From assembly GCA_001899775.1 (NCBI GenBank), contig MKWN01000016.1, forward strand, positions 62,001-126,000: a stretch of DNA of 64,000 nt, written 5' to 3'. The first letter of the stretch is position 1. Every line of letters begins with the position of its first letter. This document shows, piece by piece, positions 1 to 64,000 of the stretch. The notes beneath the pieces are model-generated. The model saw only the letters and a list, made by a program, of their open reading frames with translations. It searched no databases and had not been told where the DNA came from. The DNA is from Thiobacillus sp. 65-29 (GTDB lineage Bacteria > Pseudomonadota > Gammaproteobacteria > Burkholderiales > Thiobacillaceae). The position numbers were made by a program, and so were the translations under genes.

Positions 1-587
1 TCGGAACGCTCGACTTCCCACGGGTTGCCGGCGCGCAGCCAGTGGTCGGGTTCTTCCTTCTGGTAGCCGTCCTCGATGCGCTGGCCGAACATGCCGTATT
101 CGTAGCGGATGCCATAACCCATGACCGGCAGCTTGAGGGTGGCGCAACTGTCCATGAAGCAGGCGGCCAGACGACCAAGACCGCCGTTGCCCAGGCCGGC
201 GTCGGGCTCCTGCTCGACGACCTCTTCGAGGGTGTGACTGAAGCTTTGCAGGGCTTCGCGCGTCGGTGCGTCGAGGCCGAGATTGAGAACATGGTTGCCC
301 AGGGCGCGGCCGATGAGGAATTCGAGCGACAGATAGTAGGCGTGACGCCGGCCCGGCTGGTCGCGCCCGGCGTAGGTGTTCATCCAGTCGGACATGATGC
401 GGTCGCGCAGAGCCCAGGCGAGCGCATGGTAGGCGTACAGCGGCGGCGCGCCATACGGGCGGCCCAGATGGTAGTACTGGTAACGCTCGAAATCGCGGCG
501 CAGCGCCTCGGTGTCCGACGGCAGCGGCTCCAGCGAAAACGGGCAGGCGGAAAGTGTGCAAAGTTCTTCGGATGTTTTGGCGGACAT
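1..587 (-). CDS. glgP: glycogen phosphorylase, N-terminal part (cut by window edge)
   Basis: This gene enters from its start at 587 and runs off the left edge, so only the first 195 residues are visible. Glycogen phosphorylase releases glucose-1-phosphate from glycogen or maltodextrin ends in the cytoplasm with a pyridoxal-phosphate cofactor. The translation starts MSAKTSEELCTL and contains the family signatures YYLSLEFLIGRALGNH (about 85-100) and GLGNGGLGRLAACFMDS (about 131-147). The PLP lysine region lies outside the window. The start is 17 nt after the glgA stop, so it is the last visible gene of the pgi-to-glgP run. Family assignment is secure; whether it prefers glycogen or maltodextrin cannot be told from this fragment. 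Confidence 0.93.
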   Translation of the reverse strand, partial: MSAKTSEELCTLSACPFSLEPLPSDTEALRRDFERYQYYHLGRPYGAPPLYAYHALAWALRDRIMSDWMNTYAGRDQPGRRHAYYLSLEFLIGRALGNHVLNLGLDAPTREALQSFSHTLEEVVEQEPDAGLGNGGLGRLAACFMDSCATLKLPVMGYGIRYEYGMFGQRIEDGYQKEEPDHWLRAGNPWEVERS

Positions 588-604
588 GACAACCCCGGCA
601 AATA

Positions 605-2059
605 TCAGGTGGCGTAGAGGGACAGATAATGGCCCGCGCTTTCAGACCAGTCGAAGTTCTGGCGCATGCCGGTCTGCTGCAGCCGGCGCCACGCCTTGGG
701 CTGCCGGTACAGATCGAGCGCACGGCGGATGGCATCGAGGAAGCCGGCGAGCGCGGGCTGGTCGAAGACGAAGCCGGTGGCGGTGCCGTCGGTACAATGC
801 GGCGCATCGGCGTCGACCACGGTATCGGCCAGCCCGCCTGTGCGGAACACCACGGGTGGCGTGCCGTAGCGCAGGCTGTACATCTGGTTGAGCCCGCACG
901 GCTCGAAACGCGAGGGCATGAGGAACACATCGGCGCCGGCCTCGACACGGTGCGCCAGATTTTCATCGTAGCCGATTTCGACCATGATGCGATCCGGATG
1001 CTGCTGCGCCAGGCGCTGCAGCTTCTCCTCATAGAGCGCCTGGCCGCTGCCGAGCACGACGAAGCGCACGTCGCTTTCGGCGAGCAGCACAGGCATCGCG
1101 GCGAGGATCCAGTCGATTCCCTTCTGCTCGACGAGGCGCCCGACCGTACCGAGCAGGGGGGCGTCGAGCAGGGCGTCGTCGACGGGCTGGAAGCGTTCGA
1201 GCAGGGCGCGCTTGTTGTGCCGCTTGCCGGGCTGGATGCGCGCTTTCGAATAGTGCGCGGACAGATGCGGATCGGTGGCGGGATTCCACGCTTCGGTGTC
1301 GATGCCGTTGAGGATGCCGGTGAGCTTGTGGCGACGTGAACGCAGCAGGCCGTCGAGTCCGTAGCCGAACTCGGGGGTACAGATTTCCTCGGCGTAGGTC
1401 GGGCTCACTGTGGTGATGGCGTCGGCGTAGACGATACCGCTCTTCAGCATGGACAGACCGCCGTGAAACTCGACCCCTTCCGGGCTCCACCAGTGCGCCG
1501 GCAATTGCAGGCGAACGAAATCGGCATGCGGGAAATACCCGCCATAAGCCAGGTTGTGGATGGTGAACACGGTCCGCGGCGGCGTGGCCAGATCGGCGAG
1601 GAAGGCGGGCACCAGTCCGGTCTGCCAGTCGTGGCTGTGCACCACGTCGGCACGCCAGCCAAGACCCAGGGCATCCTGTGCGAGCAGGGCCACGGTGCGC
1701 GCGAACACGGCGAAGCGTTCGGCGTTGTCGGGCCAGTCGCGGCCGTTTGCGGCAACGTAGGGATTGCCGGGGCGATCGAACAGGGACGGGCAGTCGACGA
1801 TCCACAGCGGGAACGGATAGGCGGCGTGACGGGCTTCCAGCACCCGCACGCCGAGCGTACGCTCACTGCCGCGCACCTCCAGCCAGCCGGCGATGCGCAT
1901 CGCATCCAGTTGGCGCAGCAGGTCATGATAGCCCGGCAGGACCAGGCGGATGTCGGCGCCTCGTGCGTGCAGGGCCTTCGGCAGGCTGTAGGCGACGTCG
2001 CCCAGGCCACCGGTCTTTACCAGCGGATACGCCTCGCTGGCGGCAAAAAGAACGTTCAT
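605..2059 (-). CDS. glgA: glycogen synthase (ADP-glucose)
   Basis: A protein of 484 residues, full length for bacterial GlgA, which adds glucose from ADP-glucose to growing alpha-1,4-glucan. The N-terminal nucleotide-sugar loop KTGGLGDV sits at residues 15-22. The C-terminal GT-B donor-site signature is present ([17 protein letters not shown], followed by a TGGLADTV motif). It is a GT5-family enzyme. It lies between glgB and glgP in the same orientation with short gaps (33 and 17 nt), consistent with one glycogen operon. Confidence 0.96.
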
Positions 2060-2092
2060 TGCTCCGCGTTGTGTCGTTGTCGTACCCGTATT

Positions 2093-4290
<2,198 letters not shown>

Positions 4291-4315
<25 letters not shown>

Positions 4316-5643
4316 CGTTGGGCCTTCCGGTTTTTTTCAAGCAAGCGTGAGATCAGTTCGGGCGTCAGCGCGTCCCACGCGAAACGCCAGGCCCAGTTTC
4401 CGGTGACCGTGCCGGGCGTGTTCATGCGCGCCGTGCTGCCGAGGCCGAGCAGGTCCTGCAGCGGCAGGATGGCAAGCCCGGCACGGCTGTTCAGCACAGT
4501 GTCGACCATGATATCGGGTACCGCGCCGGCATCGTCGACGCCAAGCTGCGCCATGACCGGTTCGCGTACCGCTTCGGGCAGCGCCTGCCACCAGCCGGCC
4601 GTGGTGTCGTTGTCGTGCGTGCCGGTGTAGTAGACGGTGTCGGGCCGGACATTCCCCGGCTTGTGCGGATTGTCGGCGTGCCCGTCGAAAGCGAATTGCA
4701 GCACCGCCATGTTGGGCAGATTGAACTGTCGCCGCAGGGCGGTGACATCGGGCGTGATGATGCCGAGATCCTCGGCCACCAGCGGCAGCGGCCCCATGCT
4801 GTCGGCGATGGCCTGCAGCAGTTCGGCACCGGGCGTCGGCACCCATTCACCATGCACCGCGGTGGGTTCGCTCGCCGGAATGTGCCAGGCTGCGGCGAGC
4901 CCGCGGAAATGGTCGATGCGCACGAGGTCGAACCAGTCGAAATGCGCCGCCAGCCGCGCACGCCACCATGCGAAGCCGTCGGCCCGCATCGCGGTCCAGT
5001 TGTAGTGCGGGTTGCCCCAGCGCTGGCCGGTCTCGGAAAAATAATCGGGCGGCACGCCGGTGACCACTTCCGGATAGCCGCCGGCATCGAGCAGGAACAG
5101 GTCGCGCCGCGCCCACACGTCGGCGCTGTCGTGGGCGACGAAAATCGGCATGTCGCCGAACAGCAGGATGCCGCGCGCCGCAGCCTGCGCCCGCAGCCCA
5201 TGCCAGTAGGCGACCGCGCGATACTGCCCGCGCCTGACCGCGTCCAGGGCCTCGCCGTGCGCGATGTCGAAACGCACCATCACGCCGGGTTCACGGTCGC
5301 GTAGCGCGCGCGGCCACTCGGTCCACGGCGTGCCGCCCTGTTCCCCCTTGATCACCGTGAAGCGCGCGAAATCGTCAAGCCAGTGTGCCTGCCGTGCCTG
5401 CCAGTCGGCGTAGCCGGCGGGGTCCATGTCACCTTGCGGAAACAGCGATGGATCGACCGCGAACGCCGACACGGACTGGTAAGGCGACAAGCCCGTGAGC
5501 GGAACACCCAGCGGCAGCATCTGCCATACGCAAAACCCGGAGGCGTGCAGGAACTCCAGCCAGCGCGGTGCGTCCGCCAGCGTGCCGCAAGGCAGCGAGG
5601 TCGGATGCAGCAGCACCCCGGCGCGGCGCGTGGACGGGATCAT
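4291..5643 (-). CDS. malQ: 4-alpha-glucanotransferase (amylomaltase)
   Basis: A GH77 enzyme that transfers maltodextrin segments between chains in the cytoplasm. The catalytic residues are visible as Asp244 (RIDHFRG), Glu291 (VAEDLG) and Asp344 (GTHDNDT). At 450 residues it is shorter than the roughly 500-residue plant/Thermus-type enzymes and much shorter than E. coli MalQ. It begins directly with the barrel (RRAGVLLHPTSLP) and has no N-terminal extension. It overlaps glgB by 25 nt at its 3' end and follows the GH57 gene after 40 nt. That gap contains a short CGCGAAG-type repeat. Confidence 0.94.
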
Positions 5644-5683
5644 GGGGAGAACCCCTTCGCGCCCTTCGCGGATAAAGACAGGA

Positions 5684-7408
5684 TCATCCGGTATTCCTGC
5701 GCATGGTGCCGGCGTTTTCCGCCTGGCCGCGTCCGTGCGATAGCGGCACGTCGAGCGTGACCGGCGCGGCCACGCCGATCAGGCGATAGAGTTCGCGCAG
5801 CTGGGCGCGGAACAGCTGCTCGAAATCGCTGACGCTGCCGGCGGGATTGTAGTCGCCGAACCACCAGAACCAGTCCGACCCTTCGCACACCGCGAGCTGG
5901 CGGATCGCCTGTTCCAGCGTATCGGCACCGAGGCGCCCGGCGCCGACGGCCGCATCGAAATCGCGCTTGGCCGCCACCAGCAGATCCCAGCCACGGTTCT
6001 TGTCCTCCGAGCCGATCCATGTCGAGAAGCTGCCGTACACCCAGCTGCCCGCCGCGAGCGTCCGCATTTGCCGCACGGGCAGGTCCGCGGCGACCTCGGC
6101 GAAAGTGCGCATCCGCAGGGTCGGCTGCGCGGACAATCTGCGATACAGCGCATCGAGGAAGTAGTGGCCGTTGTCCGGGTAGTATTCCCAGGCATTTTCA
6201 CCGTCAAGGATGATCGACACGACATGCTTGCCGGCCTCGTCGCCGAAGAAGCTGGCGATGTTGTCCAGATGCTGGATAAAGTCGCCGACTGCATCGTCGG
6301 AATGCCAGTCGCTGTACTTGAAACCGATCAGGTCCGACAGGCCGTCGTCGCGGAAGAACACCCGCACGTCGCGTGCATCGAAGCGCGCCGGGGAGAACAG
6401 GGCGCGCTTGGTTGCCGCCTGCTCCGGGAGACAGCCCGACTTGGCGCAACTGTTGCGCCACACACCCTCCCCTGACGCGGTCCAGCGCATCCCGAATTCG
6501 TCGAGCTGGGCAAGCGCGTCCTCGCTGACGCCACCTTCCGACAGCCACACGCCGACGGGCCTGCGCCCGAAATAACGCTCGAACACGTCGAGGCCGTGGC
6601 GCAGGTGCCAGCGCGCACGCTCGGCGCCGCCCGGATAGGCCGGTGCCACGGGCGCCGGGGCATCGGGCAGAGCATCGCGCATGTTGGCGAAATCGTTGAG
6701 CAGCGGCACGATCGGATGCCCCCACGGCGTCATCGACAACTCGATCTGTCCGCGTTCGGCGAGCGCGCGGTAACGCGGCACCAGCCCGGCAAGCGTGCGC
6801 TGGATGAGGTCCAGCAGGGCGCGCCGGTCGGCGTCTCCGAAATCCTTCTCCTGCGCCATGAGGCGCTGTGGCAGGGCTTCCCGCGCAAGCGACTGGCCAA
6901 GCCAGGCGAGGTGGTACCAGGTCGCCAGGTCGAGAAAATACTGCTCCGACAGGCAGCCCAGTTGCCAGAGTGCGACCGCGTCGCCCTCGGCAGCCTTTTC
7001 GCCATTCCCAGCCAGTTCCAGCAGCCGCGCGAAGGCGGCGTGCGGCTGGATCATGCGTGGCGCGTGCGCGCGCTGACAGTCATGGATGATGCGCAGGCGC
7101 TGCGCGGGATCGGCTGGAATCGGCTCGCTTCCGGCAAGCAGGTTGAGCATGGGGTCCTGCGTCGCGCGGCCCTGCGTCAGCAGGGCTTCGAGCTGGCCCA
7201 CATAGTCGTCGAGCTGCTCCAGCAGCACCGGGACGAAGTTGACCACCGCGCGCATGGTGGGGTGGCTCTCCAGATGCGCCGCCATGTCGCTGTAGTCCTT
7301 GATGCCGTGCAGATAGACCCAGGGCAGCCGGTAGCTGCCATCGAGGCCCTCGCGGTAATACGGCTGGTGCATGTGCCAGCACAGCACCACGTTGAGCGGC
7401 TCAGCCAT
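5684..7408 (-). CDS. glycoside hydrolase family 57 protein
   Basis: A 574-residue protein of the GH57 family, whose members include retaining alpha-amylases, amylopullulanases, 4-alpha-glucanotransferases and branching enzymes. The N-terminal region I motif HMHQPYY is at residues 12-18. A GVWLSEGGVSEDAL segment probably supplies the nucleophile Glu. A later DDGLSDLIGFKYSDW segment is the likely source of the acid/base Asp. The C-terminal part has the motif ILDGENAWEYY. It sits between glgC (8-nt overlap) and malQ, so a role in alpha-glucan turnover is a safe inference; the exact reaction is not. No signal peptide is seen, so it should be cytoplasmic. Confidence 0.9.
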   Translation of the reverse strand: MAEPLNVVLCWHMHQPYYREGLDGSYRLPWVYLHGIKDYSDMAAHLESHPTMRAVVNFVPVLLEQLDDYVGQLEALLTQGRATQDPMLNLLAGSEPIPADPAQRLRIIHDCQRAHAPRMIQPHAAFARLLELAGNGEKAAEGDAVALWQLGCLSEQYFLDLATWYHLAWLGQSLAREALPQRLMAQEKDFGDADRRALLDLIQRTLAGLVPRYRALAERGQIELSMTPWGHPIVPLLNDFANMRDALPDAPAPVAPAYPGGAERARWHLRHGLDVFERYFGRRPVGVWLSEGGVSEDALAQLDEFGMRWTASGEGVWRNSCAKSGCLPEQAATKRALFSPARFDARDVRVFFRDDGLSDLIGFKYSDWHSDDAVGDFIQHLDNIASFFGDEAGKHVVSIILDGENAWEYYPDNGHYFLDALYRRLSAQPTLRMRTFAEVAADLPVRQMRTLAAGSWVYGSFSTWIGSEDKNRGWDLLVAAKRDFDAAVGAGRLGADTLEQAIRQLAVCEGSDWFWWFGDYNPAGSVSDFEQLFRAQLRELYRLIGVAAPVTLDVPLSHGRGQAENAGTMRRNTG

Positions 7409-8720
7409 CGAACTCGTCCTGCCAGCGCGCGTACAGGTTCTGGCCGAGCATGGCCGGGGTCACCAGCACGATGCCCTCCGGGGTGACGTGGAAACGCTTG
7501 GCATCCTCCGCCAGGTTCTCGCCAATGACGAAGCCGTCGGGAATGACCGTGCCCTTGTCGATGATCGCGCGGTTGATGCGGCAGTTGCGGCCGATACTCA
7601 CCTTGGGCAGGATCACGCTGTCCTTGATGAGCGACTGCTGCTCCACCGTGGTGGAAAAAAACAGCACCGATCGCTTCACCCGGGCGCCGGACAGGATGCA
7701 GCCGCCGGCGATCAGCGAATCGATCGCCTCGCCGCGCCGCCCCTCGTCGTCGAAGATGAACTTGGCGGGTGGATACTGCGGCTGGTAGGTCCAGATCGGC
7801 CAGTCACGGTCGTACAGGTTGAGTTCCGGTTCCACCGAGCACAGTTCCATGTTGGTCTGCCAGTAGGAATACAGCGTTCCGACGTCGCGCCAGTAGGCGG
7901 GGCGACCGGCCTTGTTGCGGAAAGGATAGGCCACGGCGCGGGCGCTGCCGATCTTCGATGGAATGATGTCCTTGCCGAAGTCGTGCGAGGAGCCGCTGTC
8001 GGCGGCGTCCTCGATGAGCGTCCGGTAGAGGAAATCCTTGGAGAAAATATAGATGCCGGTGGAGACCAGTGCGGTGTCCGGCTTGCCGGGAACGCAGTCG
8101 GGATGCTTCGGCTTTTCGCTGAAGCGTGTGATACGCAGGTTCTCGTCAACCGACATGACGCCGAAGGCGCGGGCCTCGCTGATCGGTACCTCGATGCTGC
8201 CCACGGTGAAATCGGCCTCGTGCTGCACATGATGGAGCAGCATGTCCGAATAATCCATGGTGTAGACGTGATCGCCACCGAGCACGAGCACGTAGTCGGG
8301 GTGATGGCGCTGCATGATGTCGATGTTCTGATACAGCGCATCGGCCGTGCCCTGGTACCACTCCTTCTTGTGCGTGCGCTGCTGCGCTGGCAGGATCTCG
8401 ACGAACTCGCCGATCTCGGCGCGCATGAAGCCCCACGCGCGTTGCAGGTGGCGGATCAGCGAATGCGACTTGTACTGGGTCAGCACGCCGATGCGGCGGA
8501 TCCCCGAGTTGACGCAGTTGGACAGGGGAAAGTCGATGATGCGGTACTTGCCGCCGATCGGCACGGCCGGCTTGGCACGCCATGCGGTCAGGTCCTTCAG
8601 CCGCGAGCCTTCGCCGCCCGCCAGCACCAGCGCCAGGGTGCGCCGCGTCAGCGCGGTCACCATGCGGGGCTCGGTGTAGTAGCGAAAGCGACGTGCCTGT
8701 TCATCCTTGGAAATCGTCAT
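7401..8720 (-). CDS. glgC: glucose-1-phosphate adenylyltransferase (ADP-glucose pyrophosphorylase)
   Basis: A 439-residue enzyme that makes ADP-glucose from ATP and glucose-1-phosphate, the committed and normally allosterically regulated step of bacterial glycogen synthesis. The nucleotidyltransferase loop LAGGEGSRL is at residues 33-41, and the IDFPLSNCVNSGI motif follows. The C-terminal left-handed beta-helix region is present. The start is fixed by a strong GGGAGGAG ribosome binding site 6 nt upstream. The frame is open further upstream to 9710, but that part is a shadow of glk. The gene overlaps the GH57 start by 8 nt and follows glk after 16 nt. Confidence 0.96.
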   Translation of the reverse strand: MTISKDEQARRFRYYTEPRMVTALTRRTLALVLAGGEGSRLKDLTAWRAKPAVPIGGKYRIIDFPLSNCVNSGIRRIGVLTQYKSHSLIRHLQRAWGFMRAEIGEFVEILPAQQRTHKKEWYQGTADALYQNIDIMQRHHPDYVLVLGGDHVYTMDYSDMLLHHVQHEADFTVGSIEVPISEARAFGVMSVDENLRITRFSEKPKHPDCVPGKPDTALVSTGIYIFSKDFLYRTLIEDAADSGSSHDFGKDIIPSKIGSARAVAYPFRNKAGRPAYWRDVGTLYSYWQTNMELCSVEPELNLYDRDWPIWTYQPQYPPAKFIFDDEGRRGEAIDSLIAGGCILSGARVKRSVLFFSTTVEQQSLIKDSVILPKVSIGRNCRINRAIIDKGTVIPDGFVIGENLAEDAKRFHVTPEGIVLVTPAMLGQNLYARWQDEFDG

Positions 8721-8736
8721 GGAACTCCTCCCGGTT

Positions 8737-9720
8737 TCAAGCGCTGGTTGAATTGGAATGTCGCAGTGAAGGTAACTGGCCCAGCGTGACGGCGCCGGCC
8801 ACGCCGAGCCGCTCACTGGTGACCAGAAAAATCGGTGTTCGTTCGACCACGCCACGCATGCGCCCCTTGTCGGTGGCGGCGCGCATGAAGCGCGGGGCCT
8901 GCAGGCGCTCGCGCAGGTGGCGGCTGACTCCGCCGGCGAGGTACAGGCCGCCGCGCGGCTGGAACAGCAAGGCGACATTGCCGACCCAGGCGGCATAGAG
9001 GTCGACGAAAAAATCGAGTGCGGCCTCGGCGGCAGTATCACCCGCCATCGCGCGCTTCGACAGCGCCGCGCCGTCGATCGGCGTGTCGCCCGCATCCTGT
9101 CCGCGTTCGGTGCAGCAGAAGCGATACAGATCGTCGAGCCCGGAACCGGAGGCGACACGTTCCCACGACACATGACCGTAACGAGCCCGCAACATGTCGA
9201 GCAGACGCATCTGGCGCGTGTCGGCGGGGGCGAAATCGCTGTGGCCGCCCTCGCTGGGGAAAATGCGCGACGCTTGCCCGGCGCCGACGACGAAGGCGAG
9301 CCCCAGGCCGGTTCCGGCGCCGGTGACGACGCGCACCGCGTCCCTTTCGACCGGCCGCGGGTTGAGGGCAAGCTGCTCTTGCGGCGCCAGCGTCGCCACC
9401 CCGGCCGCCGCTGCCTCGAAATCATTGACCAGCCGCACCGCGGCGCCGCCAAAACGCTGGCCAAGCGCGGCCGCATCCACGGTCCAGTCGAGATTGGTGA
9501 GACGGCTGCGCTGCGTGTCGACCGGTCCCGGCACCGCGAGCAGGAAGCGCTCCGGGGGCGCCGTTTCACCGGCGTCGGCGATGAACTGCCGCAACAGGTC
9601 GTCGGCGGAAGCGAACGCGGCGCTCGCATAGACCCGCTCGAAGCGCGGACTCGCGGCGTCACCCCGTACCCACGCCAGTCCGCTTTTGGTCCCGCCGATA
9701 TCGCCCGCAATCAGGTTCAT
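8737..9720 (-). CDS. glk: glucokinase
   Basis: An ATP-dependent glucokinase that phosphorylates cytoplasmic glucose. The N-terminal phosphate-binding loop GDIGGTK is at residues 6-12 from the start chosen here. A second ATP-site motif GAGTGLGLAFV and the catalytic-region LVNDFEAAAAGV are present. The start is uncertain. ATGs at 9741, 9729 and 9720 are all in frame and none has a good ribosome binding site. 9720 gives the usual short N-terminus, and the longest form would overlap the pgi stop (9731) by 11 nt. Its place between pgi and glgC suits feeding of free glucose into the glucose-phosphate pool. Confidence 0.92.
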   Translation of the reverse strand: MNLIAGDIGGTKSGLAWVRGDAASPRFERVYASAAFASADDLLRQFIADAGETAPPERFLLAVPGPVDTQRSRLTNLDWTVDAAALGQRFGGAAVRLVNDFEAAAAGVATLAPQEQLALNPRPVERDAVRVVTGAGTGLGLAFVVGAGQASRIFPSEGGHSDFAPADTRQMRLLDMLRARYGHVSWERVASGSGLDDLYRFCCTERGQDAGDTPIDGAALSKRAMAGDTAAEAALDFFVDLYAAWVGNVALLFQPRGGLYLAGGVSRHLRERLQAPRFMRAATDKGRMRGVVERTPIFLVTSERLGVAGAVTLGQLPSLRHSNSTSA

Positions 9721-9730
9721 GGCAGCCATG

Positions 9731-11398
9731 CTACACGTCATCCGGGTGTTGGCTCATGCGTCGATAGTAGTTGATGAGCGCGTTGGTCGAGGCATCGTGG
9801 CCGGAAACCGGAGCGTCGGCATGCAGTTCGGGCAGGATGCGGCTGGCGAGCTGCTTGCCGAGCTCGACGCCCCACTGGTCGTAGGAATTGAGGTTCCAGA
9901 TCACGCCCTGCACGAAGATCTTGTGCTCATAGAGCGCGATCAGCATGCCCAGCGTGTGCGGCGTGAGCTTTTGCAGCAGGATGGCACTGCTCGGATGATT
10001 GCCTTCGAACACCTTGTGCGACACGAACTGCCCGGTCTGCGCCTGCGTCTCCTCGCGGGTGCGTCCGCGCATCAGCGCCTCGGTCTGCGCCAGGAAGTTG
10101 GCGATGAGGATGTCGTGGTGCGCCTGCAGTTCAGTGTGCGGCGTCACCGAGACAATGAAGTCGGCCGGGATGATCTTGGTGCCCTGGTGCAGCAACTGGT
10201 AGAACGCGTGCTGGCCGTTGATGCCGCTGGCGCCCCACACGATCTGGCCGGTGGCGTAATCGACCACGTTGCCGTCACGATCGACCGACTTGCCGTTCGA
10301 TTCCATGTCGGCCTGCTCGAGATACGCCGGCAGGCTTCGCAGGTAATGGTCGTAGGGCAGGATGGCGTGCGATTCCGCCTCGAAGAAGTTGTTGTACCAG
10401 ACCCCCAGCAACGCCAGGATCACCGGCATGTTCCTGTCGAGCGGCGCGTGCCGGAAATGCTCGTCCATTGCGTGGGCGCCCGCCAGCAACTCGATGAACC
10501 GCTCCGCGCCGACCGCCAGCACGCTCGACAGGCCGATCGCCGACCACAGTGAATAGCGCCCGCCCACCCAGTCCCAGAATTCGAACATGTTGGCGGGGTC
10601 GATGCCGAACGCCACCACCGCCTCGCGGTTCGTCGACACCGCAACGAAGTGCCGGGCGATGTGCGTCTCCGCCTGCGCCTGCGCGATAAACCAGTCGCGC
10701 GCGTAATGCGCGTTGGTCATGGTTTCCTGCGTGGTGAAGGTTTTCGACGATACGATGAACAGCGTCGTCTCCGGGTTCAATGCCTCCAGTGTTTCCTTGA
10801 CGTGGGCGCCGTCGACGTTGGAAATGAAATGCACCTTCAGGCGCGGATGACGATAGGGTTTCAACGCCTGATACACCATCTGCGGCCCGAGGTCGGAGCC
10901 CCCGATGCCGACGTTCACCACGTCGGTGATGGGTTCGCCGGTATAACCGCGCCACGCGCCGCCACGCACCCGCTCGGCGAAAGCGCCCATGCGTTCGATG
11001 ACCGCGTTCACCCGGGGCATCACGTCCTCGCCATCGACGATCACGGGGCGGTTGCTGCGGTTGCGCAGCGCCACGTGCAGCACGGCGCGGTTCTCGGTGT
11101 TGTTGATTTTCTCGCCACCGAACATGCGCTCGCGCCACCCCGCGACATCCGCTTCCGCGGCGAGCCGCACCAGCAACTGCATGGTTTCTGGCGTGATGCG
11201 GTTTTTCGAATAATCGAGCAGGATATCGCCCACCTGCAAGGAGAATCGCTCGAAGCGCTGCGGATCGGCAGAGAACAGGTCGCGCATGTGGATCGGCGCC
11301 AGTTGCACGTAGTGCATCTGCAGCAGTCGGCAGATCGGGCCATGCAGCGACGCCCCCGCGTGCGCGCCGCCGTGGGTCGCCTGAACTACTGATGACAT
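9731..11398 (-). CDS. pgi: glucose-6-phosphate isomerase
   Basis: Interconverts glucose-6-phosphate and fructose-6-phosphate. The protein is 555 residues, close to the usual 549. Signature sequences are visible: [16 protein letters not shown] in the first sugar-phosphate isomerase domain, and late in the protein [20 protein letters not shown] with GVELGKQL. The start at 11398 is supported by an AGGAG ribosome binding site 9 nt upstream; the frame is open to 11461 but without such a site. It is the first gene of the minus-strand glycogen cluster, so the cluster promoter should lie in 11399-11630. Confidence 0.95.
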
Positions 11399-11630
11399 GC
11401 CTGCAATCTCCTGTCTTTCCCGGTGCCGCGGCGGGCCTCTGCCACGCGGTCGCGCCGCCACGGCAGTTTACCCGCATCCGCGGCCGGCATCCTCCCTGCG
11501 AGCGGACTCGTGGCGCGGCAGTGCATGGATATCAATGCTCTTTTTAGCCCAGTCATGCGCACGCTGCAATCCACGTCGGGGATGACGTCGACGTGCACGC
11601 CGCCATAGCACGCGTGAGCCTGTCCGATGC

Positions 11631-11715
11631 TGGTGCCCGGGGGGGGACTCGAACCCCCACACCTTGCGGCGGCGGATTTTGAATCCGCTGCGTCTACCGA
11701 TTCCGCCACCCGGGC
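11631..11715 (-). tRNA. tRNA-Leu (anticodon CAA)
   Basis: An 85-nt tRNA including an encoded CCA. The acceptor stem GCCCGGG/CCCGGGC is perfect, the T-arm carries GGGGGTTCGAGTCCCCC, and the D-arm has GGCGGAATCGGTAGACGC. The anticodon loop reads TTCAAAA, with anticodon CAA from plus-strand positions 11679-11681. The long variable arm typical of class II tRNAs (about GCCGCAAGGTGT) supports leucine. It lies between pgi and queA, on the pgi strand. Confidence 0.97.
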
Positions 11716-11795
11716 AAGGAGACCGGCCGCGAACGCGGCCGGCACGGAAGCCGCGCATTATCACCCAGGCGGGGAAGCTCCCGCAAGGCGACGGC

Positions 11796-11801
11796 TATAA
11801 T
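11796..11801 (+). promoter_or_regulatory. candidate -10 element for queA
   Basis: A perfect TATAAT ends 8 nt before the queA start codon. A transcript starting 6-8 nt downstream would have almost no leader. I see no convincing -35 hexamer at 16-18 nt spacing. No Shine-Dalgarno sequence precedes the ATG either, which fits a leaderless or near-leaderless message. Confidence 0.45.
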
Positions 11802-11809
11802 CGCGCCCC

Positions 11810-13944
<2,135 letters not shown>

Positions 13945-13992
13945 AATTCGCAGTTTTATTAGCCGAATTGCCCTGAACTGGAGCTCCATCCC

Positions 13993-14310
13993 GTGATTTC
14001 GCTTGCGCATGCCCAGGCCGCCGCACCGGCCACCCCCGGTCTCACAGACTTCCTGCCGCTCATCATCATCTTCATCCTGTTCTGGTTCATGCTCATCCGC
14101 CCGCAGATGAAGCGCGCCAAGGAACAGAAGAAGATGCTGTCCGAACTGGCGAAGGGCGACGAAATCGTCACCGCCAGCGGCCAGGTCGGCAAGGTGGCGA
14201 AAATCGGTGAGCAATACGTCGCACTGGAAATCGCCGAGGGCGTGATCACTCACGTGCAGAAGCAGTCGGTGCAGACGCTGCTGCCCAAGGGCACCATCAA
14301 GAGCCTCTAG
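13993..14310 (+). CDS. yajC: preprotein translocase accessory subunit YajC
   Basis: A small membrane protein (105 residues, GTG start) that associates with SecDF and the SecYEG translocon. One membrane segment is visible near residues 19-36 (LTDFLPLIIIFILFWFMLI), followed by RPQMKRAKEQKKM and the KGDEIVTASGQVGKV domain typical of YajC. It is followed by secD after a 94-nt gap filled by a heptamer inverted-repeat array. Confidence 0.95.
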   Translation: MISLAHAQAAAPATPGLTDFLPLIIIFILFWFMLIRPQMKRAKEQKKMLSELAKGDEIVTASGQVGKVAKIGEQYVALEIAEGVITHVQKQSVQTLLPKGTIKSL

Positions 14311-14398
14311 GGATCAGGGACCAGGAGCTAGGGACTAGGGACCCCCCCGCCCTGACGCCGCCCCTCCCTAACCCCTAAATCCTAGTCCCTAGACCCCA
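14308..14398. repeat. heptanucleotide inverted-repeat array A (yajC-secD)
   Basis: Left arm 14308-14345 is a run of degenerate 7-nt units of the form GGAYYAG, beginning within the yajC stop codon. Right arm 14364-14397 is a run of units ending in CCCTA, largely complementary to the left arm. The whole can fold into a long stem. It fills the yajC-secD gap. The unit sequence differs from the other three arrays, but the 7-nt period and the inverted arrangement are the same. Confidence 0.8.
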
Positions 14399-14404
14399 AG
14401 CAAA

Positions 14405-16219
14405 ATGAACCGTTACCCGCTCTGGAAATACATCCTCATCGGCATTACGCTGGTGGTCGCCTTTGTTTTCGCCCTGCCCAACTTCTTCGGCGAAGTGCCG
14501 GCCGTGCAGGTTTCACCGGTACGTACGACCGAGAAGGCCGATGCCGCACTGCTGCAACAGGTCGAGGCTGCGTTGAAGACGGGCGGACTCGCCTATCACG
14601 GCGTCGAACTGGCCGGCAACAGCGTCAAGGTGCGCCTCGCCACGACCGACACACAGATCAAGGCGAAGGATGTGCTGCAGAACGCCCTGGGCAACCGCTA
14701 TACGGTCGCGCTCAATCTTGTGCCGGCTTCGCCGGCGTGGCTTGCCTCGGTCAACGCGCTGCCCATGTATCTCGGCCTGGACCTGCGCGGAGGCGTGCAT
14801 TTCCTGCTCGAAGTCGACATGAAGGCGGCGCTGGAAAAGGCCGCGGTGCGCTACCAGAACGATTTCCGCACGGAATTGCGCAACGACAGGATCCGCTACG
14901 GCCGCATCGCCCGCGAGGGCAACACCGTCACGGTACACTTCTCCACGCGCGACCAGCGCGACGCCGCCGCCGGCAAGCTGGGTCTGGCATTCACCGATCT
15001 TGCCTTCACGCCCGAGGACCAGGCCGAGGGCTTCACCCTCACCGCACGCCTGAGGCCCGAAGCCGAAAAGCGCGTACAGGAATTCGCCCTGCAGCAGAAC
15101 ATCACCACACTCAGGAACCGCGTCAACGAGCTCGGTGTCGCGGAGCCGGTGATCCAGCAACAGGGTGCGAGTCGCGTCGTCGTGCAACTGCCCGGCGTGC
15201 AGGATACCGCCAAGGCGAAGGACATTCTTGGCCGCACCGCCACCCTGGAAGTGCGCATGGTCGACGAGCAGGCCGACCCGGTCGCGGTCAGCCAGGGCCA
15301 GGCACCGTTCGGCGCGGAGATCGTGCCGAGCCGTGAAGGTGTGCCGATCGCGGTGAAGAAGGACGTGGTGCTCACCGGCGAGTCGATCACCGACGCCTCG
15401 CCCGGCTTCGACAGCCAGAGCGGCCAGGCGGCAGTACACATCAACCTCGACGGCAAGGGCGCGCGTATCTTCAAGGACATCACGCGCGAGAACGTCGGCA
15501 AGCGCATGGCGATCCTGCTGATCGAAAAGGGCGTCGCCGAGGCGATCACCGCGCCGGTGATCCGCGAGGAAATCGGCGGCGGCCGGGTGCAGATCACCGG
15601 CATGGAGTCCGCCCAGGAAGCCTCCGACGTGGCGCTCCTGCTGCGCGCCGGCGCGCTCGCCGCCCCCATGCAGATCGTCGAGGAACGCACCGTTGGCCCG
15701 AGCATGGGTGCGGAAAACATCAGCAAGGGCTTTCACTCGAACATCTGGGGCTTCATCACCGTGGTCAGCTTCATGACCCTCTACTACCGCGTGTTCGGCC
15801 TGTTCTCGTCGGTTGCACTGGCGATCAACGCCTTCTTCCTCGTCGCCCTGCTGTCGATGTTGCAGGCGACGCTCACCCTGCCGGGCATGGCGGCAATCGC
15901 CCTGACGCTCGGTATGGCGATCGACGCCAACGTGCTGATCAACGAACGCGTACGCGAGGAGCTCAGGAACGGTGCCACGCCGCAGGCCGCGATCCACGCC
16001 GGCTACGAGCGGGCGTGGGCGACGATTCTCGACTCCAACCTCACCACGCTCATCGCCGGCATCGCGCTGTTCTGGCTCGGATCGGGCCCGGTGCGCGGCT
16101 TCGCGGTGGTACTGTGCCTCGGCATTCTCACCTCCATGTTCAGCGCCGTCACGGTATCGCGCGCCATGGTCAACCTCACCTACGGCCGCCAGGCACGTCT
16201 GGCCAAAGTTTCGATCTGA
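14405..16219 (+). CDS. secD: protein translocase subunit SecD
   Basis: Inner-membrane subunit that with SecF uses the proton gradient to help release translocated proteins at the periplasmic face. The protein is 604 residues. A first membrane segment is near residues 8-25. The conserved LGLDLRGGVHFLLEVD motif is at 123-138. A large periplasmic region follows, then a C-terminal five-helix membrane domain with the motif ALTLGMAIDANVLINERVREE. No clear ribosome binding site precedes the ATG. secF follows after 10 nt. Confidence 0.97.
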   Translation: MNRYPLWKYILIGITLVVAFVFALPNFFGEVPAVQVSPVRTTEKADAALLQQVEAALKTGGLAYHGVELAGNSVKVRLATTDTQIKAKDVLQNALGNRYTVALNLVPASPAWLASVNALPMYLGLDLRGGVHFLLEVDMKAALEKAAVRYQNDFRTELRNDRIRYGRIAREGNTVTVHFSTRDQRDAAAGKLGLAFTDLAFTPEDQAEGFTLTARLRPEAEKRVQEFALQQNITTLRNRVNELGVAEPVIQQQGASRVVVQLPGVQDTAKAKDILGRTATLEVRMVDEQADPVAVSQGQAPFGAEIVPSREGVPIAVKKDVVLTGESITDASPGFDSQSGQAAVHINLDGKGARIFKDITRENVGKRMAILLIEKGVAEAITAPVIREEIGGGRVQITGMESAQEASDVALLLRAGALAAPMQIVEERTVGPSMGAENISKGFHSNIWGFITVVSFMTLYYRVFGLFSSVALAINAFFLVALLSMLQATLTLPGMAAIALTLGMAIDANVLINERVREELRNGATPQAAIHAGYERAWATILDSNLTTLIAGIALFWLGSGPVRGFAVVLCLGILTSMFSAVTVSRAMVNLTYGRQARLAKVSI

Positions 16220-16229
16220 GGACCGGATC

Positions 16230-17162
16230 ATGCTGGAATTCTTCCCGTTCAAGAAAACCATCCCCTTCATGAGCTGGGGCAAGCTCACCACGACCATTTC
16301 GCTGGTGACCTTCCTGTTCTCGGTATGGGCGCTGTGGGACCGTGGTCTCAATCTCGGCGTCGATTTCACCGGCGGCACGCTGATCGAGGTCAGTTACCCG
16401 CAGCCTGCCGACCTGCATGCCATCCGCAGCGCACTGGAAAAGACCGGTCTGCCGGAAATCTCGGTGCAGAACTTCGGCACCAGCCGCGACGTGATGATCC
16501 GCCTGCCCAACAAGGGTCATGCCAACGCGTCGGACACCAGCAACCGCGTGATGGGCGCCCTGCAAGCCACCGACGCCTCCGTGGAACTCAAGCGCGTCGA
16601 CTTCGTCGGCCCGCAGGTCGGCAAGGAGCTCTACGATAGCGGCGCGCTTGCGCTGCTGGTCGTCGCCTTCGGCATCATGGCCTATCTGGCGATACGCTTC
16701 GAATGGCGCTTCGCCGTGGCCGGCATGCTCGCCAACATGCACGACATCGTGATCATTCTTGGTGTGTTCGCCTTCTTCCAGTGGGAATTCACCCTGACCG
16801 TGCTCGCTGGCGTGCTGGCCATCCTTGGCTATTCGGTCAACGAGTCGGTCGTCATCTTCGACCGCATCCGCGAGAACATCCGCAAGATGCGCGGCGCCAC
16901 CATTCCGCACATCATCGATGATGCCATCACCCGCACCATGAGCCGCACCATCATCACCCACGGATCGACGCAGATCATGGTGCTCTCGATGCTGTTCTTC
17001 GGCGGCGAGGCGCTGCACAACTTCGCACTCGCGCTCACCATCGGCATCATGTTCGGCATCTATTCGTCGGTGCTCGTCGCCTCGCCACTGCTTCTGATGT
17101 TCGGCGTGAAGCGCGAACACTTCATCAAGCCGGTGGAGAAGAAGGAAGAGGCCGTCGTGTGA
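16230..17162 (+). CDS. secF: protein translocase subunit SecF
   Basis: Partner of SecD, 310 residues. The first membrane segment is followed by the signature GVDFTGGTLIEV (about 44-55). The membrane domain carries GYSVNESVVIFDRIREN, the counterpart of the SecD motif. The start at 16230 lies 10 nt after the secD stop with a TGAGGA ribosome binding site. The frame is open much further upstream (to 15972), but that part is antisense-like shadow within secD. A heptamer array begins at the stop codon. Confidence 0.96.
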   Translation: MLEFFPFKKTIPFMSWGKLTTTISLVTFLFSVWALWDRGLNLGVDFTGGTLIEVSYPQPADLHAIRSALEKTGLPEISVQNFGTSRDVMIRLPNKGHANASDTSNRVMGALQATDASVELKRVDFVGPQVGKELYDSGALALLVVAFGIMAYLAIRFEWRFAVAGMLANMHDIVIILGVFAFFQWEFTLTVLAGVLAILGYSVNESVVIFDRIRENIRKMRGATIPHIIDDAITRTMSRTIITHGSTQIMVLSMLFFGGEALHNFALALTIGIMFGIYSSVLVASPLLLMFGVKREHFIKPVEKKEEAVV

Positions 17163-17233
17163 GGCAGTGAGCAGGAAGCGGTGAGGCGGCAAACCCGCTC
17201 ACCGCTCACCGCTCACCGCTCACCGCTCACCGC
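17160..17233. repeat. heptanucleotide inverted-repeat array B (secF-dedA)
   Basis: The right arm has five perfect tandem copies of CCGCTCA (17195-17229) plus CCGC, ending directly at the downstream ATG (17234). The left arm, 17160-17189, holds degenerate complementary units (GTGAGCA, GTGAGGC) and starts in the secF stop codon. The arms can pair as a stem with a short loop around AAA. No separate ribosome binding site is left for the downstream gene. Confidence 0.88.
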
Positions 17234-17836
17234 ATGCTCCACGACTTCATCGACTGGATTCTCGCCACCGTCCACGACTGGGGCTACACCGGGATTTTCC
17301 TCCTCATGGCGCTGGAGTCCACGGTGCTGCCGGTGCCCAGCGAGCTCGTGCTAATTCCCGCGGGCTATCTTGCGCACCAGGGGCAGATGAATTTCGGGCT
17401 GATCGTGCTCGCCTCCACCCTCGGCAGTCTGCTCGGTGCGTCGTTCAACTACGTCGTGGCGATGTGGCTGGGACGCCCTTTCCTCGAACGCTGGGGCCGC
17501 TGGTTCTTCGTGCGTCCCGAACTGCTGCGCAAGACGGACGTCTTCTTCGCGAAGCACGGAGCGGTGTCCACCTTCACCGGCCGCCTGATTCCCGGTATCC
17601 GCCACCTCATCTCGATCCCCGCCGGGCTGACGCGCATGAACCCCGCGGCGTTCGCGTTCTACACCTGTCTCGGTGCCGGGCTGTGGTCGCTCATCCTCAC
17701 CCTGTTCGGCTACTTCCTCGGTGGCAACGAGGCGCTGATCCGCGAATACCAGCATTTCATCACGGCGGGCGTCATCGCCTTCGTCGCGTTCATCATCGGT
17801 GCGTACGTATGGTGGCAACGTCGCCGGCCGGCGTGA
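17234..17836 (+). CDS. DedA family (SNARE-associated) membrane protein
   Basis: A 200-residue integral membrane protein of the DedA/VTT family, members of which act as lipid (for example undecaprenyl-phosphate) translocases and influence membrane homeostasis. The start region matches the family (LESTVLPVPSELVLIPAGYLA), and the signature GRLIPGIRHLISIPAGLTRM is at about 116-135. Four to five hydrophobic segments are visible. The ATG directly abuts a CCGCTCA heptamer array with no Shine-Dalgarno sequence. The physiological substrate cannot be read from the sequence. Confidence 0.93.
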   Translation: MLHDFIDWILATVHDWGYTGIFLLMALESTVLPVPSELVLIPAGYLAHQGQMNFGLIVLASTLGSLLGASFNYVVAMWLGRPFLERWGRWFFVRPELLRKTDVFFAKHGAVSTFTGRLIPGIRHLISIPAGLTRMNPAAFAFYTCLGAGLWSLILTLFGYFLGGNEALIREYQHFITAGVIAFVAFIIGAYVWWQRRRPA

Positions 17837-17935
17837 ACCGGTCATCCCTGAGGGTGGCCCGAAGGGCGGCAGCCATGCCATCCGGGATGCAGGCCCGCCA
17901 CCCGCGCATCATCCTGTCGTAATTCCTGCACGGCA

Positions 17936-19810
17936 ATGAGCCAGTCCCGCCCCCCCCACAGCACCACCCGCGCGCTCGCACTCGGTGCCCTGGGAGTCGT
18001 CTTCGGCGACATCGGCACCAGCCCCCTCTACACGATGAAGGAGGTGTTCGGCGGACATCACCTGGCACTCAGTCAGGACAATGTGCTGGGTATCCTCTCG
18101 CTGGTCTTCTGGTCACTGATGCTGGTGGTGTCACTCAAGTACGTCAGCGTCATGATGCGCGCCGACAACAAGGGGGAAGGCGGCATCCTCGCCCTGCTCT
18201 CGCTCCTGCAAGGGCACGTCCCGCTGGCGTCGCGCAGCCGCTGGGTGCTGATGTCGCTGGGTTTTCTCGGTGCCTCGCTGTTCTTCGGTGACACCCTGAT
18301 CACGCCGGCCATCTCCGTGCTTTCCGCCATGGAAGGTCTGGAAATGGGTGCGCCGGCCCTGCATCCCTTCATCGTGCCGCTCGCACTCGGCATCCTGGTG
18401 GGCCTGTTCGCCATCCAGCAACACGGCACCGCATCCATTGGCGCCCTGTTCGGTCCCGTCATGCTGACCTGGTTCGGCGTGCTGGCCCTGCTGGGAACGC
18501 TCGCCATCGTCCAGCATCCGCAGGTTCTGGTGGCGCTGTCGCCCGTCCATGCGCTGAACTTCTTCGCCGCACACGGCGTGGCGAGCTTTTTCATACTTGG
18601 CGGCGTGGTGCTGGCGATCACCGGTGCGGAGGCCCTGTATGCCGACATGGGTCATTTCGGCCGCCACCCGATCCGGCTGATCTGGTTCTTCTACGTCCTG
18701 CCGGCGCTGGTGCTCAACTACTTCGGCCAGGGCGCGCTGCTGCTCACCACCCCCGACGCCGTGCGCAACCCGTTCTACCTGCTTGCACCGGGCTGGGCGC
18801 TCTACCCCATGATCGCCCTGGCCACCGCGGCGACGGTGATCGCCTCGCAGGCGGTCATCTCGGGGGCGTTCTCGGTTACCCGTCAGGTGATCCAGATGGG
18901 CTACGCGCCACGCCTGTTCATCCGTCACACCTCGGCGTCCGAGGCCGGCCAGATCTACATTCCCTTCGTCAACTGGACCCTGGCAACCGGCGTGGCCCTC
19001 CTGGTGCTCGGCTTCCAGAGCTCGGGCAACCTCGCCGCGGCCTACGGCATCGCTGTCACCGCGACGTTCGCCATCGACACCCTGCTCCTGGGGCTGGTCA
19101 TGCGCGTACGCTGGGATTTCGGTGCCGGACTCACCCTCGGGGCGGTGATATTCTTTCTTGCCATCGATCTCGCCTTCTTCGGCGCGAACATCGTGAAAAT
19201 CCCCGACGGCGGCTGGTTCCCCCTGCTGGTGGCATCGATCATCTTCACCCTGCTGGTCACCTGGAAACGTGGCCGCGAGATCGTGACGCTGCGACTGCGC
19301 GAGAAGGCCCTGCCGCTCGCGCCCTTCGTCGAGAGCCTGCTGGCGAACCCACCGATCCGCGTCCCCGGCACCGCCGTGTTCATGACCGCGGACGCGAACG
19401 CGGTACCGTCGGCGCTGCTGCACAACCTCAAGCACAACAAGGTGCTCCACCAGCGCGTGGTGCTCCTCAACGTGCGCTATGCCGAAGTCCCTCACGTGGC
19501 GGAGGATCGCCGGCTCGAACTCGCGACGCTGGCCGAAGGCGTCTATCACGTCGTCATCCGCTATGGCTTCATGGACGACGCCGACATTCCCGGGGCGCTG
19601 GCGGCATGCCCCTGCGGCATGCAGTTCGAAATGATGGACACCACCTTCTTTCTCAGTCGGGAAAATCTCATTCCCACGCGCGGCGAAGGCATGCAACTGT
19701 GGCGCGAACACCTGTTCGCCGCGATGGCGCGCAATGCCGCCAGCCCGATGACCTTCTTCCGCATTCCCGCCAACCGGGTGGTCGAACTCGGCGCACAGCT
19801 CGAAATCTGA
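17936..19810 (+). CDS. kup: KUP-family potassium uptake protein
   Basis: A proton-coupled potassium importer of the inner membrane, 624 residues, the normal length for Kup. The N-terminal motif LGVVFGDIGTSPLYTMKEVF is at about 18-37. It is followed by roughly twelve hydrophobic segments and a soluble C-terminal domain beginning near residue 450 (PPIRVPGTAVFMTADANAVP). It stands alone between dedA and the convergent HD-GYP gene (23-nt gap). Confidence 0.96.
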   Translation: MSQSRPPHSTTRALALGALGVVFGDIGTSPLYTMKEVFGGHHLALSQDNVLGILSLVFWSLMLVVSLKYVSVMMRADNKGEGGILALLSLLQGHVPLASRSRWVLMSLGFLGASLFFGDTLITPAISVLSAMEGLEMGAPALHPFIVPLALGILVGLFAIQQHGTASIGALFGPVMLTWFGVLALLGTLAIVQHPQVLVALSPVHALNFFAAHGVASFFILGGVVLAITGAEALYADMGHFGRHPIRLIWFFYVLPALVLNYFGQGALLLTTPDAVRNPFYLLAPGWALYPMIALATAATVIASQAVISGAFSVTRQVIQMGYAPRLFIRHTSASEAGQIYIPFVNWTLATGVALLVLGFQSSGNLAAAYGIAVTATFAIDTLLLGLVMRVRWDFGAGLTLGAVIFFLAIDLAFFGANIVKIPDGGWFPLLVASIIFTLLVTWKRGREIVTLRLREKALPLAPFVESLLANPPIRVPGTAVFMTADANAVPSALLHNLKHNKVLHQRVVLLNVRYAEVPHVAEDRRLELATLAEGVYHVVIRYGFMDDADIPGALAACPCGMQFEMMDTTFFLSRENLIPTRGEGMQLWREHLFAAMARNAASPMTFFRIPANRVVELGAQLEI

Positions 19811-19833
19811 GCCGGCACCGGCACACGGCCCGC

Positions 19834-21108
19834 TCAGCCGCCGCGCCTGGCAGCGAGCGCGCCTTCCGCGAAGTAGCTGACCCGCGTGCGTGGATCGAGG
19901 TAGGCCAGCACGGCACGATCCAGCTCGGCCGCGCGCAGGACCTTCGCGATACCGAGTTCCGGCGATTCCCGCATGTCCAGCCAGAGGGCTTCCTCCCTGG
20001 GGATGCCCGGCTCATAAAGCAGGAGCGAGGGATGCAACAGCTGGCCTGGATTCACGCTCATGACCAGACCGATCTGGCCGTTGCTCAACTGCACCACGGT
20101 CCCCGGCGGATACACGCCCATGCAGCGAACGAAGCGTTGCAGCAGCAGGGGATCGTATTTTCCCGCTTCCTTCTTGAACATGAAGGAAATGGCCTCGGCC
20201 GGCGTCATGGAATCGCCGGGATTCGGGCGGTTGCACAGGTTGTCGAACGCATTGGCGATACCGGCGATGCGGGCGAGGCGGCCGATCCGGTCGCCCCTCA
20301 ATTGCTCCGGATAACCGCTGCCGTCCAGCATCTCGTGGTGCATGGCGATGACGTCGAGTGCGGCCCCGGACATGCCCGGCAGGCGTCGCGCCATATCCAC
20401 CCCGTACGCCACGTGCTGCTGGTAGAAACCCAGTTCGGCCTTGGTCCAGGGTGATTTGTTCAGCAGGATCTGGCTGGGTATTTTCTCCCGACCGATGTCG
20501 TGCAGCAGCGTACCGAGCCCGAGCGCGCGCATCTCGTCGGCCCCCAGCTGCACCTCCTTGCCGAGGATCAGCGCCAGCACCGTGACGTTGAGCGCATGGT
20601 AGTACGCGTTCTCGTCGCCCGCCTTGGCATTCACCAGGTGCAGGACGATATCCTTGTCCGCCAGCAGCGAATCGACCATGTCCGAAACCAGAGACTGCGC
20701 CTGCTCGATCGCGTCCTGCGGACGCGAAAAAAGGTTGCGCAGCAGGGACTTGACCGTGGACGCGCCAGCCGCGAACCGGCGTTCACAATGGCCCAGCGCT
20801 TCGCGCTGGTGCAGGAGTCTTTCACGCCGGCGTTTCTTTTCCTCCCACAACGCCTCAAGTTCCGGATCGGGTGGCGGCGGGGGCGGTGGCGGTGCGTCCG
20901 CGGCGCGCGGCGGCAGTGGCGGCAGGTCGCTTTTGCCAAGGTCGCACAGCACGTGCGAAATGCCGAGGGAGCACAACTGCTGCAGCTGCTTCTCGTTGCG
21001 AATCTTGAAGCTGCTGAAGAGGAAGGGATGGTCCATCCACGACTCCAGGCGGATGTGCAGCCCCACCCGCAACTGGTCGATGCTGACGCGCTGTTCCTGC
21101 TCGTCCAT
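19834..21108 (-). CDS. DUF3391 / HD-GYP domain protein (probable c-di-GMP phosphodiesterase)
   Basis: A 424-residue cytoplasmic protein. The N-terminal DUF3391 region (about 1-130) includes a proline-rich linker at roughly 65-80. The C-terminal HD-GYP domain carries H203-D204 in LLHDIG, HHEMLDGSGYP with GYP at 265-267, and further metal-site histidines. HD-GYP proteins hydrolyse the second messenger cyclic di-GMP; activity here is inferred from the intact motifs. It follows pdxJ after 9 nt as the last gene of the lepA-to-pdxJ series, where many proteobacteria carry acpS. It converges with kup. Confidence 0.9.
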   Translation of the reverse strand: MDEQEQRVSIDQLRVGLHIRLESWMDHPFLFSSFKIRNEKQLQQLCSLGISHVLCDLGKSDLPPLPPRAADAPPPPPPPPDPELEALWEEKKRRRERLLHQREALGHCERRFAAGASTVKSLLRNLFSRPQDAIEQAQSLVSDMVDSLLADKDIVLHLVNAKAGDENAYYHALNVTVLALILGKEVQLGADEMRALGLGTLLHDIGREKIPSQILLNKSPWTKAELGFYQQHVAYGVDMARRLPGMSGAALDVIAMHHEMLDGSGYPEQLRGDRIGRLARIAGIANAFDNLCNRPNPGDSMTPAEAISFMFKKEAGKYDPLLLQRFVRCMGVYPPGTVVQLSNGQIGLVMSVNPGQLLHPSLLLYEPGIPREEALWLDMRESPELGIAKVLRAAELDRAVLAYLDPRTRVSYFAEGALAARRGG

Positions 21109-21117
21109 CGGTTCCGC

Positions 21118-21846
21118 TCAGCCTGCCGCTTCGACCATCAGGCGCTTCATTTCCGCCACCGCCTCCCGCCAGCCGGTGAACAGGGCCTGCGCGACGATGG
21201 CGTGGCCGATGTTGAGCTCATGGATGCCGGGCAGCGCCGCGATCGGCTGGACGTTGTGGTAGGTAAGGCCATGGCCGGCGTTCACCGTCAAACCGAGGCT
21301 GCGGCCGTAGGCCACGGCCATGCGGATGCGTTCGAATTCGACACTGCGCGCCGCATCGGTCGCGGCATCGGCGTAATGACCGGTGTGAATCTCGACCACC
21401 GGTGCGCCGGCCGCATGCGCAGCATCGAGCTGGGCGAAGTCGGCGTCGATGAAGAGCGACACACGAATCCCGGCATCCGCCAGACGCGCGCAGGCCTCGC
21501 TCAGTTTTGGCAACTGCCCGGCGACGTCGAGTCCACCTTCGGTGGTGAGTTCCTCACGTTTTTCCGGCACCAGACACACGTCCTGCGGGTGCGTGGCGAC
21601 GGCGATGGCGATCATTTCCGCGGTGATGGCCATCTCCAGGTTCATCTTGGTCTTCAATACCTGGCGCAGGATGGCGACGTCCGCGTCCTGGATATGGCGG
21701 CGGTCCTCCCGCAGATGCAGGGTGATCGAATCGGCGCCGGCGGTCTCGGCCACGAGCGCGGCCTCGACCGGGCTGGGGTAACGCGTCTTGCGCGCCTGGC
21801 GCAGGGTGGCGACGTGGTCGATATTGACGCCAAGAAAAATACTCAT
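21118..21846 (-). CDS. pdxJ: pyridoxine 5'-phosphate synthase
   Basis: Condenses 1-deoxyxylulose-5-phosphate with the aminoacetone phosphate product of PdxA to make pyridoxine phosphate. The protein is 242 residues. Family signatures are [16 protein letters not shown] at the N-terminus, [29 protein letters not shown] and [12 protein letters not shown]. The start overlaps the recO stop (ATGA), and the HD-GYP gene follows after 9 nt. The other pathway gene in this window, pdxA, lies 38 kb away beside surA. Confidence 0.97.
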
Positions 21847-22571
21847 GGATTCAGGTCAGTGAGTTCGCGCAGCAGTTGGCGAGTATAAAGCGGCTTGGTG
21901 CCGAGCGTATGGTTGATGAGGGCGCGCATCAGCATCTTGGCTTCGGCGAGCGTGGCCGGACGGTCGAAGCGGTCCTCCGCCAGATCGAGCAGCGTCCGGC
22001 CCGAAACGGGGCAGCCGGGCTGCCCGGCCGCGCGCGTGGCGCCACGCTCGGGCTGAAACACGTAGCGGGCATTGGGATCGATCGCCACGCCGCTTTCGGC
22101 GTCGACATCGAAAGTGGCGCCGTAACCGATTTCGCTCAGCAGGCTCTTCTCGAAGCGGCGCAGGATCCGCTCGAAGTCGATGGTGCTCTCGCCCGCGAGT
22201 TGGTCGAGCGTGTCGACATAGCGGTCGTACAGCACCTCGTGCGCATCGCCACGCGCGAGCAGGCGCAGCAGCAGTTCGTTGAGGTAGAAACCGCACATCA
22301 ATGCGCGCCCCTGCGGTACGACCAGGCCACCCTGCCATTCCGCGGCGTGCAGGGTTTTGAGTTCCGCCTTGCCGAACCAGGACAGCAACAGCGGCGTGAA
22401 GGGCTGCATCAACCCGCGCAGGGCCGACGCCGGCCGGCGCGCCCCGCGTGCGATCAGCGCGACGCGCCCGTGTCCGCGCGTGAATATCTCGGCCACCACG
22501 CTCGTTTCCTTGAACGGATAGGTGTGGAGGACGAAGCCGGGTTCGTTGTTGATGCGGGCGTCGGTGGACAT
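21843..22571 (-). CDS. recO: DNA repair protein RecO
   Basis: RecO helps load RecA onto SSB-coated single-stranded DNA in the RecFOR pathway. The protein is 242 residues, with the N-terminal OB-fold ([20 protein letters not shown]) and the helical C-terminal domain ([32 protein letters not shown]). The start [12 protein letters not shown] is chosen at 22571; further upstream the frame runs into a structured repeat and the era gene. The stop overlaps pdxJ by 4 nt. Confidence 0.94.
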
Positions 22572-22584
22572 CAAATATCTGTTA

Positions 22585-22666
22585 TCCGCGAAGGACGCGA
22601 AGGGACGCGAAGAAAGGCAAGCATTTCCAAGGATTTTCTTCGCGCGTCTTCGCGTACTTCGCGGAC
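22585..22666. repeat. CGCGAAG-type inverted repeat between era and recO
   Basis: Left arm 22585-22615 holds three CGCGAAG units spaced 9-10 nt apart. Right arm 22635-22666 holds three complementary units. Together they can form a stem of about 30 bp with few mismatches. Shorter versions lie at 5655-5672 and 41803-41831. It breaks the otherwise tightly packed lepA-to-HD-GYP gene run, so it could terminate or process the transcript. Confidence 0.8.
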
Positions 22667-22672
22667 AAAGGT

Positions 22673-23569
22673 CTAATCGATCCCCAGCGTCTTCAGCATG
22701 CGCACGTCGTCCGCCCAGCCACCCTTCACCTTTACCCATACTTCCAGATAGACCCTCGCGTCGAAGGCGCGTTCCATATCCTGGCGCGCCTGGGTCGAGA
22801 TGGCCTTGAGTTTTTCGCCGCCGCGACCGATGACGATGGCCTTGTGGCTGTCGCGGTCGACGAGGATGGTGGCGTAGATGCGGCGCAGCTTGCCGACTTC
22901 TTCGAACTTGTCGATGGTGACGGCAACGGCGTAGGGAATCTCCTCGCCGCACAGGCGAAACACCTTCTCGCGCACGAGTTCGGCCGCGAGCTGGCGTTCG
23001 GTCTGGTCGGTGACGTCGTCCGCGTCGAACAACGGCGGGTTTTCCGGCAGGTATTTCTCCAGCGTCTTCAACAGCTCGTCAAGGTTGCCAGCGTTCTTCG
23101 CCGACACCGGCACGATCTCGGCAAACGGGTGTGCGCCGGCGACGTCCTGCAGGTAGGCCATCAAGGCGGCGCGGCCCTTCACCTGGTCGATCTTGTTGAC
23201 GACCAGGATGAGCGGCCGGTCGGCCGGCAGCAGTTCGATGACCTGGCGATCCTCGCGTGTCAGCCGCCCCGCTTCGACCAGCATCATCACCACGTCGGTA
23301 TCCGCCAGGGTTTCGCGCACGCGCCGGTTCATCGCGCGATTCATGGTACTGGCGTGGCGGGTCTGGAAACCCGGAGTGTCGACGAAGACGAACTGGGCGG
23401 TGTCGGTGGTATGGATGCCCATCACACGGTGGCGCGTGGTCTGCGCCTTCTTCGAGGTGATGCTGATTTTCTGCCCCACCAGCCGGTTGAGCAGCGTCGA
23501 CTTGCCGACGTTGGGCCGACCGACGATGGCGACGAGGCCGCAGCGAAATTCCGCTATGGATTCGCTCAT
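22673..23569 (-). CDS. era: GTPase Era
   Basis: A 298-residue essential GTPase that assists 30S ribosomal subunit assembly by binding 16S rRNA. The G1 loop GRPNVGKS is at 17-24, followed by the QTTRHR switch, [13 protein letters not shown] and the C-terminal KH domain with [12 protein letters not shown]. The start MSESIAEF at 23569 overlaps the rnc stop by 4 nt (ATGA), as expected for the rnc-era pair. Confidence 0.97.
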
Positions 23570-24231
23570 TTCTGCAGCACCCCGCACGCCTGGTGTGCGG
23601 CATCCTGCTCTGCGGCGCGACGGCTCTTGCCCGTCCCGCGGGTGACCAGTGCAGGCTTGGCAAGCACGCATTCGACGGTGAAGGACTGATCGTGCGCCTC
23701 GCCTTCCGTGCTCACCAGCTGATACGTGGGCAAGGGCAGGCGTCGCGACTGCAGCAGTTCCTGCAGTTGGGTCTTGGCGTCCTTGCCCGAAGCGCGCGGA
23801 TCGATCTGCGCGACCAGCGGATCGAACAGGCCGCGCACCACGCGCTGCGCCGCATCGAATCCTGCTTCGAGAAAAATGGCGCCGAACAGGGATTCCAGTG
23901 CGTCGGCAAGAATCGACGGGCGTCGAAAGCCACCGCTCTTCAGTTCGCCCTCGCCCATCCGCAGGTTGTCGCCGATTTTCAGGGCAGTCGCGATATCGGC
24001 GAGGGTCTCCTGACGCACCAGGTTGGCACGCAGGCGCGACAGGCTGCCTTCCGGCAGGTCCGGAAACGCGTCGTACAGCGCGCGCGCCACCGCGCAGTTG
24101 AGCACCGAGTCACCAAGAAATTCGAGGCGCTCGTTGTTGGCGGCCCCGGAACTGCGATGCGTCAACGCCTGGAGCAGCAGTTCGGGACGGCTGAACGTGT
24201 AGCCCAGCGCCTGCTGCAGGCGCTGGATCAT
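23566..24231 (-). CDS. rnc: ribonuclease III
   Basis: A double-strand-specific endoribonuclease that processes rRNA precursors and many mRNAs. The catalytic signature [12 protein letters not shown] is at 33-44. The second acidic cluster is in [20 protein letters not shown]-terminal dsRNA-binding domain begins at about 150 ([11 protein letters not shown]). The start [10 protein letters not shown] at 24231 gives 221 residues, near the usual 226, and leaves a 7-nt gap to the DUF4845 gene. An upstream in-frame ATG at 24282 would overlap that gene. Confidence 0.96.
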
Positions 24232-24238
24232 GAGGGGA

Positions 24239-24643
24239 TTACTCAATCTGGCGCGATGCGGCGTTCGGGTCGGAACTGGCACTGAAATCGACGACCAGGC
24301 TCACGTTGCCGATCAGTTTGGTGCGGAACTCATAATCGACCGAAACGACCGGGGTGCCGGAACTGCGGTCGATCATCAGGTCGTCGGCCTTCACTACCGA
24401 GACGTAGTCGGCGGAGGTCTTGCGGGAAAAGATGTTACGGATGTCGGCATTGCTCCTGCCGCGGAAATCCGCTTCCTGGCTCATCGAGACGAGAATTTTC
24501 TTCACCGAGAAAAACTCGATATAGGCCGGCACCAGCTTCATCGCCACCATGGCTGCCATCACCACCAGTGCGGCAACGAGCAGAAAGCCGATCATGGAAA
24601 GTCCGCGCTGCCGCCGGACGCTCGGGGTGGAAAAACGCTTCAT
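24239..24643 (-). CDS. DUF4845 single-pass membrane protein
   Basis: A 134-residue protein with an N-terminal basic stretch and one membrane segment (about 17-36, [20 protein letters not shown]) followed by a small extracytoplasmic domain. It matches the DUF4845 proteins that sit between lepB and rnc in many beta- and gammaproteobacteria. The N-terminus ([14 protein letters not shown]) resembles a type IV pilin-like prepeptide, but I would not call it a pilin. Its function is unknown. lepB ends 9 nt upstream and rnc starts 7 nt downstream. Confidence 0.87.
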
Positions 24644-24652
24644 GCTGTCTCC

Positions 24653-25462
24653 TTATCGTATGCGGGTGCCGATGCGGCCGAACTCGTCGAAGTTCATCCA
24701 GATGAAGAAGGCCTTGCCCACGATGTTCCGGTCCGGCACGAAGCCCCAGTAACGGCTGTCGTTGCTGGCGTCGCGGTTGTCTCCCATGACGAAATATTGC
24801 CCGGCCGGAACCGTGCACGCAAACCCCTCGCCGTCAGCATTGTAGGAGCAGTTCTCGCGGAAGGGGAAGTCCGTCACCTGGGGCGGAAACACCGCCGGCT
24901 TGCCCGGCTCGGTCATCATGGTGTGACCATGGCCGTTGAGCGATTCCTCGTACACCATCGCGGTGACATAGTTCAGCCCGTTGCCGACGTAACTGTAAGT
25001 GCCGGTATGCTGCGCCGCAACCGGCTTGCCGTTGATGCTCAGCTGCTTGTCGCGGTATTCGACGCGATCCCCCGGTACGCCGATCACGCGCTTGATGTAG
25101 TCGAGGCCGGGATCGGCCGGATAGCGGAACACCACGACATCGCCGCGCTGCGGATCGTTCAACTGCACAATCTTGCGGTTGATCACCGGCAGGCGGATAC
25201 CGTAGGTGTACTTGTTGACGAGGATGAAATCACCGATCAGCAGCGTCGGCATCATCGATCCGGACGGAATCTTGAACGGCTCGACGAGGAAGGAGCGCAG
25301 GCCGAACACGATGAGGATGACCGGAAAGAAGCTGCGCGCGTACTCCACCAGCATCGGCTCGCGCGCATCCGCAGCGCGCTGGCGCTTGAACAGCAGTACG
25401 TCGAGCAGCCAGACGCCGCCGGTGGCCACCAGCGCGATGAACAGGATGAGGGCGAAGTTCAT
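24653..25462 (-). CDS. lepB: signal peptidase I
   Basis: Inner-membrane serine protease that removes signal peptides from exported proteins. The protein is 269 residues with a membrane segment at the N-terminus and another near 44-58. The catalytic Ser69 lies in PSGSMMPTL, and the general-base Lys124 in [15 protein letters not shown]. The late [17 protein letters not shown] motif is intact. It overlaps the lepA stop by 4 nt (ATGA), the classical lepA-lepB arrangement. Confidence 0.97.
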
Positions 25463-27258
25463 TTGTCGGAGACCTGGAGGATCGCAAGAAAAGCTTCCTG
25501 CGGGATTTCAACGTTGCCGACCTGCTTCATGCGGCGCTTGCCGGCCTTCTGTTTTTCCAGCAGCTTCTTCTTGCGCGTAATGTCGCCGCCGTAGCACTTG
25601 GCCAGCACGTTCTTGCGCATTGCCTTGACGTTCTCGCGCGCGATGATATTGGCGCCGATCGCCGCCTGCACCGCGACGTCGAACATCTGGCGCGGAATCA
25701 GCTCGCGCATCCTGGAAGCGAGTTCGCGTCCGCGATACACACTGGTGGCACGGTGCACGATCAAGGACAGCGCGTCGACCTTCTCGTTGTTGACGAGGAT
25801 GTCGAGTTTCACCAGGTCGCCCGGGCGGTATTCCTTGAACTCGTAGTCGAGCGAGGCATAGCCACGGCTGGTCGACTTGAGTTTGTCGAAGAAGTCCATC
25901 ACCACCTCGTTCATCGGCAGGTCGTAGCGCAGCATGACCTGCCTGCCGTGATACTGCATATCGATCTGCATGCCGCGCTTCTGGTTGCACAGGGTGATGA
26001 CGTTGCCGACGAACTCCTCCGGCACGAAGATCGTCGCGGTGATGATGGGCTCGCGGATTTCTTCGATTTTCGACGGTTCCGGCAGCTTCGAGGGGTTCTC
26101 CACGTTGACGACGGCGCCATCCTTCAGCAGCACCTCGTACACCACCGTCGGCGCGGTGGTGATGAGATCCATGTCGTATTCGCGCTCGAGCCGCTCCTGC
26201 ACGATATCCATGTGCAAAAGGCCGAGGAAACCGCAGCGGAAGCCGAAGCCCAGCGCCTGGCTGACCTCCGGTTCGAACTGTAGCGCCGCATCGTTCAGTT
26301 GCAGCTTGGTGAGGGCCTCGCGCAGCGCCTCGAAGTCGTGCGACTCGACCGGATAGAGGCCGGCGAAGACCTGCGACTGCACCTTCTTGAAGCCGGGCAG
26401 GGGTTCGGTGGCCGGGTTGTCGACCAGCGTCACGGTATCGCCGACCTGCGCCGACTTCAGCTCCTTGATGCCGGCGATGACGAAGCCGACCTCACCCGCC
26501 GACAACTGCTCACGGTCGACGGATTTCGGGGTGAACACGCCGACATGCTCGGTAAGGTGCTGTGCCCCGGTGGCCATGAAACGGATCCTGTCCTTCGGGC
26601 GCAGCACGCCGTCGACCACGCGCACCAGCATGACGACGCCAACGTAACTGTCGAACCAGGAATCGATGATCAGCGCCTTCAACGGCGCGTTCTCCCTGCC
26701 GCGTGGCGGTGGCACCTGCTTCACCACCACTTCGAGGATCTCCTGGATGCCAAGGCCCGTCTTGGCGGATGCGCGCACCGCCTCGCTGGCGTCCAGTCCG
26801 ACGATGTCCGCGATCTCCTCCGCCACGCGGTCGGGGTCGGCCGCCGGCAGGTCGATCTTGTTCAATACGGGAATGACCTCGACGCCGAGATCGATCGCCG
26901 TGTAACAGTTCGCCACGGTCTGCGCCTCCACGCCCTGCGAGGCATCGACCACCAGCAGCGCGCCCTCGCAGGCCGACAACGAGCGGCTGACCTCGTAGGA
27001 AAAGTCGACGTGGCCCGGGGTGTCGATCAGGTTGAGGCGGTAGGTGTTGCCGTCCTGCGCCTTGTAGGTGAGCGCGGCGGTCTGCGCCTTGATGGTGATG
27101 CCGCGCTCTTTTTCCAGGTCCATGGAGTCGAGCACCTGCGCCTCCATCTCGCGCTCGGTCAGGCCGCCGCAATACTGGATCAGCCGGTCGGCGAGCGTCG
27201 ACTTGCCGTGGTCGATATGAGCAATGATGGAAAAGTTGCGGATCAGGTTCTGCGACAC
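25459..27258 (-). CDS. lepA: elongation factor 4 (back-translocating GTPase LepA)
   Basis: A 599-residue translational GTPase. The G1 loop HIDHGKST is at 14-21, with further G motifs in DTPGHVDF and NKIDLP. The LepA-specific C-terminal domain ends [18 protein letters not shown]. The start codon is GTG (27258), read as [11 protein letters not shown]. No Shine-Dalgarno sequence is visible, and a hairpin with a GAAA loop and a T-run lies directly upstream. It is the first gene of the minus-strand run down to the HD-GYP gene. Confidence 0.97.
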
Positions 27259-27285
27259 AGCAAAACGGGCACGTTTCCGTGCCCG
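27259..27285 (-). promoter_or_regulatory. GAAA-loop hairpin with T-run just upstream of lepA
   Basis: On the minus strand CGGGCACG (27285-27278), a GAAA tetraloop and CGTGCCCG (27273-27266) form a perfect 8-bp stem. It is followed by TTTTGCT and then the lepA GTG. It has the form of an intrinsic terminator or attenuator, or of a stem masking the ribosome binding region. There is no upstream gene on this strand nearby for it to terminate, so a role in the lepA leader is more likely. Confidence 0.55.
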
Positions 27286-27402
27286 GCTAGGGAGGCGTTA
27301 ACCTGAGAATTTTAGCGGATTTGACCCGGTCATGGTGGGTTCCTGCGCGTTGTCCCTGCCCGACTCCTCCGCCGGCGCGCACCGGGGTGGTGTCCGCCGG
27401 GG

Positions 27403-27431
27403 TTCACCCGCCACGGCGAAACGCCTACAAT
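27403..27431 (+). promoter_or_regulatory. candidate promoter for ribE
   Basis: TTCACC (27403-27408) and TACAAT (27426-27431) are separated by 17 nt, a reasonable sigma-70 pair located about 74 nt upstream of the riboflavin synthase ATG. I looked for an FMN riboswitch between 27300 and 27505 and could not recognise one. Confidence 0.45.
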
Positions 27432-27504
27432 GCAGGGTCTTTGCCGGCCGGCGCCCTCCACGACGCACACGCTCCGGCCTCATCCAGGAACCCCGACCCG
27501 CGCC

Positions 27505-28122
27505 ATGTTCACCGGAATCGTTCAAGCCATCGGCCGCATCCACGAGTACGACGCGCGCGGCGCCGACGCGCGCATGGTGATTCATGCCGACGGTCTGGAC
27601 CTTGCCGACGTCGCCATCGGCGACAGCATTGCGGTCAACGGCGTATGCCTGACCGCGGTGGAATTGACGCCGGACAGCTTCACCGTCGACGTTTCGGCGG
27701 AAACGCTCAACTGCACCGAAGGCTTCGTGCCCGGCGCCGAGGTCAACCTCGAAAAGGCGCTGCGCCTGGCCGACCGCCTCGGCGGCCACATGGTGTCGGG
27801 TCACGTCGACGGCGTCGGCACGGTGCATCGCTTCGTTCCTGCCGGCGAATCGCACCTGCTGGAAATCGACGCGCCGCGCGAGCTGGCGCGCTACATCCTG
27901 CGCAAGGGTTCGATCACGGTGAACGGCGTATCGCTCACGGTCAACCGCGTCGAGGGTACGCGCTTCGCCTTGAACCTGATCCCGCACACCCTGCAGATGA
28001 CGACGCTGAAAAACCTGCAAGCGGGCAGCCGCGTCAATCTGGAAGTGGACATGATCGCGCGCTACGTCGAGCGCATGCTGCAATTCACTCAACCCACGGC
28101 CCCGGGCTTGCTCGATGATTGA
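27505..28122 (+). CDS. ribE: riboflavin synthase, alpha subunit
   Basis: Dismutates two molecules of 6,7-dimethyl-8-ribityllumazine to riboflavin. It is 205 residues with the invariant N-terminus MFTGIVQAIG. The two repeated lumazine-binding halves carry SIAVNGVCLTAV and ITVNGVSLTVN, plus GGHMVSGHVDG. The start at 27505 is fixed by the family N-terminus. ribBA and ribH follow on the same strand; ribD is not in the window. A 113-nt gap before ribBA contains an imperfect CCCTCTCC hairpin (about 28147-28181). Confidence 0.96.
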   Translation: MFTGIVQAIGRIHEYDARGADARMVIHADGLDLADVAIGDSIAVNGVCLTAVELTPDSFTVDVSAETLNCTEGFVPGAEVNLEKALRLADRLGGHMVSGHVDGVGTVHRFVPAGESHLLEIDAPRELARYILRKGSITVNGVSLTVNRVEGTRFALNLIPHTLQMTTLKNLQAGSRVNLEVDMIARYVERMLQFTQPTAPGLLDD

Positions 28123-28235
28123 CGCAGACGAACGCCGCGGACAAGCGTCCCTCTCCACCGCGCTCCCGCGGGCGAGAGGGGAACAACGGCCCGCTGCGCG
28201 GGCTTCATCTCAACCCTCAACCCATCCTGTGACCG

Positions 28236-29321
28236 ATGAGCCTCGCCTCCACCCCTGAAATCATCGAAGAACTGCGTGCCGGCCGCATGGTCGTGCTGGT
28301 CGACGAGGAAGACCGCGAAAACGAGGGCGACCTGGTCATGGCCGCCGAGCACGTCACGCCCGACGCCATCAACTTCATGGCCAAGTACGGCCGCGGTCTC
28401 ATCTGTCTGACCCTCACCGACGCGCGCTGCCGGCAGTTGGGTCTGAAGCAGATGGTAGCGGACAACCAGACGCCGCACGGCACCGCGTTCACCGTGTCGA
28501 TCGAGGCCGCCGAGGGTGTGACCACCGGAATTTCCGCCGCCGACCGCGCGGTAACCGTCCAGGCCGCGGTGAAGCGGGATGCAAAACCCGCGGACATCAT
28601 CCAGCCCGGCCACATCTTTCCGCTGCGCGCGCAACCCGGCGGCGTACTGGTGCGCGCCGGCCACACCGAGGCCGGCTGCGACCTCGCCGCCCTCGCCGGT
28701 CTCGAACCCGCGGCGGTGATCTGCGAGATCCTCAAGGACGACGGCAGCATGGCGCGCCTGCCCGACCTCGTGCCATTCGCGCAGGAACACGGCCTCAAGA
28801 TCGGCGCTATCGCCGACCTCATCCACTACCGCAGCCAGACCGAAAGCCTGGTCGAACGCGCCGCCGACCGTCTGGTGCAGACCGTGTACGGCGCGTTCCG
28901 CCTCATCGCCTACCGCGACAAGTGCGCCGGCGAGACCCATCTCGCGCTGGTCAAGGGCGAGATTCATGCCGACCGCGAAACCCTGGTGCGTGTGCACGAA
29001 CCGCTCTCGGTGATGGATTTCCTCGACGTCACCGGCAGCGGCCACTCCTGGCCGATCCTCGGCGCGATGGAGCGCATCGCGGAATCGCAGTCCGGCGTGC
29101 TGGTGCTGCTGCACCGTCCGGAGACCGCCGACGCGCTGCTCGCGCGCGTCAATCCGGCACCGGCCGCCAGCCACAAGTACGACCTGCGCGACTACGGCAT
29201 CGGCGCGCAGATCCTGCGCGACCTTGGCGTCGGCAAGATGCGCCTGCTCGCCAGCCCACGCAAGATGCCGGCAATGGACGGCTTCGGTCTCGAAGTCGCC
29301 GGTTATTCCGAAAAAGCCTGA
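28236..29321 (+). CDS. ribBA: 3,4-dihydroxy-2-butanone-4-phosphate synthase with degenerate GTP cyclohydrolase II domain
   Basis: The N-terminal half (1-200) is an intact DHBP synthase that makes the four-carbon precursor of riboflavin. Visible motifs are [44 protein letters not shown] and [14 protein letters not shown]. The C-terminal half aligns with GTP cyclohydrolase II. However, where that enzyme has its zinc-binding cysteines (SLRCDCG type), this protein reads [20 protein letters not shown] and lacks all three. It therefore probably supplies only the DHBP synthase step, with GTP cyclohydrolase II encoded elsewhere. The total length (361) is normal for the fusion. Confidence 0.94.
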
Positions 29322-29342
29322 TTGTTTGACGAAGGACGCACC

Positions 29343-29810
29343 ATGGGAACCTCCAGCAATATCTCTGAACTCGACCCGGTCTACCAGGGCAAGGGCCTCA
29401 GGATCGGCATCGTCATGAGCCGCTTCAACAAGGACATCTGCGAAGGGCTGCTGTCGGCCTGCCAGATCGAACTCGGACGTCTCGGCGTCGCCAGCGAGGA
29501 TATTCTGCTGGTCAACGTGCCCGGCGCACTCGAACACCCGCTCGCGCTGCAGAAAATGGCGCAGTCTGGAAAATTCGACGCACTCGTCGCCCTCGGCGCC
29601 GTGGTGCGCGGCGACACCTATCATTTCGAAGTGGTGTCCAACGAATCGGCGCGCGGCATTCTCGACGTACAACTGCAAACCGGCGTACCCATTGCCACCG
29701 CCATCCTCACCGTCGAAACCGAGGAGCAGGGCCACAAGCGCATGGCCGAAAAAGGCCGCGATGCCGCCCGCGTGGCCGTCGAGATGGCCAATCTGCTGAA
29801 GCAACTGTGA
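29343..29810 (+). CDS. ribH: 6,7-dimethyl-8-ribityllumazine synthase
   Basis: Condenses the DHBP synthase product with the ribityl pyrimidine to give lumazine, the substrate of RibE. The protein is 155 residues with [53 protein letters not shown] and [14 protein letters not shown]. The ATG at 29343 is preceded by a good GAAGGA site; a TTG at 29322 would be the alternative. It lies 21 nt after ribBA and is followed by nusB, the usual order. Confidence 0.96.
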
Positions 29811-29910
29811 CGATCATGGCGCGTAACGCCGGCCCCATGCGGGTGTCTCACCCGCTCCCCGCGCTCTCCCTGCGGGGGAAAAGGGGACATTGTCCGAGGG
29901 GCGGGTTCTA

Positions 29911-30363
29911 ATGGCTGGTTCGCGCCGGAGTGCGCGTGAATTCGCCCTGCAGGGCCTGTACGCCTGGCTGGTCGGCGGCGCCGACGTCACCCTCATCGCC
30001 GCCAACCTCAAGGAAGACGAGCAATTCCGCCGTGCCGACGAGGACTACTTCCGCACCCTGCTGTACGGCGTACTGAAGGAAGAAGACCTGCTGAGCTCGC
30101 GTATCGCCCCCCTGCTCGACCGCCCCATCGCCGAACTCTCCCCCATCGAGCGCGGCATCCTGCTCCTCGGTGCTTACGAACTCGTCAACTGCCCGGATGT
30201 GCCCTGGCGCGTCGCCATCAACGAAGGCGTCGAACTGGCGAAGAAGTTCGGCGGCACCGACGGCCACAAGTATGTCAACGGCGTACTCGACAAACTGGCG
30301 CAGGCCGTGCGCGCGGTGGAGATTGCGCACGCGAAGAAGAAAGGCGTGAGCGGGGAGCGGTAA
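29911..30363 (+). CDS. nusB: transcription antitermination factor NusB
   Basis: RNA-binding protein of rRNA antitermination complexes. The protein is 150 residues and all-helical in appearance, with RRSAREFALQGLYAW at the N-terminus, PIERGILLLGAYEL, and the conserved end AINEGVELAKKFGG with GHKYVNGVLDKLA. The ATG at 29911 follows GAGGGGCGGG. The final residues (GVSGER) are encoded by the start of a heptamer array, so the array has supplied the C-terminus and stop. Confidence 0.95.
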   Translation: MAGSRRSAREFALQGLYAWLVGGADVTLIAANLKEDEQFRRADEDYFRTLLYGVLKEEDLLSSRIAPLLDRPIAELSPIERGILLLGAYELVNCPDVPWRVAINEGVELAKKFGGTDGHKYVNGVLDKLAQAVRAVEIAHAKKKGVSGER

Positions 30364-30468
30364 ACGGTAAGCGGTAAGCGGTGAGTGGTTTTTCCGCCGA
30401 CCGTTTACTGCTCCCCGCTTACCGCTCCCCGCTTACCGCTCCCCGCTTACCGCTCCCCGCTTACCCCC
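30346..30468. repeat. heptanucleotide inverted-repeat array C (nusB-thiL)
   Basis: Left arm 30346-30389 has units of GGTAAGC type and begins inside the nusB coding end. Right arm 30415-30463 has four CCGCTTA alternating with three CCGCTCC in perfect 7-nt register, then CCCCC directly before the thiL ATG at 30469. The arms are complementary. It is the most regular of the four arrays. Confidence 0.9.
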
Positions 30469-31422
30469 ATGGAATTCTCCCTCATCGCCCGCCACTTCAC
30501 CCGCCCGGCACCCGGCGCGGTACTCGGCGTGGGTGACGACTGCGCGCTGCTGGCGCCGACACCGGGCATGCAGCTCGCGGTGTCGACCGACATGCTGCTC
30601 GAAGGGCGCCATTTCATGCCGCAGGACGGACCGGCGGGAATCGGGCACAAGGCGCTCGCGGTGAATCTGTCCGACCTCGCGGCGATGGGGGCGACGCCGC
30701 GCTGGGCCACGCTGTCGATCGCGCTGCCGGCGGCGGACGACGCCTGGCTCACCGCGTTCGCACGCGGCTTTTTTCGCATGGCCGACCTGCATGGCATCGA
30801 ACTGGTCGGCGGCGACACCACGCGCGGCGCGCTCACCATCGCCGTCACGGTGATGGGTGAAGTGCCGCCGGACGCGGCGCTGCGCCGCGACGGCGCGCGT
30901 CCCGGTGACGACGTCTGGGTATCAGGCGTGCTCGGCTCGGCCGCCGCCGCCCTGGCCTATCGCCAGGCGCGGCTCTCCATGGATCCGCTCGACGCCGCGC
31001 GCGTGCTGCCCGCCCTCTACCTGCCGACGCCGCGCGTCGAACTGGGCATTGCGCTGCGCGGCGTCGCCTCCGCCGCGATCGACGTTTCCGACGGCCTGCT
31101 CGCCGATCTCGGCCACGTTCTCGAACGCTCCGGCGTCGGCGCTACGCTCGAATTCGCCACGCTGCCCGTCCTGCCGGTGCTGCACAAATATTTGCACAAG
31201 GACGTGGCGCGCGAATGCGTGCTGGCCGGCGGCGACGACTACGAGCTCTGCTTCACCGCACCCGCCGCATGCCGCGACGCGGTGCTCGCCGCCGGGCAGC
31301 AGACGAACGTCACGGTGACGCGCATCGGCGCGATCACCGCCGAAGCCGGTCTCACTGTGCGCGACACCGACGGCAAGTCCATGCAATTCGCCAAGACCGG
31401 CTATGACCACTTCGATGAATGA
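30469..31422 (+). CDS. thiL: thiamine-monophosphate kinase
   Basis: Phosphorylates thiamine monophosphate to the active cofactor thiamine pyrophosphate. The protein is 317 residues of the AIR-synthase fold, with MEFSLIARHFTRP at the start, VGDDCALL, STDMLLEGRHF, NLSDLAAMGATP, LVGGDTTRG and AIDVSDGLLADL. The start codon directly follows a heptamer array, so no Shine-Dalgarno sequence is available. The frame continues upstream to 30385 through the array but is not plausible coding. pgpA overlaps its 3' end. Confidence 0.95.
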   Translation: MEFSLIARHFTRPAPGAVLGVGDDCALLAPTPGMQLAVSTDMLLEGRHFMPQDGPAGIGHKALAVNLSDLAAMGATPRWATLSIALPAADDAWLTAFARGFFRMADLHGIELVGGDTTRGALTIAVTVMGEVPPDAALRRDGARPGDDVWVSGVLGSAAAALAYRQARLSMDPLDAARVLPALYLPTPRVELGIALRGVASAAIDVSDGLLADLGHVLERSGVGATLEFATLPVLPVLHKYLHKDVARECVLAGGDDYELCFTAPAACRDAVLAAGQQTNVTVTRIGAITAEAGLTVRDTDGKSMQFAKTGYDHFDE

Positions 31423-31927
31423 CCCCGCGCGCGGGAGCGGGGCGGGGGAGAGGGCGACGGTTCGCTTCCTGCTCGCCCACCCCGCGCACCTCGTCGCCTT
31501 CGGCTTCGGCAGTGGCCTCGCGCCCAAGGCCCCCGGCACCGTCGGCACGCTGCTCGGCCTGCCGCTTTTCTGGCTGATCGAAGTCGCCGCGCCGGACCGG
31601 GCGAACCAGATCACGCTGCTCGTCGCCGCCTTTCTCGTCGGCGTGTGGGCCTGCGCGCGCACCGGTCGCGCCCTCGGCGTCGCCGACTACGGCGGCATCG
31701 TCTGGGACGAGATCGTCGCCTTCGCTCTGGTGTTGGTGTTCACCCCGCCCGGCTGGCTGTGGATCGGGGTGGCCTTTGCACTGTTCCGTCTGTTCGATAT
31801 CCTGAAACCTTGGCCGATCCGCAGTGCCGACGCGCGCTTGAAAAACGGTTTCGGCGTGATGTTCGACGATCTGCTCGCGGCACTCTACGCGATCGCCGCG
31901 CTGAAAGGACTGCAATGGCTCGTGTGA
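31415..31927 (+). CDS. pgpA: phosphatidylglycerophosphatase A
   Basis: Dephosphorylates phosphatidylglycerophosphate to phosphatidylglycerol at the inner membrane. About 170 residues with the motif GLAPKAPGTVGTLLGLPLFW, the acidic active-site stretch VWDEIVAFALV, three to four membrane segments and FRLFDILKPWPI. I place the start at 31415 (8-nt overlap with thiL); an in-frame ATG at 31403 gives four more residues. The first 15 or so residues come from a G-rich repeat-like stretch and precede the conserved domain. Confidence 0.93.
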   Translation: MNDPARGSGAGERATVRFLLAHPAHLVAFGFGSGLAPKAPGTVGTLLGLPLFWLIEVAAPDRANQITLLVAAFLVGVWACARTGRALGVADYGGIVWDEIVAFALVLVFTPPGWLWIGVAFALFRLFDILKPWPIRSADARLKNGFGVMFDDLLAALYAIAALKGLQWLV

Positions 31928-32412
31928 GCGACGAAGAACTGCGAGACCTCGCGAAGGAACTTGCCGCAAGGCTCTGCGCACGCGGCTGGATGCTCGCCAC
32001 CGCCGAATCCTGCACCGGCGGCTGGGTCGGGCATCTGCTCACTGCGCTGCCGGGCAGCTCGCAATGGTACGAGCGCGGCTTCATCACCTATGCCAACGCC
32101 GCCAAGGTCGAGATGCTCGGCGTGCCGGAGGAACTCCTCGCTACACATGGCGCGGTATCCGAAGAGACCGCCATGGCGATGGCCGCCGGGGCCCTCAAGC
32201 ACAGCCACGCCCAGGCGACGCTCGCCATTTCCGGCATTGCCGGTCCTGGCGGCGGCACCCCGCAAAAACCCGTCGGCCTGGTGTGCTACGGCTGGGCGCT
32301 CGCAGACGGCACCGTACTCTCCTCCACCTGCCGCCTCGACGGCGACCGCGAGGAAATCCGCTCGCGTGCGGTGGCGGCGGCGCTGCGGGGGTTGATCGAA
32401 CTGCTCGGCTGA
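31915..32412 (+). CDS. pncC: nicotinamide-nucleotide amidohydrolase (CinA C-terminal family)
   Basis: A 165-residue stand-alone CinA C-terminal domain protein, which deamidates NMN to NaMN in pyridine-nucleotide salvage. Signatures are LATAESCTGGWVGHLLTALPG, VSEETAMAMAAGA and ISGIAGPGGGTPQKPVGLV. The ATG at 31915 has an AAAGGA site 5 nt upstream and overlaps the pgpA end by 13 nt. A GTG at 31924 is a possible alternative. It converges with the WYL regulator gene, with 68 nt between them. Confidence 0.93.
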   Translation: MARVSDEELRDLAKELAARLCARGWMLATAESCTGGWVGHLLTALPGSSQWYERGFITYANAAKVEMLGVPEELLATHGAVSEETAMAMAAGALKHSHAQATLAISGIAGPGGGTPQKPVGLVCYGWALADGTVLSSTCRLDGDREEIRSRAVAAALRGLIELLG

Positions 32413-32480
32413 GCGTAGCGGCGCCCCCGCCGCGATTGGGGGGTGGACACATCACGGCAATCGGGCCGGGGGCGGCCCTC

Positions 32481-33371
32481 CTACAGGAACGCCCAACCCG
32501 CGAAGGGTTCTATCTCATCGCGGTTCAGCAGCATCAACTGGAAGGCATGCGGATTCCGGCTGTGATCCGGGGTGGTGTCGACCGCGAGGCGTTGCAGCAT
32601 GTAGCCAAGCAGCGCGCGGCGCACGTTCACCTCGATGATTTCGCCGGTAGCGCCGTAGTCGAACAGCAGGTTTGCGCGCCGCGCGGGATCGAGGCCGCGG
32701 TGCGGCGCGAGCTTCAGGCCCACCCACTCGACCCAGTCGTCGTCGTACTGCGCACCGGATTCGGCCGGCGCATCGAGACATTCGGCCTCGACGATGCGCG
32801 ACAGCACGAAATCGCGAAATTCACAGCGCTCTTCGCTGTAGGCGCGCACATGCCAGCGCAGTCCGGTGTCGACCAGGGTATGCGGTTCGAGGATGCGCGC
32901 GTCAAGGCTGTCGACGCGGCCGAGCGAGCGGTAGCGCACGCGCAGCTTGCGCCGCGCGCGCATGGCGCGGGTGAGCTGCGCCAGCGTGACGGCCGATGGC
33001 AGGCGTGCCGGCAGCGGCAGCGCGGCGGTGGGCAGGCCGTAAATCAGGGTGTCGCCGTAGGGGCCGTTGGCGACCGCCAGGTTGGCGGCAATCACCGGCA
33101 GCACGGCGGTGGGGGCGAGATCGGCGAACAGCGGGGTGAAATCCGCCGCCGGCTCGAAGCCGAACACCGCATGGTTGTAGACGAGGTTGCCGGGAGCGAG
33201 GTCGCCGTAGAGCTTGAGATCCTTGGTCGCTGCGGGATCGGACAGGCCGAAGGCGCGGGCGACGTCGCTGCGCGTCACGACGCCCGCGTAGTAAGCCATC
33301 ACTTCAATGTATTGCAGTCGCTGACGGGTGGCCCACTTCAGGTCCCCGTGCAGTTTTTCCTTTGTATTCAT
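32481..33371 (-). CDS. WYL-domain transcriptional regulator (BrxR/CapW-like)
   Basis: A 296-residue protein with an N-terminal winged helix-turn-helix (about 15-60: RLQYIEVMAYYAGVVTRSDV, then FGLSDPAATKDLKLY). A linker contains APGNLVYNHAVFGFEP, and a WYL domain is at about 130-205 in which the WYL motif reads WHV (GLRWHVRAYSEERCEFRDFV). A C-terminal WCX-like extension follows. The order and the APGN segment resemble the BrxR/CapW regulators of BREX and CBASS phage-defence loci; that family call is from memory of the family, not a search. No defence genes are near. It diverges from recA with 173 nt between start codons. A GGAGCGAGGGCG site precedes its ATG. Confidence 0.8.
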   Translation of the reverse strand: MNTKEKLHGDLKWATRQRLQYIEVMAYYAGVVTRSDVARAFGLSDPAATKDLKLYGDLAPGNLVYNHAVFGFEPAADFTPLFADLAPTAVLPVIAANLAVANGPYGDTLIYGLPTAALPLPARLPSAVTLAQLTRAMRARRKLRVRYRSLGRVDSLDARILEPHTLVDTGLRWHVRAYSEERCEFRDFVLSRIVEAECLDAPAESGAQYDDDWVEWVGLKLAPHRGLDPARRANLLFDYGATGEIIEVNVRRALLGYMLQRLAVDTTPDHSRNPHAFQLMLLNRDEIEPFAGWAFL

Positions 33372-33394
33372 CGCCCTCGCTCCGCTAGTGGGTG

Positions 33395-33422
33395 ATTATA
33401 GGCGGCGCACATTCAAATACAA
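33395..33422 (-). promoter_or_regulatory. candidate promoter of the WYL regulator gene
   Basis: On the minus strand a perfect TATAAT lies at 33400-33395, and a weak -35 (TTGTAT, 33422-33417) lies 16 nt upstream. A transcript would start about 15-20 nt before the regulator ATG. The nearest operator-like repeat (33441-33456) begins 19 nt upstream of this -35. Confidence 0.45.
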
Positions 33423-33440
33423 TAGACAGCTACATATTTT

Positions 33441-33497
33441 TTATTGACGTGATATTTTTTATTGACATCAATAAAAGTATCGCCTACATTGACGTCA
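33441..33497 (+). promoter_or_regulatory. three ATTGACRTSA operator-like repeats upstream of recA
   Basis: ATTGACGTGA (33443-33452), ATTGACATCA (33461-33470) and ATTGACGTCA (33488-33497) lie in the same orientation. The middle one is a near-perfect palindrome, TTATTGACATCAATAA (33459-33474). The third contains the palindrome TGACGTCA. They lie upstream of the recA -35, over the -35, and over the -10/+1. No CTGT-N8-ACAG LexA-type box is visible in 33372-33544. Confidence 0.6.
33462..33490 (+). promoter_or_regulatory. recA promoter
   Basis: A perfect -35 TTGACA (33462-33467), a 17-nt spacer and a -10 TACATT (33485-33490) predict a start near 33497, about 48 nt before the recA ATG. Both hexamers are embedded in the repeated operator-like sequence, so occupancy of those sites would block RNA polymerase. 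Confidence 0.6.
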
Positions 33498-33544
33498 TGC
33501 CGCCGCACGACGGCGTCCACCCCCACCTTTCAGGAGAGACCCCC

Positions 33545-34571
<1,027 letters not shown>

Positions 34572-34597
<26 letters not shown>

Positions 34598-35036
34598 GGC
34601 GGGCGACCTGCGTGAGCGCGCGCTGGCACTCCTGGCGCGGCGCGAGCACACCCGCGCCGAACTTGCGCGCAAGCTCGCGGCCGGCGGCTTCGCCGCCGAA
34701 GACGTGCGCCCGCTGCTCGACGAATTCGAGGCGCGCACCTGGCTGTCCGACCGTCGCTTCGCCGAAAGCTGGGTCGCCGATCACCGCGACCGCTCCGGCG
34801 CCATCAAGCTCGCGTTCGAGTTGCGCCAGCACGGCGTGCCCGAAGCGCTCATCGATGACGTATTGGCGGATCAGCGCGACAACGAAGCCGCGCGCGCCCG
34901 CAGCGTGTGGGAGAAGAAATTCGGCGTCCCTCCAGCGAACCCTGCCGACCGGGCAAAGCAGATGCGCTTCCTGCAGGGTCGGGGCTTCGCACTGGACGTG
35001 ATCCAGCACATCCTCCGAGGCCGGGGCGAGGACTGA
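34572..35036 (+). CDS. recX: regulatory protein RecX
   Basis: Modulator that inhibits RecA filament extension and activity. The protein is 154 residues of three-helix repeats, with [35 protein letters not shown] and [20 protein letters not shown]. It starts 26 nt inside recA and is presumably co-transcribed and translationally coupled with it. It converges with the cytochrome gene, with 21 nt between. Confidence 0.94.
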
Positions 35037-35057
35037 CTCGGCCGCGCGCAGCCCGGT

Positions 35058-35648
35058 CTACTTCCCGCTCAGGTAGCGCGCCACCGCCTCGATTTCCAGT
35101 TCGGTGAGCTTGGAGGCGATGGACTGCATCACCGCGTTGTCGTTGGTGCGCTCGCGGGTATTGAAATCCTTCAGCTGGGTGACCAGATAGCGCGCGTGCT
35201 GGCCGGCGAGGCGCGGCAGCTTGTCCGTCCCGGCGGCCGCCGCGCCGTGGCATGACGCGCAACTCGCCACTCCCGACCACTTGTTGCCGTTCTCGTAAAT
35301 GTACTGGCCCACCGCCGCAAGCTCGGGTTCGGACACGCGATGTGCCTTCGCCGGCTTGCTGCTGAAATAGGCGCCAAGTGCCGCCATATCGGCGTCGTCA
35401 AGCCCGGCCGCCATCGAGTTCATCGTGCCCTTGCGCAGCCCGCTCTTGAAATCCGCCAGTTGCTTGGTGATGTAGGCCGCATTCTGCCCCGCCAGGCGGG
35501 GATACACGGCGTTGGAGTTCTCGCCATCCTGGCCGTGGCAGAGGTGGCAGACCTGCGAGACGATGGCCTCGGCGCGGGCGAGATCGGCCGCCTGCGCGGC
35601 ACCCGCCACCATAGTGATCGACGCGAGCACGACCAGGATGCGAATCAT
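35058..35648 (-). CDS. periplasmic di-heme cytochrome c (cytochrome c4 type)
   Basis: A 196-residue exported protein with a signal peptide ending near residue 20 (AGAAQA). Two class I c-type heme sites are visible: CHLCH early in the mature protein, followed by YPRLAGQNAAYITKQL, and CASCH in the second half, followed by PRLAGQHARYLVTQL. The duplicated layout is that of cytochrome c4, which carries electrons to terminal oxidases or reductases. The start at 35648 is supported by a GGAGA site; the frame is open to 35873 without support. Its redox partner cannot be inferred from the neighbours. Confidence 0.92.
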   Translation of the reverse strand: MIRILVVLASITMVAGAAQAADLARAEAIVSQVCHLCHGQDGENSNAVYPRLAGQNAAYITKQLADFKSGLRKGTMNSMAAGLDDADMAALGAYFSSKPAKAHRVSEPELAAVGQYIYENGNKWSGVASCASCHGAAAAGTDKLPRLAGQHARYLVTQLKDFNTRERTNDNAVMQSIASKLTELEIEAVARYLSGK

Positions 35649-36147
35649 GTGAGTTCTCCGATGAACAAGGTTATGTAACTGAGAATAATAACTGAACCTG
35701 GAAAAGACCGTTGAACGACAGCGGCGAAGGGCGCGCAGCGCCTGCCTCCGTACTGCGGCAGACAGGAAGGAAGAACTTCTTCCTTCGTCAAGCGGCGCAT
35801 GTGCCGCCGACAGGATTATTGATTCGGCCATCTGAAGTTTGAAGTGGCGGGGTAATCCGATTCGATATTGCAAGGTCGGGAAGGTGAATGGGCCGAAGCA
35901 ATAATCAATTAAAACAGCGTTCTATTGAGGCGGCTCAACGAATCTGTCCACCCCTGAAGCCCTTGCAAACCAATACGGTTTCAAACTTCTTCGTGCCGGA
36001 TCAATAGTCCTTTGCGCATAGACCATCTGCCGGATGCCCCGGTGGCGCGCCGGCGCTATCGTGAGTTTACCGACGCGCCGGAAAGAAGGGCCGCAGGCGC
36101 ACCTTCCATCCGGTTTTTCCCTCCCCCCAACTGAACGGAGGCTCATC
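35649..36147. other. 499-nt intergenic region with hairpins and a MITE-like element
   Basis: No gene seen. From left to right it holds the cytochrome c4 leader, with two TAACTGA direct repeats near 35669-35690. Next come a near-perfect palindrome with 10-bp arms (35766-35786) and a smaller GCGGC/GCCGC hairpin (about 35793-35808). The 194-bp MITE-like element copy 1 (35814-36007) follows, then the leader of the small secreted protein gene at 36148. Confidence 0.75.
35814..36007. mobile_element. MITE-like repeat element, copy 1
   Basis: A 194-bp sequence, visibly richer in A+T than its surroundings, matching 49197-49390 at 189 of 194 positions in the same orientation. Its ends form imperfect terminal inverted repeats: TATTGAT, CGGC and GAAGTTTGAA blocks are shared between 35817-35843 and the complement of 36006-35980 (21 of 27 positions). 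Both ends abut a TA dinucleotide. Internal inverted repeats are also present (35815-35829 against 35891-35905). It has no coding capacity. The features suit a non-autonomous element of the IS630/Tc1 type or a structured RNA repeat. Confidence 0.75.
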
Positions 36148-36450
36148 ATGAAAACCCACGAATTCCACACGCTTCGCCTCGGCCTTCTCGGTGCCACGCT
36201 CGCCGCGGCGGTTTCCGGCGGTGCCTTCGCCATGGATCCGGACGAGGCCCAACTGATTCGCCACGGCTGGCAGCCGCAGGCCGAGGTCGCGTATACCGGC
36301 ACGGATGGCGAGCTCGGCTTCGACGACCCGCGCCCTGGCAGCAGCAGCCACGCGGCGCCAGCCTACCAGGGCACGTCGATGCGGGCGGATGCCGAAAACG
36401 CAGACACACTCGGCTTCACCGATCCGCGTCCGGGCGACAGCAGTTACTGA
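36148..36450 (+). CDS. small secreted protein with LGF(D/T)DPRPG repeats
   Basis: A 100-residue protein starting at ATG 36148 with a strong GGAGG site. A signal peptide ends near residue 28 (SGGAFA). The mature part is short, acidic and Ser/Gly/Pro-rich, with two copies of a motif: LGFDDPRPGSSS and, at the very C-terminus, LGFTDPRPGDSSY. No cysteines and no recognised domain. It stands alone, between the MITE-like element and an inverted-repeat element. Function unknown; the strong translation signal and clean signal peptide argue that it is real. Confidence 0.7.
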   Translation: MKTHEFHTLRLGLLGATLAAAVSGGAFAMDPDEAQLIRHGWQPQAEVAYTGTDGELGFDDPRPGSSSHAAPAYQGTSMRADAENADTLGFTDPRPGDSSY

Positions 36451-36487
36451 GCTCTCGTCCCTGACCCGCACGCCCCTTCCCCGCCTG

Positions 36488-36649
36488 GGAGTCTGTCGGA
36501 CTTGAGCGATCATAGCGAACCGAGTGGGAGAGCGAGGACGGATTTGTCCATTTTTGAGGCGCATAGCGGGCCTGTGTAACGAAAAAATGGGCAAATATGG
36601 ACCGCTATCCCGCCAGCGCAATAGATCGTGCTCAAGCCCGACAGGCTCC
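36488..36649. repeat. IR-bounded 162-bp element
   Basis: Ends GGAGTCTGTCGGACTTGAGC (36488-36507) and, on the opposite strand from 36649, GGAGCCTGTCGGGCTTGAGC are terminal inverted repeats with two differences. A second nested pair (ATTTGTCCATTTTT against ATTTGCCCATTTTT on the other strand) lies inside. No coding capacity. Its right end touches the TAG stop of the rubredoxin reductase gene. It could be a small non-autonomous mobile element or a strong bidirectional hairpin. Confidence 0.7.
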
Positions 36650-37836
36650 TAGGTCGCAAGCTCGGCCACCAGGCGGGTGCGCTGCGCGGTTTCGGCCCCG
36701 GTGAGCGCGAAACCCTGCAAACGGCCCCCGGCGTCGACGTGCAGGGCACACACACCCTGCTCACCGCACGCCACCTGCCAGCCACCCGTGCTGCCCGGCT
36801 TCGGTGGCAGCACCGCCACCGGATGCACCGGAGTCTTCACCATCACCGGCATCGCCGGATAGACGACAGGCGTCGGTGTGCCGGTTAGCGTGGCGGCCAG
36901 CGCGCGCGCCTGCACCATCAGGGGCTGCACGTACGGCAGGTTCACGCCGTCCACTTCGGCGCAGTCGCCCAGCGCATAGACCTGCGGGGCGCTGGTCTGC
37001 AACAGGCTGTCGACCTGGATGCCGCGACCGGTGGCGATGCCGGCCGCCGCGGCGAGCGCGGTGCGCGGCCGCAGGCCGATCGCCGACAACACGACGTCGG
37101 TAGCGAGTGTGCCGCCGTTGTCGAGCGTGACGGTGAAGCCGGACGCGTGGCGCGTGACGCTGCGCCCGCTGCGGCCGAAATGCCAGCGCACCCCCAGGGT
37201 GGCGAGGCCGTCGGCCAGACGCTGTCCGGCCTCGGCGGGCAACAGGCGCTCCAGCGGCCAGTCACCCAGATGCACCACGTCGACGCGGTAGCCGGCCTGC
37301 GCGAGATCGTTGGCGAACTCGCAGCCGATGAGCCCGCCGCCCAGCACCACCACACTGCGCTTGCCCGCGATGGCGTCGCGGAATACGGCGTAGTCGGCAA
37401 GATCGTTCACCGTCAGCACCGCTTCGGCAGCGTCGCCATCGAGCCCGTGGGAGAAAGGATCGGCGCCGAGCGCGAGGATCAGACGGCCGTAGGCGAGTTC
37501 GCCACGCTCGGTGACGAGCTGCCGGCGTGCCGTGTCGATGGCCGTCACCCGGGTATGCGGAAGGATCGTGGCGCGCTGTTCGGTGGCCATCTTCTCCATT
37601 GCGGCACCGACCAGCGCCGCGGGCGCCTTGCCGGCAGCGAGCGCGTTCGACAGATTGGGTTTGGAATAGAAGCTGCCGTCGTCCGCGGTGACCAGCGTGA
37701 CCGGCACGGCCGCGTCGCGCTTGCGGATTTCCTTCAGCAGGGTGTAGCCCGCCAGACCGGAGCCGACGATGACGATCGGGCCGTCGGCATTCGCCACGTC
37801 ATGGGCAGGCGGTGTTGCAACGGGGGACGCAGACAT
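36649..37836 (-). CDS. rubredoxin-NAD(P)+ reductase (FAD/NAD(P)-binding oxidoreductase)
   Basis: A 395-residue flavoprotein of the class I disulfide-reductase-like fold. The FAD-binding GSGLAGYTLL is near the N-terminus, the NAD-binding VVVLGGGLIGCEFANDLAQAG is near the middle, and the FAD C-terminal motif VYALGDCAEVDGVNLPYVQP is present. The KPNLSNALAAGK segment is typical of rubredoxin reductases. It follows the rubredoxin gene after 57 nt, which supports the assignment: NAD(P)H to flavin to rubredoxin to rubrerythrin. Confidence 0.88.
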   Translation of the reverse strand: MSASPVATPPAHDVANADGPIVIVGSGLAGYTLLKEIRKRDAAVPVTLVTADDGSFYSKPNLSNALAAGKAPAALVGAAMEKMATEQRATILPHTRVTAIDTARRQLVTERGELAYGRLILALGADPFSHGLDGDAAEAVLTVNDLADYAVFRDAIAGKRSVVVLGGGLIGCEFANDLAQAGYRVDVVHLGDWPLERLLPAEAGQRLADGLATLGVRWHFGRSGRSVTRHASGFTVTLDNGGTLATDVVLSAIGLRPRTALAAAAGIATGRGIQVDSLLQTSAPQVYALGDCAEVDGVNLPYVQPLMVQARALAATLTGTPTPVVYPAMPVMVKTPVHPVAVLPPKPGSTGGWQVACGEQGVCALHVDAGGRLQGFALTGAETAQRTRLVAELAT

Positions 37837-37893
37837 GATGTTCTCCAGTGAAGCGGTCGGGGCGCAAAGGCTGCGCCCCGTGCCTGAGTCGTG

Positions 37894-38067
37894 TCAGGCG
37901 GCGGTGATCTCGATCATCTCGAAATCGCTCTTTGCGACGCCGCAATCCGGGCATTCCCAGGTCTCGGGCACGTCCTCCCAGCGGGTGCCGGGAGCGATGC
38001 CATGCTCGGGATCACCCTTGGCTTCGTCGTAGATGTAACCGCACACAATGCATTGCCAGGCTTTCAT
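37894..38067 (-). CDS. rubA: rubredoxin
   Basis: A 57-residue iron protein. The FeS4 site is formed by C6 and C9 ([14 protein letters not shown]) and C39 and C42 ([14 protein letters not shown]). The start has an AAGGAA site upstream. It sits between the rubrerythrin (upstream, 46-nt gap) and the rubredoxin reductase (downstream, 57-nt gap), so it is the electron carrier of a complete peroxide-reduction chain. Confidence 0.96.
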
Positions 38068-38113
38068 GATGTTTCCTTTCCAAAATTGAAGTGGTCAATC
38101 GGTATTTCGTCGC

Positions 38114-38587
38114 TCAGGCGCTGATCGCGTCCTTTTGCGCCTGATAGTGCTTCGCGTGCTTTTCCTCGACCTTGGCCAGCGCGGCGAAGCGCTTGGCGGC
38201 CTTTTCCAGCACGCTCTTGAACATTTCCGCGTGTTCCTTCGATTCGGCGATCTGCTCGTCGATCTCGGCGACCGCATCGGTACGGCCTTCGATCATCGCC
38301 TCGTGACGGAACTTCGGATACATCTCGGTGTATTCGTAGGTTTCACCCTCGATCGCATATTGCAGGCATTTTTCCGGCGTCATGGTCTCGGCGGCGAACA
38401 GCAGCTCGGCGTGGCCGAAGGCGTGCAGCATTTCCTGCGCGGCGGTCTCCTCGAACACGCGGGCGGTTTCCTCGTCGCCGGCCTTGCGGCACAGACGCGC
38501 GAACCACATGTACTTGATGTGGGCCATCGACTCGCCGGCGAACGCGGCCTCGAGGTTCTGGATGGTGGGGGACTTGATGTTCTGCAT
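38114..38587 (-). CDS. rubrerythrin (diiron domain only)
   Basis: A 157-residue ferritin-like diiron protein that reduces hydrogen peroxide. Ligand motifs are visible: Glu19 in FAGESMAH, E52-x-x-H55 in QEMLHAFGHAE, and a second helix pair with TEMYPKFRHEA and ESKEHAEMF. It lacks the C-terminal rubredoxin domain of classical rubrerythrin, and the missing domain is encoded as the next gene. The start MQNIKSPTIQNL is supported by an AGGAG site; the frame is open to 38644. Confidence 0.93.
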   Translation of the reverse strand: MQNIKSPTIQNLEAAFAGESMAHIKYMWFARLCRKAGDEETARVFEETAAQEMLHAFGHAELLFAAETMTPEKCLQYAIEGETYEYTEMYPKFRHEAMIEGRTDAVAEIDEQIAESKEHAEMFKSVLEKAAKRFAALAKVEEKHAKHYQAQKDAISA

Positions 38588-38610
38588 GATCGGCTCCTGT
38601 GGTTGATTTG

Positions 38611-38700
38611 TGATGTCAATCAAGACAGGTGCGATATTAGGCATTATCGATCATTCTATCCAACGGATAATATTCATCGGATCGATTGATGTTATCAATC
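38611..38700 (-). promoter_or_regulatory. palindromes in the rubrerythrin upstream region
   Basis: A perfect palindrome GATTGATGTTATCAATC (7-bp arms, 3-nt centre) lies at 38684-38700. On the gene strand ATTGACATCA lies at 38620-38611, the same 10-mer as the middle operator-like box of recA. Smaller inverted repeats lie between. They are candidate binding sites for a redox or stress regulator; no -10/-35 pair could be fixed with confidence. Confidence 0.4.
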
Positions 38701-38714
38701 AAACGTGGCGGCGC

Positions 38715-41700
38715 TCAGGTCGATCGCGAGCGCATGCGGCGCAGCGCCGCTTCCAGGCGCGCCATGCTGACGTAGAAGGTCGGTGTGATGTAGAGCGTCA
38801 ACAACTGCGAGAACACCAGCCCGCCAACCACCGCGATACCGAGCGGCCGGCGTGCCTCGCCCCCCGCGCCAAAACCGATGGCGATGGGCAGCGTGGCGAA
38901 GATGGCGGCGAAGGTCGTCATCATGATCGGGCGCAGGCGCACCAGGCTCGCCTCGACAATGGCGTCCTCGGCGCTGAGGCCGGCGCGCTGCCGGGTGAGG
39001 GCGAAGTCGATCATCATGATGCCGTTCTTCTTCACCAGCCCGACCAGCAGGATGATGCCGACGAAGCTGAACACGTTGAGCTCCGCGTCGGCCAGGAGCA
39101 GCACGAGCAGCGCGCCGAACCCCGCCAGCGGCAGCGCAGTGAGGATGGTGAGCGGATGACCGAGGTGCTCGTAGAGCACCGCGAGCACCATGTAGATGAC
39201 GATGACGGTGAACAACAGCAGCAAGGGCAGTTGCACCGTCGATTCCTGGAATTTCTGCGCGGCGCCGGTGAACTGCACGGCAACCTCGGGCGGCGCGACC
39301 TCGCGCGCCGCCGCGCGCGCCGCCGCGAGCGCGGTGTCGAGCGAGACGCCGGGTGCGAGCCCGAACGACAGAGTGACCGCCGGCTGTTGTCCGTAGTGGT
39401 ACACCGCGACCGGCCCGACACCCGCCTCCACCCGCGCCAGCGCATCGAGGCGCACCACTTCGCCATTCGCGGTACGCAGCGGCAATTGTCCGATCACCGC
39501 CGGGTCGAGTTGCGCTTCGGGCAGCGCCTTGACGCGGATCACGTACTGGTCGGCGGCGGCGTAGATTTCGCCGATGCGGCGCCCGCCGAGCGCATCGTAG
39601 AGTGTCTGCTGCAACTGTTCGGTGGTGATTCCGAGGCGGGCGGCGGCCAGCGTATCCGGCACGACACGCAGTTCCGGATTGTTGAGTTCGAGATTGCTGT
39701 TGACGTCGACCAGCATCGGCAATTCTTCCAGCCGCTTTTCCACCGCGACCGCCGCTTCCTTGAGCACGTCGAAATCCCCGGCCGTCAGTGTGAGCTGATA
39801 GTCGCTGCTGGCGATCAGCGAGCCGACATTGATCGAAGCCGGATTGGTGAAGGTGATGCTGGCGCCGCCGAGGCCGCGCGTCGCCGTGCGCAGCTCATCG
39901 ATGATGGCATCGGCACCTGCGCGCGCATCGCGCGGGGTGAGGCGAATGACCAGACGGCCGAGATTGCTGCCGGTGGTGCCGCCGCCGCCCTGCCCGGCCG
40001 ACGACATCAGACCTTCGACCGCCGGATGCGCCTGTACGCGGGCGGCGAGTTCCTGCTGGCGCCGCGACAGTTCCTCGAAGGGAATGCCTTCGGGATACTG
40101 GACACTGGCGAAGACCATCCCGGAGTCGACGCGCGGAATGAAGCCCTGCTTGACCGTCCCGGTAAGCCACAGCATGGCACCGAACACCACGGCCGACACC
40201 AGCAGCATGAGGCCGCGATGACGCATCGACGCGCGCAGGGTCACCGCATAGGCCTCACGAAAGCGGGCAAACACCGCATCGAACGCACGCGCCACGGCGT
40301 TGTCCGGCACCCCGGAGACAAGGCCGCGCGCGCACAGCATGGGTGTCAACGTCAGCGCGACCACGCCGGAGAGCAGCACGGCGACGCCGATCGATACCGC
40401 GAACTCCTGGAACAGGCGCCCGATCATGTCGCCCATGAACAGAATGGGCAGGAACACCGCGGCGAGCGAGACCGTCATCGACACCACGGTAAACCCGATC
40501 TCCCGAGCGCCGTCGAGCGCCGCCTGCAGGCGCGGCTTGCCCATGTCGAGGTGCCGCGCGATGTTCTCGATCATCACCACCGCGTCGTCGACGACGAAGC
40601 CGATCGCCAGGGTGATCGCCATCAGCGACAGGTTGTTGAGGCTGTAGCCGGCCAGATGCATGAAGGCGAACGTGCCGAGCAGGGAACTCGGCAGCACCAA
40701 TGCGGCGATGAGCGTGGCGCGCAGGTCGTGCAGGAAGGCATAGATCACCAGGATCACCAGCGCAAGGGCCAGCAGCAGGGTGAAATTCACTTCGTGCAGC
40801 GAGTCACGCACGAAACGCGAGCGATCGGAATGCACCTGCAGGCGCACGCCGTCGGGCAGTTCCGCCTCGATGTCCGGCAGCATGGCGCGGATGCGTTCGG
40901 CCACCTCGACGGTGTTCGCGCCGGGCTGGCGCTGCACCGCCAGCACGATGGCGCGCGTGCCGTTGTACCAGGTGCGCGCCTTGTCGTTCTCCACGCCGTC
41001 TTCGGCGCGACCGAGGTCGCGCACGCGCAGGGCGGCGCCGTCGCGGTAGGCGACGATGACGTCGCCGAAATCTTCGGCATTGGCGCGCGCGGCCGGCGCC
41101 TTCACCGTGTACGAGCGCGTCGCGCCGTCGAGGGTACCGGACGGCAGGTTGGGGTTGGCGGCCTGCACCGCGCGCACGACGTCGGCAAAGGTCAGCCCCC
41201 GCTGCTGCAGGCGTGCCGGATCGAGATACAGGTTGAGGGCGTATTTCTGGCCGCCGAACACCAGCACCTGCGCGACGCCCGGCAAACCGGTGAGGCGCTG
41301 CACCACGCGCGCGTCGGCGATGGCGTCGAGCTCGGTGAGCGGCAGCCGTTCCGCGGACAACGCGAGATAGAGAATCGGCGAGTCGGCCGGGTTGATCTTG
41401 CGCAGCTGCGGCGGGTCGATGCCTGGCGGCAGGCGGCCCATGGCCTGCGCCAGTGCGGTCTGCACATCCTGCGCGGCGGCGTCGATGTCGCGGTCGAGGG
41501 TGAATTGCAGCGTGATGCTGGTCGAGCCCTGGCTCGACTGCGAGCTCATCGACTCGATTCCCGCCACCGTGGCGAGTTGCCGTTCCAGCGGCCGCGCCAC
41601 CGTCGCGGCCATGGTTTCCGGGTTGGCGCCGGGCAGCGACGCCGACACGCGCAGGGTGGGAAAATCGACCTGTGGCAGGTCGTTGACCGGCAGCAGCCGG

Positions 41701-41786
41701 TAGGCGAGCGCACCCAGCAGCGCCATCGCCAACACCAGCATCAGGGTGGCGACGGGGCGTTCGATGAAGGGACGCGAGAGATTCAT
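38715..41786 (-). CDS. RND family efflux pump, inner-membrane subunit
   Basis: A 1023-residue proton-driven exporter of the HAE1 type (AcrB/MdtBC-like). Signatures are MNLSRPFIERPVATLMLVLA at the N-terminus and PLERQLATVAGIESMSSQSS in the porter domain. The transmembrane segment ITLAIGFVVDDAVVMIENI carries the proton-relay aspartates, and GIPFEELSRRQQELAARV is also present. The start MNLSRPF at 41786 is the family N-terminus. It forms a tripartite pump with the adaptor and TolC-like genes upstream. Its substrate is not readable; the sequence resembles MdtB/MdtC more than AcrB. Confidence 0.93.
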   Translation of the reverse strand: MNLSRPFIERPVATLMLVLAMALLGALAYRLLPVNDLPQVDFPTLRVSASLPGANPETMAATVARPLERQLATVAGIESMSSQSSQGSTSITLQFTLDRDIDAAAQDVQTALAQAMGRLPPGIDPPQLRKINPADSPILYLALSAERLPLTELDAIADARVVQRLTGLPGVAQVLVFGGQKYALNLYLDPARLQQRGLTFADVVRAVQAANPNLPSGTLDGATRSYTVKAPAARANAEDFGDVIVAYRDGAALRVRDLGRAEDGVENDKARTWYNGTRAIVLAVQRQPGANTVEVAERIRAMLPDIEAELPDGVRLQVHSDRSRFVRDSLHEVNFTLLLALALVILVIYAFLHDLRATLIAALVLPSSLLGTFAFMHLAGYSLNNLSLMAITLAIGFVVDDAVVMIENIARHLDMGKPRLQAALDGAREIGFTVVSMTVSLAAVFLPILFMGDMIGRLFQEFAVSIGVAVLLSGVVALTLTPMLCARGLVSGVPDNAVARAFDAVFARFREAYAVTLRASMRHRGLMLLVSAVVFGAMLWLTGTVKQGFIPRVDSGMVFASVQYPEGIPFEELSRRQQELAARVQAHPAVEGLMSSAGQGGGGTTGSNLGRLVIRLTPRDARAGADAIIDELRTATRGLGGASITFTNPASINVGSLIASSDYQLTLTAGDFDVLKEAAVAVEKRLEELPMLVDVNSNLELNNPELRVVPDTLAAARLGITTEQLQQTLYDALGGRRIGEIYAAADQYVIRVKALPEAQLDPAVIGQLPLRTANGEVVRLDALARVEAGVGPVAVYHYGQQPAVTLSFGLAPGVSLDTALAAARAAAREVAPPEVAVQFTGAAQKFQESTVQLPLLLLFTVIVIYMVLAVLYEHLGHPLTILTALPLAGFGALLVLLLADAELNVFSFVGIILLVGLVKKNGIMMIDFALTRQRAGLSAEDAIVEASLVRLRPIMMTTFAAIFATLPIAIGFGAGGEARRPLGIAVVGGLVFSQLLTLYITPTFYVSMARLEAALRRMRSRST

Positions 41787-41802
41787 GGGTGGCGGTTTCT
41801 TT

Positions 41803-41831
41803 GTCCGCGAAGCACGCGAAGGGGCGCGAAG
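41803..41831. repeat. half CGCGAAG-type repeat
   Basis: Three CGCGAAG units in the same order and spacing as the left arm of the era-recO repeat (22585-22615), but without a complementary right arm. It lies in the 133-nt gap between the RND adaptor and the RND pump genes. Confidence 0.6.
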
Positions 41832-41919
41832 CCGAAGCGGCACGCGCGATGCGCATCGGGCTGACGCCGCGTTCCCCGGCCGCCATGCGGGGCGCTGCAC
41901 GCGTTTGACCTGGCACCGG

Positions 41920-43029
41920 TCATTGGCGTGTTTCCTGTTTCACCTTGCTGCCCGCTTTCAGGCGCTTGGGGATTTCCGTCAGCACCGGCTCGTGCTCGCG
42001 CAGTTCACCGGCGAGCGCAGCTTCGCCATCGAGGCGGCGCAGCAGGCGCACCGGCTGCACCGCCGCCTTGCCACTGCGCACCACGTACACATAATCCCCC
42101 TGCTGCCCATGTTGCAACGCCGCCTCGGGCACCACCCGCGCGCCGGGCTCGGCGCCGACGAAGAGGCGCACGCGCACACCCTGGCCGGAGAGCAGCGCAC
42201 CCGGTTCCGCGAGCCGCAGCTTCACCGGCACGGTGCCGGTCACGGCGTCGAGCTGCGCATCGGTGAAGACCAGTTCGGCACGCTGCGGCACCGCCTGCGC
42301 CGTGTCGTCGAACACCTCGGCCTCGACCCGGCCGCGTGCGCGCGCCGTAGCGAGCGCAGGCCAGTTCTGCGCAGCGACGGCGGCACGCACGTCGAGCGTG
42401 CCCGGTGCGAGAATCGTCGTCAGGACGTCGCCCCCCGCCTGCACTAGGCTGCCCTCATGCACCGCAATGCGGCCGACGCGCCCGGCGATCGGCGCACGCA
42501 ACTGCGCATACTGGACGTCGAGCTGGGCACCCCGCATCTCGGCCGTGGCGGTGCCCGCACGTGCCCGCGCAGCTTCCAGCGCGAGCACCGCATCGTCGTA
42601 TTCCTGGCGGCTGATGTAGCCGGATGCCTGCAAGGGCGCCAGGCGCGCGAGTTTCTTTTCCGCCTCGGCCATTTCGGCGCGCGCGCCCACGAGGGCGGCC
42701 TGCGCCTGCTCGATGCGTGCCTGCGCCGGGCGCGCATCCAGCGTGAAGAGCAACTGTCCCGCACGCACGCTGTCGCCCTCCACGACGTGGCGGCGCAGCA
42801 CCGTGCCGCCCACCTGTGCGACGAGCGAGACCTGCTGCGCCGCCTCGACCGTGCCGGGAAGCTCGATCACGATGGGGAAATCGCGTACCGCCACCGGCAC
42901 GGTACGCACCGCGATCGCGCGATCACCCCCGCTCGCGCGTTCCTGCGGGCCACTCTGCTGCTGCAGGCGCCACACCACCCCGGCGGCGAGCGCAAGCACG
43001 AGCAGGGCGACGAGAATGCGAGTCTTCAT
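41920..43029 (-). CDS. RND efflux periplasmic adaptor subunit
   Basis: A 369-residue membrane-fusion protein. An N-terminal hydrophobic anchor (about 5-20) is followed by the barrel-sandwich half ELPGTVEAAQQVSLVAQVGG. A coiled-coil hairpin covers about 105-170, with ASGYISRQEYDDAVLALEAA. The second lipoyl half is LRAPIAGRVGRIAVHEGSLV, and a beta-barrel domain follows. The start MKTRILVALLVL at 43029 overlaps the tolC-like stop by 4 nt (ATGA). It links the inner-membrane pump to the outer-membrane channel. Confidence 0.93.
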   Translation of the reverse strand: MKTRILVALLVLALAAGVVWRLQQQSGPQERASGGDRAIAVRTVPVAVRDFPIVIELPGTVEAAQQVSLVAQVGGTVLRRHVVEGDSVRAGQLLFTLDARPAQARIEQAQAALVGARAEMAEAEKKLARLAPLQASGYISRQEYDDAVLALEAARARAGTATAEMRGAQLDVQYAQLRAPIAGRVGRIAVHEGSLVQAGGDVLTTILAPGTLDVRAAVAAQNWPALATARARGRVEAEVFDDTAQAVPQRAELVFTDAQLDAVTGTVPVKLRLAEPGALLSGQGVRVRLFVGAEPGARVVPEAALQHGQQGDYVYVVRSGKAAVQPVRLLRRLDGEAALAGELREHEPVLTEIPKRLKAGSKVKQETRQ

Positions 43030-44393
43030 GGATGTCCTTCCTGCGCGACGCCGGGCAACCGGCCCAGCGCGTGGTTCAGGCGCGAAAATGCCGCCAGCCA
43101 GTCGGTGTCCGCCTGCGCGCGCGCCTGGCGGGCGCGTGCCAGATCGGCCTGCGCGGTGAGGAGTTCGAGCAGGCTGCCCACCCCGGCCGCGTAACGTGAC
43201 GCCGCGGCGCGCGCCGATTCGCTCGCGCTGTCGAACTGCACGGCAACGAATCCGCGCGCGGCCTGTGCGTCGCGCGTGTCGAAATAGGCGTCCGCCACCG
43301 CGCGCGCGGCGTCGGCGCGACCGGCATCGAATTCGGCGTCGAGCCGCTCCGCCTCGCGCTCGGCGGCGCGCGCCGCGGCGCGCAGGCGCCCACCGTCGGC
43401 CAGCGGCACAACCACGTTGACGCCGATGTTGTAGGTGCTCGACGGTGTACGCTCGTCTTCGAGAAAGAAGGTGCGTCCGGTGTTGGCGCTCAGCGACAGG
43501 CTGGGCCAGCGCGCCGCGCGCGCCTGCGCCGCATCCTGCCGCGCCGCCGCGGCGGCCGCGCGCAACGCACCCAGATCGGGACGCTGCCGCTCGGCCTCGG
43601 CGAGCAGATCGGCGAGCAGCACATCGGCTTGCTGCGGCGGCGCCGTGTCCCAATCGAGCACCAGCGTCTGGGTCTGCGCGAGGCCGGCGGCCTGTTTCAG
43701 CGCCGCGTCCGCCTTGGCGCGGTCGCGTTCGGCCAGTTGCCGTGCGCGTTGCGCCTCGGCGAGCGCGGCACGGGCGCGCAGTTCGTCGGCGCGCGAAGCG
43801 AGCCCGCCGCGCAGACGGATCGCCACGGCGTCGACACTGGCGCGCAGCGCGGCCTCCTGTTCCGTTTCCGCGTCGACGCGCGCACGTGCCGCCAGGAGCG
43901 CGAACGCGGCCGCTTCGACCTCGGCGATCACATCCTGCAGCACGCGGTCGTTCTGCAGCAGCCGCGCGATCAACTGGTAGCGCTGTGCCTCGATGCCGGC
44001 GCTGCGTGCGCCAAAGTCGTGGATTAGGTAATTCAGGGTGAGGCTGGGACCATAGCGATGTAACGTCGGCACGGCGGCGCCCGAACTCGACAGCGCACGA
44101 CTCTGGGTGAACGCGAACTGCGCGCTCAGCGTCGGCCAGCGCGCCGCTTCGGCTTCGTCCAGCCGTGCCGCTTCCGCCTGGATGGCGAGCCATGCGGCGC
44201 GCGAGGCGGCACGTGTGCGCAGCGCATGTTCGGTGAGCGCCACGAGACTGGTGAAGCGCACGGTATCGGACGCGGTGGCCGGCACCGGCAGCGCATCGCG
44301 CCGCAGCCAGAACTCACCTGGATGCGCGGGCAGATCCAGTGCCGCGGCGCCCGACCCGACGAGGCAGAGAGGGATTAGTAGCAGATATCTCAA
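43026..44393 (-). CDS. TolC-family outer-membrane efflux protein
   Basis: A 455-residue outer-membrane factor with a signal peptide (start MRYLLLIPLCLVGSG, cleavage near AAA) and two repeats of long helices rich in Ala, Glu and Arg. The pattern LADGGRLRAAARAAEREAERL is typical of the second repeat. The start codon is TTG (44393). A possible -10 (TAGAAT, minus strand 44408-44403) lies so close that the transcript would have almost no leader. It is the first gene of the efflux operon. Confidence 0.9.
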   Translation of the reverse strand: MRYLLLIPLCLVGSGAAALDLPAHPGEFWLRRDALPVPATASDTVRFTSLVALTEHALRTRAASRAAWLAIQAEAARLDEAEAARWPTLSAQFAFTQSRALSSSGAAVPTLHRYGPSLTLNYLIHDFGARSAGIEAQRYQLIARLLQNDRVLQDVIAEVEAAAFALLAARARVDAETEQEAALRASVDAVAIRLRGGLASRADELRARAALAEAQRARQLAERDRAKADAALKQAAGLAQTQTLVLDWDTAPPQQADVLLADLLAEAERQRPDLGALRAAAAAARQDAAQARAARWPSLSLSANTGRTFFLEDERTPSSTYNIGVNVVVPLADGGRLRAAARAAEREAERLDAEFDAGRADAARAVADAYFDTRDAQAARGFVAVQFDSASESARAAASRYAAGVGSLLELLTAQADLARARQARAQADTDWLAAFSRLNHALGRLPGVAQEGHP

Positions 44394-44619
44394 GATGTAC
44401 CGATTCTAAATGAGTCCGCGGCCAACCTCCGGACCATGCAACCGCACCCTCTGTCCGGCGGCAGGCGCCAGGACGCCGCGACCGGCCATCTGCCAGCGGC
44501 GCGTGCGCATCACGCGCGAGGCGAGGCGGATACTTGCCTTCTGGCCGGGCAGCGGTCAGCGTCCGGGTGAAGCGGATCGCTGTGGTGCGGCCGGAAGATA
44601 TGCCAGGGATCCCGGATCC

Positions 44620-44985
44620 CTACAACTCGTAAAACAGATACGCCAGCAGCGCGCAACCCAGGACCAGCACCAACACGTTCATGGCGATCGCCGGCCAGGT
44701 GTGATAGCCCTGCGGAATCTCGGCGGGCCCAAAGCTTGCGAGCACGCGCCGGAACTGCACGACGGCAAGGGTGATGACGGCGAGCGCAAGGACGATGAAG
44801 CCGACCCCGATCCAGAAGGACAGGTCGCGCCCCACATGCCCGAGACTTGGTCGCAATGTGTGCAGCAGCAAGCCGAAACGCTCCAGCATGAAGCCGAACG
44901 CCATCAGCGCCAGGCCGGTGCGATTCCATGCCATCAGCGTACGCTCGGCGGCGAAGAAGACGCGCGGGTCGTCGAGGGCGGACAT
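44620..44985 (-). CDS. DUF202 (YidH-like) membrane protein
   Basis: A 121-residue protein of the DUF202 family: the cytoplasmic start ALDDPRVFFAAERTLMAWNRTGLALMAFG is characteristic and is followed by three hydrophobic segments. Its ATG shares one nucleotide with the oxyR stop (TGATG), so the two are probably co-translated. Function unknown. The 226 nt between this gene and the TolC-like gene contain nothing I can annotate except the efflux-operon promoter region. Confidence 0.87.
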   Translation of the reverse strand: MSALDDPRVFFAAERTLMAWNRTGLALMAFGFMLERFGLLLHTLRPSLGHVGRDLSFWIGVGFIVLALAVITLAVVQFRRVLASFGPAEIPQGYHTWPAIAMNVLVLVLGCALLAYLFYEL

Positions 44986-45890
44986 CACGCCACCTCCACA
45001 CCTTCGGGCAGGCTCGCCTTGAGCGTCGCCGCCAGCCGTTCAAACGTTTCGGGAAACGGCGCCCGTTTGCGCCAGGCCAGCGCGATGGTCCGCCCCGGCG
45101 CCGGTACCCGGAACGGCCGGATTTCGACCGATTTTCTGCTCACGCGCGGCCCGGCGTCGACCGCCAGCGCGGGCAGCAGTGTGAGCCCCAGCCCCATGCC
45201 GACCATCTGCCGCAACGTCTCCAGGCTGGTCGCGCGCACTTCCTCGCGGCGATTCTGGCGTGCGCCGCACACATCGAGTGCCTGGTCGCGCAGGCAATGT
45301 CCTTCGTCGAGCAGGAGCAGTTTCTCGTTCATGATGTCGGCCACCTTCAGCGTGCTGCGTTTCGCCAGTTCGTGCCCCGCGGGCAAGGCCGCATGGAACG
45401 GCTCGTGGAACAGTGGTTCGACATGCAGCGCGTCATCGTTCACCGGCAGGGCGAGCAGGCCCGCATCGAGCTTGCCATCGGCAAGATGCGCGAGGATCTG
45501 CGGCGTCATTTCCTCGCGCAACAGCAGACGCAGACCCGGATGCTTCCTGTGCGCCAGGGTCAACGCGTGCGGCAGGTAGTAGGGGCCGAGCGTGGGAATG
45601 ACACCGAGATGGACCGTGCGCGTCATCGGGTCCTGCGCGTGTCTGGCCAGTTCGCGGATGCGCTCGGCCTCCTCGACGATGTTGCGCGCTGCGGCAAGGA
45701 TTTCCCTGCCGATCGGCGTCGGCGTGACACGTTTCAGGCTGCGGTCGAACAGCGTGACCCCGAGGAACGCCTCCAGTTTCTTGATCTGGGTGGACAAGGT
45801 CGACTGCGTGATGAAGCAGGCCTCCGCCGCGCGCCCGAAGTGACCGTGGTCCGCCAGTGCCACCAGGTATTTCAGTTCCTGCAGGGTCAT
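44985..45890 (-). CDS. oxyR: hydrogen-peroxide sensing regulator OxyR
   Basis: A 301-residue LysR-type regulator. The helix-turn-helix is at the N-terminus (HFGRAAEACFITQSTLSTQIKKLE). The redox pair Cys199 and Cys208 lies in GHCLRDQALDVC, with the same residue numbers as in E. coli OxyR, so peroxide sensing by disulfide formation is well supported. It is followed by the DUF202 gene. Upstream (45891-45930) is an AATGG-N12-CCATT inverted repeat that could be an autoregulatory site. Confidence 0.94.
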   Translation of the reverse strand: MTLQELKYLVALADHGHFGRAAEACFITQSTLSTQIKKLEAFLGVTLFDRSLKRVTPTPIGREILAAARNIVEEAERIRELARHAQDPMTRTVHLGVIPTLGPYYLPHALTLAHRKHPGLRLLLREEMTPQILAHLADGKLDAGLLALPVNDDALHVEPLFHEPFHAALPAGHELAKRSTLKVADIMNEKLLLLDEGHCLRDQALDVCGARQNRREEVRATSLETLRQMVGMGLGLTLLPALAVDAGPRVSRKSVEIRPFRVPAPGRTIALAWRKRAPFPETFERLAATLKASLPEGVEVA

Positions 45891-46219
45891 GGGAAGCGTT
45901 CGATTCCATCAATGGATCAATTCTAGACCATTCACGCGACAAGTGTCGCCGGCTGGTCTTGAATCCAAAAAATCCATTGGAACAGCCGTGCATGACAAAT
46001 CAACGGGTTGTAGGTCGGGTTTCAACCCGACGCAACGGTCGGTTGAGGTCCAGTCGGGCTGAAGCCCGATCTACGGGGCCACGCAGACAGCCCGGTCGGG
46101 TTTCGACCCGGCATGTCGGACTGAAGCCCGACGGCCTATTGGATAATCCGGGTTCAGCCGTCGTGCGGCATATCGGCCCCATTGCAGGGCACACCGCGCC
46201 AGAAGGAGGCCAAGCACGC
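45891..46219. other. 329-nt oxyR-ZIP intergenic region
   Basis: No gene seen. It contains the oxyR upstream region (45891-46000), a cluster of REP-like hairpins (46010-46133) and the short leader of the ZIP transporter. The long open frame running from 45857 into the ZIP gene translates the hairpins and is not considered coding. Confidence 0.7.
46010..46133. repeat. REP-like hairpin cluster
   Basis: Four short palindromes of one family: GTCGGGTTTCAACCCGAC (46014-46031), TCGGGCTGAAGCCCGA (46054-46069), a CGGGT/ACCCG stem with a TTCG loop (about 46096-46110) and GTCGGACTGAAGCCCGAC (46115-46132). Neighbours alternate between GGGTTT and GGCTGA types. They resemble the REP elements spread by RAYT transposases; no such transposase is in the window. 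Confidence 0.8.
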
Positions 46220-47137
46220 ATGAACGCCACCACCCGCACCATGCACAACTATCTCAGCGACCCACGCCATGCCCGCGCTGCGCGCCGGGGCGCCTGGGCG
46301 CTCGGGGCACTCCTGTTGGCGGGCCTCGCATGGATCGCCATCGCGCAGGGTGGCACACGACTGCACACGCCGATGGGGCAGGCGCTCGCCGGTTCCGCGG
46401 CGGCGGCGCTCGCCACCGCGCTGGGGGCGCTGCCCGCGCTGTTCGTGCGCGAGATTTCGCCGCGCTGGCAGGACATCATGCTCGGCTTCGGTGCCGGCGT
46501 CATGGCGGCGGCGGCAAGTTTCTCTCTCATCCTGCCGGGTGTGGCTGCGGGCGCCGACCTCCTCGGCAGTCGGCCGGCCGGCTCCGCGCTGGTCGCGGGT
46601 GGCCTGCTGCTGGGCGCGTTGCTACTGCTGCTGGCGGACAAGATGGTGCCGCATGAACATGCCCAGGCAGGCCATCACGGCCCCGAGTCGCCGCACCTGC
46701 GGCAGGTATGGCTGATGGTGTTCGCGATCGCCCTGCACAACGTCCCGGAAGGCATGGCGATCGGTGTCGGTTTTGCCGGTGCCGATCTCGCAGTCGGCGT
46801 GCCGCTCGCGACGGCGATTGCCATCCAGGACATTCCGGAGGGCCTGGTGGTCGCCGTGGCGCTGCGCACCGTCGCCTACGCGCCGTGGCAGGCGGCGCTG
46901 GCCGCGGCGCTCACCGGGCTCGCCGAACCGGCAGGGGCCATCGTCGGCGTCGCGCTGACCTCGGGATTCGCGCCGCTGTATCCCGCGGGCCTCGGCTTTG
47001 CGGCCGGCGCGATGATCTGGGTGGTGTCGCACGAAATCATCCCGGAAACCCACCGCAAGGGCCACCAGCAGGCCGCCACCCTCGGCCTCATCGGCGGTTT
47101 CGTGGTGATGCTGCTGCTGGACACGGCCCTGGGCTGA
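46220..47137 (+). CDS. ZIP family metal transporter
   Basis: A 305-residue membrane protein of the ZIP family (zinc/iron permeases). The metal-binding helices are HNVPEGMAIGVGFAG and IQDIPEGLVVAVAL, with a histidine-containing loop around VPHEHAQAGHHGPE. About eight hydrophobic segments are visible. The start at 46220 has a GGAGG site. It diverges from oxyR across a REP-like cluster. The transported metal (zinc, iron or manganese) is not decided by the sequence. Confidence 0.92.
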   Translation: MNATTRTMHNYLSDPRHARAARRGAWALGALLLAGLAWIAIAQGGTRLHTPMGQALAGSAAAALATALGALPALFVREISPRWQDIMLGFGAGVMAAAASFSLILPGVAAGADLLGSRPAGSALVAGGLLLGALLLLLADKMVPHEHAQAGHHGPESPHLRQVWLMVFAIALHNVPEGMAIGVGFAGADLAVGVPLATAIAIQDIPEGLVVAVALRTVAYAPWQAALAAALTGLAEPAGAIVGVALTSGFAPLYPAGLGFAAGAMIWVVSHEIIPETHRKGHQQAATLGLIGGFVVMLLLDTALG

Positions 47138-47161
47138 CGCCGGCAGGCGGCGCCACGCGCG

Positions 47162-47869
47162 TCAGGCGCTGGCCGCCACCACCTGTCCCAGCGGCACAGG
47201 CGGATTCTCGTGATGCGCGTGCATCGCCAGGGTATAGATCTGTTGCAGGTCCTCTTCGCTGACGTCGACGAACGTATCGATTTGCGACAGCGCGTACACC
47301 AGGCTGCTGTGAGGAATCATGCACATTTCCTTGGCGCCGGTGACCGGATCATGGCAGCGCGCATGCCACACCTGCGGGTAGCGCCGCCAGACGAGCGGAT
47401 AGTTGAACGCGACCGCCACGACCAGCAGCACCAGCACGTTCAGCAGCACCGGACTGAACACATACGTATAGCCGAGGGCATGCACGGCCGGCCCGCCGAG
47501 CACCGCATACAGCGCCGTGGCACCGCCGGGCGGATGCAGGCAGCGCATGCCGTACATCGCCGCGATCGACAACGACACAGCGAGCGAAGCGGCGATCATG
47601 GGATCTTGTCCGAACCAGCGTGCGCAGGCGACGCCGATGAAGGCCGACACCAGGTGTCCGCCCACCACGGGCCAGGGCTGCGACATGGCGCCATGCGGGG
47701 CAGCGAACAGCAGCACCGCGCTGGCGCCCATGGACGCGACCGCGAGCAGGCCGCCGTGCCCCGACAGCCAGAACTGGCTCACCCACAGTGCAGCCAGGGT
47801 ACCGAAAAGTCCGCCCGCCGCGGAAATCCAGTGTTCGCGTTCCGAAACCGAATAGGCAAGTTTGCGCAT
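47162..47869 (-). CDS. HPP family membrane protein
   Basis: A 235-residue protein with the HPP-family motif CLHPPGGATALYAVLGGP (about 110-127), four to five membrane segments, and a soluble tail of about 60 residues (from RYPQVWHARCHDPVTGAKEM). Some HPP-family members transport nitrite; the role here is not established. It follows a small gene by 10 nt on the same strand and lies convergent to the ZIP gene. Confidence 0.88.
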   Translation of the reverse strand: MRKLAYSVSEREHWISAAGGLFGTLAALWVSQFWLSGHGGLLAVASMGASAVLLFAAPHGAMSQPWPVVGGHLVSAFIGVACARWFGQDPMIAASLAVSLSIAAMYGMRCLHPPGGATALYAVLGGPAVHALGYTYVFSPVLLNVLVLLVVAVAFNYPLVWRRYPQVWHARCHDPVTGAKEMCMIPHSSLVYALSQIDTFVDVSEEDLQQIYTLAMHAHHENPPVPLGQVVAASA

Positions 47870-47879
47870 GCGTCACCCC

Positions 47880-48107
47880 TCAGCCCAGGTTCAAGGCGTG
47901 GGACGGCCGCACGCGAGCGGCACGCCGTGTCTGTTCTACGCCGACGCGACGGAAAAGCGCCGAAAATCGAATGCGGACCGCGCCGCCGAGGAAGAGGGCA
48001 AGTTGTCGGACGACGCAGCGGGCGTCGGCGACCAGTGTCTGCGGCAGGGTTTCACCCGGCTGGTTGGGTGCGGACACCCAATTCGTCTGATGGGCGGGCT
48101 GATTCAT
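47880..48107 (-). CDS. small hypothetical protein upstream of the HPP gene
   Basis: A 75-residue frame starting MNQPAHQTNWVSAPNQ with a very good GAGGAG ribosome binding site 6 nt before the ATG. It is rich in arginine towards the C-terminus and has a short hydrophobic stretch near 34-46 (RQLALFLGGAVRI). No domain recognised. It ends 10 nt before the HPP gene, so the two probably form an operon divergent from the LysR gene at 48338. The frame extends upstream to 48236 without support. Confidence 0.5.
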   Translation of the reverse strand: MNQPAHQTNWVSAPNQPGETLPQTLVADARCVVRQLALFLGGAVRIRFSALFRRVGVEQTRRAARVRPSHALNLG

Positions 48108-48337
48108 GGCGAACTCCTCAAGAACGTTATGAACGAAGCCTTGTCCGGCCCCCTCGCCCGCCCGCGGAGCGGAGGGAGGCCGACGGTGTGGGTAACCGGT
48201 TGTTTCATGATCCGGACTACCCTCCGCCGTGACCATCGGGTCTAACAGGCTGGACGGAGTCTAAAACACTAAAAAGTATTCATCCAGCGAGAAATTTTGA
48301 TGTTTAATATCGAATATCCAAATATCACTATATTGGT

Positions 48338-49198
48338 ATGGACACCGAACTCGCCCGCACTTTTCTCGCCGTCGCCACCAGCGGCAACTTCGTTGCCGCG
48401 GCAAGCCGGCTGCACGTCACCCAGTCGACAGTGAGCACACGCATCCAGACTCTGGAGACGACGCTGGGCAGGCGCCTGTTCCAGCGCGGCCGCGGCGGCG
48501 CGACGCTCACCCCCGCAGGCAAGCGTTTCCTGCGCCACGCCAACAACCTGGTACGTACGATGGAGCAGGCGCGCCACGACATCGGCTTGCCGGAGGGCTA
48601 TCACGATGTCATCGCACTGTCGGCGCGCATCGCACTGTGGGAGGGTTTTCTGCCGCACTGGGTGGCGTGGATGCGTGCGCAGGCACCCGACGTCTCGCTG
48701 CGTCTGGAAATCGGCTTCGAGGCAGACATCATGCAGAACCTCATCGAGGGCGCGATCGACATCGGCGTGATCTACACCTCGAGTGCGCGCCCGGGCCTCG
48801 CCGCCGATCTGCTGTTCGAGGAGGATCTGGTCCTGGTGACGAGCGATCTGGCGCGCGGCTGGCCAGACCCCGGCTATATCCATATCGACTGGGAAGCGGA
48901 ATTCCACGAGCAGTTCGCCGAGCATTTTCCCCACGTGCCGACACCGACGCTGGTCGCCAACATCGGCTGGCTGGGGGTGCAGCAACTGCTCGCCTTCGGC
49001 GGCAGCGGCTATTTCCCGCGCCGCCTGGTGCAACACCACATCGCGTCGGGCCAGTTGTGGCAGGTGCCCGACAGCCCGCGCTTCAGGGTACCGGTGTGGA
49101 TGGTCTATCCGCGCCGCCACGACAGCGACTCGCTGGCGCAGGCGCTCGGCGGCCTGCGCGCACTGGCGCGTGACGAGCGCCTGCGCAACGCGCGCTGA
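48338..49198 (+). CDS. LysR-family transcriptional regulator
   Basis: A 286-residue regulator with the N-terminal helix-turn-helix (TSGNFVAAASRLHVTQSTVS) and a periplasmic-binding-like effector domain (about 90-280). It diverges from the small-protein/HPP pair across a strikingly AT-rich segment (48262-48337), the usual arrangement for a LysR regulator and its target. The effector is unknown. The stop codon TGA is formed at the left border of a MITE-like element, which starts at 49197. Confidence 0.9.
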   Translation: MDTELARTFLAVATSGNFVAAASRLHVTQSTVSTRIQTLETTLGRRLFQRGRGGATLTPAGKRFLRHANNLVRTMEQARHDIGLPEGYHDVIALSARIALWEGFLPHWVAWMRAQAPDVSLRLEIGFEADIMQNLIEGAIDIGVIYTSSARPGLAADLLFEEDLVLVTSDLARGWPDPGYIHIDWEAEFHEQFAEHFPHVPTPTLVANIGWLGVQQLLAFGGSGYFPRRLVQHHIASGQLWQVPDSPRFRVPVWMVYPRRHDSDSLAQALGGLRALARDERLRNAR

Positions 49199-49390
49199 TT
49201 ATTGATTCGGCCATCTGAAGTTTGAAGTGGCAGGGTAATCCGATTCGATATTGCAAGGTCGGGAAGGTGAATGGGCCGAAGCAATAATCAATTAAGACAG
49301 CGTTCTATTGAGGCGGCTCAACGAATCTGTCCACCCTTGAAGCCCTTGCAAACCAATACGGTTTCAAACTTCTTCGTGCCGCCTCAATAG
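49197..49390. mobile_element. MITE-like repeat element, copy 2
   Basis: The second copy of the 194-bp element (189 of 194 identities to 35814-36007, same orientation). Here the inner pair CTATTGAGGCGGC and GCCGCCTCAATAG is a perfect 13-bp inverted repeat. It fills the space between the lysR and methyltransferase genes and overlaps both stop codons: the lysR TGA at 49196-49198 and the methyltransferase TGA at 49386-49384. Confidence 0.78.
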
Positions 49391-49995
49391 GCGGGTTTGC
49401 GCGCGACGAAGTCGATCAGCGCCGACTGCCCGTGGTGGTGCGTGCCTTCGCTGATGAAGGATTCGTGCTCGGCGAGATGCAGGATCTCCCAGTCGCCGAA
49501 CCATTGCCGCAAGAGGTCGGCGGTGTACATGTGCGCGGGATCGGGCGGCCCGCCGGTCCCGAACTCGATCTGCTTCGGCGTATAGCCCTGCAGGATGAGC
49601 AGACCGCCGGGCGCGAGGGTGCGGCGGATGCCGGCGACGATGCGCTCGCGCGCAGGGGGCGGCGCGAACTGGATGAAGATCGCCACGACCACATCGTAGG
49701 CCGCCGCGGGCCAGTGCCAGTCGAGTGCGTCAGCCTGTTCGGTGTCGATGGCGACGCCACGCGCAACGGCGAGTTTCTGCGCCTTGTCCAGCGCGAAGGG
49801 CGAAATGTCGATGGCATGCACCCGCGCGCCCTGCTCTGCGAGCCACACGCCGTTGCGACCTTCGCCGTCGGCGATCGACAGCGCGCGCATGCCGGGCCGG
49901 ATGCGCGCCGCCTGGCTCGCGAGGAACACGTTCGGCGCCGTACCGAAGATATACGCCTCGGTGGCGTAACGCGTATCCCAGAATTCGCGGCTCAC
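49384..49995 (-). CDS. SAM-dependent methyltransferase (class I)
   Basis: A 203-residue Rossmann-fold methyltransferase resembling the TehB/thiopurine type. The N-terminus is REFWDTRYATEAYIFGTAPN, the SAM-binding motif I is ALSIADGEGRNGVWLAEQG, and VHAIDISPFALDKA follows. The start is GTG 49995, overlapping the dsbC stop (GTGA). Its last two codons and stop are contributed by the MITE-like element, so the natural C-terminus may have been altered. Substrate unknown. Confidence 0.88.
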   Translation of the reverse strand: MSREFWDTRYATEAYIFGTAPNVFLASQAARIRPGMRALSIADGEGRNGVWLAEQGARVHAIDISPFALDKAQKLAVARGVAIDTEQADALDWHWPAAAYDVVVAIFIQFAPPPARERIVAGIRRTLAPGGLLILQGYTPKQIEFGTGGPPDPAHMYTADLLRQWFGDWEILHLAEHESFISEGTHHHGQSALIDFVARKPAY

Positions 49996-50702
49996 TTGGC
50001 GTTCGCGGCAAGCAGGCGTTCCAGTTGCGCCGCCGGCACCATGCCCGGCACGCGCACGCCGTTGGCGAATACCAGGGTCGGCGTACCCCCCACCTTCAGC
50101 TTGTTACCCAGCGCGATGGTCGCGTCGACCGGATTGGCGCACTTGCCGTCGTTGTTTGGCACGCTGCCGCGCGTGATGTAGTCGTCCCACGCCTTGTTGC
50201 GGTCCGGTGCGCACCAGATCTGCTTCGAAGTCTGCACCGCCTTGGGATGCAGGCCCTCGATCGGATAGAGGAAAGTGTAGACGGTGATGTTGTCCACCTG
50301 CGCGAGCTCGGCCTCGAACTTGCGGCAGAACGGGCAGTCGACGTCGGAGAACACCACCAGCTTGCGTTCGCCCTTGCCCTTCACCGTTTTCAGCGCGTTC
50401 GCGAGCGGCAGCGTGTCCCACTTCACCGCCTGCAGGCGGTTGAGGCGTTGCTGCGTGAGGTTGGTGCGATTCTTCAGATCGATGATGTCGCCAGCGAAGA
50501 TGTACTCCCCCTTGGCGTCCACATACACGATCTGGCCGTCGAGATAGACCTCGAACAGGCCGCTGTACGGGGTCTTCTGCACCGCTTCGATGCGTGCCTG
50601 CGGGAACTGGGTGGCGATCGCCTTGCGGATCACCGACTCGTTGGCCTGCGCCGTCGCGGTCGCCATGAGGGTTGCGGCCAGCGCCAGGAAAATGAATTTC
50701 AT
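49992..50702 (-). CDS. dsbC: thiol:disulfide interchange protein DsbC
   Basis: A periplasmic disulfide isomerase of 236 residues with a signal peptide ending near residue 20 (ATAQA). The N-terminal dimerisation domain (about 21-75) contains YSGLFEVYLDGQIVYVD. The thioredoxin-like domain has the active site C123-P-F-C126, followed by GTPTLVFANGVRVPG. The start MKFIFLALAATL at 50702 is the family-like N-terminus. The gene lies between a UbiH-family gene and the methyltransferase. Confidence 0.95.
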   Translation of the reverse strand: MKFIFLALAATLMATATAQANESVIRKAIATQFPQARIEAVQKTPYSGLFEVYLDGQIVYVDAKGEYIFAGDIIDLKNRTNLTQQRLNRLQAVKWDTLPLANALKTVKGKGERKLVVFSDVDCPFCRKFEAELAQVDNITVYTFLYPIEGLHPKAVQTSKQIWCAPDRNKAWDDYITRGSVPNNDGKCANPVDATIALGNKLKVGGTPTLVFANGVRVPGMVPAAQLERLLAANAK

Positions 50703-50728
50703 CGGGAACTCCAGAGTGGACAAGAAAA

Positions 50729-51883
50729 TCAGGACATCGCTTCGCGCACCAGCGCCGCCTTCAGGGGCGGCACCTGGTCGACCAGCGCCATCCCGGCGTT
50801 GCGCAGCCAGGCCGCGCGCGGCTCGGCAAACAGATGATGCAGGCCGTGCGTCACTGTCTGCATGCGTGCAACCGGCGCGGCGCGCCGCCGCGCGTAGCCC
50901 TGCAATACGCGCGAATCACCCGGCGTGCGGCGATGCTGCGCCAGCACCTCGGCGAGCGCCTCGGCGTCACCAAAACCGAGATTGACACCCTGGCCGGCAA
51001 GCGGATGCACGCCGTGCGCGGCGTCACCGACCAGCGCGACACCGGGCGCGACGGGCGTTGCCACGCGAATCAGGCGCAGCGGAAACGCCGCCGCCGGGGT
51101 GAGCGCCTGCAAGGCGCCGAGCCGGTCATGACCCGCATTGCGTACCCGCTCGGCAAGCGCCGCCGCATCCAGTGCGAGCAAACCTTCTGCTTGCGCCGTA
51201 ACAGTGGACCATACCATCGATACCCGGTTCCCGGGCAAGGGCAGCCAGGCGAGGATGTCGCCATCGAAGAACCACTGGAATGCCGTACCGCGATGCGGCC
51301 GGGCGCAGGAGAAGTTCGCCACCACGCCGCTCTGTCCATAAGGCGTCGTCACGGCGTCAAGACGGGCCCAGTCGCGTATGCGCGAATCGGCGCCATCGGC
51401 ACCGACCACGAGACCGGCCTCCAGCAGCGTGCCGTCGTCGAGCGTCAGCCGCGTGTGATCGCCCGCGCGCGCCAGTGTGGCGATCACCGCCGGGCAAAAC
51501 AGGGCCACGCTGCCGTCCTCCACGATCGCCTGCCACAGCGCGTGCTGCAGGCGCCCGCTTTCCACGATGGTCGCCAGATGCGACACGCCCGCGGCATAGG
51601 CGTCGAGCCGCACGCTACCCTCGCCGTCGCCGGCGACGTCCATGCGATAGACCGGCTGGATGCGCGCGCGATCGAGCCGGCTCCAGGCACCGAGGTTTTC
51701 GAGAAATTGCCGACTGGCCGGGCTGATGGCGTAGATGCGCGTATCCCAGGCCGCCGCCGGCTGCGGCGGCGGCCGGCGTTCGATCAGGGCCACCCGCAGC
51801 CCCTGACGCGCGAGCGCCAGCGCGGTGGCGGCGCCGACCAGCCCGGCGCCGACGACGACCGCGTGGAAGCGCTCCGGATTCAT
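50729..51883 (-). CDS. UbiH/UbiF-family FAD-dependent hydroxylase
   Basis: A 384-residue flavin monooxygenase of the ubiquinone-ring hydroxylase family. The N-terminal FAD motif is GAGLVGAATALALARQG, and the second FAD motif ALVGDAAHGVHPLAGQGVNLGFGD is the family signature. Such enzymes hydroxylate one ring position during ubiquinone synthesis. Which carbon this one serves (UbiF, UbiI or UbiM-like) cannot be fixed. It follows the ubiH gene after a 64-nt gap holding a dispersed repeat. Confidence 0.9.
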   Translation of the reverse strand: MNPERFHAVVVGAGLVGAATALALARQGLRVALIERRPPPQPAAAWDTRIYAISPASRQFLENLGAWSRLDRARIQPVYRMDVAGDGEGSVRLDAYAAGVSHLATIVESGRLQHALWQAIVEDGSVALFCPAVIATLARAGDHTRLTLDDGTLLEAGLVVGADGADSRIRDWARLDAVTTPYGQSGVVANFSCARPHRGTAFQWFFDGDILAWLPLPGNRVSMVWSTVTAQAEGLLALDAAALAERVRNAGHDRLGALQALTPAAAFPLRLIRVATPVAPGVALVGDAAHGVHPLAGQGVNLGFGDAEALAEVLAQHRRTPGDSRVLQGYARRRAAPVARMQTVTHGLHHLFAEPRAAWLRNAGMALVDQVPPLKAALVREAMS

Positions 51884-51887
51884 GTTG

Positions 51888-51948
51888 CCCTCCCCCCAAC
51901 CCTCTCCCGCAGGCGGGAGAGGGGGCGAACGTGATGCCCAAACCGATT
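51888..51948. repeat. dispersed CCCTCTCCC...GGGAGAGGG repeat, copy 1
   Basis: A 61-bp sequence nearly identical to 60773-60832. It has a CCCTCTCCCGC/GCGGGAGAGGG hairpin followed by the tail GAACGTGATGCCCAAACCGATT. It fills the gap between the two UbiH-family genes and ends at the ubiH stop codon. Confidence 0.8.
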
Positions 51949-53080
51949 CAACCGCGGGCTCCGAACATCATGCGGCGCGCGACGAAGGTCTTGAGCGGCG
52001 GCAGCGCTTCGAGTGCCATCAGCCCGAGACCGCGCGCATGGCGCAGCGGCGCGACATCGTTGGAAAACACCCGCACCAGAAAATCCGTGAACCCCACGCC
52101 ACCCAGGACATCGAACCGCCGTCCGCGCGCATAGGCGGCAAGCATCGCGGCATCGCCCAACCGCGCCGGCGCAGTGTCGGCGCACAGGGCAGCGAGTTCC
52201 CAGGCATCGCGCAGGCCGATATTGAACCCCTGGCCCGCCACCGGATGCAGGGTCTGCGCGGCATTGCCGATACGCACCACATGGTCCGCGGCGGCGCTGC
52301 CGGTGTAGGTGAGCCGCAGCGGAAAAGTGCGGCGCACACCGGCTTCGAGAAAGTGTCCCTGGCGGCCGCCGAAGTGCGCGTACAGCGCAGCAAGAAAATC
52401 CGCGTCGGACAATGCGGCAATGCGCTCGGCCTCGGCACGCGGTGCGGTCCACACCAGCGCGTAACGCTCGCCCTTGGGCAACAGCGCGACCGGCCCCATC
52501 GGCGTGAAGCGCTCGTAGGCCTGGTTGGCGTGCGGCCGCTCGCTGGCGACGTCACACACCACCGCCACCTGCTCATAGTCGGCTTCGAACCACGGTGGCG
52601 GCGCCCCCTCGCCGCGGCCGCCATCGGCGACCACCACGAGCGGCGACGCGAGCGTGCGCCCATCACGCGTAGCGAGTGTCGCGGCCTCCCGCCCCGCGTC
52701 GATGCGGTCGACCGCGACACCGTATTCAACGGGAACCTCCGCCTCGCGCAAGGCGTCCTTCAGCGCCGCGGCGAGCTGCGCATAGGGCAGTACATAACCG
52801 AGCGCCGGCACGCCCAGTTCGTCGGCGGCCAGCCGCGCCACCCCCAGCGCGCCACACTGCGAGATGTGGATGCGTGTGATCGGCGTGACCTCGCTGAGCC
52901 GTTCCCACACGCCGAGACGTTCGAGAATGAGCCGCGCGCCGTGCGCCAGGGCGAGCGTGCGCACATCGCCGCGCGCGTCGGCGGGTTGCGCTTCCAGCAC
53001 CCGCACGGCGACGCCCTGCTGTGCGAGCGCCAGCGCGCACACTGCGCCGACCGGACCCGCGCCGACCACCAGAATTTCAC

Positions 53081-53084
<4 letters not shown>
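51948..53084 (-). CDS. ubiH: UbiH-family 2-octaprenyl-6-methoxyphenol-type hydroxylase
   Basis: A 378-residue FAD monooxygenase with GAGPVGAVCALALAQQG at the N-terminus and the family signature IGNAAQTLHPVAGQGFNIGLRDAWELA, closest in feel to UbiH. The start MSEILVVGAGP at 53084 overlaps the pepP stop (ATGA), in keeping with the common pepP-ubiH pairing. An upstream in-frame ATG at 53096 is less likely. Confidence 0.9.
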
Positions 53085-56118
<3,034 letters not shown>

Positions 56119-56160
56119 GGTCCTGCCGCTCCGAATAACCCAACGCGGATTCTACATCGC

Positions 56161-58362
56161 TTGTCCACTCTGCCCGGCCTTGCCTTCATCGCGCTGCTGC
56201 TGGCCGCCGGCTCCGCCGCGGCGGAGGGGCTCGCCCTGAAGAAGGACGTCGAGCTGCGCGGGTCCGCGGCCGTGGGTACGGGCGCGCCGATGTTCCTCTC
56301 CGCCGACCGCATCGAGTCGACCGCGCCGAACATCGTCGAAGCGCAGGGCAACGTCGAAGCACGGCAGGCCGGGCAGGTATTCTCGGCGAACTGGCTGCGC
56401 TACGACACCACGCTCAATGCAATCGACGCGCGCGGCGCGGTCCGGCTGGAACAGGAGCGCCTGCTCGTGCACGGCGACACGCTCAAGCTCGACCTCGATG
56501 ATTACAGCGGTGCGATGACGTCTCCGGTCTATCAGTTCACAGCGCAGCCCGGGCGCGGCAACGCCCAGCACATCGACTTCATCGACAAGGAGCGTTTCGC
56601 GCTGCAGAACGCCACCTACACGACGTGTCCGGTCGACAACGACGACTGGTTCCTCAAGGTTGGCGAGCTGGACATCGACAAGACGCGCAACATCGGCACC
56701 GCGCGCCACGCCTCGCTGCATTTCCTGGGAACGCCCGTCCTCTACACGCCATGGATGGATTTCGCCCTCAACGAGGAACGCAAGACCGGTATCCTCGCGC
56801 CGACCTTCGGCACCACCGAACGCAGCGGCCTCGACGTGCTGGTGCCCTACTACCTCAACCTCGCGCCCAATTACGACGCAACGCTGTATCCGCGCCTGCT
56901 GTCGAAGCGTGGCGTGCAACTGGGGGGCGAGCTCCGCTACCTGTTCGGCGATGCGCGCGGCGAGAACCGTCTCGAATACCTGCCGAACGACAACGAGGCA
57001 GGCCGCTCGCGCTGGAGCGTGGCCCTGCACAATGAATACCAGATCGACACGAATACCCGCGCAGGAATGCTGTTCGGCCGCGTTTCCGACAACGACTATT
57101 TCCGCGACCTGTCGAACCTGATCGCCGTCACCTCGCAGACCCACATCAACCGCGAGGCATGGATCACCACCCGGCGCGCCAACTGGAACGCCGAACTGCG
57201 CGCACAAAGTTTCCAGACCCTGCAGGATTCGACCGCCGCCACGCCCATCGCCGATCTCTATGCGCGCCTGCCGCAGGCGCGCTTCGGTACGGCGCAAACC
57301 TTCGCCAATGGTCTTGAGTTCCGCTTCGACAGCGAAGTGACCCACTTCGCCCATCCCGACGCCAGCCAGCCGGAAGGCACGCGCGCCCTCGCCTATCCGA
57401 CGCTGCGCCTGCCGCTTGCCACCTCATTCGGCTTTGTCACGCCGCAGCTCGGCTGGCACAGCAGCTACTATGTGCTCGACGACGACGCGGCGAAATCGCG
57501 CGTTTCACGTAACGTGCCGATCCTCAGTCTGGATAGCGGCGTGGTGTTCGAGCGCCCGCTGGAATTCGCCGGGCGCCGTTTCGAGCAGACCCTGGAACCG
57601 CGTGCCTACTATGTCTATGCACCCTACCGCGACCAGGACGCCATTCCCAATTTCGACACCGCACTACTCGATTTCAGCTATGCGCAGATGTTTACCGAAA
57701 ACCAGTTCGTCGGCGGCGATCGTGTCAACGACGCCAACCAGCTCACCCTGGCACTGACCAGCCGCTTCACCGATGCGGACAGCGGACTGGAGCGCCTGCA
57801 GGTCACCGTCGGCCAGCGCTACTACTTCAGCGACCAGCAGGTCACGCTGAATCCGGGCGATCCGGTGCGCAACAGCAACGCCACCGACCTGCTGGCGGCG
57901 GCGAGCGGACAGATCACCCGCGACTGGCGCATCGACGCCGCCTGGCAGGTCAACACCCAGAACGGCGTCACCATCCGCCGCAATCTCGGTGCCGCCTACC
58001 GCCCCACGCCGGGACGTACATTGAACTTTGGCTACCGTTACATTGACCAAACCACCGAGCAGGTCGACGTCTCCGCACAATGGCCGCTGGCGCCGCGCTG
58101 GTATGGCATGTTCCGCTACAACTACTCCTTCCAGGACGACAAGCTGGTCGAGGGTCTGGCCGGTCTTGAATACAATGGCGGCTGCTGGATCGTGCGCGGC
58201 GTGTTCCAGCGCCTGGCCACCAAGGAGAACCAGTCCACCGACGCGTTCTTCCTCCAGCTCGAACTGAGCGGCATGGGGCGCATCGGCGCCAACCCGCTCG
58301 ACGTGTTGAAACAGAGTGTCCCCGGATACAGGACCAGCAATGATCTTCTCAAAACGCCCTGA
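56161..58362 (+). CDS. lptD: LPS-assembly protein LptD
   Basis: Outer-membrane barrel that inserts lipopolysaccharide into the outer leaflet. The protein is 733 residues with a TTG start, a signal peptide (cleavage near GSAAAEG) and an N-terminal OstA domain (about 40-140, FLSADRIESTAPNIVEAQGNVE). A large barrel domain follows, with VLYTPWMDFALNEERKTGIL and, near the end, YNGGCWIVRG. I see one cysteine in each half (TTCPVDNDDW and GGCWIV) rather than the four of E. coli. surA overlaps its 3' end, the normal partner gene. Confidence 0.94.
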   Translation: MSTLPGLAFIALLLAAGSAAAEGLALKKDVELRGSAAVGTGAPMFLSADRIESTAPNIVEAQGNVEARQAGQVFSANWLRYDTTLNAIDARGAVRLEQERLLVHGDTLKLDLDDYSGAMTSPVYQFTAQPGRGNAQHIDFIDKERFALQNATYTTCPVDNDDWFLKVGELDIDKTRNIGTARHASLHFLGTPVLYTPWMDFALNEERKTGILAPTFGTTERSGLDVLVPYYLNLAPNYDATLYPRLLSKRGVQLGGELRYLFGDARGENRLEYLPNDNEAGRSRWSVALHNEYQIDTNTRAGMLFGRVSDNDYFRDLSNLIAVTSQTHINREAWITTRRANWNAELRAQSFQTLQDSTAATPIADLYARLPQARFGTAQTFANGLEFRFDSEVTHFAHPDASQPEGTRALAYPTLRLPLATSFGFVTPQLGWHSSYYVLDDDAAKSRVSRNVPILSLDSGVVFERPLEFAGRRFEQTLEPRAYYVYAPYRDQDAIPNFDTALLDFSYAQMFTENQFVGGDRVNDANQLTLALTSRFTDADSGLERLQVTVGQRYYFSDQQVTLNPGDPVRNSNATDLLAAASGQITRDWRIDAAWQVNTQNGVTIRRNLGAAYRPTPGRTLNFGYRYIDQTTEQVDVSAQWPLAPRWYGMFRYNYSFQDDKLVEGLAGLEYNGGCWIVRGVFQRLATKENQSTDAFFLQLELSGMGRIGANPLDVLKQSVPGYRTSNDLLKTP

Positions 58363-59650
58363 ACATCGCACCGCGCAGTGGGTCGCGGCATTGTCGCTCG
58401 CGGCTTCGCTGCTGCTCCCGGCGCATGCCGCGGTGACGCCGCTCGACCACATCGTCGCGGTGGTCAACGACGAGGTCATCACGCGCCAGGAGCTCACGCG
58501 CCGCTACCGCGAAGTGGAGCGTAGCCTGGCACGCCAGAACACACCGCTGCCGCCCCGCGCGACACTGGAAAAGCAGCTGCTCGAACGCATGGTCACCGAG
58601 CTGGCGCTGCAGCAGCACGCGCGCAGCACCGGCGTGCGGATCGACGCCGCACAGGTGGAGCGGGCGCTGCAGCGCATCGCTGCGCAGAATCAGCTCGACC
58701 TCGCCGGCCTTGCCGCCGCACTGGAAAAGGAGGGCCAGACCCTGGACGGCATGCGCGCCACGATACGTGACGAAATGCTGATCGCACGTGCACGTGAACG
58801 CGACGTGGACAACCGCGTCGCCGTCAGCGACGCGGAAATCGAAGGCTACCTGCAGACCCAGGCGCAGCAGGGCGCAGAGACGGAGTACAACTTCGCGCAC
58901 ATTCTCGTCACCGTGCCGGAGAACGCCTCGCCGGAGCAGATCCAGGCGCGCCGCGCGCGCGCGCAGGACATCCTCGACCAGCTGGCCAAGGGCGCCGATT
59001 TCGCCCAGCTGTCCGCGAGCTACTCCGACGCCTCCAATGCCCTGCAGGGCGGCGCCTTCGGCTGGCGCGCGGGCGGCAAGATTCCCGCTCTCTTCTACGA
59101 GGCACTCAAGCCCTTGAAGCCGGGCGAGGTCGCACCGCTGCTGAAGAGCGGCAACGGTTTTCACATCCTCAAGCTCTACGACAAGCGCGGCCTGGACGCC
59201 ACGCTCAGTGTCACGCAGACCCACGCACGCCACATCCTCATCAAGACCAACGAACTCGTCTCGGAAAACGATGCCCGTACCCGTCTGCAGCAGTTGAAGG
59301 AGCGCATCGACCACGGCGTGAAATTCGACGAGCTGGCACGGCTGCACTCCGAGGACGCCAGCGCCTCGAAAGGCGGCGATCTCGGCTGGATCAACCCCGG
59401 CGACACCGTGCCGGACTTCGAAAAGGCGATGAACGCGTTGAAGCCGGGCGAGGTCAGCGCACCGATCCAGTCACCCTTTGGCTGGCACCTGATCCAGGTG
59501 CTGGAGCGTCGCGACCAGGACGTGACGCAGGAGCGCCAGAAGCTGCTGGCGCGCCAGGCGATCCGCGAACGCAAGGCCGAGGAGTCCTTCCAGGACTGGG
59601 TGCGGCAGATCCGCGACTCGGCATATGTCGAACTGCGCCCGCTCGATTGA
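58340..59650 (+). CDS. surA: periplasmic chaperone / peptidyl-prolyl isomerase SurA
   Basis: Escort for outer-membrane proteins, including LptD. The protein is 436 residues with a signal peptide (to about residue 31, LLLPAHA) and the N-terminal chaperone domain ([20 protein letters not shown]). Two parvulin domains are at about 170-275 ([19 protein letters not shown]) and 285-390 ([29 protein letters not shown]). The ATG at 58340 has an AGGA site and overlaps lptD by 23 nt. Confidence 0.96.
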
Positions 59651-59669
59651 GCACGCACCAGGGTTTTCG

Positions 59670-60695
59670 TTGATTTCCTCGCCGCTGCCTCCGGTCATCG
59701 CGCTCACCGCCGGCGAACCCGCCGGCATCGGTCCCGATCTGTGCGTCGCGCTGGCGGCGCGGGAACTGCCGTGTCGGCTGGTCGTGCTCGGTGACGCCGA
59801 AGTGCTGCGCACACGCGCGCGCATGCTCGGCGTCAAGCTCGAGATCACCGGGGGCGCGGACATCCCGGCGCACCGTGCGGGCCGCTTGCACGTGCGCCAC
59901 CTGCCGGTCGCCGCGCCGGTCGTGCCCGGCGTGCCCGACCCCACCAACAGCGCGCACGTCCTGGCGCTGCTCGACGCCGCGCTCGCCGGCTGCCTGGACG
60001 GCAGCTACGACGCGCTCGTCACCGCGCCGGTGCACAAGGGCATCATCAACGACGCCGGCTTCGTCTTCACCGGCCACACCGAATATCTTGCCGAACACAG
60101 CGCCACGCCACGCGTGGTGATGATGCTCACCGGCGGCGGCCTGCGCGTCGCGCTCGCCACCACCCATCTGCCGTTGCGCGCCGTCGCCGATGCCATCACG
60201 CCGCAGCTTCTCACCGACGTGATCCGCATCCTCGATACCGACCTGCGCACGAAATTCGGCATCGCGCGCCCGCGCATCGCCGTCGCCGGCCTCAATCCGC
60301 ATGCCGGCGAATCCGGCCACCTGGGGCGCGAGGAAATCGACATCATCGAGCCCGTCCTGCTGCGTTTGCGCGACGAGGGCCTCGATCTCGTCGGCCCGCT
60401 GCCCGCCGACACCCTGTTCTCGCGCATCCGCCACGAACCGTGCGACGCCGTGCTTGCCATGTACCACGACCAGGGCCTGCCCGTGTTGAAGTACGCAAGC
60501 TTCGGCGCCGGCGTCAACGTCACCCTCGGCCTCCCCTTCATCCGCACGTCCGTCGACCACGGCACCGCGCTCGACCTCGCCGGCAGCGGCCGCGCCGAAC
60601 TCGGCAGCCTGCTGGCGGCGATCGGGATGGCTTGTCAGGGACCAGGAATCAGGAATCAGGGATCAGGGGGGCGTGCGGCTGCGCCGCGTACTTGA
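59670..60695 (+). CDS. pdxA: 4-hydroxythreonine-4-phosphate dehydrogenase
   Basis: NAD-dependent dehydrogenase of vitamin B6 synthesis. Signatures are [54 protein letters not shown] and [12 protein letters not shown], with the three metal histidines visible. I choose the TTG at 59670, preceded by CAGGG, because it gives the normal N-terminus; an ATG at 59625 lies inside surA. The last 20 or so residues (from [13 protein letters not shown]) are encoded by a heptamer array and are not part of the family fold. Confidence 0.92.
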
Positions 60696-60782
60696 TGAAT
60701 TCATGAGCTGCGCCAGGCTTTTTTCATATCCATCGCCCCTTGCCCCTTGCCCCTTGCCCACTGATCCCTGATCCCTCACCCC
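60634..60782. repeat. heptanucleotide inverted-repeat array D (pdxA-rsmA)
   Basis: Left arm 60634-60670 consists of ATCAGGR-type 7-nt units and lies inside the pdxA reading frame. Right arm 60734-60782 has units of TGCCCCT and TGATCCC type, the latter complementary to the left arm. A unique segment of about 60 bp separates the arms. The right arm merges into a second repeat (60773-60832). Confidence 0.85.
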
Positions 60783-60832
60783 AACCCTCTCCCCCAAGGG
60801 GAGAGGGAGCAAACGTGATGCCCAAACTGATT
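60773..60832. repeat. dispersed CCCTCTCCC...GGGAGAGGG repeat, copy 2
   Basis: Nearly identical to 51888-51948 (hairpin plus the AAACGTGATGCCCAAACTGATT tail). Here the tail contains the rsmA start codon and the next four codons, and the hairpin's GAGAGGGAG provides the purine-rich ribosome binding site. Confidence 0.8.
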
Positions 60833-61615
60833 AACCACACCCCTCGCAAACGCTTCGGCCAGAACTTCCTCGTCGATGACGGCGTGATCCACGCCATCGT
60901 CAACGCCATTCGGCCCCAGCCCGGAGAAACGGTAGTGGAGATCGGTCCTGGGCTGGGGGCGCTGACGCGGCCGCTGCTGGAACGGCTGCCGCATTTGCAC
61001 GTCGTGGAACTCGACCGCGACCTCGTCGCGCGGCTGCGCCGCAGCTGGCCGCCGCAGCGGCTGACCATCCACGAGGGCGACGCACTGAAATTCGACTTCG
61101 CCAGGGTCGGCGACGACCTGCGCATCGTCGGCAACCTGCCCTACAACATCTCCAGCCCGCTGCTGTTCCATCTGCTGGATTTCGCGCCGCACATCCGCGA
61201 CATGCATTTCATGCTGCAGAAGGAAGTAGTCGCGCGCATGGTCGCCGCACCTTCGACCCCGGACTATGGCCGTCTGTCCATCATGCTGCAACGCCGCTGC
61301 CACATGGACTGGCTGCTCGACGTGCCGCCGACCGCGTTCAATCCGCCGCCCAAGGTCGATTCGGCGGTGGTGCGCCTGATTCCGAAAGCGTCCGCCGAGA
61401 TCGCGCCGGTTGACGAGAAAATGTTCGCGCGCGTCGTCGCCGCGGCGTTCGCGCAACGCCGCAAGACGCTGAGAAACACACTCGGCAGTTTGTTCACACC
61501 CGCGGATTTCGCCGCGCTCGGCATCGACCCCGGGTTGCGCGCGGAGGCGCTCGCCATCGCCGATTACGAGGTGCTGGCGCGCCGCCTCGCGGCTCAGTCC
61601 GCGAGCGCGGGATAA
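60818..61615 (+). CDS. rsmA: 16S rRNA (adenine1518/1519-N6)-dimethyltransferase
   Basis: Dimethylates two adjacent adenines near the 3' end of 16S rRNA. The protein is 265 residues with [11 protein letters not shown] at the N-terminus, the SAM motif [16 protein letters not shown], the catalytic [14 protein letters not shown] and [14 protein letters not shown]. The start codon and residues 2-5 (PKLI) lie in a dispersed repeat. The 3' end overlaps the convergent old yellow enzyme gene by 22 nt. Confidence 0.96.
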
Positions 61616-62673
61616 TCGGTGTACCCCTTTGCCTCGCCGGTGTAGAAGGTTTCGTAATCGGGTGTGTTGAGCGGTGCCCCGCGATGGAACCGTTCGACCA
61701 GATCGGGATTGGCGAGCAGCAGGCGACCGAACGCGATGGCATCGGCCTCGCCGGCCTGCAACGCCGCCTGCGCGCCAGCAAAATCGAAGGCGTTGTTGAG
61801 GATGAGGTTGCCGCGGTACAGCGCGCGCAGGCGCGCATAGTCGAACGGCACCCACGCCTCCTGCGGGGCACCACCGGTGCCGCGCAGGATATCGAGGAAA
61901 GCGAGGCCGAGCGGGTTCAACTGCGCCACCACGTACTCGAACAGGCCCTGCGGATCGTCGTCCGACAGGCCGTTGGCACGCGTCACCGGCGACAGGCGCA
62001 CCCCGACGCGTGCGCTGCCGACGGCTTCGCACACCGCCTGCATCACTTCCAGCAGCAGGCGTGCGCGGTTCGCCTGGCTGCCGCCGTAGGCGTCGGTGCG
62101 CTGGTTGCTGGACGAACGCAGGAACTGGTCGAGCAGATAGCCATTGCCGGCGTGTACCTCGACCGCGTCGAAACCCGCAGCCATGGCGTTGCGCGCCGCT
62201 TCGGCATAGTTCGCGACGAGACCCGGCAATTCGTCCGTGTCCAGCGCACGGGGCGTGACATAGTCCTGCATGTCGCTGCCGGTGAACACCCGTCCCGCCG
62301 GACGAATCGCCGAGGGGGCCACCGGCAGCGCTCCGCCGGGCTGCAAGGCGGGATGCGAAATGCGCCCGACGTGCCACAGTTGCAGCGCGATGCGCCCGCC
62401 GGCACCGTGTACCGCCGCGGTCACGTGTTTCCAGCCGGCGATCTGCTCCGGCGTGTGAATGCCCGGCGTGCGCGGATAGCCGTGCCCTGCGGCACAGATC
62501 GGCGAGGCTTCGCTGAGGATGAGGCCGACGCCGGCACGCTGGCGGTAATATTCGACCATCAACGGTGTCGGCACGTTGCCGGCGCCGGCGCGGCAGCGCG
62601 TCAGCGACGACATGACGATGCGGTTGGGCAGTTCGAGATCGCCAAAGCGCGCGGGAGTGAAGAGGTCGGTCAC
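61594..62673 (-). CDS. old yellow enzyme family alkene reductase
   Basis: An FMN-dependent NAD(P)H oxidoreductase of 359 residues that reduces activated double bonds or nitro groups (NemA/XenB-like). It starts at GTG 62673 (read as [20 protein letters not shown]). FMN and substrate residues lie in [16 protein letters not shown], and the catalytic-region [12 protein letters not shown] and RTDAYGG are intact. An upstream frame to 62781 lacks family similarity. It converges with rsmA and overlaps it by 22 nt. Confidence 0.92.
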
Positions 62674-62876
62674 GAATTTGCCCTTTCGGAAAATCTGCGG
62701 AACAGTAGTTATGGCGCGCTGCGGAAAAAATGCAAGCCCCCGCCATGCGGGAACCTCGGTAGCCCATATTGTCCTATTCACGGTCCGCGGGCCGGCATGC
62801 CGTCAAACGGCCACGCACACGGCACCTCCCGCCAGCACAGACGAATTTCACCGATTTTTTCAACAAGGAACCGACA

Positions 62877-63554
62877 ATGCAAAAGCTTTCCCTTACCGCC
62901 CCGCTCCTCGCGAGCCTGCTCGCCGCTGGCTGTGCCACCAACGACCTAGGAGACCGGCGCGAGCTCAGCAAGACCGAAAAGGGTGCGATCATCGGCACCG
63001 CCAGCGGTGCCGCACTGGGCGCAATCATCAACCACAGGAATCGTGGCAAGGGGGCGCTGATCGGCGCGGTCGGCGGCGGCCTCACCGGTGCCGGAGTCGG
63101 CTATTACATGGATCAGCAGGCGAAAGACCTGCAAAAGCAGCTGCAGCCGCAAATCCAGCGCGGTGAAATCACCGTGGAAAAACGCGCCAGCGACAACGCG
63201 CTACTCGTCAGCATGACCGCCAGCACCGGTTTCGACTCGGGCCTCGCCGTGCTGAAACCCGGCTACCTGCCGACACTGGACAAGATCGCACAGGTGCTGA
63301 ATCAGTACGGCAAGACCACGGTGACCGTGATCGGCCACACCGACAACATCGGCAGCCACGAATACAATCAGGCCCTGTCTGAACGCCGCGCGCAGGCGGT
63401 GATGGATCATTTCGCCGCACGTAACGTCAACCCGCTGCGGCTGGAATCCTACGGCAAGGGCAAGACCGAACCGCGTGCCGACAACGCCACCGAAGCCGGT
63501 CGTGCGCTCAACCGCCGCGTCGAGTTGTGGATCGTGCCGGTGGTCGCCAGTTGA
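62877..63554 (+). CDS. OmpA-family lipoprotein with glycine-zipper domain
   Basis: A 225-residue lipoprotein. The signal peptide ends in the lipobox LAAGC (Cys18). A glycine-zipper segment (about 36-75, GTASGAALGAIINHRNRGKG, then GAVGGGLTGAGVGYYMDQQ) is followed by a peptidoglycan-binding OmpA domain (about 105-222) with VIGHTDNIGSHEYNQALSER and RRVELWI. It resembles YiaD/YidX-type envelope proteins and probably ties the outer membrane to peptidoglycan. The ATG at 62877 has an AAGGA site. Confidence 0.92.
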   Translation: MQKLSLTAPLLASLLAAGCATNDLGDRRELSKTEKGAIIGTASGAALGAIINHRNRGKGALIGAVGGGLTGAGVGYYMDQQAKDLQKQLQPQIQRGEITVEKRASDNALLVSMTASTGFDSGLAVLKPGYLPTLDKIAQVLNQYGKTTVTVIGHTDNIGSHEYNQALSERRAQAVMDHFAARNVNPLRLESYGKGKTEPRADNATEAGRALNRRVELWIVPVVAS

Positions 63555-63672
63555 CGAATTCAAGCTATCCATCGCTGACGTCGGCAGATACTCGATGGGT
63601 TGCAGGCCGGTGGCAGTGGCCAACCCGAGAGCCGGATTTGTGAGAGAGTGAACCAATCGACGAGGACGCCGC

Positions 63673-64000
63673 ATGCAATTCAAGGACTATTACCAGACGC
63701 TGGGCGTGGCGCGCGATGCCAGCGCGGACGAGGTGAAGAAAGCCTTCCGCAAGCTCGCGCGCAAGTATCACCCGGACGTTTCCAAGGAGGCGGATGCCGA
63801 GGCCCGCATGCAGGAGGTCAACGAGGCCTACGCGGTGCTGTCCGACCCGGAGAAGCGTGCCGCCTACGACCAGGTCGGGCGCGGCTATCAACCGGGGCAG
63901 GACTTTCGCCCGCCACCCGACTGGGACGCCGGATTCGAGTTCTCCGGGCACGGCTTTTCGCCTCACGAGGCGGCCGGCTTCAGCGATTTCTTCGCCGAGC
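63673..64000 (+). CDS. cbpA: CbpA-like DnaJ-domain protein (cut by window edge)
   Basis: The first 109 residues of a J-domain protein; the rest lies beyond the right edge. The J-domain (about 5-70) has the start [20 protein letters not shown], the HPD motif in [14 protein letters not shown], and the [12 protein letters not shown] end, followed by a Gly/Phe-rich region as in CbpA. It would stimulate DnaK's ATPase. A GAGGA site precedes the ATG. Confidence 0.88.

Follow-up and report, generated by a model that had tools for sequence, protein, structure and literature searches.

Tandem 7-mers between genes are known from cyanobacteria as STRR heptamers, and dispersed intergenic hairpins are known from the REP/BIME elements with their RAYT transposases, the hallmark of REPs being a GTAG or GGAG foot with a short palindrome and a RAYT in the genome. 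Rehm et al. (2015) describe heptamers of the form GGGNATC for Xanthomonas and GGGGA(C/T)T units for Nostoc (PMC4692102). In their study, inverted ("convergent") heptamer pairs number 70 in Xcc and 75 in Xac, the G-rich arm occupies the sense strand where it adjoins a stop codon and the antisense strand where it precedes a start codon, the slots are conserved while length and sequence vary, and Nostoc has only a few paired repeats (PMC4692102). The TAACTGA repeats of marine Beggiatoaceae form 169 direct sets, with a single indirect repeat (PMC4679880).

The window analyzed here is the whole 64,000-nt stretch (C16:62001-126000) of a 2.90-Mb Thiobacillus genome in 61 contigs; its SecD is 86 to 89% identical to the nearest five loci, four of which come from Thiobacillus MAGs. 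The earlier note on this DNA had placed four inverted arrays with a strict 7-nt period in the window, which is borne out by direct reading, by a lag scan, and by TRF, which reports most of the arms. With genes named by NCBIfam, arrays 1 to 4 lie at the co-directional junctions yajC-secD, secF-dedA type, nusB-thiL, and pdxA-ksgA, the DedA and UptA models matching the gene downstream of array 2 below their curated cutoffs. The features are as follows.

14307 to 14344, + strand: array 1, left (purine) arm, TAGGGAT CAGGGAC CAGGAGC TAGGGAC TAGGGAC
14362 to 14397, + strand: array 1, right (pyrimidine) arm, CCCTCCCTAACCCCTAAATCCTAGTCCCTAGACCCC, pairing with the left arm in the fold
17160 to 17187, + strand: array 2, left arm, imperfect
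17195 to 17233, + strand: array 2, right arm, 5.6 copies of CCGCTCA, abutting the ATG of the DedA/UptA-like gene
30346 to 30388, + strand: array 3, left arm, AGCGGNN units
30401 to 30465, + strand: array 3, right arm, 4.6 copies of the 14-mer CCGCTTACCGCTCC
60635 to 60668, + strand: array 4, left arm, TCAGGGA/TCAGGAA units, in-frame PdxA tail
60671 to 60706, - strand: array 4, nonperiodic core, GCGTGCGGCTGCGCCGCGTACTTGATGAATTCATGA, found by reading
60735 to 60776, + strand: array 4, right arm, 3.6 copies of GCCCCTT and then 2.3 copies of CTGATCC

The arrays share one layout, in which a loop separates a purine-rich left arm from a pyrimidine-rich right arm and both arms have period 7. Every left arm begins at the upstream stop codon or ahead of it, and in arrays 1 to 3 the right arm reaches to 0 to 7 nt from the next start codon. 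The yajC stop TAG (14308 to 14310) forms the first bases of array 1, whose right arm stops 7 nt short of the secD ATG (14405), and the secF stop TGA (17160 to 17162) forms the first bases of array 2. In array 3, the left arm encodes the last residues of NusB (GVSGER) and its stop TAA (30361 to 30363), and the right arm, with a 14-mer made of two alternating 7-mers, ends 3 nt ahead of the thiL ATG. In array 4, left arm plus loop encode the last ∼19 residues of PdxA (stop at 60693 to 60695). The description of the arrays as lying between genes therefore fits the four junctions but not their exact extent, as they overlap the upstream genes yajC, secF, nusB, and pdxA. In each of the four predicted folds, the left arm pairs with the right (z = -4.7, -5.2, -14.7, and -3.8 for arrays 1 to 4), in agreement with the complementarity proposed earlier, except that in the right arm of array 4, CTGATCC alone matches the left arm and GCCCCTT does not. 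With two unit families in one arm, array 4 is also at odds with the idea that units are homogenized within each site.

In the lag scan of the window (28-nt frame, at least 20 identities), the six segments found at lag 7 and the four found at lag 14, a multiple of 7, were all inside the arrays; lags 4, 5, 8, 11, and 13 gave no segment, lags 6, 9, and 10 gave one each, and lag 12 gave two. Similar arrays occur elsewhere in the same genome: 27 candidate intergenic regions with a lag-7 signal, the window's four included, were found in 858 of 2,896 kb, and three consecutive AGSGRNN units had 72 + 77 matches, against 16 + 9 for the reversed pattern. Across five genomes, 50 of 862 intergenic regions had a lag-7 signal (one of them, L271, 11650, contains masked N), compared with 6, 12, 6, 5, and 1 at lags 5, 8, 10, 11, and 13; as the control lags also give a few, some of the 50 are chance or other repeats. 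Some arrays in this sample are one-armed. Among its regions of at least 60 nt, the signal was present in 33 of 390 co-directional, 5 of 89 convergent, and 7 of 157 divergent ones (P = 0.11 by Fisher's test; P = 0.056 once one junction was moved, the yajC junction of array 1, which the simple gene caller is known to have miscalled as divergent). Placement between co-directional genes, reported for the window arrays and correct for all four, is hence not general. An assembly artifact is unlikely because arrays occur in two genomes that each consist of one contig (G010 and G023). A comparison of the secD gene with plasmids gave no match.

Beyond the genus, the AGGGRYH pattern was present in 7 of 60 genomes of an order-level sample, the genome of the window included. 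Three-unit AGGGRYH matches outside the genus were abundant only in G062, from another family (157 matches), with 1 to 8 in the other five genomes, and several of those in G062 form plus/minus pairs ∼60 to 130 nt apart. This is an expansion outside the genus, either independent or shared. The reach beyond the genus, judged from AGGGRYH alone of the unit families, is patchy.

To follow the same junctions through the genus, we used ThiL, KsgA, SecD, and DedA as queries in 40 genomes, one per species, and obtained 120 loci. The slots upstream of these genes were usable in 114 cases (in 6, the contig ends before the upstream gene), and the 110 slots of at least 45 nt were counted, leaving out 4 shorter ones. 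A period test (14 identities in 21 at lag 7) was passed by 87 of the 110 slots, compared with 0 to 3 at lags 4 to 6 and 8 to 13 and with 0.8 on average in shuffles; the threshold misses some array-like slots (e.g., L221 and L268). Over all 110 slots, lag-7 identity was 0.503, versus 0.266 in dinucleotide shuffles, with lags 14 and 21 next and no other lag above 0.306.

The purine half comes first in 86 of the 87 array slots, the sole exception (L185) having a second repeat in its right half. The periodic stretch starts before or within the upstream stop codon in 55 of the 87 and ends no more than 20 nt from the next start codon in 81, counts to which the shortness of the slots (median, 97 nt) itself contributes. 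AG is phase-locked over three units in 82 of the 87 slots and GG in 72 (a count made without a shuffled control). Array length differs between genomes at the same slot, and PdxA ends in 29 different tails over the 29 usable ksgA slots. In one genome (G031, locus L196), the PdxA C terminus is extended by a GVRGQGS heptapeptide repeat read from a GGGGTCA array, with read-through of about ten units. Presence varies within genomes too: G010 (one contig, 2,909,809 bp) has AGGR arrays at thiL, dedA, and other junctions and none in its secD and ksgA slots. The earlier note had named two outcomes that would count against its reading, namely a lack of similar arrays elsewhere in the genome and identical, length-invariant arrays at the same loci in distant relatives. 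We found the opposite in both respects, since arms co-vary (see below), units and lengths vary, and arrays are scattered over the genome.

Junctions without arrays can hold other long hairpins, as in the secD slot of L042 (GTAGGTCGGGCTTCAGCCCGAC...) and the thiL slot of L176 in G007 (CACAGAGGCACGGAG...CTCTGTGCTTAGTGG); it is as if these junctions favored hairpins of any origin. Directly 3′ of array 4 (window positions 60777 to 60811) lies a separate hairpin repeat, TCACCCCAACCCTCTCCCCCAAGGGGAGAGGGAG, which has close relatives in the ksgA slots of G023 and G039 and in L138 and looks like another dispersed intergenic repeat. In the genome of the window, an insert of ∼150 nt was also seen beside or inside AGGR arrays in L138 (∼14606 to 14836) and L145 (∼12699 to 12993). 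The L138 copy has terminal inverted repeats (TGTCGGACTTGAGC.../...GCTCAAGTCCGACA) with GGAGCC/GGCTCC and CTAG flanks, and the two copies agree over the stretch compared; the insert may be a MITE-like element that landed in arrays.

The two arms of a slot change together. The complementarity of a genome's left half to its own right half exceeded that to the right halves of other genomes at secD (11.5 versus 8.6), dedA (15.5 versus 8.9), thiL (15.7 versus 10.2), and ksgA (15.3 versus 9.7), and at each of the four slots the own-arm mean was reached by none of 20,000 permutations. Kindred genomes are not independent samples, but kinship works against this contrast, because it makes the arms of others more alike. 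The own right half was the single best partner in 6 of 30, 6 of 25, 5 of 28, and 4 of 27 cases at secD, dedA, thiL, and ksgA, i.e., in 21 of 110 overall with a median rank of 3 to 6, a low share because many genomes share a unit family. Predicted RNA folding follows the arrays: z was below -2 in 74 of the 87 array slots and in 7 of the 23 others, with medians of -4.2 and -1.5, respectively.

Under rule-based unit classes, arrays 2 and 3 are AGCGGNN and arrays 1 and 4 are AGGRNNN, and both families recur genome-wide; the view that units of different sites are unrelated does not stand. Across genomes, the same slots hold TAGGGGC, TCAGGGG, TGAGCGG, TGAGTGG, GAGAGTC, CAAGATT, AGGCGTG, and other units. 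On a 30-genome tree built from three proteins, with slots classed as "other" or absent left out, unit class switched at least 3, 8, 8, and 4 times at secD, dedA, thiL, and ksgA, counts that rest on 21, 17, 19, and 19 classed genomes; with "none" as a state, the numbers were 11, 10, 9, and 8. The dedA switches are less certain: the downstream dedA gene is just 55 to 57% identical to that of the window in 8 of the 26 usable dedA slots, so that arrays may have moved together with exchanged genes and some of these slots are not orthologous. In the close relatives G036 and G024, the entire thiL slot differs, arms and loop alike, a pattern more easily reconciled with replacement or recombination than with stepwise drift.

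Each genome favors its own unit family, a preference that we call a dialect. Three-unit pattern counts on both strands, which weigh length as well as number because matches overlap within long arrays and which compare genomes of differing completeness, peaked in different genomes: AGCGG in G000 (94) and G023 (88), with 0 in 18 of 40; AGAG in G009 (76) and G002 (43), with 0 in 24 of 40 and a reversed control that overlaps its own pattern and so is not independent; CTTG in G029 (88), G012 (70), and G008 (70), with 0 in 7 of 40; and AGGGRYH in G037 (171) and G013 (131), with 0 in 6 of 40, the reversed controls of the last two being nonzero (e.g., 13 in G029 and 57 in G013). Two genomes, both incomplete, are nearly empty for the four patterns (G011, one match; G020, seven). 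Similarity between different slots was 19.4 within a genome (123 pairs) versus 15.3 between genomes (4,408 pairs), and the same-genome value was reached in 0 of 5,000 permutations. The dialect is a preference and not a rule, as G000 has AGGR units at two slots and AGCGG units at the other two.

Nonperiodic cores are shared as well. The core GGGAATGNGCGGC had 141 matches in 36 of the 40 genomes, versus 10 for the reversed pattern; among 17 matches that we read (10 of 11 in G025 and 7 of 11 in G031), all but one (L342) lay between heptamer arms. Four G025 loci with different neighbors (L341, L346, L347, and L350) have a core of ∼35 nt in common, with few differences. A second core, GAATTCATCAAG..GCGGC..GCCGCAC, is found in thiL-slot arrays of several genomes and, reversed, in array 4, where GCGTGCGGCTGCGCCGCGTACTTGATGAATTCATGA approximates the reverse complement of the thiL-slot core GAATTCATCAAGCGCGGCGCAGCCGCAC of other genomes. 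In the 858-kb sample of its own genome, the GAATTCATCAAG core was found in array 4 only, apart from one coding-like chance match. Few families, a preferred family per genome, and cores in nonorthologous loci indicate copying between loci besides local generation. Local generation of a 7-mer and its inverse, as put forward earlier, accordingly accounts for part of the picture: the arms are kept in step and the 7-nt unit length is conserved.

We give a probability of about one-half to the reading that self-complementary intergenic heptamer arrays maintain themselves as hairpins, through slippage, template switching, copying between loci, and retention of the RNA hairpin. A purine-rich 7-mer array would grow and shrink by replication slippage in 7-nt steps. 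Its two arms would form a hairpin on which the polymerase, by a process known from elsewhere, could switch templates and copy one arm onto the other. Such switching between inverted repeats is reportedly familiar from work on quasipalindromes in E. coli. One study reports that it homogenizes arms and inverts spacers (PMC8604942), and the array 4 core is oriented oppositely to the thiL-slot cores, as spacer inversion would give. A new unit would thereby spread to both arms, so that the palindrome is renewed while its sequence drifts, and copies outside the 7-nt register would break repeat and stem alike. Occasional copying or gene conversion of elements or cores between loci, seen in part in the shared cores, may lead one genome toward one dialect.

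The transcript would form a stable stem, with the purine strand after the stop of the first gene and the pyrimidine strand ending near the start of the second. In the manner of a REP hairpin between cistrons, such a stem could protect the mRNA of the first gene against decay from the 3′ end and determine how strongly the two genes are expressed relative to each other. Selection would in that case bear on the stem and its placement and not on the letters. This role is suggested by placement and predicted folding.

A possible though rather unlikely alternative is that the arrays are a dispersed REP- or MITE-like transposable element whose ends are heptameric by chance and whose transposase acts in trans, dialects being element subfamilies and slots being insertion hot spots just after stop codons. 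The cores common to nonorthologous loci and the wholesale thiL difference between the sister genomes G036 and G024 would suit such an element, and Y1_Tnp (RAYT-like) matches are present in 33 of the 40 genomes. However, G005 (100% complete) and the single-contig G023 carry arrays with no Y1_Tnp candidate. A MITE is marked by fixed terminal inverted repeats and a target-site duplication, and the arms differ in length and sequence to a greater degree than is expected of such terminal repeats. Of the five Y1_Tnp matches in the genome of the window, the one examined (L144, 3360 to 4063) is a RAYT-like Y1 transposase gene with GTAGGAG..CCGCTTGCGG REP palindromes on both sides, and the ∼600 nt inspected to its left and to its right contain no heptamers. 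Heptamer arrays and a REP/RAYT system are thus found together in this genome, and we reject RAYT mobilization as a general cause, given the array-bearing genomes without Y1_Tnp and the tie of the L144 RAYT to other REPs; a RAYT is also unlikely as the general copying agent.

We regard as improbable the view that the arrays are functionless simple-sequence repeats, produced by slippage that polymerase geometry favors and tolerated between genes. Array length does vary between genomes, the (incomplete) G011 and G020 are nearly free of the four unit patterns, and heptamers are said to be overrepresented in many bacteria, for which the Xanthomonas study suggests polymerase contact size as a reason (PMC4692102). 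Slippage alone yields no inverse copy, though, and the co-variation of arms, the polarity, and the stop/start placement need more. Neutral slippage could nevertheless hold together with the template switching of the hairpin reading.

Slippage and template switching leave the period of 7, the purine-first order, and the genome-wide dialects without explanation. We see only a small chance that the arrays are written in trans by a heptamer-specific factor, an enzyme or a ribonucleoprotein that has a 7-nt footprint or uses a short nucleic acid template and that extends hairpin or break ends near gene junctions by 7-mers. If it did, an evolving template or specificity would produce dialects at unlinked sites while period and purine-first polarity stay, and heptamers of different units in unrelated phyla would be explained as well.

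That a G-quadruplex on the G-rich strand acts on transcription or replication, a role proposed for GGGNATC in Xanthomonas, with the inverted arm secondary, is most improbable: many AGGRNNN units carry GGG every 7 nt, and G4s were measured for oligonucleotides of the Xanthomonas-study repeats (PMC4692102), but (G3+N1-7)x4 occurs on either strand in only 21 of the 87 array slots, which rules out G4 as the conserved property for most, and AGCGGNN, AGAGNNN, and CAAGNNN arrays, which require no GGG tracts, have the same anatomy, position, and polarity.

Two other functions were rejected. Provision of a stop codon in every frame (7 being coprime to 3) fails because AGGGGTC, AGAGTCG, and AGATTCA units hold no stop and because PdxA of G031 reads through its array. 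As for intrinsic terminators, in which a GC-rich stem precedes a run of T, positions 14000 to 17600, with arrays 1 and 2, hold no terminator-like site (2.1 expected in shuffles), and in arrays 3 and 4 no T run follows the right arm. With Rfam 15 at the gathering score, the sole match in the whole window was a tRNA (11634 to 11715), with none at the arrays.

Among the known systems, REP/BIME elements resemble the Thiobacillus arrays in being dispersed intergenic hairpins, but the window arrays have, by reading, no GTAG-type foot, and the arms have period 7. The resemblance to STRR heptamers that the earlier note had pointed out holds in form only; the units differ. The Xanthomonas class, with its inverted pairs and its stop/start placement, is closer (PMC4692102). 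The TAACTGA repeats of Beggiatoaceae are likewise heptamers of sulfur oxidizers that lie between genes and near start codons; unlike the Thiobacillus arrays, they have a single unit, and a paired-arm class does not figure in the abstract of their description (PMC4679880). Among the matches listed in a search of the open-access literature, such arrays in Thiobacillus and within-genus dialects are unreported, although a subscription paper could exist.

A 7-nt repeat length is favored in bacterial intergenic regions, and the closest study tied such repeats to G-quadruplexes; a genus in which period, polarity, and placement are fixed while the letters change separates these ideas. The conserved thing is a hairpin in 7-nt register, neither a G4 nor one binding site. 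The 40-genome set offers a natural experiment on arm homogenization, on dialects, and on the effect of a stop-to-start hairpin on neighboring genes, and the array-encoded tails of NusB and PdxA show how such repeats can become coding.

With the Xanthomonas heptamers, the Thiobacillus arrays share the strict 7-nt period, the dispersed intergenic location, conserved slots of variable length and sequence, and inverted pairs with a G-rich arm at the stop codon and a C-rich arm before the start codon (PMC4692102). There, one GGG-based consensus per genome is described and the G4 is the central idea (PMC4692102). On reading, none of the units in the window's four arrays matches GGGNATC; those of arrays 2 and 3 are GCGG based, and AGGAATC in array 4 is one letter off. 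In contrast to Xanthomonas, the Thiobacillus families (AGCGG, AGGR, AGAG, CAAG, and AGGCG) differ between genomes at the same slot, most slots have no G4 motif, arm co-variation has been measured, and genomes have dialects. Inverted 7-nt arrays as such are therefore not new, and those of Thiobacillus are the same kind of object as the Xanthomonas heptamers; what appears to be new is the turnover of units with co-variation of the arms and the dialects within one genus.
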